IMG/VR virus record: IMGVR_UViG_3300005527_000074
Location: 1 to 52,618 of that record
Length of the DNA stretch: 52,618 nucleotides
Source: a virus
Reading direction: 5' to 3' (one strand)
Shown: positions 1-52,618 of the stretch, one piece after another
How positions within the stretch are numbered: position 1 is the first letter of the stretch
Layout: the number at the start of each line of letters is the position of its first letter
Position numbers and translations under genes: made by a program
Notes under the pieces: model-generated
The model's input: the letters and a program-made list of their open reading frames with translations, nothing else
Database searches by the model: none
What the model was told of the DNA's origin: nothing

Positions 1-2
1 TT

Positions 3-1400
3 GGTGGCAACATAACCACTGCTGGACAAATCACTGGCACAGGCAATGTAACCAGTGCAGCCAATGTATCTGGTGGTAACATACTAACTGGCGGCATGAT
101 CAGCGCCGCAGCCAACATCACAGGTGGAAATATTACCACAGGTGGATTGATTACAGTAACTGGCAACGTCATTGGTGGCAATTTGGTCACTGCTGGACAA
201 GCCAGCGCAGGTGGTAACGTTACTGGTGGTAACATTAGAACAGCCGGACAAATAAGTGCTACTGGTGCAGTGTACGGAGACAGTTTTAGTGCAGCAAATG
301 GTGTGAGTGCCGGCACAACCGTTGCGGCAACTACAGACATCACTGCTGGTGGCACAATTTCAGCAGTAGGAACAATCACTGGTGATGGCGGCATTGTCTC
401 AACTGCCAATATTTCTGGTGCCAACGTATTGGCATCTGGCTATGTCAGTGCTGTGGGTAATGTATTTGCTGCCAATTTGGTTGTGGCAACCAACATTTAT
501 GATGCCACAGCAATGAATATCACAACTGGCACTGGCAATATAACATTGGCGCCGGCTGCTGGATCAAATGTTCAAATTTCCAGCAATGCCAACATCACAA
601 TAGCTACAAATTCTACCAGCACCACATCGGGTGCATTAAGAGTTGCTGGCGGTGCTGGCATTGTGGGCAACGTTTACATTGGTGGGTTAGAAACTGTTAC
701 AGGTAATATCACTGGCGGCAACATTCTTACAGGTGGGTTAGTTAGTGCAACAGGTAACGTCACTGGTGGTAACTTGATAGCCACCGGTTTTGGGACTAAT
801 CTGGTTCAAGGTGGGACATTGAGTGCCACAGGTAATGTCATAGGCGGCAACATACTCACAGGCGGAATTGCCAGTGCTACAGGAAACATTACTGGTGGCA
901 ATATTATCACAGGCGGAGCAGTATCAGCTACAGGTGCTGTGAGCGCTACCGGTAACGTAGTGGGCGGCAATTTAGTGTCTACAGGCGCTGTGAGCGTAGG
1001 CGGTGTAGTCAGTTCTACAGGCAATGTAATTGGTGGCAATATTACCACAGTTGGCCAGATGTCAAGCACTGGCAACATTACATCTGCTGGCAACATTGCT
1101 GGTGGTAATTTGTTGGCCACAGCTTTGATACAAGGTGCTAACGTCAGCGCCACGGCAAACATTGTGGCCACTGGCAATGTCACAGCAGCCACTTTCTTGG
1201 GCTCACAGTTGAGTTTGAGTGGCAACGTTATTAGTCAAATTGCAACTACTGGTAATGTAACTGGTGCCAACGTCAATGCCACAGCAGTGGTCAGTGCAGT
1301 GGGTAACATCATTGGTGCTAATTTAAACACAGTGGGGTTGGTGCAAGCTGCAACAGTTAGTGCAACTGGTAATATCACAGGCGGCAATATTAGCACTGCT
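3..1400 (+). repeat. Degenerate coding repeats of about 51 bp
   Basis: Tandem imperfect units of about 51 nt encode GGN(I/L)xTxGxxSATGNV(T/I). Individual copies differ by insertions such as the GFGTNLVQGGTLSATG unit near nt 790. The repeats keep reading frame throughout and belong to the fibre gene. Similar units occur at about 27595-27735, giving homology between two loci about 26 kb apart. Confidence 0.8.
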
Positions 1401-2183
1401 GGTAATTTAGCGGCTCCAACTGCGGCTCAAAATACCAATACCACAGCAGTGGCCACAACTGCTTATGTTCTTGGACAGCTAAGTTCAACAACACCTACTG
1501 CTATTGCAGCCTCAGGTGCAGTGGGCACAGGTACAACATTTGCACGTTCCGATCACACTCATTCAGGCGTAACATCAATCACTGGTACTTCTAACCAAGT
1601 CACTGCCAGTGCATCAGCAGGTGCTGTGACCTTGAGTTTGCCGCAAAGCATTGCAACCAGTTCAGCAGTACAGTTTGGTAGCTTGACAGTCACAACTGGC
1701 AACATCACACTGGGCAACATCATCAATGGTGGTGCTAACCTTGCTGGTAATATTGGATCAGCAACTGGCTATTTCAACACTGTTTTTGCCAAAGCCACAT
1801 CAGCACAGTATGCTGACTTGGCAGAAACATACAGAGCTGACGCCGAATACCTACCAGGCACTGTGGTCAGCTTTGGCGGGGAATTTGAAGTCACACTTAC
1901 TGTTGGACAAAATTGTTCTAGAGTAGCTGGTGTTATTTCAACCAATCCAGCGCATGTCATGAACGCAGGCTTAGAATTTGATAACACAGCAGTGGTGGCT
2001 CTCACTGGGCGTGTGCCAACATCAGTTGTGGGTACTGTGAGAAAAGGTGACATGATGGTATCAGCAGGCCACGGTCGAGCACAAGCTTGTGCAACACCAG
2101 CTGTGGGCACTGTGATTGGTAAATCACTGGAAAACTTTGATGGCGCAGAAGGTGTTATCGAAGTTGTGGTTGGTAGATTATAA
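3..2183 (+). CDS. Repetitive tail fibre / adhesin-like protein, 5' partial
   Basis: The reading frame is open from the left edge, so the N-terminus lies outside the window. From the edge to about nt 1400 the protein consists of imperfect repeats of about 17 residues of the form GGNIxTxGxxSATGNVT, rich in Gly, Thr, Ser and Asn, as expected for a trimeric beta-structured fibre. The last ~130 residues (nt ~1800-2183) change character: ADLAETYRADAEY, a GRVPTSVVGTVRKGDMMV segment and a VVVGRL end. That block resembles the C-terminal domain of fibre-like proteins in aquatic T4-type phages and may be an intramolecular chaperone or trimerisation domain. The same TGNITGGN repeats recur in the protein at 26632-28068. 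A host-contact role is inferred from repeat architecture and neighbours. Confidence 0.8.
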   Translation, partial: GGNITTAGQITGTGNVTSAANVSGGNILTGGMISAAANITGGNITTGGLITVTGNVIGGNLVTAGQASAGGNVTGGNIRTAGQISATGAVYGDSFSAANGVSAGTTVAATTDITAGGTISAVGTITGDGGIVSTANISGANVLASGYVSAVGNVFAANLVVATNIYDATAMNITTGTGNITLAPAAGSNVQISSNANITIATNSTSTTSGALRVAGGAGIVGNVYIGGLETVTGNITGGNILTGGLVSATGNVTGGNLIATGFGTNLVQGGTLSATGNVIGGNILTGGIASATGNITGGNIITGGAVSATGAVSATGNVVGGNLVSTGAVSVGGVVSSTGNVIGGNITTVGQMSSTGNITSAGNIAGGNLLATALIQGANVSATANIVATGNVTAATFLGSQLSLSGNVISQIATTGNVTGANVNATAVVSAVGNIIGANLNTVGLVQAATVSATGNITGGNISTAGNLAAPTAAQNTNTTAVATTAYVLGQLSSTTPTAIAASGAVGTGTTFARSDHTHSGVTSITGTSNQVTASASAGAVTLSLPQSIATSSAVQFGSLTVTTGNITLGNIINGGANLAGNIGSATGYFNTVFAKATSAQYADLAETYRADAEYLPGTVVSFGGEFEVTLTVGQNCSRVAGVISTNPAHVMNAGLEFDNTAVVALTGRVPTSVVGTVRKGDMMVSAGHGRAQACATPAVGTVIGKSLENFDGAEGVIEVVVGRL

Positions 2184-2192
2184 GGACACACA

Positions 2193-2585
2193 ATGAGTTA
2201 TGTAGGCAATTCACCTAACATTGGTCAGTACAGAAAAATAGACACGTTGATCTTTGACGGGGTAGAAACCACTTTCAATATAACTGTGGGCGGCACCAGT
2301 TTTAATCCGCCCACAGCCTATGCCATGATGGTGAGTTTGAACAATGTAATTCTCAATCCTGGTGTTGGATTCAGTATCACTGGATCCACTATAAGTTTTC
2401 CCACAGCCCCAGCGGTGCACACACCGTTTTTTGGTTTAATATTTGGCGATACACTATATACTGGCACACCAAGCGACAACACAGTTGGTACCAGCAAAAT
2501 AGTTGATGCCAGCATCACTTATGCAAAGTTTGGACAAGATACACAAGCCCGTTTGACAGCAGGTCAAATTATATTTGGAGTTTAA
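2193..2585 (+). CDS. Small fibre-associated virion protein
   Basis: This 130-aa protein starts 9 nt after the fibre gene behind an AAGGA ribosome binding site. It begins MSYVGNSPNIGQYRK and has beta-strand-type sequence (GVETTFNITVGGTSF, TISFPTAP) followed by a helical end, ITYAKFGQDTQARLTAGQ. Similar short proteins sit next to fibre genes in aquatic T4-like phages, where the end segment may join to a fibre. No catalytic motif or signal peptide is visible. Its position between two large structural genes supports a virion role; the exact function is unknown. Confidence 0.6.
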   Translation: MSYVGNSPNIGQYRKIDTLIFDGVETTFNITVGGTSFNPPTAYAMMVSLNNVILNPGVGFSITGSTISFPTAPAVHTPFFGLIFGDTLYTGTPSDNTVGTSKIVDASITYAKFGQDTQARLTAGQIIFGV

Positions 2586-2588
2586 AAG

Positions 2589-5500
2589 ATGGCAAGAAAA
2601 AGACTATACGAGTATTCGTTTACACCTGGTACAGGTGGCCTGGGCACTGTCAAGGTTCCCGATAGGTACAATCTAGCGGATATATTGGCCATTTATGATA
2701 CAACAGTAAACGTTGCTATCTATAACTTTGCTGACAATACCATGGGCGGCACAGTGTCATGGGCTCCTGGGCCAACCGCTACTTTTCCCGCAGCGTATGC
2801 TGGTGTCACAACCATCACACTAGATCTTAATACTACCACACTCAGCGCCAATGACAAATTGGCTATCTACATCGAAGATCGTGCCTTGACAGTAGAACCC
2901 TGGGCATTTGGCGAAGATGCTATTGGTCGTAACAGAATTTCAAATCCCGAAGCTCTTATTGACGCTGACTTTGAATACGGTTTACAAAATACCAAATGGC
3001 AAAACGTCAGCACCAACAACAATATTCCTGGCTTCTATGAAGATATTGGCGGAGATATTGTTTACAACACCAATGGATATTTAAGTTTGTTGGCAGGTGA
3101 TGACCTAATTACATCCAACGTTGATACCAGTGTCAAGTTACAAAACCCTGGAACCCCGGCCTGGATTGCAAATGATTATGCTCTAGTTATCAGTCAAACT
3201 CAAGGCAATGTAACACCTTTTGTGAGTGCTTATCTCACAGCCAATGTCAACAGTTCTGCTGAAAGAACATTTACAGTTAACAGTACAACTGGTATCACTG
3301 CACTTGACAATGTGTTGATCATCAATCGCCCAATCAGTGGTGGTACCACACTGGCCACAGCCAATATTACCAGCACAGCAACAACCACAGTCAACGTGGC
3401 CAACGTTGCGGCCGCACCGTTAATTGTGGACGGCAGTTATATTATTGTAGAAACTGACACTTCGGGTGTGTATGAAACCATGGCAGTAACTAACGTAACA
3501 GCCAATACACTCACAGTTACTAGACAAACCAACAACACCAATGGTGCCGGAGCCAACATTACCATTGGAAGAAACGTTTATCCTGTAAGCACACTGGAAA
3601 TTGCTCAAGTGCAAGAAGTTACAGATAGCACCACTTTGCAACTGCAACGTGGTTGGTATAACATTCCTGCTGCCAATACTTTCTACAGCGGCAGCGTTAT
3701 TCAGCGTCTCAGTGCCAACGTAGAATTGGTCAAACAAACAGTGGTAAGCACCTTGGTCAATGGTACTCAAACCATCACTCGTGGTCAGTTTAATACCACT
3801 GCATTGACTGCAGCCGGTGCTGGATCACCGTTTGTACGCATGACTGGTATGTTCTATGCCAGCGGAAGCAATGCTCTAAGTGAAATTGGTGTCAACCAAA
3901 GTGACACTCCAGTTGTTACTGGATCATACGTCAGCAATCAAAATACAGCTTCGTCAAATGCCGAAGGTGTGTCATTGGTATCTTTGAGTGAGGACAACAA
4001 TTTCTTCTATTATCCTCGACGCACTCCTAGCCTAGCAGCTGGATACCCAATTAATCAATATGATTCTATCATACGGCAGGCCTTTCCTTACACTGGTGCA
4101 GATTTGGACATTGCGTCAATCACTAGCGATGGTGCCGATCCCAGTACTATTACTGTGACCACAGTCTATGCTCATGGTCTAGTACCAGGAACTCCAATTT
4201 TGGTAAATCTCAGTGCTGGCACCAACCAAGCCTACGGCGACGGTAGTTTTATTATTATTAGTATACCTAGCACAACAACCTTTACATATCAAGCCAAGAC
4301 AGGCGCAGCAGTTTCAGGATCGTTGGCTGGCATAATAAATGTACGGTCAAATGCAGTGTTCTTGCCAAGATCATTTGATGGTGGTGTGGTGTTAGGCCCA
4401 GGCACACCCACACGAGGCGCCAGCGCCATACGTCAGACTAAAAAATATTTCCGTTACCAGTCTGGTAAAGGTATCTTGTTCTCATCTGGTACTATGTTAA
4501 AACCAACGTTTGATATCAGTGCTTTGAGCGCAGCCGGCACAACTGTCAACAGCAATATCACAGTAACAACTGATCTAGAACACGGGCTAAACGCTGGTGC
4601 TACTATAACCATAAGTGGGGTGACCACAAGCGGATACGATGACACGGGTTACATAGTTACAACCATTGTCAGCGATACCAGCTTTGTTGTACAAGCTCAA
4701 AATGTACTGGGTAGTGCATCACCAGAATTGGGACAGCAACCTAGAATTGCAATCACAGCCTGGCATGGATCTAGTATTCGCGCTGGTATTTTTGATGATC
4801 AGAACGGCTTGTTCTGGGAATCAGATGGTATATCATTGAATGCTGTGCAACGAACCAGTACATTCCAACTTGCTGGCCTGGCCAGTGTAGGTGTGGGCTC
4901 AAACTTGGTAACTGGTGATGGTAATGGCCGATTCCAAGACCAACTCAACAACGGTGATGTAATTGTGATCAAGGGCATGACTCACAGTGTTACCAGCATA
5001 ACCAATAACAATCGCATGACTGTGGTACCAACATTCCGTGGGGTATCTAATCAAACTCGAGTTAAACTGACCTTGCGTAACGAAATTAGAGTTCGCCAGG
5101 ATGATTTCAACATTGACACCATAGATGGTACTGGACCCAGCGGATACACCATTGACACCAATAAAATGCAGATGTTGGGAATTGAGTATTCATGGTACGG
5201 TGCTGGTTATGTAACATGGATGGTGCGTGGTCAAGATGGTCGTTTTATTCACGCACATCGCAGACCCAACAACAACTTGAACAATGAAGCATACATGCGT
5301 TCTGGTAACTTGCCAGCACGATACGAAGCCATTAACGAAACTGCAACCAGCAGTTTAAATGGTTCCATTGATTCAAGTCAAACCACAATCACACTGCGTG
5401 ATGCAACTGATTACCCTGATGCGTCTGTGACTTATCCTGTGTTTGTGATGATTGACAGCGAAATTATCAAGTACAGTGGCAAAACTGGCAATGACCTAAC

Positions 5501-6551
5501 TGGTGTTACCCGGGGTGCTACCTTTACGCAATGGGTTGAAGGTGCAAGCCGCAGTTTCACATCCAGCGCAGCCACTAGCCATACAGACAACACTGGTGTA
5601 ATATTGATTAGTAATACTTGTACGCCACTGGTTAACCACTGGGGTAGTTCAGTAATCATGGATGGTAATTTTGATGGTGACGAAGGCTACCAGTTTACCT
5701 ATAATCGCACCAACTATGGTTTGCCTGCTGTGATTGGTAACAGACAAGTTGCATTTGCTATGCGCCTGGCTCCCAGCGTGAGCAATGGTATCATTGGAGA
5801 TCTGGGTGTGCGTGACTTGATCAACCGTGCTCAGTTAACACTGACCAGTTTGAATTTTCAAGTAAGTGCTGGACGATATCTAGTTGAAGGTATTTTGAAT
5901 CCCAACAACATTGACTCAGCCAACACTTCTTGGCAAGGACTCAACAACTTGGGTGGTGGATTCCAGCCTAGTTTTAGCCAGTTTTCAGTGGCACCGACAT
6001 TTACTAGTCAGGCAACTGGTGGTTTAACTGGTGCTCCGTTTAATACCACAGGTGGTCTGAGCAGAAGTGGTGTTAAAATTGCCAGCAGTAGCTCAAAAGT
6101 ATATGCAAACTTAACACCAGTCAACGTGTCAAGTTCAGGTTCGGGTGCAAACGTAACAGTGAGTTTGACTGCGGCTGGTACCACATACACCACAACTACT
6201 ACTTCTATTGCAATACAGGCATCTGGTACTGGGTATGCAGTGGGCGATACTATCAAGATTCTTGGTAATACGTTAGGCGGGTCAACCACAACCAATGACT
6301 TGACACTAACAATTCAAGCTATTACTGCTGATATTACTGGTGGTGAACGACTGTTTGCTATTCCAGTTAGTTCCACAAACCAAGGTGTGTTGGATTTGAG
6401 TTCAGTCAAACAAATTGGTACCAGTACTGTGCCTGGTACAGGAACTTACCCTAACGGGCCTGAAGTGTTGGCTGTGCAGATCACTGCACTGTCAACGGTG
6501 TCAAATCCAGTGGGAGAAATTCAGCTCAGCTTCCAAGAAAGCCAGGCTTAA
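2589..6551 (+). CDS. Large virion structural protein (tail fibre/baseplate-associated)
   Basis: A 1320-aa protein beginning MARKRLYEYSFTPGTG, with GGAG about 9 nt upstream of the start. It contains at least two related beta-domain motifs, DPSTITVTTVYAHGLVPGTP (about residue 515) and NITVTTDLEHGLNAG (about residue 655). It also has an FQLAGLASVGVG segment and a QMLGIEYSWYGAGYVTWMVR to YMRSGNLPARYE block. I recognise these from very large virion proteins of cyanophage-like T4 phages, where they are annotated only as structural. There is no T4 counterpart I can name. Its 3' end overlaps the minus-strand Nudix gene by 4 nt, so the two operons converge with no spacer or terminator. Confidence 0.7.
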   Translation: MARKRLYEYSFTPGTGGLGTVKVPDRYNLADILAIYDTTVNVAIYNFADNTMGGTVSWAPGPTATFPAAYAGVTTITLDLNTTTLSANDKLAIYIEDRALTVEPWAFGEDAIGRNRISNPEALIDADFEYGLQNTKWQNVSTNNNIPGFYEDIGGDIVYNTNGYLSLLAGDDLITSNVDTSVKLQNPGTPAWIANDYALVISQTQGNVTPFVSAYLTANVNSSAERTFTVNSTTGITALDNVLIINRPISGGTTLATANITSTATTTVNVANVAAAPLIVDGSYIIVETDTSGVYETMAVTNVTANTLTVTRQTNNTNGAGANITIGRNVYPVSTLEIAQVQEVTDSTTLQLQRGWYNIPAANTFYSGSVIQRLSANVELVKQTVVSTLVNGTQTITRGQFNTTALTAAGAGSPFVRMTGMFYASGSNALSEIGVNQSDTPVVTGSYVSNQNTASSNAEGVSLVSLSEDNNFFYYPRRTPSLAAGYPINQYDSIIRQAFPYTGADLDIASITSDGADPSTITVTTVYAHGLVPGTPILVNLSAGTNQAYGDGSFIIISIPSTTTFTYQAKTGAAVSGSLAGIINVRSNAVFLPRSFDGGVVLGPGTPTRGASAIRQTKKYFRYQSGKGILFSSGTMLKPTFDISALSAAGTTVNSNITVTTDLEHGLNAGATITISGVTTSGYDDTGYIVTTIVSDTSFVVQAQNVLGSASPELGQQPRIAITAWHGSSIRAGIFDDQNGLFWESDGISLNAVQRTSTFQLAGLASVGVGSNLVTGDGNGRFQDQLNNGDVIVIKGMTHSVTSITNNNRMTVVPTFRGVSNQTRVKLTLRNEIRVRQDDFNIDTIDGTGPSGYTIDTNKMQMLGIEYSWYGAGYVTWMVRGQDGRFIHAHRRPNNNLNNEAYMRSGNLPARYEAINETATSSLNGSIDSSQTTITLRDATDYPDASVTYPVFVMIDSEIIKYSGKTGNDLTGVTRGATFTQWVEGASRSFTSSAATSHTDNTGVILISNTCTPLVNHWGSSVIMDGNFDGDEGYQFTYNRTNYGLPAVIGNRQVAFAMRLAPSVSNGIIGDLGVRDLINRAQLTLTSLNFQVSAGRYLVEGILNPNNIDSANTSWQGLNNLGGGFQPSFSQFSVAPTFTSQATGGLTGAPFNTTGGLSRSGVKIASSSSKVYANLTPVNVSSSGSGANVTVSLTAAGTTYTTTTTSIAIQASGTGYAVGDTIKILGNTLGGSTTTNDLTLTIQAITADITGGERLFAIPVSSTNQGVLDLSSVKQIGTSTVPGTGTYPNGPEVLAVQITALSTVSNPVGEIQLSFQESQA

Positions 6552-6994
6552 CGATCAGTGCCAGCGGCAAGATACCGTTCTACGGTTTCAATCTTGCCCT
6601 GCACTGCTTCAATATTCACAGTGTTCCATAAACCTGGATGCATGGGCTTGGGCCATGTGCCAGCATCAATCCATGCATAGCCCAGGTGTTCGTGATTGAG
6701 TTCAGGACAAAATTCGTGCTCAGTGGCACACACCCATGTGTTGTATTCAAACTGTCCGTCGGCACTGGTAAACTTCTCCAATGGCACTAAACGTTGATAT
6801 TCAGGAAAAAATCCCAGTTCTTCAGTGCATTCGCGCTCCATACCACCCAGCAAAGTTTCGCCAGTTTCTACTTTGCCACCTGGCAGTCCCCAGGCACCGG
6901 GGTGTTTGTTGTCGTTACGCAAGAGATACAGGTAACGACCAGTAGTGCTGGCCCTAAACCAAACACCCACTGCTCTTACAGCACTAGAATCCAT
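6548..6994 (-). CDS. Nudix hydrolase
   Basis: The protein carries a complete Nudix box: GKVETGE, seven residues, then RECTEELGF, matching GX5EX7REUXEEXGU. This family hydrolyses nucleoside diphosphates linked to another moiety (dNTPs, NDP-sugars, capped RNA, NAD-type substrates); the substrate here cannot be told. I chose ATG at 6994 (MDSSAVRAVGVWFRAS) because GGAGG lies just upstream at 6998-7002, although the spacing is short. An in-frame ATG at 7033 would add 13 residues and overlap gp15 by 58 nt. With the chosen start it overlaps the gp15 gene end by 19 nt, making it the last gene of the minus-strand gp14-gp15-Nudix operon. Confidence 0.9.
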   Translation of the reverse strand: MDSSAVRAVGVWFRASTTGRYLYLLRNDNKHPGAWGLPGGKVETGETLLGGMERECTEELGFFPEYQRLVPLEKFTSADGQFEYNTWVCATEHEFCPELNHEHLGYAWIDAGTWPKPMHPGLWNTVNIEAVQGKIETVERYLAAGTDR

Positions 6995-8370
6995 TGACCT
7001 CCAGGATAGAGGCCCTGATAACTTTTGATCCATGTTTCACCAGTCCACATATATTGTACACCAGTAGTTATGTTTGTGACATACTGAATACTAGATTGTG
7101 CGCTGGCATCAAATTTCACACGCCAATAACCATTTTGGTATTCAATTATGTCGTTGGCGCTAGCCACCAATGGCCGCCCGTTGGCTCCAACCCAGGCTTC
7201 AGCAGGCCCTTCATTGCCCAGTGCTCCAGTGCCTTCAGTAAGCAAATAGCGTTGACCATCTAGTGCACTGTCAAGTCCATTGAGAGGACCACTCAGTAGT
7301 GGGTTGACCACAGCATCTACGGGATCCAGCGTATTTTGTGGCACTGTGTCAATATCCACATCATACAACACAAATCGGTCATCGTTGGGATCTAGTGTAA
7401 TGGTACCAATTACTTCGGTATCATCAGGCTGAATCAGTCTAATCTGACTGACCCCAGGACGTAGAACGCCATACACGCCAATCACAGCAGGCCATAACAA
7501 GTTACTGTCACTCACAATGTCTGGAGGTACAAGGCTGCTGTTGGGTTGATCAACAATAGACGGATCACGCAATATTTGTATTTTGTTTCCAATCAAAACA
7601 ACTTGATAACTGTATGGAGTGAATATCTGTCGTGTGCCCAGCAACAAATCACTGTCAGTGATTGCATTGTTGGCATCACCTTGAGAATCATACACGCTGG
7701 CAATGATTCGTTCAATCACGCCCAGTTTCTTGACCTTAGCTGGTGGACTAATCCAAATTGGCAATGCAAACTTCATGGTGCAAATGTCAATGGGACTTTC
7801 TGTGCCTTGCGGAATTGTTCTAGAAGTCCACTGAGTGCTTTCTAATTCAACCACAGTCAAACTGGTCCAGTCAATGTAGTTGTCTGTGCTTTGCACTTCC
7901 AATGACGGATTGAACAAGGTCACAATCTGTTCAATCAACTGTAATTTTTGGTTGGTATTTGATGTCCAAAGATCAAGTGTGACTGTGAGTTTGTAAGGTA
8001 CAGGCATCAAGCGTTCGATAGTAAAAGCATTGCCTTGTGTGGTTTCGTATGTTTCTGTAGCTGGATCATACGTGCGTTGGCGCACAGCGATGTTGCTGAC
8101 AAAATAAGGTTCTTGCATTCTAGGACGATCATAGTCCAAGCCTGTGATGTAGAATGTCATCAACGGAGTTGACGGCAAACTGTTGCGTGAGTTGTCTTGC
8201 AATATGGTTTGGGCATTGCGACTGGCATCACCATAACGAATTGGTACTCGTAACAGTGCAGGAGTATCCGTACCTTCTTCGCGACCGTATTCCACTTGAA
8301 ATCCTGAAAAGATTCTAGTGAATTGTAGTAAGAATCTGCGTATCTGCTCGTCGTAAAAAAACTGTTGCAT
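6976..8370 (-). CDS. 15: Tail sheath stabiliser / tail completion protein gp15
   Basis: The N-terminal half matches T4 gp15: FFYDEQIRRFLLQFTRIFSG, then LRVPIRYGD, LDYDRPRMQEPYF, and a PVPYKLTVTLDLWTSNTNQK to IEQIVTLFNPSLEV region. These correspond to T4 gp15 blocks around RVPITYA and EQILPYFQP. In T4, gp15 forms the ring at the head-proximal end of the contracted or extended sheath and docks the tail to the neck. At 464 aa it is much longer than T4 gp15 (272 aa). The extra C-terminal ~200 residues, ending SYQGLYPGGQWILVL, look like an added surface domain. It follows gp14 by 11 nt on the minus strand. Confidence 0.85.
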   Translation of the reverse strand: MQQFFYDEQIRRFLLQFTRIFSGFQVEYGREEGTDTPALLRVPIRYGDASRNAQTILQDNSRNSLPSTPLMTFYITGLDYDRPRMQEPYFVSNIAVRQRTYDPATETYETTQGNAFTIERLMPVPYKLTVTLDLWTSNTNQKLQLIEQIVTLFNPSLEVQSTDNYIDWTSLTVVELESTQWTSRTIPQGTESPIDICTMKFALPIWISPPAKVKKLGVIERIIASVYDSQGDANNAITDSDLLLGTRQIFTPYSYQVVLIGNKIQILRDPSIVDQPNSSLVPPDIVSDSNLLWPAVIGVYGVLRPGVSQIRLIQPDDTEVIGTITLDPNDDRFVLYDVDIDTVPQNTLDPVDAVVNPLLSGPLNGLDSALDGQRYLLTEGTGALGNEGPAEAWVGANGRPLVASANDIIEYQNGYWRVKFDASAQSSIQYVTNITTGVQYMWTGETWIKSYQGLYPGGQWILVL

Positions 8371-8381
8371 TAAATCTCTCT

Positions 8382-9707
8382 TTATTTGAACCCGCCGTCG
8401 TCGCCGTTGTCGGCTCGTGGTTTGAGAATTTCGCTAAGACTTTGCCGACTTGGAATGCGCCCTAGATCTGTGGTCAAAACGGTGTTAGTGTTATTTACAA
8501 AGCCTGAACGCAGGGTTTCATTTAATGGACCGTTGTTGAGATCAGTTCTAACTCGGTCTTCGATCTTGACCCAGCGAGCGCCATCATATCTAAACAAACG
8601 ATTGGGTTTGTAGTCCAGACGCAAACAGTAGTCGCCACTGACTGGATTGAGAGGAAAACTCACACTAGGAGTCACTGGCAATCCATTGGGAGCCATGCCG
8701 TCGCCCACCAAATAGCCCATGACGTAGCCAAGATCTTTGGGAGTTACTGATGCCCCACCTTGTGTGCCGTCTGTAGTGACAGTTTGATCAGCAGTAAGCG
8801 AATCAGGATTGGCAGGCTCACCGTCTTGAGTAGGCACAATGTAAAACTTGTCAATGTCATAGCCCGACAGCGGCACTTCAATATCGGCTTGTGTGAGAAT
8901 TGCATCATTGAGTTCGGTGTCTTTGGTGCGAGTGCCCTGGACGTCACTGATGGTGTTAGGAGTATACTCTCTCCAAAATGTTGTATTGGTGATTTCTGTG
9001 CCCGCTGGCACATTTCTTATGGATTGGTAGTACACATCACCAGAGTTGACCACTGACCCTGTGGGATAAAAATCGCCCGGATCCCAAATGTATTCGGCCA
9101 CAAACGGCTTGTTGGTTATTGAGTTGTACTCTTGAGCATCGGTTAAGGGCGTGGCCTTAACACGCCAGGTATGTGGTAACCAAGTCTGACTCATGCCTTC
9201 AGTGGCAAAATCAGCATCTTGTACCACATAGTATTTTGGCAAGCCACGCGGCAAGTTTGGATTGAGTGGATGAAAATCTTTAAGGTTGGGCAGTTCTAAA
9301 ACGTCGCCAGTCATGAGTTTGCGTCCAAATGTGTCTATCATGTTATTGTAGTGAAACGTGATAAACAGGGTGTCGTTGTTTAAAAACAAACCAAACTGTG
9401 TTAGATCAAAGTCAATATCTTGATGGTTGTATACTCCACGCATGATATACACGTCGGGTGCATAGATTCTATCACGGTTTTCTAGCAACAGCAAGTCCTG
9501 AATGTTCATTGGACTGAGTTCATCATAGATAGGTTGGGTGGCGTCAAAATTGCCGCTGAATGCCGAATCCTCACCTCCAGTTTCTGGGCCCAAAAACTTA
9601 TGAACATACACATCCATGCCACCCACGGTGTACATCTCAGAGATAGTGCGATCCAAAAACTGGTAATCACGGGTACGATTTGGGCGGTATAAACTTAGGC
9701 GTGGCAT
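8382..9707 (-). CDS. 14: Neck protein gp14
   Basis: A 441-aa protein. Residues ~30-150 resemble T4 gp14: GMDVYVHKFLGPETGG, IYAPDVYIMRGVYNHQD, FGLFLNNDTLFITFHYNNM and MTGDVLELPNLKDFHPLN. In T4 the corresponding block is the DLIYFP-type region of the neck protein that joins gp13 and gp15. The rest, rich in PxxxWREY-type segments, is absent from the 256-aa T4 protein. Immediate neighbourhood with gp15 supports the call. A CATAAATA late-type box lies 6 nt before the ATG on the minus strand and there is no clear Shine-Dalgarno sequence. Confidence 0.8.
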   Translation of the reverse strand: MPRLSLYRPNRTRDYQFLDRTISEMYTVGGMDVYVHKFLGPETGGEDSAFSGNFDATQPIYDELSPMNIQDLLLLENRDRIYAPDVYIMRGVYNHQDIDFDLTQFGLFLNNDTLFITFHYNNMIDTFGRKLMTGDVLELPNLKDFHPLNPNLPRGLPKYYVVQDADFATEGMSQTWLPHTWRVKATPLTDAQEYNSITNKPFVAEYIWDPGDFYPTGSVVNSGDVYYQSIRNVPAGTEITNTTFWREYTPNTISDVQGTRTKDTELNDAILTQADIEVPLSGYDIDKFYIVPTQDGEPANPDSLTADQTVTTDGTQGGASVTPKDLGYVMGYLVGDGMAPNGLPVTPSVSFPLNPVSGDYCLRLDYKPNRLFRYDGARWVKIEDRVRTDLNNGPLNETLRSGFVNNTNTVLTTDLGRIPSRQSLSEILKPRADNGDDGGFK

Positions 9708-9713
9708 AGTGTA

Positions 9714-9721
9714 TATTTATG
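9714..9721 (-). promoter_or_regulatory. T4 late-type promoter for gene 14
   Basis: On the minus strand the octamer CATAAATA (consensus TATAAATA) ends 6 nt before the gp14 start codon. The usual late transcription start would fall on or 1 nt before the ATG. Confidence 0.6.
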
Positions 9722-9727
9722 GGCTGG

Positions 9728-9756
9728 TTGACCAAATATTCTAAACCTGCTACAAT
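9728..9756 (+). promoter_or_regulatory. Sigma70-like promoter, predicted leaderless
   Basis: TTGACC at 9728-9733, a 17-nt spacer and TACAAT at 9751-9756 preceded by TGC (extended -10). Only 6 nt separate the -10 box from the ATG at 9763, so the predicted transcription start coincides with the A of ATG. Confidence 0.8.
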
Positions 9757-9762
9757 TTGGGC

Positions 9763-10032
9763 ATGAAAGTAGTTCGACTGGATCGCAGATTCAAGCAATA
9801 CAAAAACCACGGGCATGTGATTGCTGTGCGATGTAAATCATGGCTTGAGGAAGGCGTTCCTCTTGAAAAAATATGCGATACCAAACTGGGAGCCCGAGGC
9901 TACATGCCCGACAATGACTGGCATTCATATTTTGGCAAAGTCAACGGGCGCGGCCTACGTCCGTTTTGGATCACATTCCGCCGGGAATCAGATCTTACTT
10001 TAGTACTACTTTCTGCCAACTTGACCAAATAA
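9763..10032 (+). CDS. Hypothetical small basic protein
   Basis: An 89-aa protein, MKVVRLDRRFKQYKNHG..., with many Arg and Lys residues and a C-terminal FRRESDLTLVLLSANLTK. I do not recognise the family. The ATG at 9763 is chosen because it sits 6 nt after the -10 box; an upstream in-frame TTG would lie within the promoter. There is no good ribosome binding site, so translation probably starts on a leaderless mRNA. Its 3' end contains the next promoter (10021-10049). The early-type promoter and small size suggest an early host-takeover or regulatory gene, which is inference only. Confidence 0.6.
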   Translation: MKVVRLDRRFKQYKNHGHVIAVRCKSWLEEGVPLEKICDTKLGARGYMPDNDWHSYFGKVNGRGLRPFWITFRRESDLTLVLLSANLTK

Positions 10033-10049
10033 TCACTATCTGCTATAAT
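10021..10049 (+). promoter_or_regulatory. Sigma70-like promoter
   Basis: TTGACC at 10021-10026, a 17-nt spacer and TATAAT at 10044-10049 with TGC upstream. The -35 box overlaps the stop region of the preceding gene. The transcript would have a leader of about 20 nt containing CAGGAG before the ATG at 10077. Confidence 0.85.
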
Positions 10050-10076
10050 ACACACTTGTTCACTACAGGAGTCCGT

Positions 10077-10364
10077 ATGCAAAAGGCAGCAAATTTTGTT
10101 GCAAAGTACTCTACTGCCAACAAGTCCAAAGCAGTTGTGCCCTATGACCTAATAAAAGCCACAGAAAAATGGGTGGAATACAGCCTGGACATTGTTGACA
10201 TGAATCGTATTTTGATGAAGTCAGACTTTGACACCAAATGGCGGCTGATGGAGGCTCTTGATGTTGCAGAGCGCAAACGAAAGTACATGTACAACCACAA
10301 AAACTTCAAACTCAAACGTGCCACGGAATTGTTTGAACTGTGCCGAGATTTAACTGTAAAATAA
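10077..10364 (+). CDS. Hypothetical protein
   Basis: A 95-aa, mostly helical, lysine-rich protein (MQKAANFVAKYSTANKSK ... ELFELCRDLTVK). The start at 10077 is set by the promoter at 10021-10049 and an AGGAG element 4-5 nt upstream; a longer in-frame ORF from 9966 would read through the promoter. It is followed after 12 nt by the 377-aa gene, probably on the same transcript. I do not recognise the family. Confidence 0.65.
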   Translation: MQKAANFVAKYSTANKSKAVVPYDLIKATEKWVEYSLDIVDMNRILMKSDFDTKWRLMEALDVAERKRKYMYNHKNFKLKRATELFELCRDLTVK

Positions 10365-10376
10365 GTAAGGACACAC

Positions 10377-11510
10377 ATGAGCACCACATTCAAAATTAAA
10401 CTGCTAAACCCCCGCAGTTCCGACACCAACATTCTTGGGATGGAGCCAACTTGGCAAGTCCAACCCACTGAGTATCGCATCACAGCATTGAGCAAAGCGT
10501 TCACCTGGTACAATTATTTTTACGGCAAAAAAGATGCCCGTGACATGATTGTGAATTATTTGGAAACACATGGTCGAAAGGCCGATGTGCGACTGCTCAA
10601 AGGCATTCCTGACTCGGCCATCCGCTTGACCACAGGCTGGTTGTGCCGCATGACCATGCTGGGCCTGGAGTTGAACGACAGCGAACAGGCTAGATTACAA
10701 AGCCAATTGAGAGAAATACTGGACAGCAAACAAAACACAGTGGAAGAAGCCCCAGAAGAACCAGTGGCGCCCAAGATCACAATTCAAGATCGTCTGCGTG
10801 AAAAAGCCAACGAGTGCGACGGTGAGCTAGAGGGCTTGTTTGACGAGTTCTTGTTGAGTGGTGCCAAGATGACCGCAGACTTCAAGCCTGTGGTGATCAT
10901 GCGTGGATTGAACATAGCGCCACAAATGGTCAGTCAAATTTCTGACAACTGGAAACGCAAACTGTCAGAGTTTGAACGTGTGGTAGAAGGTAAGGATGCA
11001 CAACTGGTTGAGGGCTACAGTCATCTCTCCAAGATTCAAATGCGCAACGTAATCAAGTTCTGCGAAGCTGTGATCAACGACTGCGGTGCTTATGTACAGA
11101 TCAAGAAAGTGGAACGCAAGCCACGCAAGGTCAAAGCAGTGCCACCCGAAAAACGTGCGGCTAAGTTTAAGATTCTGGCAGAATTTGCTGAACTCAAATT
11201 GAAATCATTACCGGCTGCAAGCCTTGTGGACAAGAGCGAAGCTTGGTTGTATGACACTAAAAAACGCAAATTGATTCACTTGGTAGCAGATGAATATGCC
11301 AAGGCCTTCACAGTCAAGAGCAACAGCATCATTGGTTTTTCTACAGCAGAAACCCTGCAAAAAACTGTGCGCAAACCACAGGACGTGGTCAAGGCCATGC
11401 AGGCCGCGGGCAAGCCAGCGGCACGTAAGATGTTTAAAGAGCTTACTACTACAGAAACTGCATGGAATGCTCGAGGTACTGAGAATTTGATTATACTCAA
11501 GTCTTGGTAA
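10377..11510 (+). CDS. Conserved phage protein of unknown function
   Basis: A 377-aa soluble protein behind an AAGGA ribosome binding site. An N-terminal domain (ITALSKAFTWYNYFYGKKDA) is followed by a charged, Pro/Glu-rich linker around residues 125-140. A helical middle and a basic segment near residues 240-265 (KKVERKPRKVKAVPPEKRA) come next, then a C-terminal beta-type domain with a KKRKLIHLVADEYAKAF region. No catalytic motif is visible. The basic patch could bind nucleic acid, but that is a guess. It shares the upstream early-type promoter and lies just before a late-type promoter. Confidence 0.6.
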   Translation: MSTTFKIKLLNPRSSDTNILGMEPTWQVQPTEYRITALSKAFTWYNYFYGKKDARDMIVNYLETHGRKADVRLLKGIPDSAIRLTTGWLCRMTMLGLELNDSEQARLQSQLREILDSKQNTVEEAPEEPVAPKITIQDRLREKANECDGELEGLFDEFLLSGAKMTADFKPVVIMRGLNIAPQMVSQISDNWKRKLSEFERVVEGKDAQLVEGYSHLSKIQMRNVIKFCEAVINDCGAYVQIKKVERKPRKVKAVPPEKRAAKFKILAEFAELKLKSLPAASLVDKSEAWLYDTKKRKLIHLVADEYAKAFTVKSNSIIGFSTAETLQKTVRKPQDVVKAMQAAGKPAARKMFKELTTTETAWNARGTENLIILKSW

Positions 11511-11512
11511 TT

Positions 11513-11520
11513 TATAAATA
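11513..11520 (+). promoter_or_regulatory. T4 late-type promoter, consensus octamer
   Basis: A perfect TATAAATA lies 4 nt before the ATG at 11525 of the radical SAM gene. There is no Shine-Dalgarno sequence in the remaining gap. The expected start site falls at or inside the ATG. Confidence 0.75.
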
Positions 11521-11524
11521 GGTA

Positions 11525-12406
11525 ATGCACGTCATTCCCAACAAGGTTGATTTTTATATCACCAATGTTTGTAATTTAACCTGCGATAATTGCAACAGAT
11601 TTAACAACTACAAATTCACTGGATGGCAACGTTGGAGCGACTATGCTGACGTTTACAAACAGTGGAGCAAACAAGTCAAGCTCACTGCTATTACTATAAT
11701 GGGCGGTGAGCCTTTTCTCAATCCCACGCTGGTAGATTGGGTACAAGGACTAAACAAGACATTTAACACTAGTGTTCAAATTCTAACCAATGGCACAAGA
11801 TTCAAACACATGCCTGAATTGTACCCCTTGTTGAAATATGTTGACAGCAACGGAGTGATGAATCACATTGGAGTTAGCTTACACAATCTTGAAGAACTTG
11901 AAACCTTAAAACAAGACATCTGTAATTTTTTACAAGGGCCAGTTAAAGAAACTTCAATAACTGATTCAGACAATTGGGACGGGTGGTCTTTTGTTGATGT
12001 AAATGGTGTAACAGTAAGAGTGTTTATCAAGGATGAGTTTGGTCCTTCAGCCCTTCGCGTAGACTATCGAAAACAATTAACTATACACCGAAGCGATCCC
12101 AATTTGGCGCATCAGGCATGCGGCTTTGTAAAGTGGAAAAGTTATCATTTTGTCAAAGGCAAACTTTACAAATGTGCCCCAGTTGCATTATTACCAGAAT
12201 TTGATAGACAACATCCGTTGCCGTTGTGGCCTGGCGAAAGAGAAATATTAGGTTCGTACAAACCACTGACTGTAGAAAACTACGATGAGTATTCTAAACA
12301 GTTTTGGGAAACACTTGATGATCCGGTGCCGCAGTGCCAATTTTGTCCAGTACATGTGACTGTTCAAAAAATATTTCCAATTAGAAAAAGATCATTCAAT
12401 GATTGA
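11525..12406 (+). CDS. Radical SAM protein
   Basis: A 293-aa protein with the [4Fe-4S]-binding CX3CX2C motif at C16, C20 and C23 (VCNLTCDNC), followed by a GGEPFLNP motif and a QILTNGT strand typical of the SAM-binding barrel. C-terminal cysteines at about 199, 217, 271 and 274 (QCQFC) could bind an auxiliary cluster, as in SPASM or twitch proteins. Radical SAM enzymes generate a 5'-deoxyadenosyl radical; the substrate here is unknown. It differs from the pair at 28.8-31.7 kb, whose extra cysteines are N-terminal. Its end overlaps the next gene by 8 nt, suggesting a two-gene unit driven by the TATAAATA box. Confidence 0.85.
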   Translation: MHVIPNKVDFYITNVCNLTCDNCNRFNNYKFTGWQRWSDYADVYKQWSKQVKLTAITIMGGEPFLNPTLVDWVQGLNKTFNTSVQILTNGTRFKHMPELYPLLKYVDSNGVMNHIGVSLHNLEELETLKQDICNFLQGPVKETSITDSDNWDGWSFVDVNGVTVRVFIKDEFGPSALRVDYRKQLTIHRSDPNLAHQACGFVKWKSYHFVKGKLYKCAPVALLPEFDRQHPLPLWPGEREILGSYKPLTVENYDEYSKQFWETLDDPVPQCQFCPVHVTVQKIFPIRKRSFND

Positions 12407-13343
12407 TGATGTGTATCAAGGCGAGGCATACATTAAATCTAGTTGCCTTCAGCGTGAGCAAAACGTTGCGGCACTGCTTCAAGACCTAATAGGCAACCTT
12501 GGGTACAAACAAATTGACGACGCTAAAGTTTGTTGGCAAGCTGGCTTGCACAATGCAGTTGTAAGATTAGGAGACGACTTTAACACCTGCTACTCAGTGT
12601 TGACATTAAAAAACTCCAACCAACGGTTTCCAGAAAACACAGTTGTTATAACTGACAACAAAGTTTTATCTACCCCTGACTGTACTGTGTGTAAGTTGCC
12701 TGACAGCTACTGGGGAATTTTTTATTATCAACCCAACGGGGAATTTCTGCCCCAAAAAAATCTTCATCTAAGTATAAACCGTGGAGATTCTCAACGTCAG
12801 GCAATTCTCAAAGAGTTTGTTAATGTTCGTGGAATCACTGAACAAGATTACCTGAACTACAATGCAGGCAGTACCAGTGACAGTCCAATTTTAAATCGCA
12901 TGGTAAGTTTTGAAACAGCAAATTTGCAGAGTTGGGTTAATCTTGTAGTTGAAACCTATGCTGGTGACGACACCATAACGTTTAGTGAAAAAACTTTTAG
13001 AGCATTGCAAACGCCAGCCCCTTGGATGTTGTATGCTTGCAGAACTACAATCAGTTACTTGAAATCGTTGGGGTTTGATGTACTAGATGATGTAATAGAT
13101 CATGGATATGAAAATACCTATCAAACAGGAGTCAACGGGGCTGATAAAATTCAAGACTGGCTAAAATATGCAGTTCAAAATTTAAGACACGCTAGATCAT
13201 ATCCCAATTTGGCTGTTCGATGCCAGCAAGCTGCCATACACAATCAACAATTACTTGCAGCCTGGCAAAAACGCTGGCCCTTGGATTTTTCTACCTGGCT
13301 GCCCTCTGCGATCAATGCGCTAAATATGCAACTACAGGATTAA
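12399..13343 (+). CDS. Putative glycosyltransferase-like protein
   Basis: A 314-aa protein overlapping the radical SAM gene by 8 nt. The middle and C-terminal parts contain VNLVVETYAGDDTITFSEKT, FRALQTPAPWMLYACRTT and YLKSLGFDVLDDVIDHGYEN. This E-T...F-S-E-K-T-F...P...L-K-S-L-G-F...D-D-x-Y-E pattern resembles the C-terminal half of fucosyltransferase-like GT-B proteins found in large aquatic phages and viruses. The N-terminal domain is unrecognised. A role in glycan transfer together with the adjacent radical SAM protein is inference. Confidence 0.55.
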   Translation: MIDDVYQGEAYIKSSCLQREQNVAALLQDLIGNLGYKQIDDAKVCWQAGLHNAVVRLGDDFNTCYSVLTLKNSNQRFPENTVVITDNKVLSTPDCTVCKLPDSYWGIFYYQPNGEFLPQKNLHLSINRGDSQRQAILKEFVNVRGITEQDYLNYNAGSTSDSPILNRMVSFETANLQSWVNLVVETYAGDDTITFSEKTFRALQTPAPWMLYACRTTISYLKSLGFDVLDDVIDHGYENTYQTGVNGADKIQDWLKYAVQNLRHARSYPNLAVRCQQAAIHNQQLLAAWQKRWPLDFSTWLPSAINALNMQLQD

Positions 13344-13346
13344 ATC

Positions 13347-14114
13347 ATGGCAGAACAGCAAGACACATTATCTCAACTCAAGCAAAATCTCAATGAGTAT
13401 GTACAACTTCAGCTGGGTGCACAGATCATTGATCTGGAACTTGATCCCGAGCACTACGAAGCCGCGTATCAAAAAACCATTGGCACCTATCGTCAACGTG
13501 CCAATAATGCCTATGAGGAAAGTTACAGCTTCTTTTACTTGGTCAAAGACGAAAACGTTTACACACTGCCTCAAGAAGTCATCAGTGTGCGACAGTGTTT
13601 TCGTAGAACGTTTGGTGATGCCACAGGCCCATACGCAAGTAATTTTGATCCGTTCAGCCAGGCCAGCTTGAATGTTTATTTGATGAACTTCAACGTGTCT
13701 GGTGGCCTGGCCACTTACGACTTTTATTCACAGTATGTAGAACTGGCTGCTAGAATGTTTGGTGGGTACATGAACTACACCTACAATCCTGTCACAAAGA
13801 AGTTGCAGTTGATTCGTGATCCCAAAAACACCGGAGAAGCTGTGTTGCTATGGACTTACAACTTGAAACCAGAAATCAACTTGCTCAGCGATTTCCAAAT
13901 CCAACAATGGATCAAGGACTACATGGTAGCCAACTGCAAGATGATCATTGGTGAAGCACGTGAGAAGTTTGGGCAAATTGCAGGCCCACAAGGCGGCGGT
14001 ACCCTAAATGGCACTGCCATGAAAGCCGAAGCCAAAGAAGCCATGGCTGATCTCATTGGTCAATTGGTAAACTATGTGGATGCCAGCCAGCCATTAACTT
14101 GGGTAATTGGTTAA
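13347..14114 (+). CDS. 13: Neck protein gp13
   Basis: A 255-aa protein similar to T4 gp13. The start region LKQNLNEYVQLQLGAQIIDL parallels T4 LKDVILRRLGAPIINVEL, and a Tyr-rich SYSFFYLVKDENVYTLP block, a QWIKDYMVANCKMIIGEARE helix and a C-terminal PLTWVIG (T4 ends PFGILVG) follow. In T4, gp13 and gp14 form the neck that closes the filled head and accepts the tail. Here gp13 is on the plus strand, more than 3.6 kb from gp14, which is inverted. It is followed by an early-type promoter. Confidence 0.85.
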   Translation: MAEQQDTLSQLKQNLNEYVQLQLGAQIIDLELDPEHYEAAYQKTIGTYRQRANNAYEESYSFFYLVKDENVYTLPQEVISVRQCFRRTFGDATGPYASNFDPFSQASLNVYLMNFNVSGGLATYDFYSQYVELAARMFGGYMNYTYNPVTKKLQLIRDPKNTGEAVLLWTYNLKPEINLLSDFQIQQWIKDYMVANCKMIIGEAREKFGQIAGPQGGGTLNGTAMKAEAKEAMADLIGQLVNYVDASQPLTWVIG

Positions 14115-14143
14115 TTGACAACGTCACAGTGACCTGCTATAAT
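14115..14143 (+). promoter_or_regulatory. Sigma70-like promoter with operator-like inverted repeat, predicted leaderless
   Basis: TTGACA at 14115-14120, a 17-nt spacer and TATAAT at 14138-14143 with TGC upstream. The spacer contains the perfect inverted repeat GTCAC-A-GTGAC (14123-14133), a possible repressor site. The -10 box ends 5 nt before the dexA ATG. Confidence 0.85.
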
Positions 14144-14148
14144 ACAGC

Positions 14149-14670
14149 ATGGACTTGATGATTGACATGGAAGGCCTTGCTACAGGCCCTGAAACTTGTA
14201 TTCTCACTATTGCCGCACAAGGTTTTGATCCTCTTGGCGATGGCTACTACCCTGACAAGTTTTACTATGCCAGGGTTGATCTTGAAAGCCAACCCAATCG
14301 TAAAATTGAACAAGGCACCATAGAGTGGTGGGCCACACAAAAAGAAGCACAAGCAGAAGCCTTTGCTGAAGAAGGTCGTATACCTTTGGACGAGGCACTG
14401 GACGGATTAGGTAAACTGATTTGGCACTCCAAGCGTATCTGGGCCCAAGGTCCCACGTACGACATGACCATCTTGGAGCATGCTTACAAAAGCTACAACA
14501 AACCCATTCCCTGGCAGTACTACTCAGTGCGGGACAGTCGCACAGTGTTTGGGTTGTGGCCAGGCTTAGAAAAGCCCCCTACAAGCCATCATGCATTAGA
14601 AGATTGCCGCAGACAAATTGGCCTGTTGCAAGACACACTTAAATACTTCAAAATAAAGGAACTGGCATGA
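14149..14670 (+). CDS. dexA: DexA-like 3'-5' exonuclease
   Basis: A 173-aa DEDDh exonuclease. Exo I is IDMEG (D6, E8), Exo II includes GPTYDMTILEHAY (Asp near 105) and Exo III is HHALEDCRRQ near residue 150. A TIEWWATQ segment matches T4 DexA TIEWWKNQ. T4 DexA is a non-essential 3'-5' exonuclease of nucleotide metabolism. The ATG follows the -10 box by 5 nt without a Shine-Dalgarno sequence, implying a leaderless message. It overlaps the dNMP kinase start by 4 nt (ATGA), so the two are one early operon. Confidence 0.9.
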   Translation: MDLMIDMEGLATGPETCILTIAAQGFDPLGDGYYPDKFYYARVDLESQPNRKIEQGTIEWWATQKEAQAEAFAEEGRIPLDEALDGLGKLIWHSKRIWAQGPTYDMTILEHAYKSYNKPIPWQYYSVRDSRTVFGLWPGLEKPPTSHHALEDCRRQIGLLQDTLKYFKIKELA

Positions 14671-15323
14671 TCATTGGCATCTGTGGATTCATTGGCTCGG
14701 GCAAGGACACCATTGCAGATTACCTAGTTAATTTGCATCACTTTCGTAGAGAAAGTTTTGCCAACAGCCTTAAAGATGCTGTAGCACAGGTGTTTGGGTG
14801 GGACAGAACCATGCTGGAAGGCCGCACCAAACAGGCCCGCGAGTGGCGTGAAGTACGTGATGAGTGGTGGAGCAATCGATTGGGCTTAAATATTACCCCG
14901 CGTTGGGTGCTACAGCAGTGGGGCACAGAAGTATGTCGTCGTGGGTTTCATGATGACATCTGGATTGCTGCACTAGAAAACAAGTTACGCAACAGTCAAG
15001 ATGATGTGGTGATCAGTGACTGCCGCTTCCCCAATGAAATTACTGCCATTAGAGCAGCCGGGGGCAAAGTCATTAGGGTAGTGCGTGGGCCTGAACCTGA
15101 TTGGTATCAAGATGCTGTGAATGTCAACGAAGGTCGGGGTAACATGAGTTGGATGATCAGTCGTGAGCGACTAAAAACTCTAAAAATTCATGCATCAGAA
15201 ACTGCTTGGGTAGGCACAAAATTTGATTTAGTATTAGACAACAATGGTACGCTGGATCACCTATACCAACAAGTCAAGCAGTTGGCTACTGGTCAGGCTC
15301 AAGATCACCCGGCAGCCAAGTAG
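14667..15323 (+). CDS. 1: Deoxynucleoside monophosphate kinase (T4 gene 1 type)
   Basis: A 218-aa kinase with the P-loop GFIGSGKDT at residues 7-15, a RRESFANSLKDAVAQVFGWD substrate-side segment, LLQQWGTEVCRRGFHDDIW-like helix and VVISDCRFPNE strand. All of these are typical of phage dNMP kinases, which phosphorylate dGMP, dTMP and 5-hydroxymethyl-dCMP in T4. It is translationally coupled to dexA by a 4-nt overlap. Its last 38 nt run into the 3' end of the convergent HNH gene. Presence of this kinase does not by itself prove modified bases. Confidence 0.9.
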   Translation: MIIGICGFIGSGKDTIADYLVNLHHFRRESFANSLKDAVAQVFGWDRTMLEGRTKQAREWREVRDEWWSNRLGLNITPRWVLQQWGTEVCRRGFHDDIWIAALENKLRNSQDDVVISDCRFPNEITAIRAAGGKVIRVVRGPEPDWYQDAVNVNEGRGNMSWMISRERLKTLKIHASETAWVGTKFDLVLDNNGTLDHLYQQVKQLATGQAQDHPAAK

Positions 15324-15633
15324 AGTCATATCTGTGTAGGTCAGCTACACAATTCAAACACACTGTTTTTAAGTTCCTTAACTCACAGTTGTCAAGATTA
15401 CCGTCTACATGAAACACCAATAACTGACTGTGGTGTCTTGCTTTAAACCCACATCGATCACATGTGGGTTTTTTCTTGTAGCCTGCTGCTTCCCATCTTG
15501 GCACACGCCGTTTGATTCCTTTGCCCTTGCGTAAACATGTTTCGCATCTTGATCGGTAATGCACACGATCTTCTTTGATATAATTAATAGCACACAGACG
15601 TTGGTTGCAGGCTTGACATACTGGTCTTTTCAT
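15286..15633 (-). CDS. HNH endonuclease-like zinc protein
   Basis: A 115-aa protein with two zinc-knuckle pairs (CQAC...CETC near residues 6-40 and CDRC...CLNC in the C-terminal half). An HNH-like core LVFHVDGNLDNCELRNL is followed by KTVCLNC. Such small HNH proteins in T4-like phages are usually free-standing homing or nicking endonucleases. The ATG at 15633 (MKRPVCQACNQRL) is preferred over an upstream in-frame ATG at 15696 because a perfect TATAAATA sits 4 nt before it. It is transcribed against the dNMP kinase gene and overlaps its 3' end by 38 nt. Confidence 0.75.
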   Translation of the reverse strand: MKRPVCQACNQRLCAINYIKEDRVHYRSRCETCLRKGKGIKRRVPRWEAAGYKKKPTCDRCGFKARHHSQLLVFHVDGNLDNCELRNLKTVCLNCVADLHRYDSTWLPGDLEPDQ

Positions 15634-15637
15634 GCTG

Positions 15638-15645
15638 TATTTATA
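15638..15645 (-). promoter_or_regulatory. T4 late-type promoter for the HNH gene
   Basis: On the minus strand a perfect TATAAATA is followed by CAGC and then ATG (15633). The 4-nt gap equals that before the genes at 11525, 21777 and 28830. Confidence 0.7.
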
Positions 15646-15694
15646 GTGGACCTTTGCCAAAGGGCGTCGTAAAGCACTGTTTTTGCCGGTTGCC

Positions 15695-15702
15695 AATAAA
15701 TA
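15695..15702 (+). promoter_or_regulatory. T4 late-type promoter for gene 18
   Basis: AATAAATA lies 24 nt upstream of the gp18 ATG. The leader contains GAAAAGGAC as ribosome binding site, so this late gene has a conventional leader. Confidence 0.65.
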
Positions 15703-15726
15703 TTAGAACTTGAAAAGGACCCCACT

Positions 15727-18700
15727 ATGGCTCTAGTATCTCCAGGCGTAGAAGTAACAGTAATTGACGAGAGTCAATACATTCCTTCAGCTGTTAACAC
15801 AGTCCCGTATTTTGTAATTGCCACTGCTCAGAACAAAGTTTCTGGCGACGGTATTACTGTTGCTGCCGGCACCACCGCAGCCAACGCCAACAAAACATAT
15901 CTAATCACCAGTCAACGAGACTTGGTTGCCACATTTGGCGTACCATTCTTTTACAACACCACAACTGGTACACCAATCAATGGTTACGAGCTTAACGAAT
16001 ACGGTTTGTTGGCTGCATACTCAGCATTGGGTGTTACAAATCGTTGCTATGTTCAACGTGCTGACATTGATTTGACCGAACTCACCGCCAGTTTGAGTCG
16101 TCCTACTGGTGCTCCAGACGACGGCGCATATTGGATAGACACTAGTGTTTCTCAATGGGGACTGCAAGAGTGGAATCAAACTACCGGAACTTTCACTGTT
16201 AAAACACCATTGGTATTGACCAGTGCTGACGACATGACTGATTGGGACGGTGGTGATTTTACTCCAATACCAAGTCTTGGTAACATCGGCGATTATGCCA
16301 TTACTATTCCCCCATACAATCCAGCTTCTTTAACACCTGATGATTACACTCACATCAATGGTTACTATAAAAATAGTGGAAACATTTGGGTATTGTTGGG
16401 CGACGAACCCTGGCAACAATCTTGGCCCACTATTACCGGTACCAATGCACCGTCTACCGCTAGCTTGAATGCTATTGCTGGTGCTCAAATGACCATTAAT
16501 GATTCGGTTGTTACATTGCCTGCAGGTGGTGTATCAGCATTGGCATCAGCCATTAATGCTGCGGCCATTACTGGTATTACCGCAGCTGCCGTAGGCGGCA
16601 AACTGACAATCTATGCTGACCGTAATGCTACAAATGACGGTTCCTCACTGACTTACCCCATGGGCGTGGCCAGCATTGAGCCTTCTGGTGCACAAGGCGG
16701 CGCATTGTTTACTGCATTGGGATTGACATCTGGTGAATATTCAGCACCACTATTTTTATCTGCTTACAGTTATCAAGTTCCAAACTGGCGCACAACTGGA
16801 CCAAATGGCGGTTCCCCAACTGGCTCTGTATGGAATAACGAAAGCGCCGCCAACAATGGTGTTAATATTGTGGTTAAGCGATACAGTGCTACATTGGCTG
16901 ATTGGATCACACAAGATTGTCCAGTTTTTGCAAACGATGCTACAGCAAACTATATCCTTGATCCCAGTGGTGGTGGTAAAAATATTCCTGAAGGCACAAT
17001 CATTGCCCAATCCAGTGCACAATTTTACTTAACTACTCCAGTTGATAACTTCAGTTATGTAATTTTGCAACGTGCAGCTTTTGGTGCCACCATAGTTACA
17101 GGCACTGAACAAAGTCCAACGTTTACTAGTGGCAACTCATTTAGCATTTTTGCATCTGAACCTGGGTCAACCACACTCAGCGGCACATCTGGTAATGCAG
17201 TATTAGCCGGTACAACTCCAGCTGCCTTCTGCGCAGCAGTTAGTGCAGCCAATGTGCCATATGTTTCAGCATCAGTCAACAGTGCTGGTAACATTGTGAT
17301 CACACACAGTCAAGGCGGCAGTATTCTCTTGCAGAACGTTTTGGGAACACCAGTGACCTCAGCTGGCTTCACAGATGCAACACCTTTCTGCAGACCACCC
17401 AGCGGCACTACAAATGGTATTGTTCTCAGTAACTGGGTAACACAACCTGACTTTGAATACACTGCCAGCGACACAGCACCAGATCAAGATCCTGCTGATG
17501 GCCGTTTGTGGTATTACAGTTCAGTAGACGACTGTGACATCATGATCAATACTAGTTCTGGTTGGAGAGGTTACCAAAACGTCACCAATGATGTACGAGG
17601 ATTTGATCTAAGTCTCACCAACGCCAGCGGACCTATCGTGGCACCCACAGCGCCTGCCAGTCAAAACAACTCAGCTCAAAGCGCATTGGTATATGGTGAT
17701 TTGTGGATTGACTCAAGTGATTTAGAAAACTATCCTGTAATATATCGTTGGGAATCAGTTGATAACACAGATCAGTGGGTGTTGGTAGACACTACTGACC
17801 AAGTTACAGAAAATGGTGTGTTGTTTGCTGACGCACGTTGGGCTCCTAACGGAACAACTGACCCCATTGCTGATCCAATCCCAACCATTGTGAGCTTGTT
17901 GACTTCTAACTATTTGGATCTTGACGCTCCTGACTACACATTGTATCCACAAGGTATGCTGTTGTGGAATACTCGTCGCAATGGCTACAATGTCAAGAGT
18001 TTCCAAGTCAATTACTTTAACTCAACAACTTTCCCCGATGACACATTGCCCAGCGTCAAGAACACATGGCTCACTGCCAGTGGCAACAAAGACAATGGTA
18101 GCATGTACTCAGGCCGTCAAGCTCAGCGCAAGATGGTGGTAGCAGCCATGAAGAGTGGCATTGATACCAGCATTGCAGCTCGCGAAGAGCAAAATGGCTT
18201 TAACTTGGTTTCAACTCCTGCTTACCCAGAGTTGATTCCCAACATGATTGCTCTCAGCAATGAGCGTGGTAACACCTTGTTTGTAATTGGTGATACACCA
18301 ATGCGTCTTGGTGCTGACGGCAACAGCTTGGTTGAGTGGGCTACAAACAACAATGGTCTTGGTACAGCAACAGAAGATGGTCAAGTGGCAACCAGCAACT
18401 ACGCTGCAACATTCTATCCCAGCTGCCAGACTTCAGACCTCAGTGGCAACACAGTGGTAGCTCCTCCAAGTCACATGATGGTGCGCACAATCCTGCGCAG
18501 TGATGCAGTGAGTTATCCATGGTTGGCACCTGCTGGCACACGTCGCGGTGTAGTAGACAACGCTATAGCTATTGGATACATTGATTCTGCAACTGGTGAA
18601 TTCCAGTCATTGAGCGTGGGCCAAGCTGTGCGTGACATCTTGTACGAGCGTAATGTAAACCCAATTACCTTTATTCCGGGTGTGGGTATTACCAACTTTG

Positions 18701-19062
18701 GTAACAAAACATCGACCACAACTACCACAGCACTGGATCGTATCAACGTTGCACGCTTGGTTGCATTCTTGCGTGGCAGACTAGAAGAAATTGGTAAATT
18801 GTTCTTGTTTGAACCCAATGATCAAATCACACGTAATGAAATCACCAACACTGTTGACAGTTTGATGATTGACTTGATTGCTAAACGAGCAATCTATGAC
18901 TACTTGGTTGTTTGCGATTTGAGCAATAACACACCAGCACGTATTGATCGCAACGAGCTTTGGGTTGACATTGCTATTGAGCCAGTGAAAGCTGTGGAGT
19001 TTATCTACATTCCATTGCGTATTAAGAATACTGGTGAAATCTCTGGCGGAGCAGCCGGCTAA
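15727..19062 (+). CDS. 18: Tail sheath protein gp18 (very long form)
   Basis: The N-terminus MALVSPGVEVTVIDES and the C-terminal third (RTILRSDAVSYPWLAPAGTR, INVARLVAFLRGRLEE, DNAIAIGYIDSATGEFQSL) are typical of contractile tail sheath proteins. At 1111 aa it is far longer than T4 gp18 (659 aa). The extra material lies between about residues 125 and 720 and is Gly/Ser/Thr/Asn-rich. It includes a segment near residues 245-310 (AQMTINDSVVTLPAGG, ASAINAAAITGITAAAVGG, KLTIYADRN) that looks like a flagellin or hook 'IN-motif' type domain. The gene has its own late promoter and is closed by the terminator at 19063-19092. Confidence 0.92.
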   Translation: MALVSPGVEVTVIDESQYIPSAVNTVPYFVIATAQNKVSGDGITVAAGTTAANANKTYLITSQRDLVATFGVPFFYNTTTGTPINGYELNEYGLLAAYSALGVTNRCYVQRADIDLTELTASLSRPTGAPDDGAYWIDTSVSQWGLQEWNQTTGTFTVKTPLVLTSADDMTDWDGGDFTPIPSLGNIGDYAITIPPYNPASLTPDDYTHINGYYKNSGNIWVLLGDEPWQQSWPTITGTNAPSTASLNAIAGAQMTINDSVVTLPAGGVSALASAINAAAITGITAAAVGGKLTIYADRNATNDGSSLTYPMGVASIEPSGAQGGALFTALGLTSGEYSAPLFLSAYSYQVPNWRTTGPNGGSPTGSVWNNESAANNGVNIVVKRYSATLADWITQDCPVFANDATANYILDPSGGGKNIPEGTIIAQSSAQFYLTTPVDNFSYVILQRAAFGATIVTGTEQSPTFTSGNSFSIFASEPGSTTLSGTSGNAVLAGTTPAAFCAAVSAANVPYVSASVNSAGNIVITHSQGGSILLQNVLGTPVTSAGFTDATPFCRPPSGTTNGIVLSNWVTQPDFEYTASDTAPDQDPADGRLWYYSSVDDCDIMINTSSGWRGYQNVTNDVRGFDLSLTNASGPIVAPTAPASQNNSAQSALVYGDLWIDSSDLENYPVIYRWESVDNTDQWVLVDTTDQVTENGVLFADARWAPNGTTDPIADPIPTIVSLLTSNYLDLDAPDYTLYPQGMLLWNTRRNGYNVKSFQVNYFNSTTFPDDTLPSVKNTWLTASGNKDNGSMYSGRQAQRKMVVAAMKSGIDTSIAAREEQNGFNLVSTPAYPELIPNMIALSNERGNTLFVIGDTPMRLGADGNSLVEWATNNNGLGTATEDGQVATSNYAATFYPSCQTSDLSGNTVVAPPSHMMVRTILRSDAVSYPWLAPAGTRRGVVDNAIAIGYIDSATGEFQSLSVGQAVRDILYERNVNPITFIPGVGITNFGNKTSTTTTTALDRINVARLVAFLRGRLEEIGKLFLFEPNDQITRNEITNTVDSLMIDLIAKRAIYDYLVVCDLSNNTPARIDRNELWVDIAIEPVKAVEFIYIPLRIKNTGEISGGAAG

Positions 19063-19092
19063 AAAAGGGTGGCTCAACCGGGCCATCTTTTT
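19063..19092 (+). terminator. Intrinsic terminator after gene 18
   Basis: AAAGGGTGGC pairs, with G-U wobbles, with GCCATCTTT around an 8-nt loop and runs into a T tract. It sits directly behind the gp18 stop codon, separating the very abundant sheath message from tube gene 19. Confidence 0.7.
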
Positions 19093-19093
19093 A

Positions 19094-19101
19094 GGTAAAT
19101 A
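19094..19101 (+). promoter_or_regulatory. Late-type promoter before gene 19
   Basis: GGTAAATA lies just after the terminator, 19 nt upstream of the gp19 ATG. The leader carries ATAGGAGATA as a good ribosome binding site. The octamer deviates at the first two positions. Confidence 0.5.
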
Positions 19102-19120
19102 AACATATAGGAGATAACAA

Positions 19121-19771
19121 ATGGCAAGTGCATCACTAAACAAAATGACAGTACCCTTGGCGAGCGACCAGAGCGCGACCTCGCAAGGCCTGTTGATGCC
19201 CAAACTCAAATATCGCTTTAGAGTGATGTTTGAAAACTTGGGAATTTCAAAGCCCACTACAGAAATGACCAAGCAGGTAATCAGTTTTACTCGACCCAAC
19301 TTGAGTTTTGAAGAAATTTCTGTGCCTGTGTACAACAGCACAGTGAAACTGGCTGGCAAGCCCACATGGGCAGATGCCACCTGTGAAATTCGCGATGATG
19401 CCAGCGGCAAAGTTGCTAGTTTGGTTGGCGAACAGTTGCAAAAGCAAATGGACTTTTTGGAAATGGCTTCAGCTGCTTCTGGTATTGACTACAAGTTCTT
19501 GACCAAAGTTGAAGTACTTGACGGCGGCAACGGCGCAGTGGCCCCTATAGTTTTGGAGACCTGGGAACTGTATGGATGCTACCTCAAGAGTGCTGATTAC
19601 GGCGCATTGAACTATGGTGAAAGTGCACCAGTCACAATTAACTTGACCATTGCTTATGACAATGCAAGCCAAGTTCCAAGTGCTACTGGACAAGCTACTG
19701 GCGTGGGCATTGCTATTGCCAACGCTTTGAGAACTGCTTCAGGTACTGTGACCGGCGCTGGCCAAAGCTAA
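19121..19771 (+). CDS. 19: Tail tube protein gp19
   Basis: A 216-aa protein of the T4 gp19 family. It has LMPKLKYRFRVMFENLG near residue 27, a TKQVISFTRPNLSFEEISV strand, VLETWELYGCYLKSADYG and a final INLTIAYDNASQ strand, all hallmarks of the tube fold. It stacks as hexameric rings inside the sheath and is the DNA conduit. Length is close to T4 gp19 (163 aa) plus short tails. Placement directly after gp18 is the conserved T4 order. Confidence 0.9.
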   Translation: MASASLNKMTVPLASDQSATSQGLLMPKLKYRFRVMFENLGISKPTTEMTKQVISFTRPNLSFEEISVPVYNSTVKLAGKPTWADATCEIRDDASGKVASLVGEQLQKQMDFLEMASAASGIDYKFLTKVEVLDGGNGAVAPIVLETWELYGCYLKSADYGALNYGESAPVTINLTIAYDNASQVPSATGQATGVGIAIANALRTASGTVTGAGQS

Positions 19772-19783
19772 TAAGGATAACTT

Positions 19784-20977
19784 ATGGCCAACGGTGGCGG
19801 CCCATTTGGTATTGGCAACCAGATACTCAAGGGCTTTATTGGCAATGATACCTTGCGTGATTACACTCACGCAAGTAAAACTTTTACCAGCAACAGTTAT
19901 GAACTCAAGCCTAGGTACAAGTTTTTATATCATGTCAGCTTTACTATCAACACCAATGAAATTCCTTATCTCCGTGGGGTGTTTGGTAATAATGAAAGTG
20001 CTAAATTAAGTCTATTGGTCAAAACCATAGACCTTCCAAAGTTTCAAATTGCAACGGAAACACTTAACCAGTACAACCGCAAACGCATTATTCAGAAGAA
20101 AATTGATTACCAACCTGTGAACCTGGTGTTCCATGATGATGGCGGCGACAATGCCCGACGTCTTTGGTACTACTACTATTCCTACTACTACAAAGATCCC
20201 ACACAACAATACTTGGCGCCAAACAACACCAACGGCAGTGTGGGTGCTAGTCAAAACCGCCAGGCTGGATTTGGATACAACACTAGAGATATCTACAGTG
20301 ATGTGATGCAAGTCAAGGACTGGGGTTACAGTGGCGAGGCCTGGCAAGATGGTACCCCGGGTGCTGGTGCAAACAACACCGGCGGCAAGCCTCCATTTTT
20401 TAGTGACATTAGAATATATGGTCTTGACCAACGCAAGTTTGCAGAGTATGTGTTGATCAATCCAGTCATACAGTCTTGGAGCCATGATACCTATGATTAC
20501 TCACAAGGTGGTGGCACCATGCAACACTCTGTGACCATTGCTTACGAAACTGTGAAGTATTACTCAGGTGCAGTGGGAGCATCTAGACCTGACACCAACG
20601 TTGAAGGATTTGCAGATCCATCACATTACGACACCACATTGAGTCCTATTTCAAGACCAGGTGGCAACTCAACTATTTTTGGCCAAGGCGGCTTGCTGGA
20701 GGCTGGTGTTGGTATTTTGGGTGATTTGCAAAGTGGCGGCCCTGGCGGTTTAATTGGTGCAGCGCAAAAGGCCATGAGAGTGGCCAACACATTCAAAGGC
20801 AAAAATCTTGCCAGCCTGGCCAAGAACGAAGCTTTGTCTTTGGGCGTTAACCAAATTATACAAGCCATACCTGGCGCCACTAGGCAAGTTATGAATCGAG
20901 CTGGTGGTGTGTTTATACCCACGCCACAGAAAACTCCGCAATCAGCATCGCCTCCGTTTAATCCTAACGAACCATGA
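19784..20977 (+). CDS. Tube-fold tail/baseplate protein (gp54/gp48-like)
   Basis: A 397-aa protein 12 nt after gp19. It shares the tube-fold layout: ELKPRYKFLYHVSFTINTNE, KTIDLPKFQIATETLNQYNR, then a YQPVNLVFHDDGGDN strand and a VLINPVIQSWSHDTYDYS to HSVTIAYETVKYYSG terminal strand. This resembles the way T4 gp48 and gp54 (tube initiator proteins) relate to gp19. The Gly/Pro-rich C-terminal ~130 residues are probably flexible. Tube initiation or a second tube component is inferred from fold similarity and position; a specific T4 name is not secure. Confidence 0.6.
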   Translation: MANGGGPFGIGNQILKGFIGNDTLRDYTHASKTFTSNSYELKPRYKFLYHVSFTINTNEIPYLRGVFGNNESAKLSLLVKTIDLPKFQIATETLNQYNRKRIIQKKIDYQPVNLVFHDDGGDNARRLWYYYYSYYYKDPTQQYLAPNNTNGSVGASQNRQAGFGYNTRDIYSDVMQVKDWGYSGEAWQDGTPGAGANNTGGKPPFFSDIRIYGLDQRKFAEYVLINPVIQSWSHDTYDYSQGGGTMQHSVTIAYETVKYYSGAVGASRPDTNVEGFADPSHYDTTLSPISRPGGNSTIFGQGGLLEAGVGILGDLQSGGPGGLIGAAQKAMRVANTFKGKNLASLAKNEALSLGVNQIIQAIPGATRQVMNRAGGVFIPTPQKTPQSASPPFNPNEP

Positions 20978-21333
20978 GCACAGTAAACTACGCTAATACA
21001 AACATTGATCAAACTGTGAGAATTTTTGATCAATTCTATGAATATGATGTCAATGTACCTGCAGCCGAGTATGACATTGTAAACAGTTATTTCCGCAGTG
21101 TGATGACCACCACACAAGCAGCTGGCAACTTTACTGTGAGTTTGTTTAGAGTTGCTGAAGACACTGGAATACCTCCACTGTCTTTACTGAAAGAGTTCCA
21201 AGGTACTTCAGGGCTAAACTTAAACGTCAAGTTGGCTTACTATCTAAATCAAATTCGCAGTAGAGCCACATTGTTGGGAGTGGGCATATCAGTCACACCC
21301 AATGCCTATGCTGCTAGAAACATATTGCAATGA
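20974..21333 (+). CDS. Conserved small T4-like phage protein
   Basis: A 119-aa protein coupled to its upstream neighbour by an ATGA overlap. It reads IFDQFYEYDVNVPAAEYDIV, FTVSLFRVAEDTGIPPLSLL, LNVKLAYYLNQIRSRATLLG and ends AARNILQ. I recognise this pattern from aquatic T4-like phages, where it lies in the tail or head assembly region and has no assigned role. It is helical with no membrane segment. It is probably a structural or assembly protein. Confidence 0.65.
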   Translation: MSTVNYANTNIDQTVRIFDQFYEYDVNVPAAEYDIVNSYFRSVMTTTQAAGNFTVSLFRVAEDTGIPPLSLLKEFQGTSGLNLNVKLAYYLNQIRSRATLLGVGISVTPNAYAARNILQ

Positions 21334-21761
21334 GCAAATGGGCACAGGGTTTTTATCAAATCATTAACTCAGAAAAGTACGTAGGCAACGGCGTACCCCG
21401 TTATCGCTCAGGGTGGGAACACAGCTTCATGCGTTTTTGCGATACCAATGACCACATTTTGCAGTGGGCCAGCGAAGCAGTACAAATACCCTACAGACAT
21501 CCACTAACTGGCAAGCAAACAATTTACGTGCCAGACTTTCTCATTACCTATCGCACTCGGGGCAACACAGTCAAAGCAGAGTTGATTGAAATCAAGCCCA
21601 AAAAACAAAGTGTGTTGGAAAGCAAAATGAACAGCCGAGATCGAGCTGTGGTTGCCATCAACTATGCCAAATGGGACGCTGCCATGAAGTGGTGTCGCCG
21701 TCAAGGACTCACATTCAGAGTCATAACCGAAAACGATATGTTTCACAATGGCCGTGCGTAA
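21330..21761 (+). CDS. 4: Head completion protein gp4
   Basis: A 143-aa protein overlapping its neighbour by 4 nt. It parallels T4 gp4 throughout: YRSGWEHSFMRFCDTND (T4 YRSNWEKFFFEWLDKNP), ILQWASEAVQIPYRHP, IYVPDFLITYRTRG, an LIEIKPKKQ strand (T4 FIEIKPKKE) and a C-terminal KWDAAMKWCRRQGLTFRVIT. The E...D...EIK arrangement is nuclease-like. In T4, gp4 (also called 50 or 65) acts late in head completion so that tails can attach to filled heads. Confidence 0.9.
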   Translation: MSKWAQGFYQIINSEKYVGNGVPRYRSGWEHSFMRFCDTNDHILQWASEAVQIPYRHPLTGKQTIYVPDFLITYRTRGNTVKAELIEIKPKKQSVLESKMNSRDRAVVAINYAKWDAAMKWCRRQGLTFRVITENDMFHNGRA

Positions 21762-21764
21762 TAC

Positions 21765-21772
21765 CATAAATA
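21765..21772 (+). promoter_or_regulatory. Late-type promoter inside a perfect inverted repeat
   Basis: CATAAATA lies 4 nt before the gene 16 ATG. The surrounding ACCA-TAAATA-TGGT (21763-21776) is perfectly self-complementary with the TAAATA as loop and abuts the ATG. Confidence 0.65.
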
Positions 21773-21776
21773 TGGT

Positions 21777-22262
21777 ATGACCCGCAAACTAGAAGAGCTG
21801 TTTGACTTACCTCCAACTGAACAAGAAATAGATGCTGCTGTGCCTGAATTGGCCAGCAACAGAGATACCATTGTGGCCCTTGATCAAGCCATAGACAAAA
21901 TTGATTCAGCACTGCCTGCTGTGCGTGGCCTAGACGCCACTGACTCAGAAATGGATGAACTAGCTGACTTGGCCAAAGGCAGCTACAAGGATCTCATGGA
22001 TCTTGGCATGCAGGTAGACAGCAGATTTGCTAGCGAAATATTTGGCGTGGCATCAAACATGCTAGGGCATGCAATTACAGCCAAAACAGCCAAGTTAGAC
22101 AAAAAACTCAAGATGATTGATCTACAACTGAAAAAAGCCAGGCTAGATCAATCACAACCTGATGAAAAACCCACACAGCCTGGCACAGGACATGTGTTGA
22201 GTCGTAACGAACTGTTGGAACGTATTATTGGTGCTAACAACCAAAAAGCGCAAAAAGAATAA
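21777..22262 (+). CDS. 16: Terminase small subunit gp16
   Basis: A 161-aa protein with the layout of T4 gp16. An acidic start (MTRKLEELFDLPPTEQEIDA) is followed by a long central helical hairpin (DLAKGSYKDLMDLGMQVDSR, ASEIFGVASNMLGHAITAKT), a charged helix LDKKLKMIDLQLKKAR, and a flexible tail ending in LSRNELLERIIGA. Gp16 forms a ring that presents DNA to gp17. The gene is separated from gp17 by about 10 kb, unlike T4 where 16 and 17 are adjacent. No Shine-Dalgarno sequence is present; a late-type octamer ends 4 nt before the ATG. Confidence 0.75.
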   Translation: MTRKLEELFDLPPTEQEIDAAVPELASNRDTIVALDQAIDKIDSALPAVRGLDATDSEMDELADLAKGSYKDLMDLGMQVDSRFASEIFGVASNMLGHAITAKTAKLDKKLKMIDLQLKKARLDQSQPDEKPTQPGTGHVLSRNELLERIIGANNQKAQKE

Positions 22263-22265
22263 ATA
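22258..22265 (+). promoter_or_regulatory. Late-type promoter before the 202-aa gene
   Basis: AATAAATA overlaps the gp16 stop codon and precedes the ATG at 22283 by 17 nt. CAGGAAC in the leader may serve as ribosome binding site. Confidence 0.5.
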
Positions 22266-22282
22266 TTGAACAGGAACCTGAC

Positions 22283-22891
22283 ATGAAACCATTTGCCAAA
22301 TATCTAGCAGAAAGCGAGCGCACATACGATTATCGTATCAAGATGTGCGGTCGCATTCCAGATGGCCTTGTACGTGAACTCAAACAAAAGTTGAATCAAT
22401 TTGATCCAGCCAAGTTGGGCGATGCCAAGACCACACCCATACAAAAAATTCTCACAGACTTTCCGAACAATCAGAATGATGCTGTGACAATGTTTGATGT
22501 GAGTTTTAAATATCCTGCTATTGAACCGCAGATCAAACAGTTGTTTCAAATGCTAGGTGGTGATCCCAATCTTATCGTCATGCAAACGCAAGCTCATGTT
22601 GATGGCTTGGTTGACGAAGCAGACAAGATTGAATCTGAAAACAAAGACCTGTTAGCAGACACAGACTACCCAGCACCTGATGCTGCTCAGCGAGCACTGA
22701 AAAAAGACTACTCAACTGGTCCGTATGATCATGCTGTGTTGAAAAATGCTTACCGTAGTGATTTTACCATTGCTGGAGAAAAGACTCCCCCTGCTAAAAC
22801 TACAAATGAGATTCCCCAGGGCAACAAGAGCCCCATGACCAACATCAAGCGTCAACCCAAGCCTGCTACCGGCGCCAACCCAAGAGGATAA
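22283..22891 (+). CDS. Putative internal/structural head protein with targeting-like N-terminus
   Basis: A 202-aa protein beginning MKPFAKYLAESERTY. The first ten residues resemble the capsid-targeting sequence of T4 internal proteins (MKTYQEFIAE), and YLAE fits the gp21 protease rule (L/I)xE. A compact domain follows (residues ~15-110, with YDYRIKMCGRIPDGLVRELK and VTMFDVSFKYPAIEPQI). The C-terminal half is polar and Pro/Asn-rich, starting around DNDLLADTDYPAPDA-like sequence. I recognise the family from aquatic T4-like phages without a known role. Its place between terminase and the 714-aa protein supports a virion role. Confidence 0.6.
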   Translation: MKPFAKYLAESERTYDYRIKMCGRIPDGLVRELKQKLNQFDPAKLGDAKTTPIQKILTDFPNNQNDAVTMFDVSFKYPAIEPQIKQLFQMLGGDPNLIVMQTQAHVDGLVDEADKIESENKDLLADTDYPAPDAAQRALKKDYSTGPYDHAVLKNAYRSDFTIAGEKTPPAKTTNEIPQGNKSPMTNIKRQPKPATGANPRG

Positions 22892-22896
22892 TTGAA

Positions 22897-25041
22897 ATGA
22901 CATTTTTTTACAACTTAAACAAAAAGCTGGACGAGATCCGCGCCACTCCTGAACTCACTCACAAGCAGTTAAATGAACGTGACATGAGCCGTGCGGCCAA
23001 AGGCTATGAAAAGTACGGCAAAGAAGGTATGGAAGCCTTGGCCAAAGCTGGCCGTGAAGGCAAAGCATTAGACCCAATTCGCAACAAGTACGACAAGTAT
23101 GACAACAAAGAAGTAGACGAAGGCATGGGCGACATGATGGCAACTGCTGGTGCTAAGTTAAAAGGTTTAAAAGCCAACATTACCAAGAATCCTGCTGATC
23201 GACAATCTGCGGTTGATGCTCACAGAGGGATCATGAAGAAAGAACTTTCAAAAGTTAAGCCTGGCGACCGTCCTGAACTTGGAGGCCCGTCAGAGCGTTA
23301 TCGTAATGCACAGCACAGTATGGCTACGCATAAAATTGGTCTAGATAACAACATGGAAGAAGGCATGAGAGACATGGCCAAGAAAGTTGGCGGTATGGCC
23401 AAGAAAGTTGGCGGCGCTGTGTTGAACAAACTGGGCCACGGCGACGATGCTGACATGATGCGTGACTTGCAACGCAAGATGGGTGTGCCACAAACTGGTA
23501 TGAAGCCAGGCGCCGAACCCAATCCCAAGCAAGTTAAAGAAAAAATGTCACCAACTAAGGCCAAAAGTTTTGCTGCACTTGCTGAGCCCAAAGACAAAAT
23601 TACTTTTGCTGACAAGATTGCTGGTGCCAAAAAAGAAGTTGACGAAATGCTAGGCGATGTAGCCGCAGAAGCCATGAAGGGCGCACTGCGTGGCGGTCAA
23701 AAGAAATTGGACAAAAATCACAACGGCAAACTAGACGCTAACGACTTTGCTATGTTGCGCAAAGGCGGCAAACAAGAAACTGACGAAGGCTGGGATGACA
23801 TGCTTAAAGACGTCGATCGTCGACGTGGGCAAATGAAAACTGGCGAAAAGATCAAAGGTCACAAAGGCGAAATTGAAAAGACTGCCACTGGCATTCGTCA
23901 CACACGTAGCTATGATTCCAAAACTGGTGAAACTGACACTGGTGATGATACTCCAGCATCAGGAGAAAAACGCGGTCGTGGTCGTCCCAAGAAAGCTAGC
24001 GGACCATCACAAGAACGTGTGACTGCAAAATCTCGCAAATCAGATCGTACCACATGGCAAAAGAAAACCAACGAAAGTGACAACGAAAGCGACGACGTCA
24101 AACAGGCCATGGCCGTGTTGAAAAAAGCCGGCTATAAAGTTAGCAAAGCAGCCGCAGGTGCTGAAGAGCTTGACGAAAAAGCAGTAAGCAAAGCACAACA
24201 ACGTTTTATGGGCATGGTGCATGCCACACAAAAAGGTGAAAAAGCTCCCAGCAAAGAAGTTGGCAAAGTTGCCAAGACCATGAAGAAAAAAGATGCTGAA
24301 GATTTTGCAAGTACCAAACACAAAGGTTTGCCAGAGAAGAAAAAATCTGAAGCCAAGAAAGAAAAAACCGAAGAGTCTAGCACCACAGCAGGTTCTGTAG
24401 CACCTGCCACTTCTGGTGGCAGCAAAGGTGGATTTAGTTTTGGCAAAGGCATTTATGATTCAATCAATCGTGATCTTGAGGCCATGATTGCCGAAAGCAT
24501 GAGCGTGAACATGAGTGACTCCACAGAAGGTGGCAAGAGCCTGACCATCACAGCGTCTGACGAAGATGCACTTAAATTAGGCATGCTGTTGAAAAACGCA
24601 GGTCTTGGCGGTGGCGATGACGAAGGCAGCTACATGGGCAGTAAAGTTTCTTGCCCAACCTGTGGCAGCGGCGATTGCGGCTGTGGTGACATTGAAAAAG
24701 AGATTGATGAAAACGCACCAGACTGGCCCACAGACAAAGAAGGTACAGAAGATTCTATGATGTATAGTGGTGGATTGAACGGGCCCAAGTCAACTGGTCA
24801 GACCACTGTGCCTGTGATTGCTAGCCAGGAAGAACGTCAACACACATACGAAGAAGATGAACTGGCACGTTTGCGTGAAATGGCCGGTATCAAAGAAGGC
24901 AAAAAGCCAGACTTCTTGGACATGGACAAAGATGGCGACAAAAAAGAGCCCATGAAGAAAGCTGTCAAAGACAAAGAAGACAAAAAAGTTGAAGAAAGCA
25001 TTCTTGACTTGAGTCATCTTTGGACAGCCTACAAGGGGTAA
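22897..25041 (+). CDS. Large Lys/Glu-rich virion-type protein with DUF3008, AT-hook and EF-hand-like motifs
   Basis: This 714-aa, highly charged, low-complexity protein starts MTFFYNLNKKLDEIRATPE. It contains a 21-bp tandem duplication encoding MAKKVGG twice (nt 23374-23415). An EF-hand-like loop DKNHNGKLDANDF lies near residue 271, and a GRGRPKK AT-hook near 361. A DUF3008-like block spans residues ~428-482 (SKAQQRFMGMVHATQKGEKA ... DFASTKHKGLPEK). IAES, a possible prohead-protease site, is near 533, a CPTCGSGDCGCG cluster near 586-597, and a second acidic DMDKDGDKK loop near 674. A DNA-associated internal head protein would fit, but the function is unknown. Confidence 0.6.
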   Translation: MTFFYNLNKKLDEIRATPELTHKQLNERDMSRAAKGYEKYGKEGMEALAKAGREGKALDPIRNKYDKYDNKEVDEGMGDMMATAGAKLKGLKANITKNPADRQSAVDAHRGIMKKELSKVKPGDRPELGGPSERYRNAQHSMATHKIGLDNNMEEGMRDMAKKVGGMAKKVGGAVLNKLGHGDDADMMRDLQRKMGVPQTGMKPGAEPNPKQVKEKMSPTKAKSFAALAEPKDKITFADKIAGAKKEVDEMLGDVAAEAMKGALRGGQKKLDKNHNGKLDANDFAMLRKGGKQETDEGWDDMLKDVDRRRGQMKTGEKIKGHKGEIEKTATGIRHTRSYDSKTGETDTGDDTPASGEKRGRGRPKKASGPSQERVTAKSRKSDRTTWQKKTNESDNESDDVKQAMAVLKKAGYKVSKAAAGAEELDEKAVSKAQQRFMGMVHATQKGEKAPSKEVGKVAKTMKKKDAEDFASTKHKGLPEKKKSEAKKEKTEESSTTAGSVAPATSGGSKGGFSFGKGIYDSINRDLEAMIAESMSVNMSDSTEGGKSLTITASDEDALKLGMLLKNAGLGGGDDEGSYMGSKVSCPTCGSGDCGCGDIEKEIDENAPDWPTDKEGTEDSMMYSGGLNGPKSTGQTTVPVIASQEERQHTYEEDELARLREMAGIKEGKKPDFLDMDKDGDKKEPMKKAVKDKEDKKVEESILDLSHLWTAYKG

Positions 25042-25044
25042 ACT

Positions 25045-25215
25045 ATGACATACAAACCTTACAATGAAAATTTAAACACACCCACCCAGCAGAATCCTCA
25101 CAGTCCTGCTACCAGTGGGTACAAGCAACAACCAGTGGAAATTCCTGGAGTGTTGCATCAAACACGTGAGTTGTTTCAACCTGTGGTGATTCAACCCAAT
25201 CAGGATAGCAAATAA
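25045..25215 (+). CDS. Small hypothetical protein, 56 aa
   Basis: A short frame of 56 codons, MTYKPYNENLNTPTQQ ... VVIQPNQDSK, fills the gap between the 714-aa and 96-aa genes. It starts 3 nt after the preceding stop, and its TAA overlaps the ATG of the next gene by one base (TAATG). AAGGGG lies 7-8 nt upstream of its ATG. It is Gln/Pro/Asn-rich and probably unstructured. The tight packing on both sides is the main argument that it is real. Confidence 0.65.
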   Translation: MTYKPYNENLNTPTQQNPHSPATSGYKQQPVEIPGVLHQTRELFQPVVIQPNQDSK

Positions 25216-25505
25216 TGGCCAATGTATACACATCACTGAGCAATGCCACAGTGTACACTGACAAGTTAGAAATTACCACTAACGCAGCCAATGCCTGGGT
25301 GCAAGTGTATGCAGTTGCATTGGGCACAGCCGCCGCAGTTGGTAACTTGTATAATGTGCCATTTAATATTCCAGCTAACACTGTATACCAGCTGTATGCG
25401 GGATCAGGTAACAAAGTCACTGTTGTGTGCTCAGGAACATTCACTGCACTTGAGCTTGGAACAGCCAGTTCAGCCACATCTGGAGTGATTGGTGGCGGCA
25501 GCTGA
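25215..25505 (+). CDS. Small beta-rich structural protein
   Basis: A 96-aa Ala/Thr/Val-rich protein (MANVYTSLSNATVYTDKLEI ... GVIGGGS) that looks like one beta-sandwich domain: ITTNAANAWVQVYAVALG, PFNIPANTVYQLYAGSG, NKVTVVCSGTFTALELG. It could be a capsid decoration or small tail protein. It starts inside the stop codon of the 56-aa gene. I do not recognise a named family. Confidence 0.55.
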   Translation: MANVYTSLSNATVYTDKLEITTNAANAWVQVYAVALGTAAAVGNLYNVPFNIPANTVYQLYAGSGNKVTVVCSGTFTALELGTASSATSGVIGGGS

Positions 25506-25507
25506 TC

Positions 25508-25882
25508 ATGCGAGCTCGCGAATTTTTGGCAGAGAAAAAAGTTGGCGATATCAGCAATCGTCTGCGATATGCCACTCGCGGCTTGCATAAATTTCGCGAT
25601 GGTCAGTTTGCTGACCGTATCTATGAACTCAATCGTATCATGATGGCTGTGGCCAGCAATGATGGTCAAGAATTTGTAAATGAAATTGATGCCGAAAGCT
25701 GGGCTGGTAGAAACGATGTGGCAGCACCTTACACTCAAGAAGAAGCTGACATGTTGAAGTTGGCTTACAAAGCCGTGGGTAGCAAACACCATGATCTCAA
25801 CCATGGTGACATGCGCAGCCAAGAACATCCTGCTGTAAATGTTGCCAGTCCCATGCAAGCATTCAAAGGGTATCCGCGATGA
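25508..25882 (+). CDS. Conserved phage protein with MRAREFLAE N-terminus
   Basis: A 124-aa protein of a family seen widely in aquatic T4-like phages. It has MRAREFLAEKKVGD, GLHKFRDGQFADRIYELNR, MMAVASNDGQEF, PYTQEEADMLKLAYKAVGS and ends in SPMQAFKGYPR. The N-terminus resembles a T4 capsid-targeting peptide with a gp21-type cleavage site after FLAE. The last residues nearly repeat those of the next gene (SPIKAFKGYPR), and the two genes overlap by 4 nt. An internal head protein role is a hypothesis; the biochemical function is unknown. Confidence 0.65.
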   Translation: MRAREFLAEKKVGDISNRLRYATRGLHKFRDGQFADRIYELNRIMMAVASNDGQEFVNEIDAESWAGRNDVAAPYTQEEADMLKLAYKAVGSKHHDLNHGDMRSQEHPAVNVASPMQAFKGYPR

Positions 25883-26268
25883 GAGCTCGTGAATTCATTG
25901 CTGAACAAGCAGCTATTTTGCCATCAGAGCAAGCAGACCCTATGCGTTACACTTATGTAATCCCTGGACTCAGTGCCGCTGATCCCTATCGCAATTATAG
26001 ATTTGGTGTGGCCATTGCTCGAGCAAGAAGTGATCATGGAAAAGATGGTGTAAATGATCGTATGCCAGCCTGGCACGATGAAACAGCATTTGGCGAACAC
26101 GGTGTCATAGCCGGCATGGTACCCGGCGTCGACAAGGTAATTGACGCTGCATTAAAAATGACCAAAACCCCTGGCGGCAAACGACTAGTATCTACTCCCA
26201 CTAGTACAGAGCCAGACTTTGTAGACAAAACAAGCCCAATAAAAGCATTCAAAGGATATCCAAGATGA
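25879..26268 (+). CDS. Conserved phage protein with MRAREFIAE N-terminus
   Basis: A 129-aa protein, coupled by an ATGA overlap. It starts MRAREFIAEQAAILPSEQ and has YVIPGLSAADPYRNYRFGVA, HGVIAGMVPGVDKVIDAALK and a TPGGKRLVSTPTSTEP segment, ending SPIKAFKGYPR. The same arrangement is known from uncharacterised proteins of aquatic T4-like phages. N- and C-terminal peptides are shared with the preceding gene while the middles differ, as if both ends are recognition tags. It overlaps the next gene by 4 nt. Confidence 0.65.
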   Translation: MRAREFIAEQAAILPSEQADPMRYTYVIPGLSAADPYRNYRFGVAIARARSDHGKDGVNDRMPAWHDETAFGEHGVIAGMVPGVDKVIDAALKMTKTPGGKRLVSTPTSTEPDFVDKTSPIKAFKGYPR

Positions 26269-26621
26269 GAGCAGCAGAAATACTACGCCAAATGGCCGAC
26301 ATGATTGACGCAAAATCGCAACCACAGCAAGTAGCACATTCGCACAGCCCGCCTGGTAATTCAGATTTGGTTCCAGTGCCAACAGATGTATTCTTGCCAC
26401 CCTTGCAAGGCAAGTACGAGTTGCTGAAAAAAGCAGTAGGCGTTGAAAACGAATTTGACGAAAATGCTGCCAACATTGACAAAGATCCTGAAGCTTCAAA
26501 TCACAAAGTCACTCCCATGAGCACTGACGAAACTGATGCTTTAGAACGCATGAAAAAAGCTGCCGGAGTAAATGCATTTGTCACACACGAACTCAGCGAC
26601 GACGAACCGTTAGAAAATTAA
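26265..26621 (+). CDS. Conserved small acidic phage protein
   Basis: A 118-aa protein coupled by a 4-nt overlap. It begins with a helix MRAAEILRQMADMIDAKSQ, followed by a His/Pro-rich linker, VFLPPLQGKYELLKKAVGVE, and DALERMKKAAGVNAF, ending LSDDEPLEN. The two LLKKAVGV and MKKAAGV helices look like an internal duplication. The family occurs next to MRAREF-type genes in aquatic T4-like phages without a known role. It is probably part of the same structural operon. Confidence 0.6.
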   Translation: MRAAEILRQMADMIDAKSQPQQVAHSHSPPGNSDLVPVPTDVFLPPLQGKYELLKKAVGVENEFDENAANIDKDPEASNHKVTPMSTDETDALERMKKAAGVNAFVTHELSDDEPLEN

Positions 26622-26631
26622 GGAGTCTGCG

Positions 26632-28068
26632 ATGAGCTTTATCCAGAACCTTTTTACCAGCCGAGACAACAACGCCAACGCTGAGACCTATGTGGGTCAG
26701 CAAGATCGACTGTGGTGGAATCCTGATGTTAACGCATTTTACGTTAACACTGCTAATACGCCAGGCGGAACTCCTGTGAGTTTGGCCAACACTGCCAACA
26801 TTGTTTTAGATACAGCAACTATTACAGGCAATCTCACAGTGTTAGGCAACATATCCCCTGCTGCTAATAACAAAGTTGGCGGTATTGCACCTGGACCGGG
26901 TATTAACATTTCTAACATTGGTCTGCTCACAATTGACTCGGCTGGTCTGCCTGTTAGTTTTGGAGACTTTTATGCTAACGTAAATCAGTTGAGCATGGTC
27001 AATGAGAATGAAGCCATGTACTTGGTATCTAATGGTACAGGCAATATCAATCTCATTGGCGGTGTAAACTTCTACAAACCCAACGGATTTCCTCCATCTA
27101 CGGAACCTTTTTTTAGAGCCAAGAGTGACGGACAATTGAGAATTTTAGTGCCAGCCGAAGATCCCATTGAAGGTGGTATAGAAATCATTGGAAGTTCCAC
27201 AGGCAATTACATTGCCCCAGGCGCCTCTGGTGCCATGCTACAACTCACAGGAAATCCTGGGATACCGACTCGCTTTTATATAGACGGCAATGGTGAATAT
27301 TCCAGTATTGTAGGTCGTCGATACAACGGCAATGTTGCTGTGCCCACGCAGGTCCTAGCTGGACAAGATGTGTTACGAATCAACTCAACTGCGGCCACAA
27401 ATCTTGGCGGCGGCAACGTGGGCAACGTGGCCATGGCACAGATTCGTACCACAGCATTGGAAAATCAAACAGCCACAGCACAAGGTTCGTCAATCACGTT
27501 TACTGTCACAGCCATTGGATCGGCAGCAAGTGCCAGAGTAGATGTGGCCAATGTCACAGTGGCCAACGGCATCACAGCTACCAAATTTACCACTGCTGGC
27601 ACAGTATCAGCTACTGGTAACATCACTGGTGGTAACTTAACCACAGTGGGCATTACATCAACTGGATCATTGACTGCGTCAACCACAATCAGTGCTACAG
27701 GCAATATCACTGGTGGCAATGTAGCAGCCACCAACTACACTGGTTTGGTTACTCACTCAATTCGTAATGCAGGTGTTGTAACTGGCACCACGTTGACATT
27801 GAATGTTACCACAGACGACATTGTCAAATGCACTTTTTCTGATGCTTTTACAGTGGCATTCAGCAATATTGTTGCTGGCAGAGTAATTACACTTATTGCC
27901 ACCAATACCTCTGGTGCTGATACTGACATTATCACTGCAGGCATTAGCAGTGTAAACATGCAAGGTGATAATACACTTGTGGTTGCACAACAAAGCACAG
28001 CAGTAATTACCTACTACAGTCTTGACGGTGACACTGGTAACATCTATGCCTCAGCAGTTTACGCTTAA
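26632..28068 (+). CDS. Tail fibre-like protein with TGNITGGN repeats
   Basis: A 478-aa protein behind AAGGAG. The first ~55 residues (MSFIQNLFTSRDNNANAETY, then RLWWNPDVNAFYVNT) look like a virion-attachment domain, followed by beta-rich sequence. Residues ~320-365 contain the same SATGNITGGN units as the fibre gene at the left edge. The C-terminus (VKCTFSDAFTVAFSNIVAG ... GNIYASAVYA) differs from that protein. It is probably a second fibre or an attachment module for interchangeable tips. Confidence 0.7.
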   Translation: MSFIQNLFTSRDNNANAETYVGQQDRLWWNPDVNAFYVNTANTPGGTPVSLANTANIVLDTATITGNLTVLGNISPAANNKVGGIAPGPGINISNIGLLTIDSAGLPVSFGDFYANVNQLSMVNENEAMYLVSNGTGNINLIGGVNFYKPNGFPPSTEPFFRAKSDGQLRILVPAEDPIEGGIEIIGSSTGNYIAPGASGAMLQLTGNPGIPTRFYIDGNGEYSSIVGRRYNGNVAVPTQVLAGQDVLRINSTAATNLGGGNVGNVAMAQIRTTALENQTATAQGSSITFTVTAIGSAASARVDVANVTVANGITATKFTTAGTVSATGNITGGNLTTVGITSTGSLTASTTISATGNITGGNVAATNYTGLVTHSIRNAGVVTGTTLTLNVTTDDIVKCTFSDAFTVAFSNIVAGRVITLIATNTSGADTDIITAGISSVNMQGDNTLVVAQQSTAVITYYSLDGDTGNIYASAVYA

Positions 28069-28087
28069 AATTTTAAAGAACTAACCA

Positions 28088-28366
28088 ATGGCCAATACAC
28101 CACCACCCTACGCAGACATCACAGGCATCTCTCGTGCTGTGATGAAAGACAATGCACAAGTGACATTAGCAGGCTACAACGGTAATGCCAGACCTGGCGA
28201 ACTGGTAGTTGACCAAAGTACTGATCAGGTATACATTGGCAACAGTGCAGGCGCATTAACACAGATTGCTGCTGGTATCAGAAACGGTGGATCTAGCGGA
28301 TTGCCTGCAGGATTTTATCAAATGGCCTACAATCCTACCACGGGTGAAATTGTTTACTACACTTAA
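28088..28366 (+). CDS. Short fibre-associated protein
   Basis: A 92-aa protein starting MANTPPPYADITGISRAVMK. It has a PGELVVDQSTDQVYIGNSAG strand pair typical of the N-terminal repeats of phage tail-fibre and lyase-type proteins, and it ends PTTGEIVYYT. It follows the 478-aa fibre gene by 19 nt and lies at the end of the structural operon. A role as a fibre subunit or collar is inferred from context. Confidence 0.6.
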   Translation: MANTPPPYADITGISRAVMKDNAQVTLAGYNGNARPGELVVDQSTDQVYIGNSAGALTQIAAGIRNGGSSGLPAGFYQMAYNPTTGEIVYYT

Positions 28367-28373
28367 TATCAAT

Positions 28374-28811
28374 ATGAAAAAACTCTTACTACTCTTGTTG
28401 ATCGTTCCTTGCTTGGCCGTTGCACAACCCAAACAACGACCTGGTGTGACCTATGACGCTGTGATCACTAGAGTCATAGACGGTGACACAGTGGCTTTTC
28501 AAGCACCCTTTCTACCAGCACCTCTCAAGCCCGAACTCTCAATCAGAGTTTTTGGTGTTGACACTCCTGAAAAAGGATTCCGCGCTCAGTGTGCTAGTGA
28601 AGCACAGCGTGGCGAAGCAGCCTCGGCCTTTACTAAAGCAGCCGTTGCTCAGGCGTCACAACGACAAGTAGTGCTCATGGACTGGGACAAGTATGGTGGC
28701 CGTGTGCTAGGAGATGTCTTGTTAAACGGACAAAGTCTACGTCAAATGCTTATTGCCAACGGGTTTGCCCGAGAATACTACGGCGAAGCTAAAACTTCTT
28801 GGTGCAACTAA
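28374..28811 (+). CDS. Secreted thermonuclease-like (SNase) protein
   Basis: A 145-aa protein with a Sec-type signal peptide (MKKLLLLLLIVPCLAVAQP, cleavage likely after VAQ or LAVA). The staphylococcal-nuclease fold signature follows: VIDGDTVAFQ, RVFGVDTPEKG (the Arg, Asp, Thr and Glu positions of the active site) and DKYGGRVLGD, whose Arg corresponds to the second catalytic Arg. The family hydrolyses DNA and RNA using Ca2+. I start at ATG 28374 because a longer in-frame ORF from 28266 would bury the signal peptide. A periplasmic location could serve nucleotide scavenging or block incoming DNA; both are inference. Confidence 0.85.
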   Translation: MKKLLLLLLIVPCLAVAQPKQRPGVTYDAVITRVIDGDTVAFQAPFLPAPLKPELSIRVFGVDTPEKGFRAQCASEAQRGEAASAFTKAAVAQASQRQVVLMDWDKYGGRVLGDVLLNGQSLRQMLIANGFAREYYGEAKTSWCN

Positions 28812-28817
28812 AACGCC

Positions 28818-28825
28818 CGTAAATA
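28818..28825 (+). promoter_or_regulatory. Late-type promoter inside a perfect inverted repeat
   Basis: CGTAAATA ends 4 nt before the ATG at 28830. CCCG-TAAATA-CGGG (28816-28829) is a perfect inverted repeat ending exactly at the start codon, as at the gene 16 start. Confidence 0.55.
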
Positions 28826-28829
28826 CGGG

Positions 28830-29978
28830 ATGAAAGAATTTTATTGCGCTGCCCCCTGGCGTGGCCTGCATATCAATCCCCGAGGCGATGTAAAAACCTG
28901 CTGTGCTGGCAACCCCAACATGCTGGGCAACCTCAATACCCAAACCATTGAGCAAATACTTAATAGCAATCTCATGACAGAGATACGCACCAGTTTGGCC
29001 AAAGGTGAGCCACACGAATACTGTTCTAACTGTGTGCGAGCCGAACGCTTTGGTGCAGATTCTGAACGCCAGTGGCACAACAATGTGAATCCCAACTTTG
29101 ACTATACCACAGCCGGAGATCAGTATCACTATCCTGTGATTGTGGATGTGCGTTGGAATACTACATGCAACTTGAGTTGCAATTACTGCGGCGAAGCATG
29201 CAGTTCAAAATGGGCCAGCCTCAAAGGCATTCCATTCAAGTCAGGTGCCCGGCCCTATTATGATAGTGTATGCGACTTCATTGAACAGCATTATGAACAC
29301 ATACACGAAGTAGCACTGGTGGGCGGTGAGCCACTGTTGCTGCCAGAAAACAACAGACTGCTGGACGTTATACCTAAAGATGCTATAGTTACACTAATCA
29401 CAAACTTGAACGTGGACTTAGATTCAAACAAGATATTCCAAAAGTTATCAACTCGCAACCGAGTTGGTTGGAGCATGAGCTTTGACAACACAGGCGAACG
29501 AGTGGAGTATGTGCGACACGGTGCCAGTTGGGAGTTGATCAAAGAGAATCTTTCAAAGATCAAACATCTAATGACCACACAAGGACAGTGGGGCGGCATT
29601 CATGCTGTGTACAACATCTACAATGCTACACGCATCTGCGAACTACGACAGTTTGCTGAAGAAACAGGTACCACAGTGCTGTGGCAAAACTTGTTTCAGC
29701 CTGAATACCTTGATCCATTTTTGCATGGTGCAGGTGTTGCACGAGAAGCCATAGCAGAGATTGAACGATTCTATGAGATGAACATTGCTACACCCGCTGA
29801 ACGTCAGTTCTTTGACAATGCACTGACCACTTATCGCAATAGATTGAATGAAGACAAAGTCAGCAAAATTGACATGGATTTTTGGCGACACATACACGAC
29901 AATGAGTCTAAGTATCATCCAGACAAAGCTGGTGAATTTCAACGACTGTGGCCAGAATTGGCATTCCTATGCAAATAA
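28830..29978 (+). CDS. Radical SAM protein with N-terminal auxiliary-cluster domain (twitch/SPASM-like), copy 1
   Basis: A 382-aa protein. Cysteines at 6, 24, 25, 65 and 68 (FYCAAPW, TCCAG, YCSNC) precede the radical SAM motif C113, C117, C120 (TTCNLSCNYC) and a LVGGEPLLLPENN motif. A SPASM/twitch-like region placed before the barrel is the arrangement of phage 'twitch domain-containing radical SAM' proteins. It is clearly paralogous to the protein at 30526-31665; both have SFDN...EYVR(H/N)GA(S/D)W and end xxLWP(E/K)L. The substrate is unknown. It overlaps the downstream oxygenase-like gene by 10 nt. Confidence 0.85.
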   Translation: MKEFYCAAPWRGLHINPRGDVKTCCAGNPNMLGNLNTQTIEQILNSNLMTEIRTSLAKGEPHEYCSNCVRAERFGADSERQWHNNVNPNFDYTTAGDQYHYPVIVDVRWNTTCNLSCNYCGEACSSKWASLKGIPFKSGARPYYDSVCDFIEQHYEHIHEVALVGGEPLLLPENNRLLDVIPKDAIVTLITNLNVDLDSNKIFQKLSTRNRVGWSMSFDNTGERVEYVRHGASWELIKENLSKIKHLMTTQGQWGGIHAVYNIYNATRICELRQFAEETGTTVLWQNLFQPEYLDPFLHGAGVAREAIAEIERFYEMNIATPAERQFFDNALTTYRNRLNEDKVSKIDMDFWRHIHDNESKYHPDKAGEFQRLWPELAFLCK

Positions 29979-30529
29979 CACCAGTTGATCAAGATCACAA
30001 TTTGTTTGCAATCATAGATTTGGTTCCGCAATCATTGGTGGACAAAATCTTAGAAACTGATTGGCTGAATATGCCTTGGCAACGTCAAGAAGGCCAAGAA
30101 TCTTGGCCCAGACGTCGGATTGACAATTGTGCGCTGTCATGGATAAGTGAATGGGATCAGTATCTTGAACAACACATAGCCGACATTGAACAAGGCATCG
30201 GCCGAAAACTCAATGGCTATCAAGGCACAGCCTGGTGGTTAGACGAGCCAGGGTTCACCTGCGCCATGCACACTGATGGTGAATTGCCAGGAGCAATGCA
30301 GCTGACTTGGATTGGAGCAGACAGTAGATTGGGCACCGCGTTCTATCACTACAAAAATGACGAGACTTTGCGGTATCAGTTTCCCATGCAACCTAACTCT
30401 GGCTATATCATGATAAACACACCAGACAGTTGCGGCACTAGGCATTTACAATGGCACGCTATGTTAACGCCAGTACCCATCAATACTTTTAGGCTGTGCA
30501 GTTACAGCTGGCTATCGGAGAAATTATGA
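29969..30529 (+). CDS. Putative 2OG-Fe(II) oxygenase
   Basis: A 186-aa protein that fits the double-stranded beta-helix oxygenase pattern. The iron ligands would be H101 and D103 (AMHTDGE) and H163 (QWHAM), with R174 as the 2-oxoglutarate anchor (NTFRLCSYSWLSE). GTAFYHYKND and SGYIMINTPDS are the expected intervening strands. I prefer ATG 29969, which overlaps the radical SAM stop codon region by 10 nt, over an in-frame GTG at 29948. Flanked on both sides by paralogous radical SAM genes with overlaps, it is likely to act in the same pathway. Confidence 0.6.
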   Translation: MQITPVDQDHNLFAIIDLVPQSLVDKILETDWLNMPWQRQEGQESWPRRRIDNCALSWISEWDQYLEQHIADIEQGIGRKLNGYQGTAWWLDEPGFTCAMHTDGELPGAMQLTWIGADSRLGTAFYHYKNDETLRYQFPMQPNSGYIMINTPDSCGTRHLQWHAMLTPVPINTFRLCSYSWLSEKL

Positions 30530-31665
30530 TTACACAAAGTCCCACATTTTGCTCAGCACCTTGGACCAGTCTCAATATTGATCAAACTGGTCTAGTGTTT
30601 CCTTGCATGCATTCGGGTTATGAACTGGGCAACATCAAACAAAAACCCATACAAGAAATTTTGCTTGACCAACCCTTGCAGGAATTAAAAACAGCCATGG
30701 CTCAAGGCAAATGGCATCAAGCCTGCACTTGGTGCAAGCGTCTAGAAGACACTACTGGCAGCAGCGGACGTACAGTGCGTGAACTCAGTGCTAAGTCGGC
30801 TGCTGAAATTGATGCCAACATTGACTGGTTTGGTCTAGAACACATTGTGGTTAACTGGAGTAATCTTTGCAATCTTACCTGTGTGTATTGTAATCCAGAA
30901 ACGTCTACAGCCTGGCAAAGTGTCAAACGCATACCTATAAATCATGTCAAGAACGAACATCAAGATCTAATTGAACTAGCCCAAACACACGGACATACCA
31001 TACGTGGACTCAGTTTAGGCGGCGGCGAACCATTGTTGCAAAAAGGATTGTTAGAATTCTTGAAACATTTGGATTGTAACAAAGTCAATGCTATGGTAAC
31101 AACCAACCTCAGTGTAGACATAGCGTCAAACCCCATCTATCAAGAACTGCGAGAGTGGAAGAATATTAGATGGATGATCAGCTTTGACAATGCTGACAAA
31201 CAAAAATTTGAATATGTACGTAACGGTGCTGACTGGGATCAGTTTGTGCAAAATATTGCGCAACTCAAACAAGATCGTCAGTTTGTGTGGGCTCACCCTG
31301 CTTATTCAATATACTGTGCACTGGATCTTGTTGAATACTATGATTTTTGCGATCAACAGCAACTGGATATTTTTTGGTGCGAACTCAATCATCCCTGGGA
31401 ATTAGATATACGCCGCCAGCCAGCCAAGGCCAGATTAGAAGCTGTGGAAGAGATTGATAAGTGCGTGGCCAAGTATGGCCAGCGGCCAGGCATGAGCACT
31501 GACGCACTGTTGCGTTATCGTCGCACACTGTTAGATACTAGCTATCTTGAAAACATCAGATATGAGTGTCGCACACTTGACTGGCACAAAAACATCGAGC
31601 AAGAACTGAAAAAAACAGTGACCTTTCCACAACTGTGGCCCAAGCTTTCGGAGTTAATATCATGA
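30526..31665 (+). CDS. Radical SAM protein with N-terminal auxiliary-cluster domain, copy 2
   Basis: A 379-aa paralogue of the protein at 28830-29978. N-terminal cysteines are C9, C27, C67 and C70 (FCSAPW, PCMHSG, ACTWC); the radical SAM motif is C115, C119, C122 (NLCNLTCVYC) with LGGGEPLLQKG following. Copy 1 has CC where copy 2 has a single Cys at position 27. The start at 30526 is set by GGAGAAATT and a 4-nt overlap with the oxygenase-like gene; 4-nt coupling also joins it to the SGNH gene. The product of the pathway is unknown. Confidence 0.85.
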   Translation: MITQSPTFCSAPWTSLNIDQTGLVFPCMHSGYELGNIKQKPIQEILLDQPLQELKTAMAQGKWHQACTWCKRLEDTTGSSGRTVRELSAKSAAEIDANIDWFGLEHIVVNWSNLCNLTCVYCNPETSTAWQSVKRIPINHVKNEHQDLIELAQTHGHTIRGLSLGGGEPLLQKGLLEFLKHLDCNKVNAMVTTNLSVDIASNPIYQELREWKNIRWMISFDNADKQKFEYVRNGADWDQFVQNIAQLKQDRQFVWAHPAYSIYCALDLVEYYDFCDQQQLDIFWCELNHPWELDIRRQPAKARLEAVEEIDKCVAKYGQRPGMSTDALLRYRRTLLDTSYLENIRYECRTLDWHKNIEQELKKTVTFPQLWPKLSELIS

Positions 31666-32423
31666 TTTTTGAACGACCACCTTGGCACCCTGGAAAAAAT
31701 TTAGCTGGTACTGAGCTTGAATGGCTGCCTACTGACACCAAAGAAAATTTTGACAAACTCATGCAAGACAGCAAGCATCGGCAGTACTTTCACGACAAAG
31801 GTTGGGATCAGCCTGGTGCCATTACCTATCGTTTTAATACTCAAGGATTTCGCTCTGAGGAATTTGTGCCCGGGGACTGGATATTGGCCATGGGTTGCAG
31901 TTACACCATGGGCATTGGTTTACCGATACAAGACTTGTGGCCAACTTTGGTGGGTCAGGCGCTGGGATTAAAAGTTGCCAATATTGCCTGGCCCGGCTCT
32001 AGTGCAGATACCTGTTTTAGATTGGCTGAGTATTGGATTAAAAGATTAAAACCCAAAGCAGTGTGTATGTTGGTGCCACCTTGGCATAGAATTGAATTGC
32101 TCATGGATCCGGCGGCCAGTATACCAGCTGAAGTGTTTATACCACACAGTTTGAGTAAATATTACAAAGACACTGATGTGTTTTTGACCAACTGGTTCAT
32201 GAATGAAGAAAATCAAAGGTTGCAAGCAAAACGAAACCGATTGGCCATTACTCAATTGGCTCAAGAACACAATGTCTGGTGTTGCATAGTAGATAGCAAT
32301 GACTATATGACTCAGTCACGTGAGGAAATTGAATATGCTAGAGATTACATGCACGGTGGCCCTCAAGCACATAAAATTATAGCGGAGAAAATATTAAATG
32401 ATTGGCATGAAAGGCACACTTGA
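31662..32423 (+). CDS. SGNH/GDSL-type hydrolase
   Basis: A 253-aa protein. ILAMGCSYTMGIGL carries the nucleophile Ser near residue 80 (block I), NIAWPGSSADTCFR is a block II/III-like segment, and ARDYMHGG supplies the D228-x-x-H231 pair of block V. The family includes esterases, O-acetyl-transferases and deacetylases acting on lipids and glycans. I use ATG 31662 (MIFERPPWHPGKN), with a 4-nt overlap, rather than an upstream in-frame GTG. Its end overlaps the gp17 start by 26 nt. Confidence 0.75.
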   Translation: MIFERPPWHPGKNLAGTELEWLPTDTKENFDKLMQDSKHRQYFHDKGWDQPGAITYRFNTQGFRSEEFVPGDWILAMGCSYTMGIGLPIQDLWPTLVGQALGLKVANIAWPGSSADTCFRLAEYWIKRLKPKAVCMLVPPWHRIELLMDPAASIPAEVFIPHSLSKYYKDTDVFLTNWFMNEENQRLQAKRNRLAITQLAQEHNVWCCIVDSNDYMTQSREEIEYARDYMHGGPQAHKIIAEKILNDWHERHT

Positions 32424-33987
32424 CACTGTACTGGTCAAAGCACCACATCGCAAAGAAACTTTTACTGAGCAAGAGCTAGAAGAATTTGCAAGATGTGCGG
32501 ATCCCGTCAACGGTCCGATGTATTTTCTTGACAACTTTTTCTACATTCAACATCCTGTGCGCGGCAAGATGTTGTATCATCCGTTTGAGTATCAACGGCG
32601 GCTGATTGACAACTACCATAACAATCGTTTTTCAATCTCGTTGATGCCACGACAAACTGGCAAATCTACATCAGCAGCTGGTTACCTGCTGTGGTATGCT
32701 ATGTTTGTGCCAGACTCAACAATTCTCATTGCCGCACACAAATATCTAGGCGCACAAGAGATCATGCAACGTATAAGATATGCTTATGAGTTGTGCCCTA
32801 ACCACATACGTGCTGGCGCCACAAGTTACAACAAAGGTTCGTTAGAGTTTGACAACGGTAGTCGTATTGTCAGTCAGACCACTACTGAAAACACTGGTCG
32901 TGGTATGAGTATTACCTTGCTGTACCTGGACGAATTTGCGTTTGTGCGACCCACAATTGCCAAAGAGTTTTGGACTTCTATTACTCCTACACTAAGCACT
33001 GGTGGTAAGGCAATTATTACTTCAACCCCAAACTCAGATGAAGACCAGTTTGCGTTCATTTGGAAAGGTGCCAACAAGATTGAAGATGAGTATGGCAACC
33101 CCAGACCCAATGGCTTGGGCATCAACGGCTTCAAGGCATTTCGTGCATTCTGGCGCGAGCACCCAGACCGAGACGACAAGTGGGCCGACGAACAACGAGC
33201 ACAGCTAGGCGAAGAACGTTTTCGCAGAGAAATGGACTGCGAGTTTGTGATCAATGATGAAACTTTGATATCTCCAATTAAATTGTTGGGCCTAGAAGGC
33301 GTAGACCCCACACGCAAAACTGGACAAGTGCGCTGGTATCGTGAACCCAAAAAAGATGAAATTTATGTAGTGGCTCTAGACCCTAGCTTGGGCACCGGCG
33401 GTGACCCTGCGGCCATTCAAGTGTTCGAAGCCAGTACCACAGAGCAAATTGCCGAGTGGCGTCACAACAAAACTGACGTGCCCACACAGGTACGTATCTT
33501 GGCTGACATTGTGAAAGAACTATACAGTGTTGTGGGTGACAACAAAAAAATCTACTATTCAGTAGAAAACAACACCATTGGCGAAGCTGCACTGATTTCC
33601 ATCAACGAGTACGGTGAAGAAAACATCCCAGGGTATTTCCTCAGTGACAACACTGTGGTGGCTGGCACAGGACGTAGATTTCGCAAGGGTTTTAACACTA
33701 CCAACAAAGCCAAACTCACAGCTTGCAACAAGCTCAAAATCTTGATTGAAAGCGGGCGCATGAAAATTTACTCCAAACCCTTTATCAGCGAGCTCAAAAC
33801 GTTTGTGGCCAATGGCACCAGTTATGCCGCTAAACCTGGCGAAACTGACGATCTTGTGATGAGTAGCCTGCTGGTCACCCGCATGCTGTTGCTGTTGCAA
33901 GGCTATCATGCTGAACTAAATCAGCACCTCAAAGACCACTCTGACAACATTGTAGAGCCCTTTCCCTTTATCAGTATAATGCGATAA
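32398..33987 (+). CDS. 17: Terminase large subunit gp17
   Basis: A 529-aa T4-type packaging motor. The ATPase domain has MPRQTGKST at about residues 83-91, LLYLDEFAF (Walker B with catalytic Glu) near 174-182 and the coupling motif ITSTPN near 208. The nuclease domain has VVALDPSLGTGGDPAAI near 325, YSVENNTIGEAAL near 386 and a late TDDLVMSSLL Asp pair. Gp17 cuts concatemers and pumps DNA through the portal. Start is ATG 32398 or possibly ATG 32407 (MKGTLD). It overlaps the SGNH gene by 26 nt, so accessory genes and terminase are cotranscribed. Confidence 0.95.
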   Translation: MIGMKGTLDTVLVKAPHRKETFTEQELEEFARCADPVNGPMYFLDNFFYIQHPVRGKMLYHPFEYQRRLIDNYHNNRFSISLMPRQTGKSTSAAGYLLWYAMFVPDSTILIAAHKYLGAQEIMQRIRYAYELCPNHIRAGATSYNKGSLEFDNGSRIVSQTTTENTGRGMSITLLYLDEFAFVRPTIAKEFWTSITPTLSTGGKAIITSTPNSDEDQFAFIWKGANKIEDEYGNPRPNGLGINGFKAFRAFWREHPDRDDKWADEQRAQLGEERFRREMDCEFVINDETLISPIKLLGLEGVDPTRKTGQVRWYREPKKDEIYVVALDPSLGTGGDPAAIQVFEASTTEQIAEWRHNKTDVPTQVRILADIVKELYSVVGDNKKIYYSVENNTIGEAALISINEYGEENIPGYFLSDNTVVAGTGRRFRKGFNTTNKAKLTACNKLKILIESGRMKIYSKPFISELKTFVANGTSYAAKPGETDDLVMSSLLVTRMLLLLQGYHAELNQHLKDHSDNIVEPFPFISIMR

Positions 33988-33990
33988 ATA
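33983..33990 (+). promoter_or_regulatory. Late-type promoter before the 643-aa gene
   Basis: GATAAATA overlaps the gp17 stop codon (TAA) and ends 7 nt before ATG 33998. No Shine-Dalgarno sequence is visible, so the leader would be only about 2 nt. Confidence 0.55.
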
Positions 33991-33997
33991 AAAAACT

Positions 33998-35929
33998 ATG
34001 GCACAAGATATCAATATTGCTAACGATTTGTACGACCTTTTGGCCACGCACAACTTTGACGTGGAAGCAGCCAACAAAAGTGGCGACCCTGTTAGTCCTG
34101 AAGAAGGAAGAATTTTTAAATTTGACTGGGTATCAGCATCGGGCAAAAATTACGGCACAGCAGTGATTATAATTGGTGAAGAAGACGAGCTGATGTTGTT
34201 CTTTGGGGACAATCTTGGCAAGGGCATGGAAGAACCTGACAAGAGTGAGTGGTATGCATTTTTACAACAAATGGCCAATTTTAGCACTCGACACGGATTC
34301 CATACATTCAGCCCTAAAAATCTCAACCAACTTCGACATACCATGACTGGTCTTGCAGCCATCAAAGAAGGTCTGTTTGAAAGTTATTATGGCACACGCA
34401 GAGTCAGCTACATGGGCGAACCCACCGACGCAAGATTGGTTATAAATCACAACCGAGTGTTGGGAGAAGATGACAAGCGTTATCGTTACGTGGAAAGTTT
34501 GTTTATTGAAACTGCCGACGGTGAAAAATTCAAAATGCAATTTCGCAATCTCAGCGGTGGCCGTGCCATGCTGGAACATGTGCGCCAGGGTGGCAGACCT
34601 TACGACATTCGTGGACAACACATTAATGAGATTGTGAGCGAAATGTCTGTGCTGTCAAGATTTAATCGCGCCAGCCGTGACCGAGTGTTTGAAGGTGTCA
34701 CACAACAACTGGTAGAACAAGCACAACAGTATTATCACAGTTTACAAAATAACTTGAAACACCTTGGGTCAGCCCGTGGTTACAAACAGTATTTTGAATC
34801 ATGGAGTCCAACTGACAGCCTTGAAGGTGAAGCTTTGGTTGAAGACCTCAAAACAATGTTCGTTGAACAAACTCTAGATGCTAGAATAGAAGCAGCATTG
34901 CCTACTCTAGCCAAACTACAACAACAAGGTGAAAAAATGAAAGAAGCAGAAATTTTTGAATCATGGGCAACTCGCTTGGTTGAAGGGACCTGGGCACTGC
35001 CCGACACTCCCGAAACGCAGGCCAAACTCAATGACTTAATGAGCAAAGAACTGATCGTTGGTCCAGATGCAACCAATGCCACAGAGCAATTGTATGATGT
35101 CCTTGGTGATGATCAATTGTTTGACATCCTTGGTAACTTGGCTGCACAGGATCCTCGTGCCAATATCTGGGATGACACAGATGTGCAAGCTAGATTGCAA
35201 GAGTTAGGTGTACAACTGCCAACTCAAACACCCACACCTGACCAACAACAACCAGTGGCACCTGGTGCGGCTCAGGCTCCTGCAGCAGCGCCCGCACCAG
35301 CTCAACAGCCCCCAGTAGCCGAAAGCTCAGAACTCAATGCCATGCTCAAGTACGCAGGCGTGCCTGTAAAAGAAAGTGTGCTCACAGACTCAACTGGTCA
35401 CACCCTGGATCACATTCTCAAACGTTTCAGCAAAGAAGTTGCCAATTTTGAAGCTGGTGGCGATTTAGATGATGACCTGTATGATGCACTGTACGATTAC
35501 TACTTTGATGATATGCCATATGGAGTTAAAAAAGCTCGCACTGGTGACCCATACGAGTGGGTGAGTGAACGACTGGCAGACGAATTGGGAGTAAATGAAG
35601 GCATGTTAGGAACATTAGGCGGTGCAGCAGCAGGTATGGCACTGGGCGGCCCTATTGGGGCAGCAGCAGGGGCAGTCGGCGGACAAGAATTAACCAAAGG
35701 CGGCTCAAGCATAATCGAAGGCTCATGTAATGCAACTATGGAAGGCGAATACTGCCCAGAACATGGACTAGCAGAGTGCGCAATGGAATCAACTACCGCA
35801 GGCTCTATAGCACCTGTTATGGGTGAGGGCAACAATGATGACCCAATCAACTACAATGCAGCCATCACAGGCAGCTACTATGAAAGTGATGAATTGGCAA
35901 GAATAAAATCATTGGCTTTGCTCAAATGA
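33998..35929 (+). CDS. Large acidic virion-type protein
   Basis: A 643-aa protein starting MAQDINIANDLYDLLATHNF. Residues 1-300 form a structured domain (IFKFDWVSASGKNYGTAVII, RLVINHNRVLGEDDKRYRYV, FRNLSGGRAMLEHVRQGGRP). A helical region follows, then a Pro/Ala/Gln linker (~410-440), an ELNAMLKYAGVPVKES helix, a glycine-rich GGAAAGMALGGPIGAAAGAVGG segment described here only in part, a CPEHGLAEC pair and the end STTAGSIAPVMGEG ... YESDELARI. The STTAGS(I/V)AP and DELAR elements recur in the 714-aa protein at 22897. The family is known to me only as uncharacterised proteins of aquatic T4-like phages. Confidence 0.6.
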   Translation: MAQDINIANDLYDLLATHNFDVEAANKSGDPVSPEEGRIFKFDWVSASGKNYGTAVIIIGEEDELMLFFGDNLGKGMEEPDKSEWYAFLQQMANFSTRHGFHTFSPKNLNQLRHTMTGLAAIKEGLFESYYGTRRVSYMGEPTDARLVINHNRVLGEDDKRYRYVESLFIETADGEKFKMQFRNLSGGRAMLEHVRQGGRPYDIRGQHINEIVSEMSVLSRFNRASRDRVFEGVTQQLVEQAQQYYHSLQNNLKHLGSARGYKQYFESWSPTDSLEGEALVEDLKTMFVEQTLDARIEAALPTLAKLQQQGEKMKEAEIFESWATRLVEGTWALPDTPETQAKLNDLMSKELIVGPDATNATEQLYDVLGDDQLFDILGNLAAQDPRANIWDDTDVQARLQELGVQLPTQTPTPDQQQPVAPGAAQAPAAAPAPAQQPPVAESSELNAMLKYAGVPVKESVLTDSTGHTLDHILKRFSKEVANFEAGGDLDDDLYDALYDYYFDDMPYGVKKARTGDPYEWVSERLADELGVNEGMLGTLGGAAAGMALGGPIGAAAGAVGGQELTKGGSSIIEGSCNATMEGEYCPEHGLAECAMESTTAGSIAPVMGEGNNDDPINYNAAITGSYYESDELARIKSLALLK

Positions 35930-35937
35930 CATAAATA
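35930..35937 (+). promoter_or_regulatory. Late-type octamer at a gene end
   Basis: CATAAATA starts at the stop codon of the 643-aa gene. A transcript from it would meet the hairpin at 35955-35989 after about 15 nt, so it would yield only a ~45-nt RNA unless it reads through. It may be a chance match. Confidence 0.3.
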
Positions 35938-35940
35938 ACA

Positions 35941-35969
35941 TTGACACAGTAGACAAAAGCGCATATACT
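35941..35969 (+). promoter_or_regulatory. Sigma70-like promoter for gene 32, threaded through a terminator
   Basis: TTGACA at 35941-35946, a 17-nt spacer and TATACT at 35964-35969, the same geometry as the other eight promoters of this class here. The -10 box lies in the loop of the terminator hairpin and the 5' arm of the stem lies in the spacer. The message would start near 35976 with a leader of about 94 nt. Confidence 0.65.
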
Positions 35970-35990
35970 ACTACAGTGTTTGCGCTTTTT
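35955..35990 (+). terminator. Intrinsic terminator before gene 32
   Basis: AAAAGCGCA (35955-35963) pairs perfectly with TGCGCTTTT (35981-35989) across a 17-nt loop and continues into a T-rich stretch. It ends late transcription from the 643-aa gene. Confidence 0.75.
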
Positions 35991-36002
35991 CTTTTGTGGC
36001 AC

Positions 36003-36051
36003 AGGCAACAATTGATCTAAGTAATTTAGATAGGCAACATACATAGGCAAC
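36003..36051 (+). repeat. Three AGGCAAC repeats in the gene 32 leader
   Basis: AGGCAAC occurs at 36003-36009, 36032-36038 and 36045-36051; the last two extend to ATAGGCAAC and are spaced 13 nt apart. They lie between the promoter and the AAGGAG ribosome binding site (36057-36062) of gene 32. T4 gp32 represses its own translation through its leader, so these are candidates for an operator. Confidence 0.5.
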
Positions 36052-36069
36052 TTATTAAGGAGAAAAACT

Positions 36070-37068
36070 ATGGCATCTTTAGCAGAAATTCGAGCACGAC
36101 TACAGGCAGCTGAAAACAAACAAGGTGGGCAATCCACCGGTGGGGATAACAGCATTTATCCACATTGGAACATGGAAGAAGGTCAATCAGCAACAGTCCG
36201 TTTTCTTCCAGACGGCAACAACAAAAACACATTTTTCTGGGTCGAACGTGCAATGATCCGACTGCCTTTCAACGGCGTCAAAGGGGAAATGGAATCAAAA
36301 CAGGTTATGGTACAGGTGCCCTGTGTTGAGATGTGGGGCGAAGCTTGCCCAATCTTGGCAGAAGTACGTACATGGTTCAAGGACAAGAGCCTTGAAGACA
36401 TGGGTCGCAAGTACTGGAAGAAACGCAGTTACCTCTTCCAAGGCTTTGTGCGTGAAAACCCACTTAGCGACGACAAGTCGCCTGAGAATCCAATTCGTAG
36501 ATTCATCATTGGCCCGCAAATCTTTACAACTATCAAAGGAGCCTTGATGGATCCTGAGTTGGAAGAATTGCCAACTGACTTGGTGCGTGGCTTAGACTTC
36601 CGCATTAGCAAGGGCAGCAAAGGCGGCTTTGCTGACTACAACGGTTCTAAGTGGGCTCGTAAAGAATCTGCATTGACCGAAGCTGAACAGGCTGCAATTG
36701 AAAAGCATGGCTTGTATGACTTGGCAACATTCTTGCCCAAGAAGCCCACAGACGTTGAGCTCAAGGTCATCAAAGAGATGTTTGAAGCAAGTGTAGATGG
36801 ACAACCATACGACACTGAGCGTTGGGGTCAGTACTTCCGTCCAGCTGGTGTACAAGCACCTGCAGGCACCGCAGCCACTGTTGACGGTCATGGTGATGTG
36901 CTCGAAGCACCAGCAAAGGCAGCACCAGCACCAGCACCAGCAGCTAGCCAACCCTGGGACGAGGATGAGGCAGCGTCACCAACTGCACCTGTGCAAGCAG
37001 CCAAACCCACAGCCGGTAATGCTCAAGACATCTTGGCCATGATCCGCGCTAGACAAAACAAGCAATGA
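36070..37068 (+). CDS. 32: Single-stranded DNA-binding protein gp32
   Basis: A 332-aa protein. The N-terminal basic helix MASLAEIRARLQAAENKQGG matches the cooperativity domain of T4 gp32. The OB-type core follows (YPHWNMEEGQSATVRFLPDG, FWVERAMIRLPFNG, YWKKRSYLFQGFV, NPIRRFIIGPQIF, DLVRGLDFRISK) and then an Ala/Pro linker (AAPAPAPAASQPWDEDE), the usual acidic C-terminal region that contacts replication proteins. Only two of the Cys of the T4 zinc site region are visible (PCVEMWGEACP), so the full His-Cys3 zinc site seems absent. It has its own early-type promoter and a terminator behind it. Confidence 0.93.
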   Translation: MASLAEIRARLQAAENKQGGQSTGGDNSIYPHWNMEEGQSATVRFLPDGNNKNTFFWVERAMIRLPFNGVKGEMESKQVMVQVPCVEMWGEACPILAEVRTWFKDKSLEDMGRKYWKKRSYLFQGFVRENPLSDDKSPENPIRRFIIGPQIFTTIKGALMDPELEELPTDLVRGLDFRISKGSKGGFADYNGSKWARKESALTEAEQAAIEKHGLYDLATFLPKKPTDVELKVIKEMFEASVDGQPYDTERWGQYFRPAGVQAPAGTAATVDGHGDVLEAPAKAAPAPAPAASQPWDEDEAASPTAPVQAAKPTAGNAQDILAMIRARQNKQ

Positions 37069-37069
37069 T

Positions 37070-37091
37070 AACAGGGCCGTCGGGCCCTGTT
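37070..37091 (+). terminator. GC-rich hairpin after gene 32
   Basis: ACAGGGCC-GTCG-GGCCCTGT, an 8-bp perfect stem, lies directly behind the gene 32 stop codon. The tail GGTTTGT is only moderately T-rich, so termination may be partial. The next gene starts 8 nt after it. Confidence 0.7.
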
Positions 37092-37098
37092 GGTTTGT

Positions 37099-37875
37099 AT
37101 GGCTCAATTGATTTGGTCTATAACAGGAGACACCATACCTCTTGATCCGGTTGACTGTGACGTCTATAACTATTTTGTTGCTGAACTTGGTCGCAACAAT
37201 TTAAATCGTTACACAATGCCAGATCTAGGGGCAGGGTCTCTCTGTGCAGAATTGCAAATCAACGTTCGACTGGTAAACAACTTATTGCAATCCAAGTTAA
37301 GAATTTCAGCTTTTGATTTTGATCTTGATCCTACCAATCAAGCACACTTGAACACTCTGCACCGACAATGGGTAAAAGTGCATCAACAGTTTCCACAAAT
37401 TAGTAAACTAGTTGACACGCAGATTCCAGGCGTACTTGACAGAATCAACAAAGTTATTCATGCTATAGAAGACTTAACTGCAACTTTTGAAATTACAACC
37501 GAACAACCAAATTATATGATTGCCAATCCTTTTAGATCTGAAATTTTACGATATGGTGTTTACAACGTGTCAATATCGTACCATAATTTGGGTAGTCTAA
37601 GTTTTGAAAAATGGTTGCATGGCGATCCTGTACACGACACAGATACAAACAATTTTTCTGAGTTTTACACTACCTTGAAGATTAACGTTTTGCCAACAAT
37701 CAATCAATCTGCACCAATAGAATATCAACAGTGGTGCAAACGTTACCAAATGCCTTGTCAAGGTAACCGAATGCCTTTGGCAAATTTTGACAATCTTGAA
37801 AACAATATGCTAAAATACAAACAACTGTTTCACAAAAATTCATTGGTAACAAACAACTTTATTATACTGGAGTAA
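37099..37875 (+). CDS. Unknown protein, distantly similar to the 50484-51341 product
   Basis: A 258-aa protein. ATG 37099 (MAQLIWSITGDTIPLDP) is preferred to an in-frame TTG at 37090, which lies in the terminator stem. No known motif is visible. By eye its layout matches the 285-aa protein at 50484: an N-terminal strand pair, a DVYNYFVAEL helix, FDFDLDPTNQAHLNTLHRQW against FDWSQDCLNYLHNIFERY, an INKVIHAIED helix against LNLAVHRCET, and a YGVYNVSISYHNLG strand against FGTVYLNYCEIG. It is slightly more AT-rich than gene 32 and uvsX, between which it is inserted. Confidence 0.6.
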   Translation: MAQLIWSITGDTIPLDPVDCDVYNYFVAELGRNNLNRYTMPDLGAGSLCAELQINVRLVNNLLQSKLRISAFDFDLDPTNQAHLNTLHRQWVKVHQQFPQISKLVDTQIPGVLDRINKVIHAIEDLTATFEITTEQPNYMIANPFRSEILRYGVYNVSISYHNLGSLSFEKWLHGDPVHDTDTNNFSEFYTTLKINVLPTINQSAPIEYQQWCKRYQMPCQGNRMPLANFDNLENNMLKYKQLFHKNSLVTNNFIILE

Positions 37876-37877
37876 AC

Positions 37878-38933
37878 ATGGGAAAACCATTTGACGTAAG
37901 CAAGTTCCGCAAGGAAATCACTAAGAGCATTGACGGATTGTCAATTGGCTTTAACGATCCCACAGACTGGATCAGTACCGGCAACTATGCCTTGAACTAT
38001 TTGATCTCAGGAGATTTCAATCGAGGCATTCCCTTGGGCAAGGTCACTGTGTTTGCTGGCGAATCTGGAGCAGGCAAAAGCTACATCTGCTCTGGCAACA
38101 TTATCAAGAATGCACAAGAGCAAGGTATCTTTGTGGTGTTGATTGACAGTGAAAACGCTCTTGATGAAGACTGGCTCAAAGCACTCGGTGTTGATACTAA
38201 TGAAAGCAAACTGCTCAAACTATCAATGGCCATGATTGATGACGTGGCTAAAACTATCTCCACGTTCATGAGTGACTACAAGGCTTTAGCTGATGGCGAG
38301 CGGCCCAAGGTCATGTTTGTGATTGACTCACTGGGCATGTTGTTAACACCCACTGACGTAAACCAGTTTGATGCAGGCGAAATGAAGGGTGATCTAGGAC
38401 GTAAACCCAAAGCTCTCACCGCCTTGGTGCGTAACTGTGTGAACATGTTTGGTTCATACAATGTGGGGTTGGTTTGTACCAATCACACATACGCAAGCCA
38501 GGATATGTTTGACCCAGACGACAAAATTAGTGGCGGTCAAGGTTTCATTTACGCCTCATCAATTGTTGTGGCCATGAAAAAACTCAAACTCAAAGAGGAC
38601 GAAGATGGCAACAAAGTCACTGATGTTATGGGCATTCGTTCAGCTTGTAAAGTCATGAAAACTCGCTATGCCAAACCCTTTGAAGGTGTGCAAGTTAAGA
38701 TTCCTTATGAAACAGGTATGAATCCTTATTCGGGTCTCACAGACTTGGCTGAGAAAAAAGGCTTCCTCAAGAAGGACGGCAATCGTCTTGCATACACCAC
38801 ACTGGATGGCGAAATCATCAAGTACTTCCGCAAAGGTTGGGAAAGCAATGAAGATGGTTGTCTGGATGTTGTGATGGCTGAATTTGGAAAACGGAAGGAA
38901 GAGGTAAGTACCATCGAGGAGGAAACTGAATGA
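37878..38933 (+). CDS. uvsX: UvsX RecA-like recombinase
   Basis: A 351-aa protein. Walker A is GESGAGKS at residues 61-68, the catalytic-Glu region IFVVLIDSENALDEDW follows, Walker B is VMFVIDSLGML near 146-156 and a L2-type segment VGLVCTNHTYASQDMFDPDD follows. The order and length match T4 UvsX (391 aa). It forms the presynaptic filament on ssDNA with gp32 and UvsY. CTGGAG lies upstream as ribosome binding site. It overlaps the next gene by 4 nt, giving a uvsX-small acidic protein-uvsY operon. Confidence 0.95.
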   Translation: MGKPFDVSKFRKEITKSIDGLSIGFNDPTDWISTGNYALNYLISGDFNRGIPLGKVTVFAGESGAGKSYICSGNIIKNAQEQGIFVVLIDSENALDEDWLKALGVDTNESKLLKLSMAMIDDVAKTISTFMSDYKALADGERPKVMFVIDSLGMLLTPTDVNQFDAGEMKGDLGRKPKALTALVRNCVNMFGSYNVGLVCTNHTYASQDMFDPDDKISGGQGFIYASSIVVAMKKLKLKEDEDGNKVTDVMGIRSACKVMKTRYAKPFEGVQVKIPYETGMNPYSGLTDLAEKKGFLKKDGNRLAYTTLDGEIIKYFRKGWESNEDGCLDVVMAEFGKRKEEVSTIEEETE

Positions 38934-39193
38934 GTGAACATGTAGCAGCAGAAATTTGGGGCGAACTCAAACGTTTTGTAAACACAGTTGACCGCAACGA
39001 AGCAGCAGAAACTGTGGTTCAAATTCTAATGGACAATGATTGTGATGCCGAAGATATCCGTGACGCATTCAAAGGCGATAGTGATATCAAACGAGCACTT
39101 ACTGTATATCTTGACAATGACAAGGACTACTCAGAAGATGAAGAAGAGGATCCTGAAGAAGAGGACTACAACGAAGACGACTGGGAAAACTGA
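38930..39193 (+). CDS. Conserved small acidic protein between uvsX and uvsY
   Basis: An 87-aa protein with a folded helical part (AAEIWGELKRFVNTVDRNEA, VVQILMDNDCDAEDIRDAFK, SDIKRALTVYLDND) and an extremely acidic tail of Glu, Asp and Tyr. I know the same protein from other aquatic T4-like phages, always near the recombination genes, without an assigned role. The tail could mimic nucleic acid or bind gp32, UvsX or UvsY. Overlaps of 4 nt with uvsX and 1 nt with uvsY argue for stoichiometric co-translation. Confidence 0.7.
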   Translation: MSEHVAAEIWGELKRFVNTVDRNEAAETVVQILMDNDCDAEDIRDAFKGDSDIKRALTVYLDNDKDYSEDEEEDPEEEDYNEDDWEN

Positions 39194-39645
39194 TGTGGTA
39201 TAGTCGAGTAGTTGCCAGTCTTGGTGCTATTCCAGACTTCATTGCTCACTACGAGCGTGAGCTTGAGGATGCCAAAAAAGATTGTCGTATTGGCGGCTTG
39301 GTGGAAAAAAACATCACAGCATTGCCTGGTATCACTGAATTTAGATACAACCAGCTTCAAGAAATTGAAGCTGTGTTGAACTATCTCAACATCCAACTGC
39401 GCAAGATACGTAGAAAGCACTTTCAAAAGTACCTAGAAGGCTATGCTCGTGCGCTCACAAGTCGTGACGCAGAAAAGTATGTGGATGGCGAGGACGAAGT
39501 TATTGACTACGAAACCATAATCAACGAAGTAGCATACCTACGCAATCGTTGGCTGGGTATTATGAAAGGGTTGGATACCAAACAGTGGCAAATGGGACAT
39601 ATTGTGCGCCTAAGAACTGCTGGCATGGAGGACATACAGGTGTAA
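39193..39645 (+). CDS. uvsY: UvsY recombination mediator
   Basis: A 150-aa helical protein of the T4 UvsY type. It has TEFRYNQLQEIEAVLNYLNI, a basic QLRKIRRKHFQKYLEG helix, SRDAEKYVDGEDEVIDYET, and a C-terminal WLGIMKGLDTKQWQMGHIVR matching the T4 ending region (ILLDFCSGALDAIKSRGFAIKHI). UvsY displaces gp32 and loads UvsX on ssDNA. The ATG overlaps the preceding stop codon (TGATG). Confidence 0.8.
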   Translation: MWYSRVVASLGAIPDFIAHYERELEDAKKDCRIGGLVEKNITALPGITEFRYNQLQEIEAVLNYLNIQLRKIRRKHFQKYLEGYARALTSRDAEKYVDGEDEVIDYETIINEVAYLRNRWLGIMKGLDTKQWQMGHIVRLRTAGMEDIQV

Positions 39646-39648
39646 ATA
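39641..39648 (+). promoter_or_regulatory. Late-type promoter inside an inverted repeat
   Basis: TGTAAATA lies 5 nt before ATG 39654 and overlaps the uvsY stop codon. CAGGT-GTAAAT-ACCTG (39637-39652) is a perfect inverted repeat ending one base before the ATG. Confidence 0.5.
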
Positions 39649-39653
39649 CCTGC

Positions 39654-40421
39654 ATGAAAAAACTTGTTATAGTGACTGGTGGGTTTGACCCACTACATTC
39701 TGGACACATTGCCTACTTACAGGCAGCTCGCAAACTGGGAGACAAGCTTGTGGTAGGACTCAACAGCGACTCTTGGCTTGCTCGTAAAAAAGGCAAGCCT
39801 TTTATGCCTTATGCTGAACGATACGCAGTGCTAACCGAACTGGTCTGCGTTGACCGTGTGTTGGATTTTGATGACTTTGATGGATCTGCCAAGGCATTGA
39901 TACAACACATGCTGGACACAACTGATAATGATGTCAATTTGATATTTGCCAACGGTGGTGATAGAACCGACAAGAATATTCCAGAGATGGATATTGAAAA
40001 CAGCAGACTAAGTTTTGCATTTGGTGTTGGTGGCTTTAACAAAACCAATAGTTCAAGTTGGATTCTTGAAGAGTGGAAAAAGCCCAAGACAGATCGCTCC
40101 TGGGGGTACTACCGTGTGCTACATGAAGTTGGTACACACACCAAACTCAAAGAACTCACTGTCACACCCAAAACTTGTTTGAGCATGCAACGACACGACA
40201 AGCGAGCAGAGTTTTGGTTTGTGGCCGAAGGTGCTGCCACAGTATACACACTGGATTCCAGCACTGATAGAGATGTCAAAGACCACATGACTATACATGA
40301 GTCTTGTTGGATCAATCGTAACGAATGGCATCAGCTGTGCAATGAAACTGATCAGCCACTCAAACTGATTGAAATACAGTTTGGGGAAAACTGTGTAGAA
40401 GAAGATATTGAACGCCGATGA
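39654..40421 (+). CDS. Cytidylyltransferase-cupin fusion
   Basis: A 255-aa two-domain protein. The N-terminal half is a HxGH-type nucleotidyltransferase: VTGGFDPLHSGH at residues 7-18, VGLNSDSWLARKKGKPF, YAVLTELVCVDRVLDFDD and an NKTNSSSWILEEW end motif (the ISSS-like motif). Relatives make CDP-glycerol, CDP-ethanolamine or ADP/CDP-sugars. The C-terminal ~110 residues form a cupin similar to type II mannose-6-phosphate isomerase domains: SWGYYRVLHEVGTHTKLKEL, MQRHDKRAEFWFVAEG and NEWHQLCNETDQPLKLIEI. I start at ATG 39654, directly behind the promoter hairpin. It overlaps the next gene by 4 nt and opens the glycan cassette. Confidence 0.85.
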   Translation: MKKLVIVTGGFDPLHSGHIAYLQAARKLGDKLVVGLNSDSWLARKKGKPFMPYAERYAVLTELVCVDRVLDFDDFDGSAKALIQHMLDTTDNDVNLIFANGGDRTDKNIPEMDIENSRLSFAFGVGGFNKTNSSSWILEEWKKPKTDRSWGYYRVLHEVGTHTKLKELTVTPKTCLSMQRHDKRAEFWFVAEGAATVYTLDSSTDRDVKDHMTIHESCWINRNEWHQLCNETDQPLKLIEIQFGENCVEEDIERR

Positions 40422-41104
40422 AAGACATTATACCAGTATTTGTAGGATACGATCCTAGAGAAGCAATTGCATATCACACTTGCGTAAATTCTATCATTCG
40501 AAATTCAAGCAGACCTGTTGCAATCATTCCGGTTGCACTTAACTTGTTCAAGGACTACAGCGAAACACACACTGATGGTAGCAATCAATTTATCTACACA
40601 AGATTTTTAGTGCCTTACCTAATGCAATTTACAGGCTGGGCAATCTTTATTGATGGTGATATGGTAGTACGTGGGGACATTGCTGAATTGTGGGGTTTGC
40701 GAAATGCCTATGCAGATGTAATGGTAGTCAAGCACAACTACAAAACCAAAATGACTGAAAAGTATCTTGGGTCAAAGAATGAGGACTATCCACGTAAGAA
40801 CTGGTCAAGTGTTATACTTTGGAACTGTGGCAGTTTCCCCAATCGTAAACTAATGCCAGAATTTGTGCAAAAGGCCACTGGCGCCGAATTGCATAGATTT
40901 ACCTGGCTAGATGATACTCGTATAGGCGAACTGCCGCCTGAATGGAATTGGTTGCCTGATGAATACGGGCCAAACCCCGACGCCAAGCTCTTGCACTATA
41001 CCTTGGGCACTCCATGCTTTCACGAGTTTGCTGACACTCCACAATGTGAAGATTGGCACCGAGAACGCATACTAACAGAATACTGCCAACAGAGAAACAT
41101 ATGA
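40418..41104 (+). CDS. GT-A glycosyltransferase (GT8-like)
   Basis: A 228-aa protein starting IPVFVGYDPREAIAYHTCVN. It has FIYTRFLVPYLMQFTGWAIF, the metal-binding DGD of FIDGDMVVRGDI near residue 78, a WSSVILWNCGSFPNRK acceptor-side segment and a C-terminal KLLHYTLGTPCFHEF. This is the arrangement of GT8-type retaining transferases, found repeatedly in aquatic T4-like phages. The sugar donor is unknown. ATGA overlaps join it to both neighbours. Confidence 0.85.
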   Translation: MKDIIPVFVGYDPREAIAYHTCVNSIIRNSSRPVAIIPVALNLFKDYSETHTDGSNQFIYTRFLVPYLMQFTGWAIFIDGDMVVRGDIAELWGLRNAYADVMVVKHNYKTKMTEKYLGSKNEDYPRKNWSSVILWNCGSFPNRKLMPEFVQKATGAELHRFTWLDDTRIGELPPEWNWLPDEYGPNPDAKLLHYTLGTPCFHEFADTPQCEDWHRERILTEYCQQRNI

Positions 41105-42081
41105 GCGAAGAAACTGATGAACAGTTAGCACCATTGACTCAACATGTTTTAGACATGGTGCCTCCTGAAATACATCAATTGTTTAGAGACATCTTGAAGT
41201 ATCGAGTTGATGCTGCTGGCGAATACTATGGTGTCACATTTGAAGCTATAATGCAAACTGTGCGTGATCTTGAAAAACACACAGTTGCAGCCATTGCCAC
41301 AGAACCTGGAGATTTCAAGTATAAGGAAAAAGGACACATGTACGATCCCATACTACAAAGTTTTGTACAAGGAGCTGGTGGAAGAATTAGTTCTTGGTCG
41401 AAAGAAGAAAACAACATGACTCCAGTGGTGCTACGCGGTATTACCAAACGCAAAGAGATGGCAGTGTGCAAACAGCAAGGTAGAGATTTTTACTACCTTG
41501 ACACTGGCTATTTTGGCAACGGTAAGAAAAAAACATTTCATCGTGTTACCAAAAATGATGTGCAAAATTTTGGCCCCATAATTGACAGACCAGGAGACCG
41601 AGTTGCCAAGTGCAATCTCCAACTTACCAAATTTAGGCAAGACGGCGGCAAAATTTTATTGGCCCCGCCTAGCCAAAAATTGTTAAACTTGTATGACATT
41701 GATCTTGAGCAGTGGATGGATCAAACCATTGCTACCTTAAAACAGCACACTGACCGAGAAATCGTAACACGTTTAAAACAAGGTCGATCAGTACGACAAA
41801 CCACTGATACCATGCAAATGGCTCTACAACAAGATATCTGGTGTCTAGTCACTTACTCAAGCATTGCCGCTGGCGAAGCACTGTTGTGTGGTAAACCTGC
41901 TATTACTTTAGGGCCCAATGCTGCAGGAATGCTGTGTAGTCAGCGACTTGAAGAAATAGAAAATCCACGTATACCTACTCTAGACGAAGTAGAGGCCTGG
42001 ACCAGGCACATTGCCTACTGCCAGTTTACTGAGCCAGAAATGCGAGATGGCACTGCTTGGCGAATTCTCAATGACTCTTGA
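41101..42081 (+). CDS. GT-B-like glycosyltransferase paralogue A (capsule-type)
   Basis: A 326-aa protein with a helical N-terminal extension (~75 residues) and a domain shared with the protein at 44755-45555. Shared elements are YLDTGYFGN, WMDQTIATLKQHTDREIV, SIAAGEALLCGKPAITLGPN and a late VEAWTRHIAYCQFTEPEM. The serine-Gly/Ala-Glu-Ala...GKP pattern resembles the C-terminal nucleotide-sugar half of capsular-polysaccharide GT-B enzymes. Start is ATG 41101, a 4-nt overlap with the GT8-like gene; a longer frame from 41053 is not needed. Confidence 0.65.
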   Translation: MSEETDEQLAPLTQHVLDMVPPEIHQLFRDILKYRVDAAGEYYGVTFEAIMQTVRDLEKHTVAAIATEPGDFKYKEKGHMYDPILQSFVQGAGGRISSWSKEENNMTPVVLRGITKRKEMAVCKQQGRDFYYLDTGYFGNGKKKTFHRVTKNDVQNFGPIIDRPGDRVAKCNLQLTKFRQDGGKILLAPPSQKLLNLYDIDLEQWMDQTIATLKQHTDREIVTRLKQGRSVRQTTDTMQMALQQDIWCLVTYSSIAAGEALLCGKPAITLGPNAAGMLCSQRLEEIENPRIPTLDEVEAWTRHIAYCQFTEPEMRDGTAWRILNDS

Positions 42082-43006
42082 TTGTGTTACCTACGTATCC
42101 AGTGTGGCCAATCCCAAAAAGCATTCACGAAAGATTGAGTGCTTGGAATCTTTTGCCGCCGGGGTAGTGTCACAGGGTCGCACTGGCATAATTGAATGGA
42201 ATCATCAATACACTCCCAGCAAGCTGGCAGTGATCTTGGGTTGGGCCACAACCAATACAGGTGGTCGTAACATTGCCTTACGCAAAAATGTCATTGCTGA
42301 ACAGCAACGTCGTGGATTTCAAACCATGTGCATTGATGCTAGTTGTTTTAAGTACCTTGACAACTATGGCACCTATCTAAGATACAGTCTGGGTGGGCCG
42401 TTTTATGATCGAGCGCAATATGCTAACCGTAACAGTGGACCAGAAAAATGGAATGAAATACAGTCAGCATTAAATCTTACCATGCAACCACCTCGCCTAA
42501 AACGCACTGGTTATATTTTGATATGTATGCAACGTGATGGTGGTTTTGCTATGAAAACTCTAGATCCCATAACTTGGTTGCAAGAAAAAATACAGCAAAT
42601 TAGAAATGTAACTATGCGTGACATTTATATAAGGCCGCACCCAGGTCAATACAACATGGCAGATTTTGCTGCTTACGTTGGCAGTCGCGGCCGAAAGTGG
42701 CGATGCACCGTACTTGAGCCTACTCAAAGCCGACTTATTGATAATCTTCAATCAGCACATTCTGCTGTGTTTTTCAACAGTTCTGCCAGTGTGGCTGCGG
42801 TACTGGCTGGTGTACCAATCTTTGTAGACGACGGCAGTTGTGTCTCTTGGACAGTGGCCAACAAAGATATTTCACAAATTGAAAACCCAGCATTAATTGA
42901 TGCTGAACGCACTCCGTGGATTCAAGATCTCAGCGCCGCTCACTGGAGCGACAATGATGCCCGCGCTGGCCGCATTTGGCAGAAGTTTATGCCTTTTCTA
43001 CAATGA
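42071..43006 (+). CDS. GT-B-like glycosyltransferase paralogue B
   Basis: A 311-aa protein with the same C-terminal architecture. YILICMQRDGGFAM is a strand-Gly loop, DIYIRPHPGQYN the phosphate-contact region, and AHSAVFFNSSASVAAVLAGV the SxxxxEA-like helix. PIFVDDGSCVSWTVANKD and EN(P)ALIDAERTPWIQDLSAAH match paralogue D at 46362. ATG 42071 overlaps the preceding gene by 11 nt. The 3' end overlaps the convergent methyltransferase gene by 20 nt. Confidence 0.65.
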   Translation: MTLDCVTYVSSVANPKKHSRKIECLESFAAGVVSQGRTGIIEWNHQYTPSKLAVILGWATTNTGGRNIALRKNVIAEQQRRGFQTMCIDASCFKYLDNYGTYLRYSLGGPFYDRAQYANRNSGPEKWNEIQSALNLTMQPPRLKRTGYILICMQRDGGFAMKTLDPITWLQEKIQQIRNVTMRDIYIRPHPGQYNMADFAAYVGSRGRKWRCTVLEPTQSRLIDNLQSAHSAVFFNSSASVAAVLAGVPIFVDDGSCVSWTVANKDISQIENPALIDAERTPWIQDLSAAHWSDNDARAGRIWQKFMPFLQ

Positions 43007-43547
43007 CATCATACACGTGGCCTTTGACCCAGGCCCACTTGTTTGACTTGTCCATCACTGACACTTGCTCGCTTATGATGCGGACTCCCATGACGTCAAT
43101 AAGTTTGCTGCGCCACCAATCAGGTTCTTTGACCACAAGGTGTGCATTTCTGCCATCTGGCAAATGTTTTTTGGCTGGATAACAAGCAATCCTAAAACAG
43201 CCACAGCGTTGCATCAGTTGTCCAATTGTGCGCAAAGTTTGGTCAAGATGTTCAGGCTCAATGTGTTCAATGGCGTCAGTACTGACCACAGCATCAAACT
43301 GCCCGGAAGGTAAATTTTTATATTGTTCACTGCCGGGATCGTATCCGGCCAGTGCAATTGTGGGATGTAGGCTATGTATTACTCCTATCAGTGCACCATG
43401 TCCGCAACCAAAATCTAACACACTGACGGGTTGGTACTGTTTGATAAAATGTTCAACAACTTTGTAGGCCTTGGCACCGTGGTTGAACTTGCCGTTGCTG
43501 TGCATGGTTGCTAGTTGCTGTTGATAATCTTTGTCAATTAATGTCAT
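42987..43547 (-). CDS. Class I SAM-dependent methyltransferase
   Basis: A 186-aa protein with motif I VLDFGCGHGALIGV, an acidic strand LAGYDPGSEQY and FDAVVSTDAIEHIEPEHL, the usual motif II/III of small-molecule methyltransferases of the UbiE/COQ5 type. Probable substrates are sugars of the glycan made by the surrounding enzymes. It is the last gene of a five-gene minus-strand operon and overlaps the upstream methyltransferase by 14 nt. Confidence 0.85.
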   Translation of the reverse strand: MTLIDKDYQQQLATMHSNGKFNHGAKAYKVVEHFIKQYQPVSVLDFGCGHGALIGVIHSLHPTIALAGYDPGSEQYKNLPSGQFDAVVSTDAIEHIEPEHLDQTLRTIGQLMQRCGCFRIACYPAKKHLPDGRNAHLVVKEPDWWRSKLIDVMGVRIISEQVSVMDKSNKWAWVKGHVYDVIVEKA

Positions 43548-44133
43548 TATTCATCCAATCAGGATTGTAAGGTTGATCTCGGAACCACCAGTGTAATTGG
43601 GAACCTTGCCAGTCACTGAAAAATTCTTTGTACCATTGTTGACTGCGTTCAGCAGAAAAATGTTCTTTGTTATATATTTGTTTTTTGGCCTTGGGAGGCT
43701 GGGAGTGCATGCCAATAAAACACACAATACCAGTAAGCTTCATTAGTCGTTGTTTTACCCAGACTAAATCAGCATCAGGTATGTATGGCAACACTTGATT
43801 GCATATAACCAAATCGTATTGTTGATCTGGTGGCTCAACAGCAAATTCTGCAACACAAGGGTCGTACTGGAACACACTGTTGACATTGAGATAGTCAACA
43901 AACTTCATTACTGTAGTGTCGGGCCAAAATGCTGTAGTTTCTGCCCACTGGCGTCCTTTGCCGCATCCGTAATCAAACACAGTTTTGCAATTGTAATGGT
44001 GTGCCACATCTCGTATTTGTCTATGATATGAAAATGTATCTTTGCCGTCCCAGCTTTTATTCTGTTGCTGAAATTGAGTGCCCAGTGCAACTGACTCTTG
44101 ATAATACGAACTTACGACCATCCCATAATCCAA
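43534..44133 (-). CDS. SAM-dependent methyltransferase, second copy
   Basis: A 199-aa protein with motif I TVFDYGCGKGRQW, the acidic strand SVFQYDPCVAEF and YDLVICNQVLPYIPDAD. It differs from the neighbour at 42987 but has the same fold pattern. Start may be ATG 44133 (overlap 22 nt with the FkbM gene) or ATG 44121 (MVVSSYYQES, overlap 10 nt). The C-terminal HWWFRDQPYNPDWMNND is unusual. The substrate is inferred to be glycan-linked from context. Confidence 0.8.
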   Translation of the reverse strand: MDYGMVVSSYYQESVALGTQFQQQNKSWDGKDTFSYHRQIRDVAHHYNCKTVFDYGCGKGRQWAETTAFWPDTTVMKFVDYLNVNSVFQYDPCVAEFAVEPPDQQYDLVICNQVLPYIPDADLVWVKQRLMKLTGIVCFIGMHSQPPKAKKQIYNKEHFSAERSQQWYKEFFSDWQGSQLHWWFRDQPYNPDWMNNDIN

Positions 44134-44762
44134 TCATCTTTGACTTGGTCAAGTCGGACCATGCCCCACGATTGCAAAAGTTCAATGGCAGCAAATTGAC
44201 TGTATTGATCACTGTATGCATCATGTGGCTTCTGTTCAAGAACCACAATGGGGCGATTTTGTTTGATAGTATATACGGCTCCCAACAATACTTTGTACTC
44301 AAATCCTTCACAATCTAGTTTGATGTAATCTAAGTTTTGATATTCAAAGCTGTCCAATGTGCACACTATGGTATCGCCTTGTCCTATGCTGGTGGGATCA
44401 ATGTGAGTATGACCAGTATTGCCTTCGGTAATGTTCATGCGAGCTGTGGTATTGATGTCGCCTAAGGCCACAGTTTGCACTAACAAGTTTGGCGCAGTTA
44501 CATTTCGCGACAAGCACTCTCTAAACATAGCCACTGGTTCAAACGCTATTACCTGTTGAAATTCACGCACCAAGCTACGAGTCCACAGGCCAACATTAGC
44601 ACCTACATCTATAGCCAGTCGACGTTGTTGACAAAAAGCCACACTGCGATTCCTTACAATGTGTTGATACTCTGACGGACCGCCTTTGTCTACACTTTTT
44701 TTCAACATACGTGGAAAGTGTGATTCAGTTTCTGGGAACCACCACCCATAATCATTACGCAT
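44112..44762 (-). CDS. FkbM-family methyltransferase
   Basis: A 216-aa protein. AIDVGANVGLWTRSLV is motif I, IAFEPVAMFREC the acidic strand, and CTLDSFEYQNLDYIKLDCEG plus FEYKVLLGA the FkbM signature. These enzymes O-methylate sugars and polyketides. It overlaps the GT-B-like gene upstream by 8 nt. With two further methyltransferases next to it, the cassette appears to build a multiply methylated glycan. Confidence 0.88.
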   Translation of the reverse strand: MRNDYGWWFPETESHFPRMLKKSVDKGGPSEYQHIVRNRSVAFCQQRRLAIDVGANVGLWTRSLVREFQQVIAFEPVAMFRECLSRNVTAPNLLVQTVALGDINTTARMNITEGNTGHTHIDPTSIGQGDTIVCTLDSFEYQNLDYIKLDCEGFEYKVLLGAVYTIKQNRPIVVLEQKPHDAYSDQYSQFAAIELLQSWGMVRLDQVKDDWIMGWS

Positions 44763-45555
44763 CAGCGTACTCCTCTAAAATTTTATGTGCTTGACCATTG
44801 CCTAGTTCGCTGATATGGAATTGACCATATGCCAAGTGGCAAGCCCAGGCGTAGATCATGTCATGATCGGGAAACCAAGGGTTGTCAATTTTGGTTAGAT
44901 CACGATTAGACACAGGATCGGCTGCATTGCTGGGTGCTGTAACAAACGCTGGCACACCTCCCAACACCGCTTCAGTGGCAGCAATACTGTTGTACACTAC
45001 AACAGCATGAGCAGTATCAAGCAAACTTGTAAAGGGCGCTGACTCTCGAACTTGCCTATTTTTATTGCGCTCTCTTATCACAACAGGCCTATCAGTATTT
45101 GCTTTGATAGTGTCTATAGTTTGTTGCAACCATTCAGCAACAGTGGTACCATAAACAATGCAAGGCTTTTCTTCAGGCATCACAATGTAGATGTTTTGAC
45201 CATATCGTCGTGGTTGAATGTCAAGACCAAGCTGTTTCCATCTATCATCAGGACATTTGCGAATCTTGTTGTGCTGCAAATCATTGTCAACAATTCGATG
45301 CCACAATTTCCAACCATGTGGGTTACGCATACTTGATCGGTTGCCAAAGTAGCCGGTATCCATGTAACGAAACCTTCGTTGATCTTGCCAACACTGTTTG
45401 AAAATTTTGTGTTTCATAATACCACGAATCACAAGCGGATCAGTGCTGTCACTGTAGTTCCATGTTTCTAGTACAGTGGATCGAGAATTGGCTCCCTGGG
45501 CAAACGCATTCATGTAGCCGTCAGTGCCGTGTTTGCTGAGATAGATCCAGTTCAT
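44755..45555 (-). CDS. GT-B-like glycosyltransferase paralogue C
   Basis: A 266-aa protein, the closest relative of paralogue A. RFRYMDTGYFGNRSS, VAEWLQQTIDTIKANTDRPV, AVVVYNSIAATEAVLGGVPA and a late YAWACHLAYGQFHISELGNG line up in order. It lacks the ~75-residue helical extension of A. I use ATG 45555 (MNWIYLSKHG), which overlaps the upstream stop codon as ATGA; an in-frame TTG lies 6 nt further up. Confidence 0.65.
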   Translation of the reverse strand: MNWIYLSKHGTDGYMNAFAQGANSRSTVLETWNYSDSTDPLVIRGIMKHKIFKQCWQDQRRFRYMDTGYFGNRSSMRNPHGWKLWHRIVDNDLQHNKIRKCPDDRWKQLGLDIQPRRYGQNIYIVMPEEKPCIVYGTTVAEWLQQTIDTIKANTDRPVVIRERNKNRQVRESAPFTSLLDTAHAVVVYNSIAATEAVLGGVPAFVTAPSNAADPVSNRDLTKIDNPWFPDHDMIYAWACHLAYGQFHISELGNGQAHKILEEYADA

Positions 45556-46349
45556 TGCCAATATGCCTCTGTTCGTTGTACTTTTAAATCTGTAGCAGGA
45601 CTGCGCCCTGTGGTCTTGCGTTTGCCTTTGAGATGATCTAGGTAGGCACCCCAGTCTGAATTAATTAGCGGATGACCTTCACCAGTGATCAAGTGACTGC
45701 TCCAATCTAACTCGTTTAATTTTACTTTTTGTCGAACGGCATCAAAAACAAAACTATCGTGCCATTCGGCTAGGTCAAAGATACCTTGCTCTGCATGGTC
45801 ATACATCTGTTGAAATTTTTGGAGAAACAACTGTGTGGCAGGGCTACGCAAATTCATGGCATACAATCCGCATTCACTAAACTTACCACGCCGCCCTAAA
45901 AAGCAAAGATCTGTTGTACCAGGGCACAATCTTTCTAAATCTTCTGTAGTTATAGGACTGTGGCACACTGTGTCTGCGTCCATCCAAATCAACCAATCAG
46001 TGTCAGTGTGTTTGGCACAATGGAAAATGCTGTAGACTTTGTGAGCAAATCTCACAGCGTCCCATTTGAATCCTTTGCCTGCGTCTCGGCGTCGAGATCT
46101 AATGGGGTCAGCACTGACATCACCATTGGCTTCGGGTACACCACGCCACTGAGTTTTGAATGCTACCAGTTCAGGACTGACTTGTTCAAGATTGTGCACG
46201 GCCAGGTGTGGTGACGATTCGGTCACTGTGCACCCTTCTGCATAGACTACCAAATCAACAGGCCAGTTTTGCAAAAAAGTTTGGATCATGCGCCGGCCAT
46301 AATTCTCGTATCCGTCGGCGTTGAAAGTGGTACATACTGTGTATTTCAT
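45552..46349 (-). CDS. GT-A glycosyltransferase
   Basis: A 265-aa protein starting MKYTVCTTFNADGYENYGRR. WLIWMDADTVCHSPIT holds the metal-binding DxD (D124, D126), and CFLGRRGKFSECGLYAMNLR is the acceptor-side segment. This family recurs in cyanophages and other aquatic myoviruses. It is the first gene of the minus-strand operon; a late-type ACTAAATA box ends 6 nt before the ATG. Confidence 0.8.
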   Translation of the reverse strand: MKYTVCTTFNADGYENYGRRMIQTFLQNWPVDLVVYAEGCTVTESSPHLAVHNLEQVSPELVAFKTQWRGVPEANGDVSADPIRSRRRDAGKGFKWDAVRFAHKVYSIFHCAKHTDTDWLIWMDADTVCHSPITTEDLERLCPGTTDLCFLGRRGKFSECGLYAMNLRSPATQLFLQKFQQMYDHAEQGIFDLAEWHDSFVFDAVRQKVKLNELDWSSHLITGEGHPLINSDWGAYLDHLKGKRKTTGRSPATDLKVQRTEAYWQ

Positions 46350-46355
46350 GTGAGA

Positions 46356-46363
46356 TATTTAGT
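46356..46363 (-). promoter_or_regulatory. Late-type promoter in the divergent gap
   Basis: ACTAAATA on the minus strand, 6 nt before ATG 46349. The gap to the divergent gene is only 12 bp, so the box overlaps the GTG start of the plus-strand gene at 46362. Confidence 0.4.
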
Positions 46364-47204
46364 GATCAAAAACATAGCCTATTTTCCTTCTTACACCGCC
46401 TTGAATTCCAAACCAGTGTATCACACTGTGTTGGACACGTTTCAAGCCGCCGGAATCCAAACGCAAGAAAACAGCATGAACAGCGATGCCGCAGTGATTT
46501 GGTCAGTGCTGTGGCACGGTCGCATGCGCGGTAATCGTGCAGTGTTTGATCACTATCGCAAGCAAAATAAACCAGTGGTCATAATTGAAATAGGTGCACT
46601 GTATCGTGGCGACACCTGGAAGATTTCTGTAAACCACATCACAGCCGATGGTTATTATGGACACAAAGAAAATCTTAATTGGGATCGTCCTGCTCGCCTT
46701 GGTATAAGCTTGGCCACACTGTATGAACCAAGGCCTGAAATACTGCTGGCACTACAACATAGAAACAGCCAACAGGTAGCAGACATACCAAACATGGAAC
46801 ACTGGGTATTAGAAACCATGGCCAAAATACGTGCACACACTGATCGGCCCATTGTGGTTAGACCGCATCCAAGATCGTCCATCGCTTTGCCACCTGGGGT
46901 GACTATAGAAAAACCTCGTCCATTGCCCAACACTTATGATTCATTTGACATGCACTTTGATTGTCATGCTGTGGTAAATTACAATTCAGGACCAGGAATT
47001 CAAGCTGCCATTGCTGGATGTAGGCCCATAGTTGATCGCACAAGTCTAGCGTTTCCGGTGTCGGTTGATTTTGCTGATATTGAGAGTCCATACGACATGG
47101 ACCGACAGCAGTGGCTCGTGGAAATTTGCCACACTGAACATACTTTAACAGAAATAAAACAAGGATTATGGCTAAAAAGAATAGAACCAGCACTGACCCT
47201 GTGA
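46362..47204 (+). CDS. GT-B-like glycosyltransferase paralogue D
   Basis: A 280-aa protein. The likely start is GTG 46362, (M)IKNIAYFPSYTALNSK; a longer in-frame ORF from 46269 would run antisense through the start of the divergent gene. The domain contains MAKIRAHTDRPIVVRPHPR, DCHAVVNYNSGPGIQAAIAG, CRPIVDRTSLAFPVS and DIESPYDMDRQQWLVEICHT, parallel to paralogues A-C. The HTDR(P/E)IV motif is common to A, C and D. It overlaps the next gene by 37 nt. Confidence 0.6.
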   Translation: MIKNIAYFPSYTALNSKPVYHTVLDTFQAAGIQTQENSMNSDAAVIWSVLWHGRMRGNRAVFDHYRKQNKPVVIIEIGALYRGDTWKISVNHITADGYYGHKENLNWDRPARLGISLATLYEPRPEILLALQHRNSQQVADIPNMEHWVLETMAKIRAHTDRPIVVRPHPRSSIALPPGVTIEKPRPLPNTYDSFDMHFDCHAVVNYNSGPGIQAAIAGCRPIVDRTSLAFPVSVDFADIESPYDMDRQQWLVEICHTEHTLTEIKQGLWLKRIEPALTL

Positions 47205-47908
47205 CCGACTGTGCCTGTGTAATACACGGCGAAACATACAGTTGGGACTATGTAGAAAAATTATACCGCATGTTGTCGCGGCACTTGCCCAATGGTATAC
47301 GTTTGCATGTGTACACCGAAGCGCATAGAACTGTGCCCGGCCACATGATCAAGCATGAACTCATGGAATGGCCAGGTGTGAATGGTCCCAAACGATCATG
47401 GTGGTACAAGATGCAGTTGTTTGACAATGCACATTTTTCTGGGCCGCTGTTGTACCTGGATCTTGATGTGGTGGTCTACAACAATTTGAATTGGGTACGT
47501 GAAGCGCATCTTGACTGCTTTTGGACCATTAGAGATTTTAAATATTTGCAAAGGCCTGGCTACGACAAAATGAACAGCAGTTTGATGTACTGGGACACAA
47601 CCAAATTTGGTTGGGTGTGGGATAAGTTTTGTGAAGAAGACATTTCCAAAGTTGTCACACGCTGGCCCGGCGATCAAGACTATATCAATCAAGTCATCCA
47701 ACCCAGCCAACGCAGATACTTTGATGATCAGCATTTCCAAAGCTTTAGATGGCAAGCACTGGATGGGGGCATGAACTTTAGAGCCAGGAAAGCCAACCAG
47801 CCTGGCGGAGGTGTAAGACTCAGTCCCGATGCCAGTGTGCTGGTATTCCATGGCAAGCCCAAGCCACACGAAGTCACTCACCCTCAAATTCAACAACTGT
47901 GGAACTAA
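47168..47908 (+). CDS. GT-A glycosyltransferase (DxD type)
   Basis: A 246-aa protein with SWWYKMQLFDNAHFSG followed by PLLYLDLDVVVYNNLNWV (DxD at D98, D100), a KMNSSLMYWDTTKFGW acceptor segment, and a C-terminal VLVFHGKPKPHEV whose His may complete the metal site. It is a common type in aquatic T4-like phages. AAGGATT is the ribosome binding site in front of ATG 47168, giving a 37-nt overlap with paralogue D. It is the last gene of the cassette. Confidence 0.82.
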   Translation: MAKKNRTSTDPVTDCACVIHGETYSWDYVEKLYRMLSRHLPNGIRLHVYTEAHRTVPGHMIKHELMEWPGVNGPKRSWWYKMQLFDNAHFSGPLLYLDLDVVVYNNLNWVREAHLDCFWTIRDFKYLQRPGYDKMNSSLMYWDTTKFGWVWDKFCEEDISKVVTRWPGDQDYINQVIQPSQRRYFDDQHFQSFRWQALDGGMNFRARKANQPGGGVRLSPDASVLVFHGKPKPHEVTHPQIQQLWN

Positions 47909-47922
47909 CACTTTTGTAGTAC

Positions 47923-47951
47923 TTGACCAATTATGAGCTTTTTGCTATAAT
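47923..47951 (+). promoter_or_regulatory. Sigma70-like promoter, predicted leaderless
   Basis: TTGACC at 47923-47928, a 17-nt spacer and TATAAT at 47946-47951 with TGC upstream. Six nt separate the -10 box from ATG 47958; there is no Shine-Dalgarno sequence. Confidence 0.85.
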
Positions 47952-47957
47952 TGATCT

Positions 47958-48383
47958 ATGCTATATTTTGCCTATGGAATGAACACCAACTCACAAGGAA
48001 TGGCCCGACGTTGTCCGGCCGCTGTGAGTCACGGTCGTGCTGTGTTGCTGGATCATGTGTTTCGCTTTGCCGGTCCCGCTGACGTTGTAAAATGTCCTGA
48101 CAGCTATGTGGACGGAGTGCTGTGGAGTATCACACCCCAGTGTCTCAATGCCCTGGATATCCTAGAAGGATATCCTTATTACTACAATCGCAGGTTCAAA
48201 AAAGTGTTGTTCCAAGGCCGTGTGTGCCAGGCCATGACCTACTACATGCAACCTGGGCACCTTGACAGCGAGCCCAGTGCAGGCTACTTTGACATGGTTG
48301 TAGAGGGCTATCGTGAGCATGGTGTGCCCACAGAACAGCTCTATAATTCTGTATACTTTAGTACTACCTTAGAACCCTACTAA
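47958..48383 (+). CDS. Gamma-glutamylcyclotransferase-like (AIG2/GGCT fold) protein
   Basis: A 141-aa protein starting MLYFAYGMNTNSQGMARRCP, the substrate-binding YGxN loop of the family. YVDGVLWSITPQCLNALDIL followed by EGYPYYYNRR supplies the conserved catalytic Glu. Relatives cleave gamma-glutamyl amines or peptides to 5-oxoproline, and some act on glutathione. Use in a phage is unclear; redox or amino-acid recycling is possible. The gene is predicted to be translated from a leaderless mRNA and is followed by a weak terminator. Confidence 0.82.
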   Translation: MLYFAYGMNTNSQGMARRCPAAVSHGRAVLLDHVFRFAGPADVVKCPDSYVDGVLWSITPQCLNALDILEGYPYYYNRRFKKVLFQGRVCQAMTYYMQPGHLDSEPSAGYFDMVVEGYREHGVPTEQLYNSVYFSTTLEPY

Positions 48384-48398
48384 ACCCTAGGGTTTTTT
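48382..48398 (+). terminator. Weak intrinsic terminator
   Basis: AAACC-CTAG-GGTTT with a following T run, just behind the stop codon of the cyclotransferase-like gene. The stem is only 5 bp. Confidence 0.45.
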
Positions 48399-48401
48399 GG
48401 T

Positions 48402-48430
48402 TTGACCAATATTTCCCAATTTGCTATAAT
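48402..48430 (+). promoter_or_regulatory. Sigma70-like promoter, module 1 of 3
   Basis: TTGACC at 48402-48407, a 17-nt spacer and TATAAT at 48425-48430 with TGC upstream. The leader ends in AACAAGGAGCC before ATG 48461. Confidence 0.9.
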
Positions 48431-48460
48431 ATGGGTATAGTGAGCAACAAGGAGCCAGCA

Positions 48461-48667
48461 ATGGGTTACAAGGTTATTGAAGTTGACAACATGCGTGACA
48501 AATACGGTGCTCGCCCAGGCCTAGAAGGCCCGTTCAACTTCTCGGGCCGAGTGTTGTATTATGACAACAAAGAAGGCGCATACTATGACCCCCGTACTGA
48601 TTTCTATGTAGGCCAGGACGAAATGGACGCAATTAACCAACATTTTTACGAAATTCTTAAAAAGTAG
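48461..48667 (+). CDS. Hypothetical small protein
   Basis: A 68-aa protein, MGYKVIEVDNMRDKYGARPG, with an FSGRVLYYDNKEGAYYDPRT strand pair and a C-terminal helix DEMDAINQHFYEILKK. ATG 48461 is set by AAGGAG 8 nt upstream; an upstream in-frame ATG overlaps the -10 box and cannot be used. It looks like a compact alpha/beta protein expressed early. I do not recognise the family. Confidence 0.7.
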   Translation: MGYKVIEVDNMRDKYGARPGLEGPFNFSGRVLYYDNKEGAYYDPRTDFYVGQDEMDAINQHFYEILKK

Positions 48668-48688
48668 TACTTTTTAGTACTATTTTTT
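48661..48688 (+). terminator. Intrinsic terminator
   Basis: AAAGTAGTACT-TTTT-AGTACTATTTTTT: an 11-bp stem with one wobble and a T run. It includes the stop codon of the 68-aa gene and ends just before the next -35 box. Confidence 0.75.
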
Positions 48689-48690
48689 GG

Positions 48691-48719
48691 TTGACCAAAT
48701 ATTCCCATTTTGCTATAAT
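48691..48719 (+). promoter_or_regulatory. Sigma70-like promoter, module 2 of 3
   Basis: TTGACC at 48691-48696, a 17-nt spacer and TATAAT at 48714-48719 with TGC upstream. Spacer and leader (AACAAGGAGCC) are nearly identical to module 1. Confidence 0.9.
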
Positions 48720-48749
48720 AGAAGCATAGTAAGAAACAAGGAGCCACTA

Positions 48750-48926
48750 ATGAACTTTGAACAAGCCATGCAAGTTGTCCAGCAATACCAAAAAGATTGG
48801 GCCATTAAAGGTCTATTAGAAACCCTGGAACAAATGCAAGATTCCCAAGAAGATCTAACATTCAACGAAGCCCGTGCTTATCGTGTGGTTTTCAGCGAAA
48901 TGGGCAAGCTCTTTGCCCCGGCCTAA
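48750..48926 (+). CDS. Hypothetical small protein, 58 aa
   Basis: A small helical protein, MNFEQAMQVVQQYQKDWAIK, with ETLEQMQDSQEDLTFNEARA in the middle and FSEMGKLFAPA at the end. AAGGAG lies 8 nt before ATG 48750. It is expressed from its own early-type promoter. Possibly a small regulator or inhibitor; nothing in the sequence decides this. Confidence 0.7.
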   Translation: MNFEQAMQVVQQYQKDWAIKGLLETLEQMQDSQEDLTFNEARAYRVVFSEMGKLFAPA

Positions 48927-48930
48927 GCGG

Positions 48931-48959
48931 TTGACCAATAAATCCCAATCTGCTATAAT
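48931..48959 (+). promoter_or_regulatory. Sigma70-like promoter, module 3 of 3
   Basis: TTGACC at 48931-48936, a 17-nt spacer and TATAAT at 48954-48959 with TGC upstream. The leader ends in AAAAAGGAGCC before ATG 48990. Confidence 0.9.
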
Positions 48960-48989
48960 ACAATTTTAACGCACAAAAAGGAGCCAACT

Positions 48990-50009
48990 ATGAGTGCAAT
49001 TCGTGTAATTAACGGTGTTTATCGCAACAAGCCCGTTCGCAATGTTACCTTTAACCTGGTGAAAGGTTACAGCGAAGGTAGCAAAGGCGGGTTTGTTACT
49101 GTACAATCTGATGGCTATTTTGGCCCGGAGTTTGATGTGGTGCGTATCCGTGTTGACGGCATTCGCGATTTTGAATATGTAAATGGGGTAGAAGCTGTGA
49201 AAGAAAACACCGTGAAGTTTGAGAAGACTGTAGAGACTGATGAGCAAGCCATGGATCGTATCCGTGAGCGTTTTGACATCCTGCATGAGATGACCAAGGC
49301 CTGTGTCGGCGGCGACATCCGTGCCATGATCGTGTCGGGCCCTCCTGGCGTTGGCAAGAGCTTTGGTGTGGAGCAAGAGATTGACAAGGCTACTTTGTTT
49401 GACAAGCTGGCTGGCAAACGTCTTAAGGCCGAGGTTGTTAAAGGCTCAGCCAGTCCTATCGGCCTGTACAAAACTCTGTACAAATACTCAGATGCCAATT
49501 GTGTGTTGGTGTTTGATGACTGTGACAGCATCTTGCTGGACGACGTTGCTCTTAACTTGCTGAAGGGTGCTCTGGACTCCGGCAAGAAGCGTAAGATTTC
49601 CTGGTTGAGCGAGAGCCGTGTATTGAGCCATGAGGGTATTCCAGACAGTTTTGAGTTCAAGGGTTCGGTAATTTTTATTACCAACTTGAAGTTTGACACC
49701 ATGCGTTCGCAGAAATTGCGGGACCACTTGGATGCACTGCAAAGCCGATGCCACTACTTGGACTTGACACTTGACACCATGCGTGACAAGGTCCTGCGTA
49801 TCAAGCAGATTGCCAAGGATGGTATATTGTTTGCAGACTACGATTTTGAAGAGTGTGTGCATGACGACATTATCAACTTCATGGACGAGAATCAGAATCG
49901 TTTGCGTGAGATGAGTTTGCGTATGGCGTTGAAGATTGCCGACTTGCGCAAGATGTCAGTGTTGAACTGGAAGCGTCTTGCAGAGACCACTTGCATGAAG
50001 GCAGCCTAA
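48990..50009 (+). CDS. AAA+ ATPase
   Basis: A 339-aa protein. A beta-rich N-terminal ~85 residues (MSAIRVINGVYRNKPVRNVT, SEGSKGGFVTVQSDGYFG) is followed by a P-loop ATPase: IVSGPPGVGKSFGVEQE near residues 113-129, Walker B CVLVFDDCDSILLDD near 170-184, an FKGSVIFITNLKF sensor 1 strand and a helical C-terminus. The Walker B Asp-Asp-Cys-Asp is atypical because the usual catalytic Glu is replaced. Codons are richer in G/C at third positions (CTG, GAG, AAG) than in neighbouring genes. Substrate and partner are unknown; two or three tiny genes follow directly. Confidence 0.85.
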   Translation: MSAIRVINGVYRNKPVRNVTFNLVKGYSEGSKGGFVTVQSDGYFGPEFDVVRIRVDGIRDFEYVNGVEAVKENTVKFEKTVETDEQAMDRIRERFDILHEMTKACVGGDIRAMIVSGPPGVGKSFGVEQEIDKATLFDKLAGKRLKAEVVKGSASPIGLYKTLYKYSDANCVLVFDDCDSILLDDVALNLLKGALDSGKKRKISWLSESRVLSHEGIPDSFEFKGSVIFITNLKFDTMRSQKLRDHLDALQSRCHYLDLTLDTMRDKVLRIKQIAKDGILFADYDFEECVHDDIINFMDENQNRLREMSLRMALKIADLRKMSVLNWKRLAETTCMKAA

Positions 50010-50010
50010 C

Positions 50011-50127
50011 ATGTATGAAATATGGGATGGCGACCTGTATTTGTACTCGGTGGATACCGAGTACGAAGCAGATGAACAGCGTGAAGCAGGCTTCACAGTC
50101 AAATGTCTAGAGTATTACGGAGCATGA
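50011..50127 (+). CDS. Putative 38-aa acidic microprotein
   Basis: MYEIWDGDLYLYSVDTEYEA to KCLEYYGA, 38 codons, starting one base after the AAA+ stop codon. It is acidic and Tyr-rich. There is no strong ribosome binding site, so it would depend on translational coupling. The tight chain of tiny frames from 50011 to 50381 supports it; coding status is uncertain. Confidence 0.45.
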   Translation: MYEIWDGDLYLYSVDTEYEADEQREAGFTVKCLEYYGA

Positions 50128-50128
50128 T

Positions 50129-50311
50129 ATGAGTTGGGTACTGATTTTGTTTGTGCATGCTGGCATGCTGAGTGAAAAGGATAGCATGGCTATCACTACT
50201 GTTTCGGGCTTTAAGTCCGAAACAGTGTGCATGACAGCTGGTAAACAGAGTGAGGCTCTGGTCAAACGCACAACCAAAGAAGTGCGGTTTGTTTGTGTCA
50301 AACAAGACTGA
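50129..50311 (+). CDS. Small hypothetical protein, 60 aa
   Basis: MSWVLILFVHAGMLSEKDSM, AITTVSGFKSETVCMTAG and a basic end KRTTKEVRFVCVKQD. GGAG lies about 7 nt before ATG 50129 and the frame begins one base after the preceding stop codon. The pattern (mixed beta-strands with two Cys) resembles small phage proteins encoded beside early genes. The first 12 residues are hydrophobic but too short for a clear membrane anchor. Confidence 0.55.
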   Translation: MSWVLILFVHAGMLSEKDSMAITTVSGFKSETVCMTAGKQSEALVKRTTKEVRFVCVKQD

Positions 50312-50312
50312 C

Positions 50313-50381
50313 ATGGATAGTGATAAGGCTTTCTTTGGCACCATACTGGCATTGATTATTTTTGCAATAGCGATGGTTTAG
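50313..50381 (+). CDS. Putative 22-aa membrane microprotein
   Basis: MDSDKAFFGTILALIIFAIA plus MV, starting one base after the preceding stop codon. A charged head is followed by about 16 hydrophobic residues, enough for a single membrane pass. It may equally be a chance frame in a short gap; no ribosome binding site is seen. Confidence 0.35.
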   Translation: MDSDKAFFGTILALIIFAIAMV

Positions 50382-50424
50382 TTTTCCTGGGCATACAAAC
50401 GGTTGGCTCCGGCCCAGGCTTTAC

Positions 50425-50450
50425 ACAGGGACTTCGGTCCCTGTTTTTTT
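50425..50450 (+). terminator. Strong intrinsic terminator with TTCG tetraloop
   Basis: ACAGGGAC-TTCG-GTCCCTGT followed by T7. The 8-bp stem closes a C(UUCG)G tetraloop, the most stable type. The T run flows directly into the TTGACT of the next promoter. Confidence 0.92.
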
Positions 50451-50477
50451 GACTTTTTCTAGCGGTAAGTATATACT
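50449..50477 (+). promoter_or_regulatory. Sigma70-like promoter, predicted leaderless
   Basis: TTGACT at 50449-50454, a 17-nt spacer and TATACT at 50472-50477. Six nt separate the -10 box from ATG 50484, without a Shine-Dalgarno sequence. Confidence 0.7.
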
Positions 50478-50483
50478 GTTACA

Positions 50484-51341
50484 ATGCCGCAACATCTGCT
50501 GATACATCTAAGCCACGGACTAGAACTAAAATTCCAAATACGATCAACCCCGCTTGCTGAGTTATGGGTTGAACGTATGCAAGCCCGCGGCAGTTATCCC
50601 TTGGATCATCCAGATAGATTTTACGGCTTTGGCTCCAAATTGGAAGAGCGTATTCGCGCCGAAATCATGATCCAACAATGTATCACGACAATCAACCAAC
50701 ATAAAGCCATTATTGAACGTGGGTTTGATTGGAGCCAGGACTGTCTCAATTACTTGCACAACATTTTTGAACGCTACCATGGACTGCTAGATCAACAGAC
50801 ATCAGAATACTGGCAACAGGCACCAGTTGCTGTGAGACAGGCACTGTCAGAATTGAACCTGGCAGTACATAGATGTGAGACTGTGCTTGAAGGTGTGAAA
50901 CCAAGATTTGTTTGCACTTGGTTTGGTATGCCCAAGACAAAGAAACTTAATCCTGTGCAGTTAGCGCAATGGGGCGAAACGCAAATACAATTTGGAACTG
51001 TGTATCTCAATTATTGTGAAATTGGAAAAACAGTTGAGGACCTAGCACACGACAATGATGAGTATATAGGTGAGGATGCATTCCGACCTTTTGGTCACTA
51101 CAGTGCCGATTTTCATGTGGTATTTTTCAATCACGATTTAAGCTTCAAAGAGCCAGGTATGCAACAGTACATTGATCAACACCAAGATTTTTTTCTTGCC
51201 CATGGCATCACAAGTGTGTATAATGCAATAGCACAACCCTTGCGTTTTCCTGTGGCAGATTTGCAGTATGCCGGACAACCACAACAACTCATACAAGAAA
51301 TAGCACGCCAACAACGTGTGCTTGAAGTTGATATACAATGA
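50484..51341 (+). CDS. Unknown protein, distantly similar to the 37099-37875 product
   Basis: A 285-aa protein, MPQHLLIHLSHGLELKFQIR. It contains PLAELWVERMQARGSYPL, a long helical section with FDWSQDCLNYLHNIFERYHG and ALSELNLAVHRCETVLEG, then strands FGTVYLNYCEIGKTVEDLAH and FHVVFFNHDLSFKEPGMQQ. No catalytic motif is recognised. The order of elements matches the unknown gene next to uvsX, suggesting one family placed twice beside recombination genes. It overlaps uvsW by 4 nt (ATGA). A role linked to UvsX/UvsW functions is inference. Confidence 0.65.
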   Translation: MPQHLLIHLSHGLELKFQIRSTPLAELWVERMQARGSYPLDHPDRFYGFGSKLEERIRAEIMIQQCITTINQHKAIIERGFDWSQDCLNYLHNIFERYHGLLDQQTSEYWQQAPVAVRQALSELNLAVHRCETVLEGVKPRFVCTWFGMPKTKKLNPVQLAQWGETQIQFGTVYLNYCEIGKTVEDLAHDNDEYIGEDAFRPFGHYSADFHVVFFNHDLSFKEPGMQQYIDQHQDFFLAHGITSVYNAIAQPLRFPVADLQYAGQPQQLIQEIARQQRVLEVDIQ

Positions 51342-52618
51342 AACGATGCACCATACAAATTCGAGATGAAGTTAACATCAAGTTAGAAGGCCTAGACCTT
51401 GACATGCGTCGCCGCTTGGTCACAGCATTCAAGTATGATGTGCCTTATGCTAGATATCTACCCGCAGTGAGACTGGGCAGGTGGGATGGAAAAGTCAGCT
51501 ACTTCCAATTGGGTGGATCAACCTACACCAATCTCTTGCCAGAGATCTTGCCCATACTGGAACAGTATAACTGGGATGTTGAGCTAGACGATCAACGCGA
51601 CTACTCAACTACATTTGAGTTTGATCAAGTTACAGAACAAACATTTGCACACAAGACTTGGCCCAAAGGACATCCTGCAGAAGGTGAACCTATCATGTTG
51701 CGTGATTATCAGGTAGAGATTGTGAACAACTTCTTGACCAACCCACAATGCATACAGGAAGTGGCCACAGGCGCAGGCAAGACTATAATGACAGCTACCT
51801 TGAGTGCCGCAGTAGAGCCACACGGTCGAAGTATTGTAATTGTGCCTAACAAGAGTCTTGTTACACAAACAGAAAAAGACTATCGCAATGTTGGCTTGGA
51901 TGTGGGTGTTTACTTTGGCGACAGAAAAGAACATGGACGCACACATACCATCTGCACTTGGCAAAGTCTAAATGTTTTGTTAAAGAATACCAAGGCTGGA
52001 GTAGGTGAAGTGACCATACAAGACTTTATTGAGGATGTGGTGTGTGTGATGGTAGACGAAGTACACATGGCCAAAGCAGATGCACTCAAAACCCTGCTCA
52101 CAAGCGTGATGGCAAGAGTGCCAATTCGCTGGGGTTTGACTGGAACCATCCCCAAAGAAAAGTTTGAAAGCCAAGCCTTGTTGGTGAGCCTGGGACCAGT
52201 GATAGGCCGTCTCAGTGCCAATGAGCTGCAACAACAAGGGGTGTTAGCGCAGTGTCATGTGAACATTGTGCAGTTGCAGGACCATGTGGAGTACTCCAAC
52301 TACCAAAGCGAGCTTAAATACCTGTTGGAAGAGTCAGGCAGACTAGATGCCATGAGTGAACTCATACGCCATGTAAATGAAACAGGCAACACCCTAGTAC
52401 TGGTGGATCGCACCGAATGCGGCCGACAGTTGGTTGAACGACTGGGCGAACGTGCTGTGTTTGTGTCAGGTGCAACCAAAGCAAAAGATAGACAAGATGA
52501 ATATGACGAAGTGGCGGACAGCACTGATAAGATTATTGTGGCTACCTATGGTGTTGCCGCTGTGGGTATTAATATCCCTAGGATTTTTAATTTGGTTCTT
52601 GTGGAACCCGGGAAAAGT
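51338..52618 (+). CDS. uvsW: UvsW-type DNA/RNA helicase, 3' partial
   Basis: The frame starts at ATG 51338 and stays open to the right edge (427 codons). The N-terminal ~90 residues (RYLPAVRLGRWDGKVSYFQL) match the small domain of T4 UvsW. SF2 motifs follow: LRDYQVEIVNNF (Q-like), EVATGAGKTIMTA (motif I), VIVPNKSLVTQTEKD (Ia), CVMVDEVHMAKAD (DEVH box) and IRWGLTGTIPKE (III). The second RecA domain begins (NTLVLVDRTECGRQLVERL, ATYGVAAVGINIP) and is cut by the edge. UvsW resolves branched recombination intermediates and R-loops late in T4 infection. Confidence 0.93.
   Translation, partial: MKRCTIQIRDEVNIKLEGLDLDMRRRLVTAFKYDVPYARYLPAVRLGRWDGKVSYFQLGGSTYTNLLPEILPILEQYNWDVELDDQRDYSTTFEFDQVTEQTFAHKTWPKGHPAEGEPIMLRDYQVEIVNNFLTNPQCIQEVATGAGKTIMTATLSAAVEPHGRSIVIVPNKSLVTQTEKDYRNVGLDVGVYFGDRKEHGRTHTICTWQSLNVLLKNTKAGVGEVTIQDFIEDVVCVMVDEVHMAKADALKTLLTSVMARVPIRWGLTGTIPKEKFESQALLVSLGPVIGRLSANELQQQGVLAQCHVNIVQLQDHVEYSNYQSELKYLLEESGRLDAMSELIRHVNETGNTLVLVDRTECGRQLVERLGERAVFVSGATKAKDRQDEYDEVADSTDKIIVATYGVAAVGINIPRIFNLVLVEPGKS

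Follow-up and report, generated by a model that had tools for sequence, protein, structure and literature searches.

Radical SAM genes recur in aquatic phages and yet are functionally blank. In pelagimyophages, which like the phages studied here are T4-like and aquatic, cassettes of such genes lie in a hypervariable host-recognition cluster, where they come and go beside glycosyltransferases; the passages of the published account that deal with these cassettes interpret them as modifying the O-chain (PMC7029224). TARA_ERS488813_N000010, a T4-like environmental genome, carries 12 radical SAM genes and an A-type Fe-S carrier, and the part of its description covering them develops an Fe-S theme (PMC5332604). 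Cyanophages carry multiple 2OG-Fe(II) oxygenases, tied there to 2-oxoglutarate levels (PMC3037559).

We analyzed a 52,618-nt virus fragment (IMG/VR record IMGVR_UViG_3300005527_000074; hereafter, the window), in which five packed frames at 28374–32423 separate the structural genes from the gene for the terminase large subunit (TerL). Unlike the pelagimyophage cassettes, this set stands directly before TerL in a defined order and behind its own late-promoter-like box, and it involves a 2OG oxygenase, an SGNH gene and open-frame fusions; the passages on the pelagimyophage cassettes name no such operon (PMC7029224). The TARA genome shares with the present phages the many radical SAM genes and the A-type carrier, whereas a TerL-linked module and an expansion of radical SAM genes with an N-terminal twitch (N-twitch) are absent from the relevant part of its description (PMC5332604). 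In the open-access literature, we found no description of an rSAM1-OX-rSAM2-SGNH-TerL operon. Among phages with names, the Pseudomonas jumbo phage PA5oct lacks the block, its TerL being directly preceded by structural genes, and Sinorhizobium phage Phosso has a hypothetical gene in the slot. The close relatives are all IMG/VR contigs, up to 364 kb in length, from metagenomes that, going by their numbers, we take to be mostly freshwater.

Gene Content and Layout

All five frames that the earlier note had described as tightly packed ahead of the terminase are open at the coordinates of Table 1. The nuclease is separated from rSAM1 by 18 nt, and the following genes overlap by 10 nt (rSAM1/OX), 4 nt (OX/rSAM2) and 4 nt (rSAM2/SGNH). 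These three agree with the overlaps of 4–10 nt given before, whereas that of SGNH and TerL is longer, at 26 nt or, with the second ATG of TerL as the start, 17 nt. Where computable, dN was far below dS for each gene in comparison with its relatives, so the genes are not chance frames; they are under purifying selection, with many of the dS values saturated.

Table 1. Features of the locus in the window, with coordinates, strand and main evidence
Feature	Position	Strand	Evidence
SNase-family nuclease	28374..28811	+	PF00565, 42.1 bits; signal-like hydrophobic stretch at the N terminus
TAAATA late-promoter-like box	28820..28825	+	10 nt ahead of the rSAM1 start codon
rSAM1, N-terminal twitch and radical SAM core	28830..29978	+	NF033640, 215 bits (215.2)
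OX, putative 2OG-Fe(II) oxygenase	29969..30529	+	AlphaFold2 model (pLDDT 93.8), Foldseek, invariant motif
rSAM2, N-twitch radical SAM paralogue	30526..31665	+	NF033640, 189.5 bits; 11 aligned relatives
SGNH/GDSL-type hydrolase or acyltransferase	31662..32423	+	AlphaFold2 model (pLDDT 94.5), Foldseek, invariant residues
TerL, terminase large subunit	32398..33987	+	57% identity with PA5oct TerL

Predicted Proteins

The two radical SAM proteins had been read as a pair with N-terminal auxiliary-cluster cysteines flanking the oxygenase, and profile searches bear this out: Both exceed the cut-off of 170 for the NCBIfam family N_Twi_rSAM (NF033640), the N terminus of each matches SPASM (PF13186) in Pfam, and Pfam Radical_SAM matches both, for rSAM1 with a score slightly below the cut-off. 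With ~30% identity across their full length, the two are paralogues. The SAM-cluster motif CxxxCxxC of rSAM1 (C113, C117 and C120) is invariant among 12 mixed sequences, and its twitch cysteines C6, C24, C65 and C68 are likewise invariant in the alignment. The PDB matches covering the twitch of rSAM1 were to BtrN, a 2-deoxy-scyllo-inosamine dehydrogenase. In the alignment, the four cysteines of the rSAM1 twitch, at the N terminus, match those of the twitch that BtrN has at its C terminus, and the radical SAM cores can be aligned as well, although the domain order is reversed and the overall sequence similarity is weak. The PDB sequence matches also include radical SAM cores of RiPP maturases. 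Two other assignments were rejected: PADLOC matches to viperin were weak (E 6e-8 to 8e-9) and reflect only the common radical SAM core, and identity with QueE/KVP40-type radical SAM proteins was just 22–23%. Among phage records, rSAM1 has distant matches in two Vibrio phages only.

OX had been proposed to be a 2OG-Fe(II) oxygenase with an HxD...H site, and the model of its structure is consistent with this. The iron-triad residues and the arginine (H101xD103...H163...R175) are invariant in 23 sequences, and the AlphaFold2 model, built from 23 relatives, is predicted to form a double-stranded beta-helix, for which Foldseek retrieved PHD2, P4H and SnoN from the PDB with probability 1.00 and TM-scores of 0.54–0.65. 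AlkB is also in the list, the P4H-type folds being closer, and the fold is equally near to protein prolyl hydroxylases and to sugar/antibiotic oxygenases. Among viral models, phage 2OG oxygenases match; the models of the cyanophages S-CAM1 and S-CAM9 have the same fold (TM about 0.65) but only ~10% identity with OX (PMC3037559). BFVD holds one closer relative, 40% identical and from an uncultured phage. OX has no Pfam family at E ≤ 1 and is thus, by predicted fold and motif, a 2OG-Fe(II) oxygenase at the level of the superfamily only.

The last protein had been called a hydrolase of the acyl-ester type. Its residues speak for this: In 24 sequences, G78-C79-S80 (GCS replacing GDS), D228 and H231 are invariant, S80 representing the serine of SGNH block I and D228xxH231 the DxxH of block V. 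Foldseek with the AlphaFold2 model retrieved SGNH enzymes, with TesA at E 4e-7 and probability 1.00, as well as PatB and acetyl-xylan esterases. On the other hand, the TM-scores (query) were low, 0.3–0.45, with mostly high rmsd, and no Pfam match exceeded its cut-off, Lipase_GDSL_2 (PF13472) scoring 14.3 bits against 32.9. We therefore describe the protein as SGNH-like, by its conserved residues, and keep it out of PF13472. Judged by sequence and predicted fold, the active sites of OX, the SGNH-like protein and the rSAM1 twitch all appear to form.

A tblastn search of 50,697 phage records gave no relatives of either OX or SGNH. Pattern scans of 84,980 genomes confirmed no cellular homologues of OX and rSAM1, the short motifs being such that distant relatives may escape.

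Putative Late Promoter and Co-Transcription

TAAATA stands in the 30 nt ahead of the ATG in 86 of 99 distinct rSAM1 genes, at 10–11 nt in 85 and at 13 nt in one. The full T4-type late promoter TATAAATA is not kept before rSAM1 genes; its TAAATA core is. At any position within the same 30 nt, the box precedes one of 30 rSAM2 genes and one of 88 TerL genes, and 2 of 140 OX genes in a set drawn with a loose pattern. On the + strand of the window, 9 of the 16 TAAATA boxes lie 6–30 nt before the start of a + gene (0.28 expected). Beyond the box of rSAM1, the next one to precede a gene comes where TerL ends, at 33985; an additional box, at 32156, is inside SGNH. The conserved motif, a putative promoter that marks rSAM1 but hardly any of the genes following it, TerL included, supports late co-transcription from rSAM1 to TerL, in line with the proposal that the genes are expressed late with the packaging motor. 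By analogy with T4, a box at this spacing would have transcription begin at or close to the rSAM1 ATG.

Modular Composition in Relatives

To describe the block in other phages, we pooled anchored searches into 107 non-redundant rSAM1-to-TerL loci, a count rather than a population fraction. The co-occurrence of the four genes that the earlier note had asked about was found in 24 of the 107, as a recurrent rSAM1-OX-rSAM2-SGNH operon ahead of TerL. The single complete pathway that it had envisaged was not, since subsets are also found: rSAM1 alone in 27 loci, rSAM1-OX in 13 and rSAM1-rSAM2-SGNH in 6. The set rSAM1-OX-SGNH occurs in 17, apart from a further locus where rSAM1 and OX are fused, and rSAM1-SGNH in 15, apart from one fused version and two loci where SGNH is in tandem; in one locus, SGNH precedes OX. 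These architectures contradict an obligate four-gene unit, and the modularity therefore implies at most rSAM1, the core gene of the cassette, plus optional tailoring steps.

The order is nearly fixed, [nuclease]-rSAM1-(OX)-(rSAM2)-(SGNH)-TerL. OX genes were called at 77 loci, and rSAM1 is directly upstream in 72 of the 73 with a readable upstream region; the exception, L136, has the order rSAM1-SGNH-OX. At all 30 rSAM1-to-TerL loci with rSAM2, SGNH follows it, and 24 of them also have OX. An rSAM2-anchored scan contradicted the idea of rSAM2 being always accompanied by OX. Outside the rSAM1-TerL arrangement, two contigs have Endonuclease_NS-rSAM2-TerL, and three have rSAM2 inside a second, carbamoyltransferase-type cluster. 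At the second locus of contig G005, a carbamoyltransferase gene is followed by a gene for a distant 2OG-like protein, an SGNH-like gene and an rSAM2 ~51% identical to that of the window. The genes are thus separable but not scattered, as genes moving independently would be.

In a TerL-anchored scan, unselected for the block, the loci where the nuclease was in sight or over 6.5 kb upstream numbered 59, and of these all 59 had a nuclease, 38 rSAM1, 18 SGNH, 11 OX and 4 rSAM2; OX stood behind rSAM1 in 11 of 11. On a TerL tree of 55 tips, the minimum number of changes was 14 for nuclease type, 10 for SGNH, 6 for OX, 5 for rSAM1 and 4 for rSAM2. Independent-pair tests on this tree had too few pairs to show correlated gain, and Fisher tests were run without regard to the relatedness of the loci. 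Insertions at the slot differ between relatives; the accessory genes near it include a PF01370 epimerase, inserted at the locus itself.

In two loci, L142 and L143, rSAM1 and OX form one 564-aa frame in which the OX ATG has become ATA, so that the frame has neither the rSAM1 stop nor the OX start. The two come from different metagenomes and are identical over 3918 bases; an assembly error is therefore improbable, although both may stem from one virus, and we count a single event. As read from the joined frame, this fusion suggests a shared substrate. The 618-aa rSAM1-SGNH frame of L047 is weaker evidence, being limited to one contig and having a GTG in frame where the two genes meet.

Proposed Function of the Cassette

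The reading that we prefer, and trust about as much as we doubt it, is that an uncultured clade of large T4-like phages carries a modular tailoring cassette, expressed late and most likely acting on a glycan. A putative T4-type late promoter before rSAM1 would drive rSAM1-OX-rSAM2-SGNH-TerL as a single transcript. rSAM1 would carry out the central radical chemistry and hold an auxiliary [4Fe-4S] cluster in its N-terminal twitch, as the aminocyclitol dehydrogenase BtrN does in its C-terminal one, and OX would next oxidize the substrate of rSAM1 using O2 and 2-oxoglutarate; rSAM2, where present, would provide a second radical step, and the SGNH protein would add or remove an acyl group. The substrate would most likely be a sugar or glycan, either a host envelope polysaccharide or a virion glycan, and a host envelope glycan altered late could keep the progeny from re-adsorbing to debris or keep competitors out. 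The identities of the genes, their intact predicted active-site residues, their linkage and nested arrangement, the fused frames, the purifying selection and the promoter-like motif are computational findings; the order of steps, the glycan target and the biological benefit are what we infer.

The glycan target, on which we are about evenly divided, is preferred on account of the neighbors of N-twitch radical SAM genes in related genomes and the sugar genes of the window at 39.5–46.3 kb (GT8, GT2-like, cytidylyltransferase/ManC-like and methyltransferase genes). The epimerase near the slot, the BtrN twitch matches and candidate glycosyltransferases near the slot, read by eye and with no Pfam or named PHROG match, also point to it. 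In the related genomes, a carbamoyltransferase gene accompanies tandem N-twitch radical SAM genes in 5 of 15 records, all large contigs, and amidinotransferase-like, SGNH-like and AMP-binding genes adjoin such tandems; A-type Fe-S carriers are found in 11 of the 15 and a SAM synthetase in 2. N_Twi_rSAM genes are greatly expanded in the clade, up to 16 per genome, with 16 matches over the cut-off in contig G004 and 13 in G003. The acyl chemistry of the SGNH protein suits a glycan, a lipid or a protein equally.

Characterized SPASM/twitch enzymes act mostly on peptides, and the main rival, which we consider doubtful, is that the cassette modifies a phage protein of the fibre, head or tail posttranslationally: rSAM1 would introduce a crosslink, an epimerization or similar, OX would hydroxylate and SGNH would trim an acyl group, giving a tougher or differently binding virion. 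The late operon with TerL, the position of the locus between structural genes and TerL, the PHD2 and prolyl-4-hydroxylases among the nearest PDB folds of OX and the RiPP maturase cores among the sequence matches would all fit. However, at E ≤ 1, Pfam revealed no PqqD/RRE element in either radical SAM protein, and the locus itself, with its frames overlapping or 18 nt apart, has no room for a precursor gene, which argues against a RiPP; the N-twitch radical SAM genes of the same genomes adjoin carbamoyltransferase, amidinotransferase and AMP-binding genes, and an epimerase gene is inserted at the locus itself.

High turnover on the TerL tree and the varying insertions could also mark a hot spot rather than a pathway, with unrelated accessory cargo filling an insertion-tolerant slot before TerL. 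We regard this as unlikely in view of the fixed order and nested co-occurrence, the open-frame fusions, the same kinds of enzymes found together at a second locus and the purifying selection. Known phage DNA-modification pathways include 2OG oxygenases and radical SAM enzymes, and with the overlap with TerL and the late timing, one could imagine hypermodification of the phage DNA prior to packaging; this seems very improbable, as an unsystematic look at the locus noticed no known base-modification gene and OX is nearer to P4H-type folds than to AlkB.

Returning to the tailoring cassette, we tentatively propose, while thinking it rather less than probable, an undescribed late pathway, one branch of a large N-twitch repertoire, that would pass a single substrate through a radical SAM protein with an N-twitch and then a 2OG oxygenase, the two sometimes fused, and thereby finish the virion or host surface chemically during DNA packaging. 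The locus is a small testable unit, with its core enzyme rSAM1 and the fused rSAM1-OX protein, and in nature it comes in versions of one, two, three and four genes that are single steps apart. Working out what it does would assign a function to members of N_Twi_rSAM and show late products of large aquatic phages.

An Exchangeable Nuclease

The secreted nuclease had been grouped in the same block, a grouping that we do not retain. In the window, its match to SNase is twice the cut-off of 21 (Table 1), and the slot is taken in relatives by this SNase or by an Endonuclease_NS (PF01223) protein, unrelated secreted nucleases that alternate regardless of the genes downstream. The nuclease was therefore rejected as a pathway member and occupies a separate exchangeable slot, probably outside the tailoring cassette. 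A joined nuclease-rSAM1 frame in L168 was given no weight as evidence of linkage, since one lost stop suffices and the rSAM1 ATG is kept. Against several relatives, dS is lower for the nuclease and rSAM1 than for TerL, with many values saturated, which is suggestive of the two having been exchanged more recently than TerL.

Exchange of nucleases upstream of rSAM1

In the window and its relatives, a single slot before rSAM1 and the terminase large subunit gene (TerL) was occupied by turns by one of two unrelated, predicted secreted nucleases, SNase or Endonuclease_NS (PF01223). On a TerL tree of 55 tips, we counted at least 14 switches of nuclease type. As the two were swapped in the same slot, the pattern suggests that the need for an exported nuclease is conserved.

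The nuclease stop codon was lost in one contig of a related metagenome virus, leaving SNase and rSAM1 in a single open frame (L168:3768-5423), which may be an error.

Late-promoter-like boxes

Several window genes have their start codon 10 nt after a late-promoter-like TAAATA box (e.g., boxes at 11515, 21767 and 28820), a spacing that would make the late transcripts leaderless or nearly so. Upstream of rSAM1, the box was embedded at 28 of the 87 loci in a short inverted repeat, for example CCCGTAAATACGGG, that immediately precedes the ATG.

Putative biosynthetic genes in the window and its kin

Four related loci (L101–L104, in records G004, G003, G005 and G001) each grouped together at least five N-twitch radical SAM genes, accompanied by carbamoyltransferase, amidinotransferase-like, SGNH-like and AMP-binding genes; the arrangement looks like a phage-borne biosynthetic cluster. 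Among the 15 records searched (G000–G014), 11 carried A-type Fe–S carrier genes, frequently two per genome, and SAM synthetase was found in G003 and G004.

The glycan-type gene group of the window holds a cytidylyltransferase/ManC-like fusion, GT8, GT2-like and methyltransferase genes. In two relatives, genes for a putative glycosyltransferase, a second GDS-type protein and a PF01370 epimerase were inserted between SGNH and TerL.

Locations of features in the window and in loci of related viruses
Feature	Location	Strand
Nuclease slot, window	28374-28811	
Nuclease slot, relative (example)	L021:3722-4540	
Nuclease slot, relative (example)	L062:9270-9974	
TAAATA box and inverted-repeat region upstream of rSAM1	28816-28829 in window; equivalent site in relatives	
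Glycan-type gene group, window	39549-46349	both
Insertion between SGNH and TerL	L004:10445-12989	
Insertion between SGNH and TerL	L018:9831-12447
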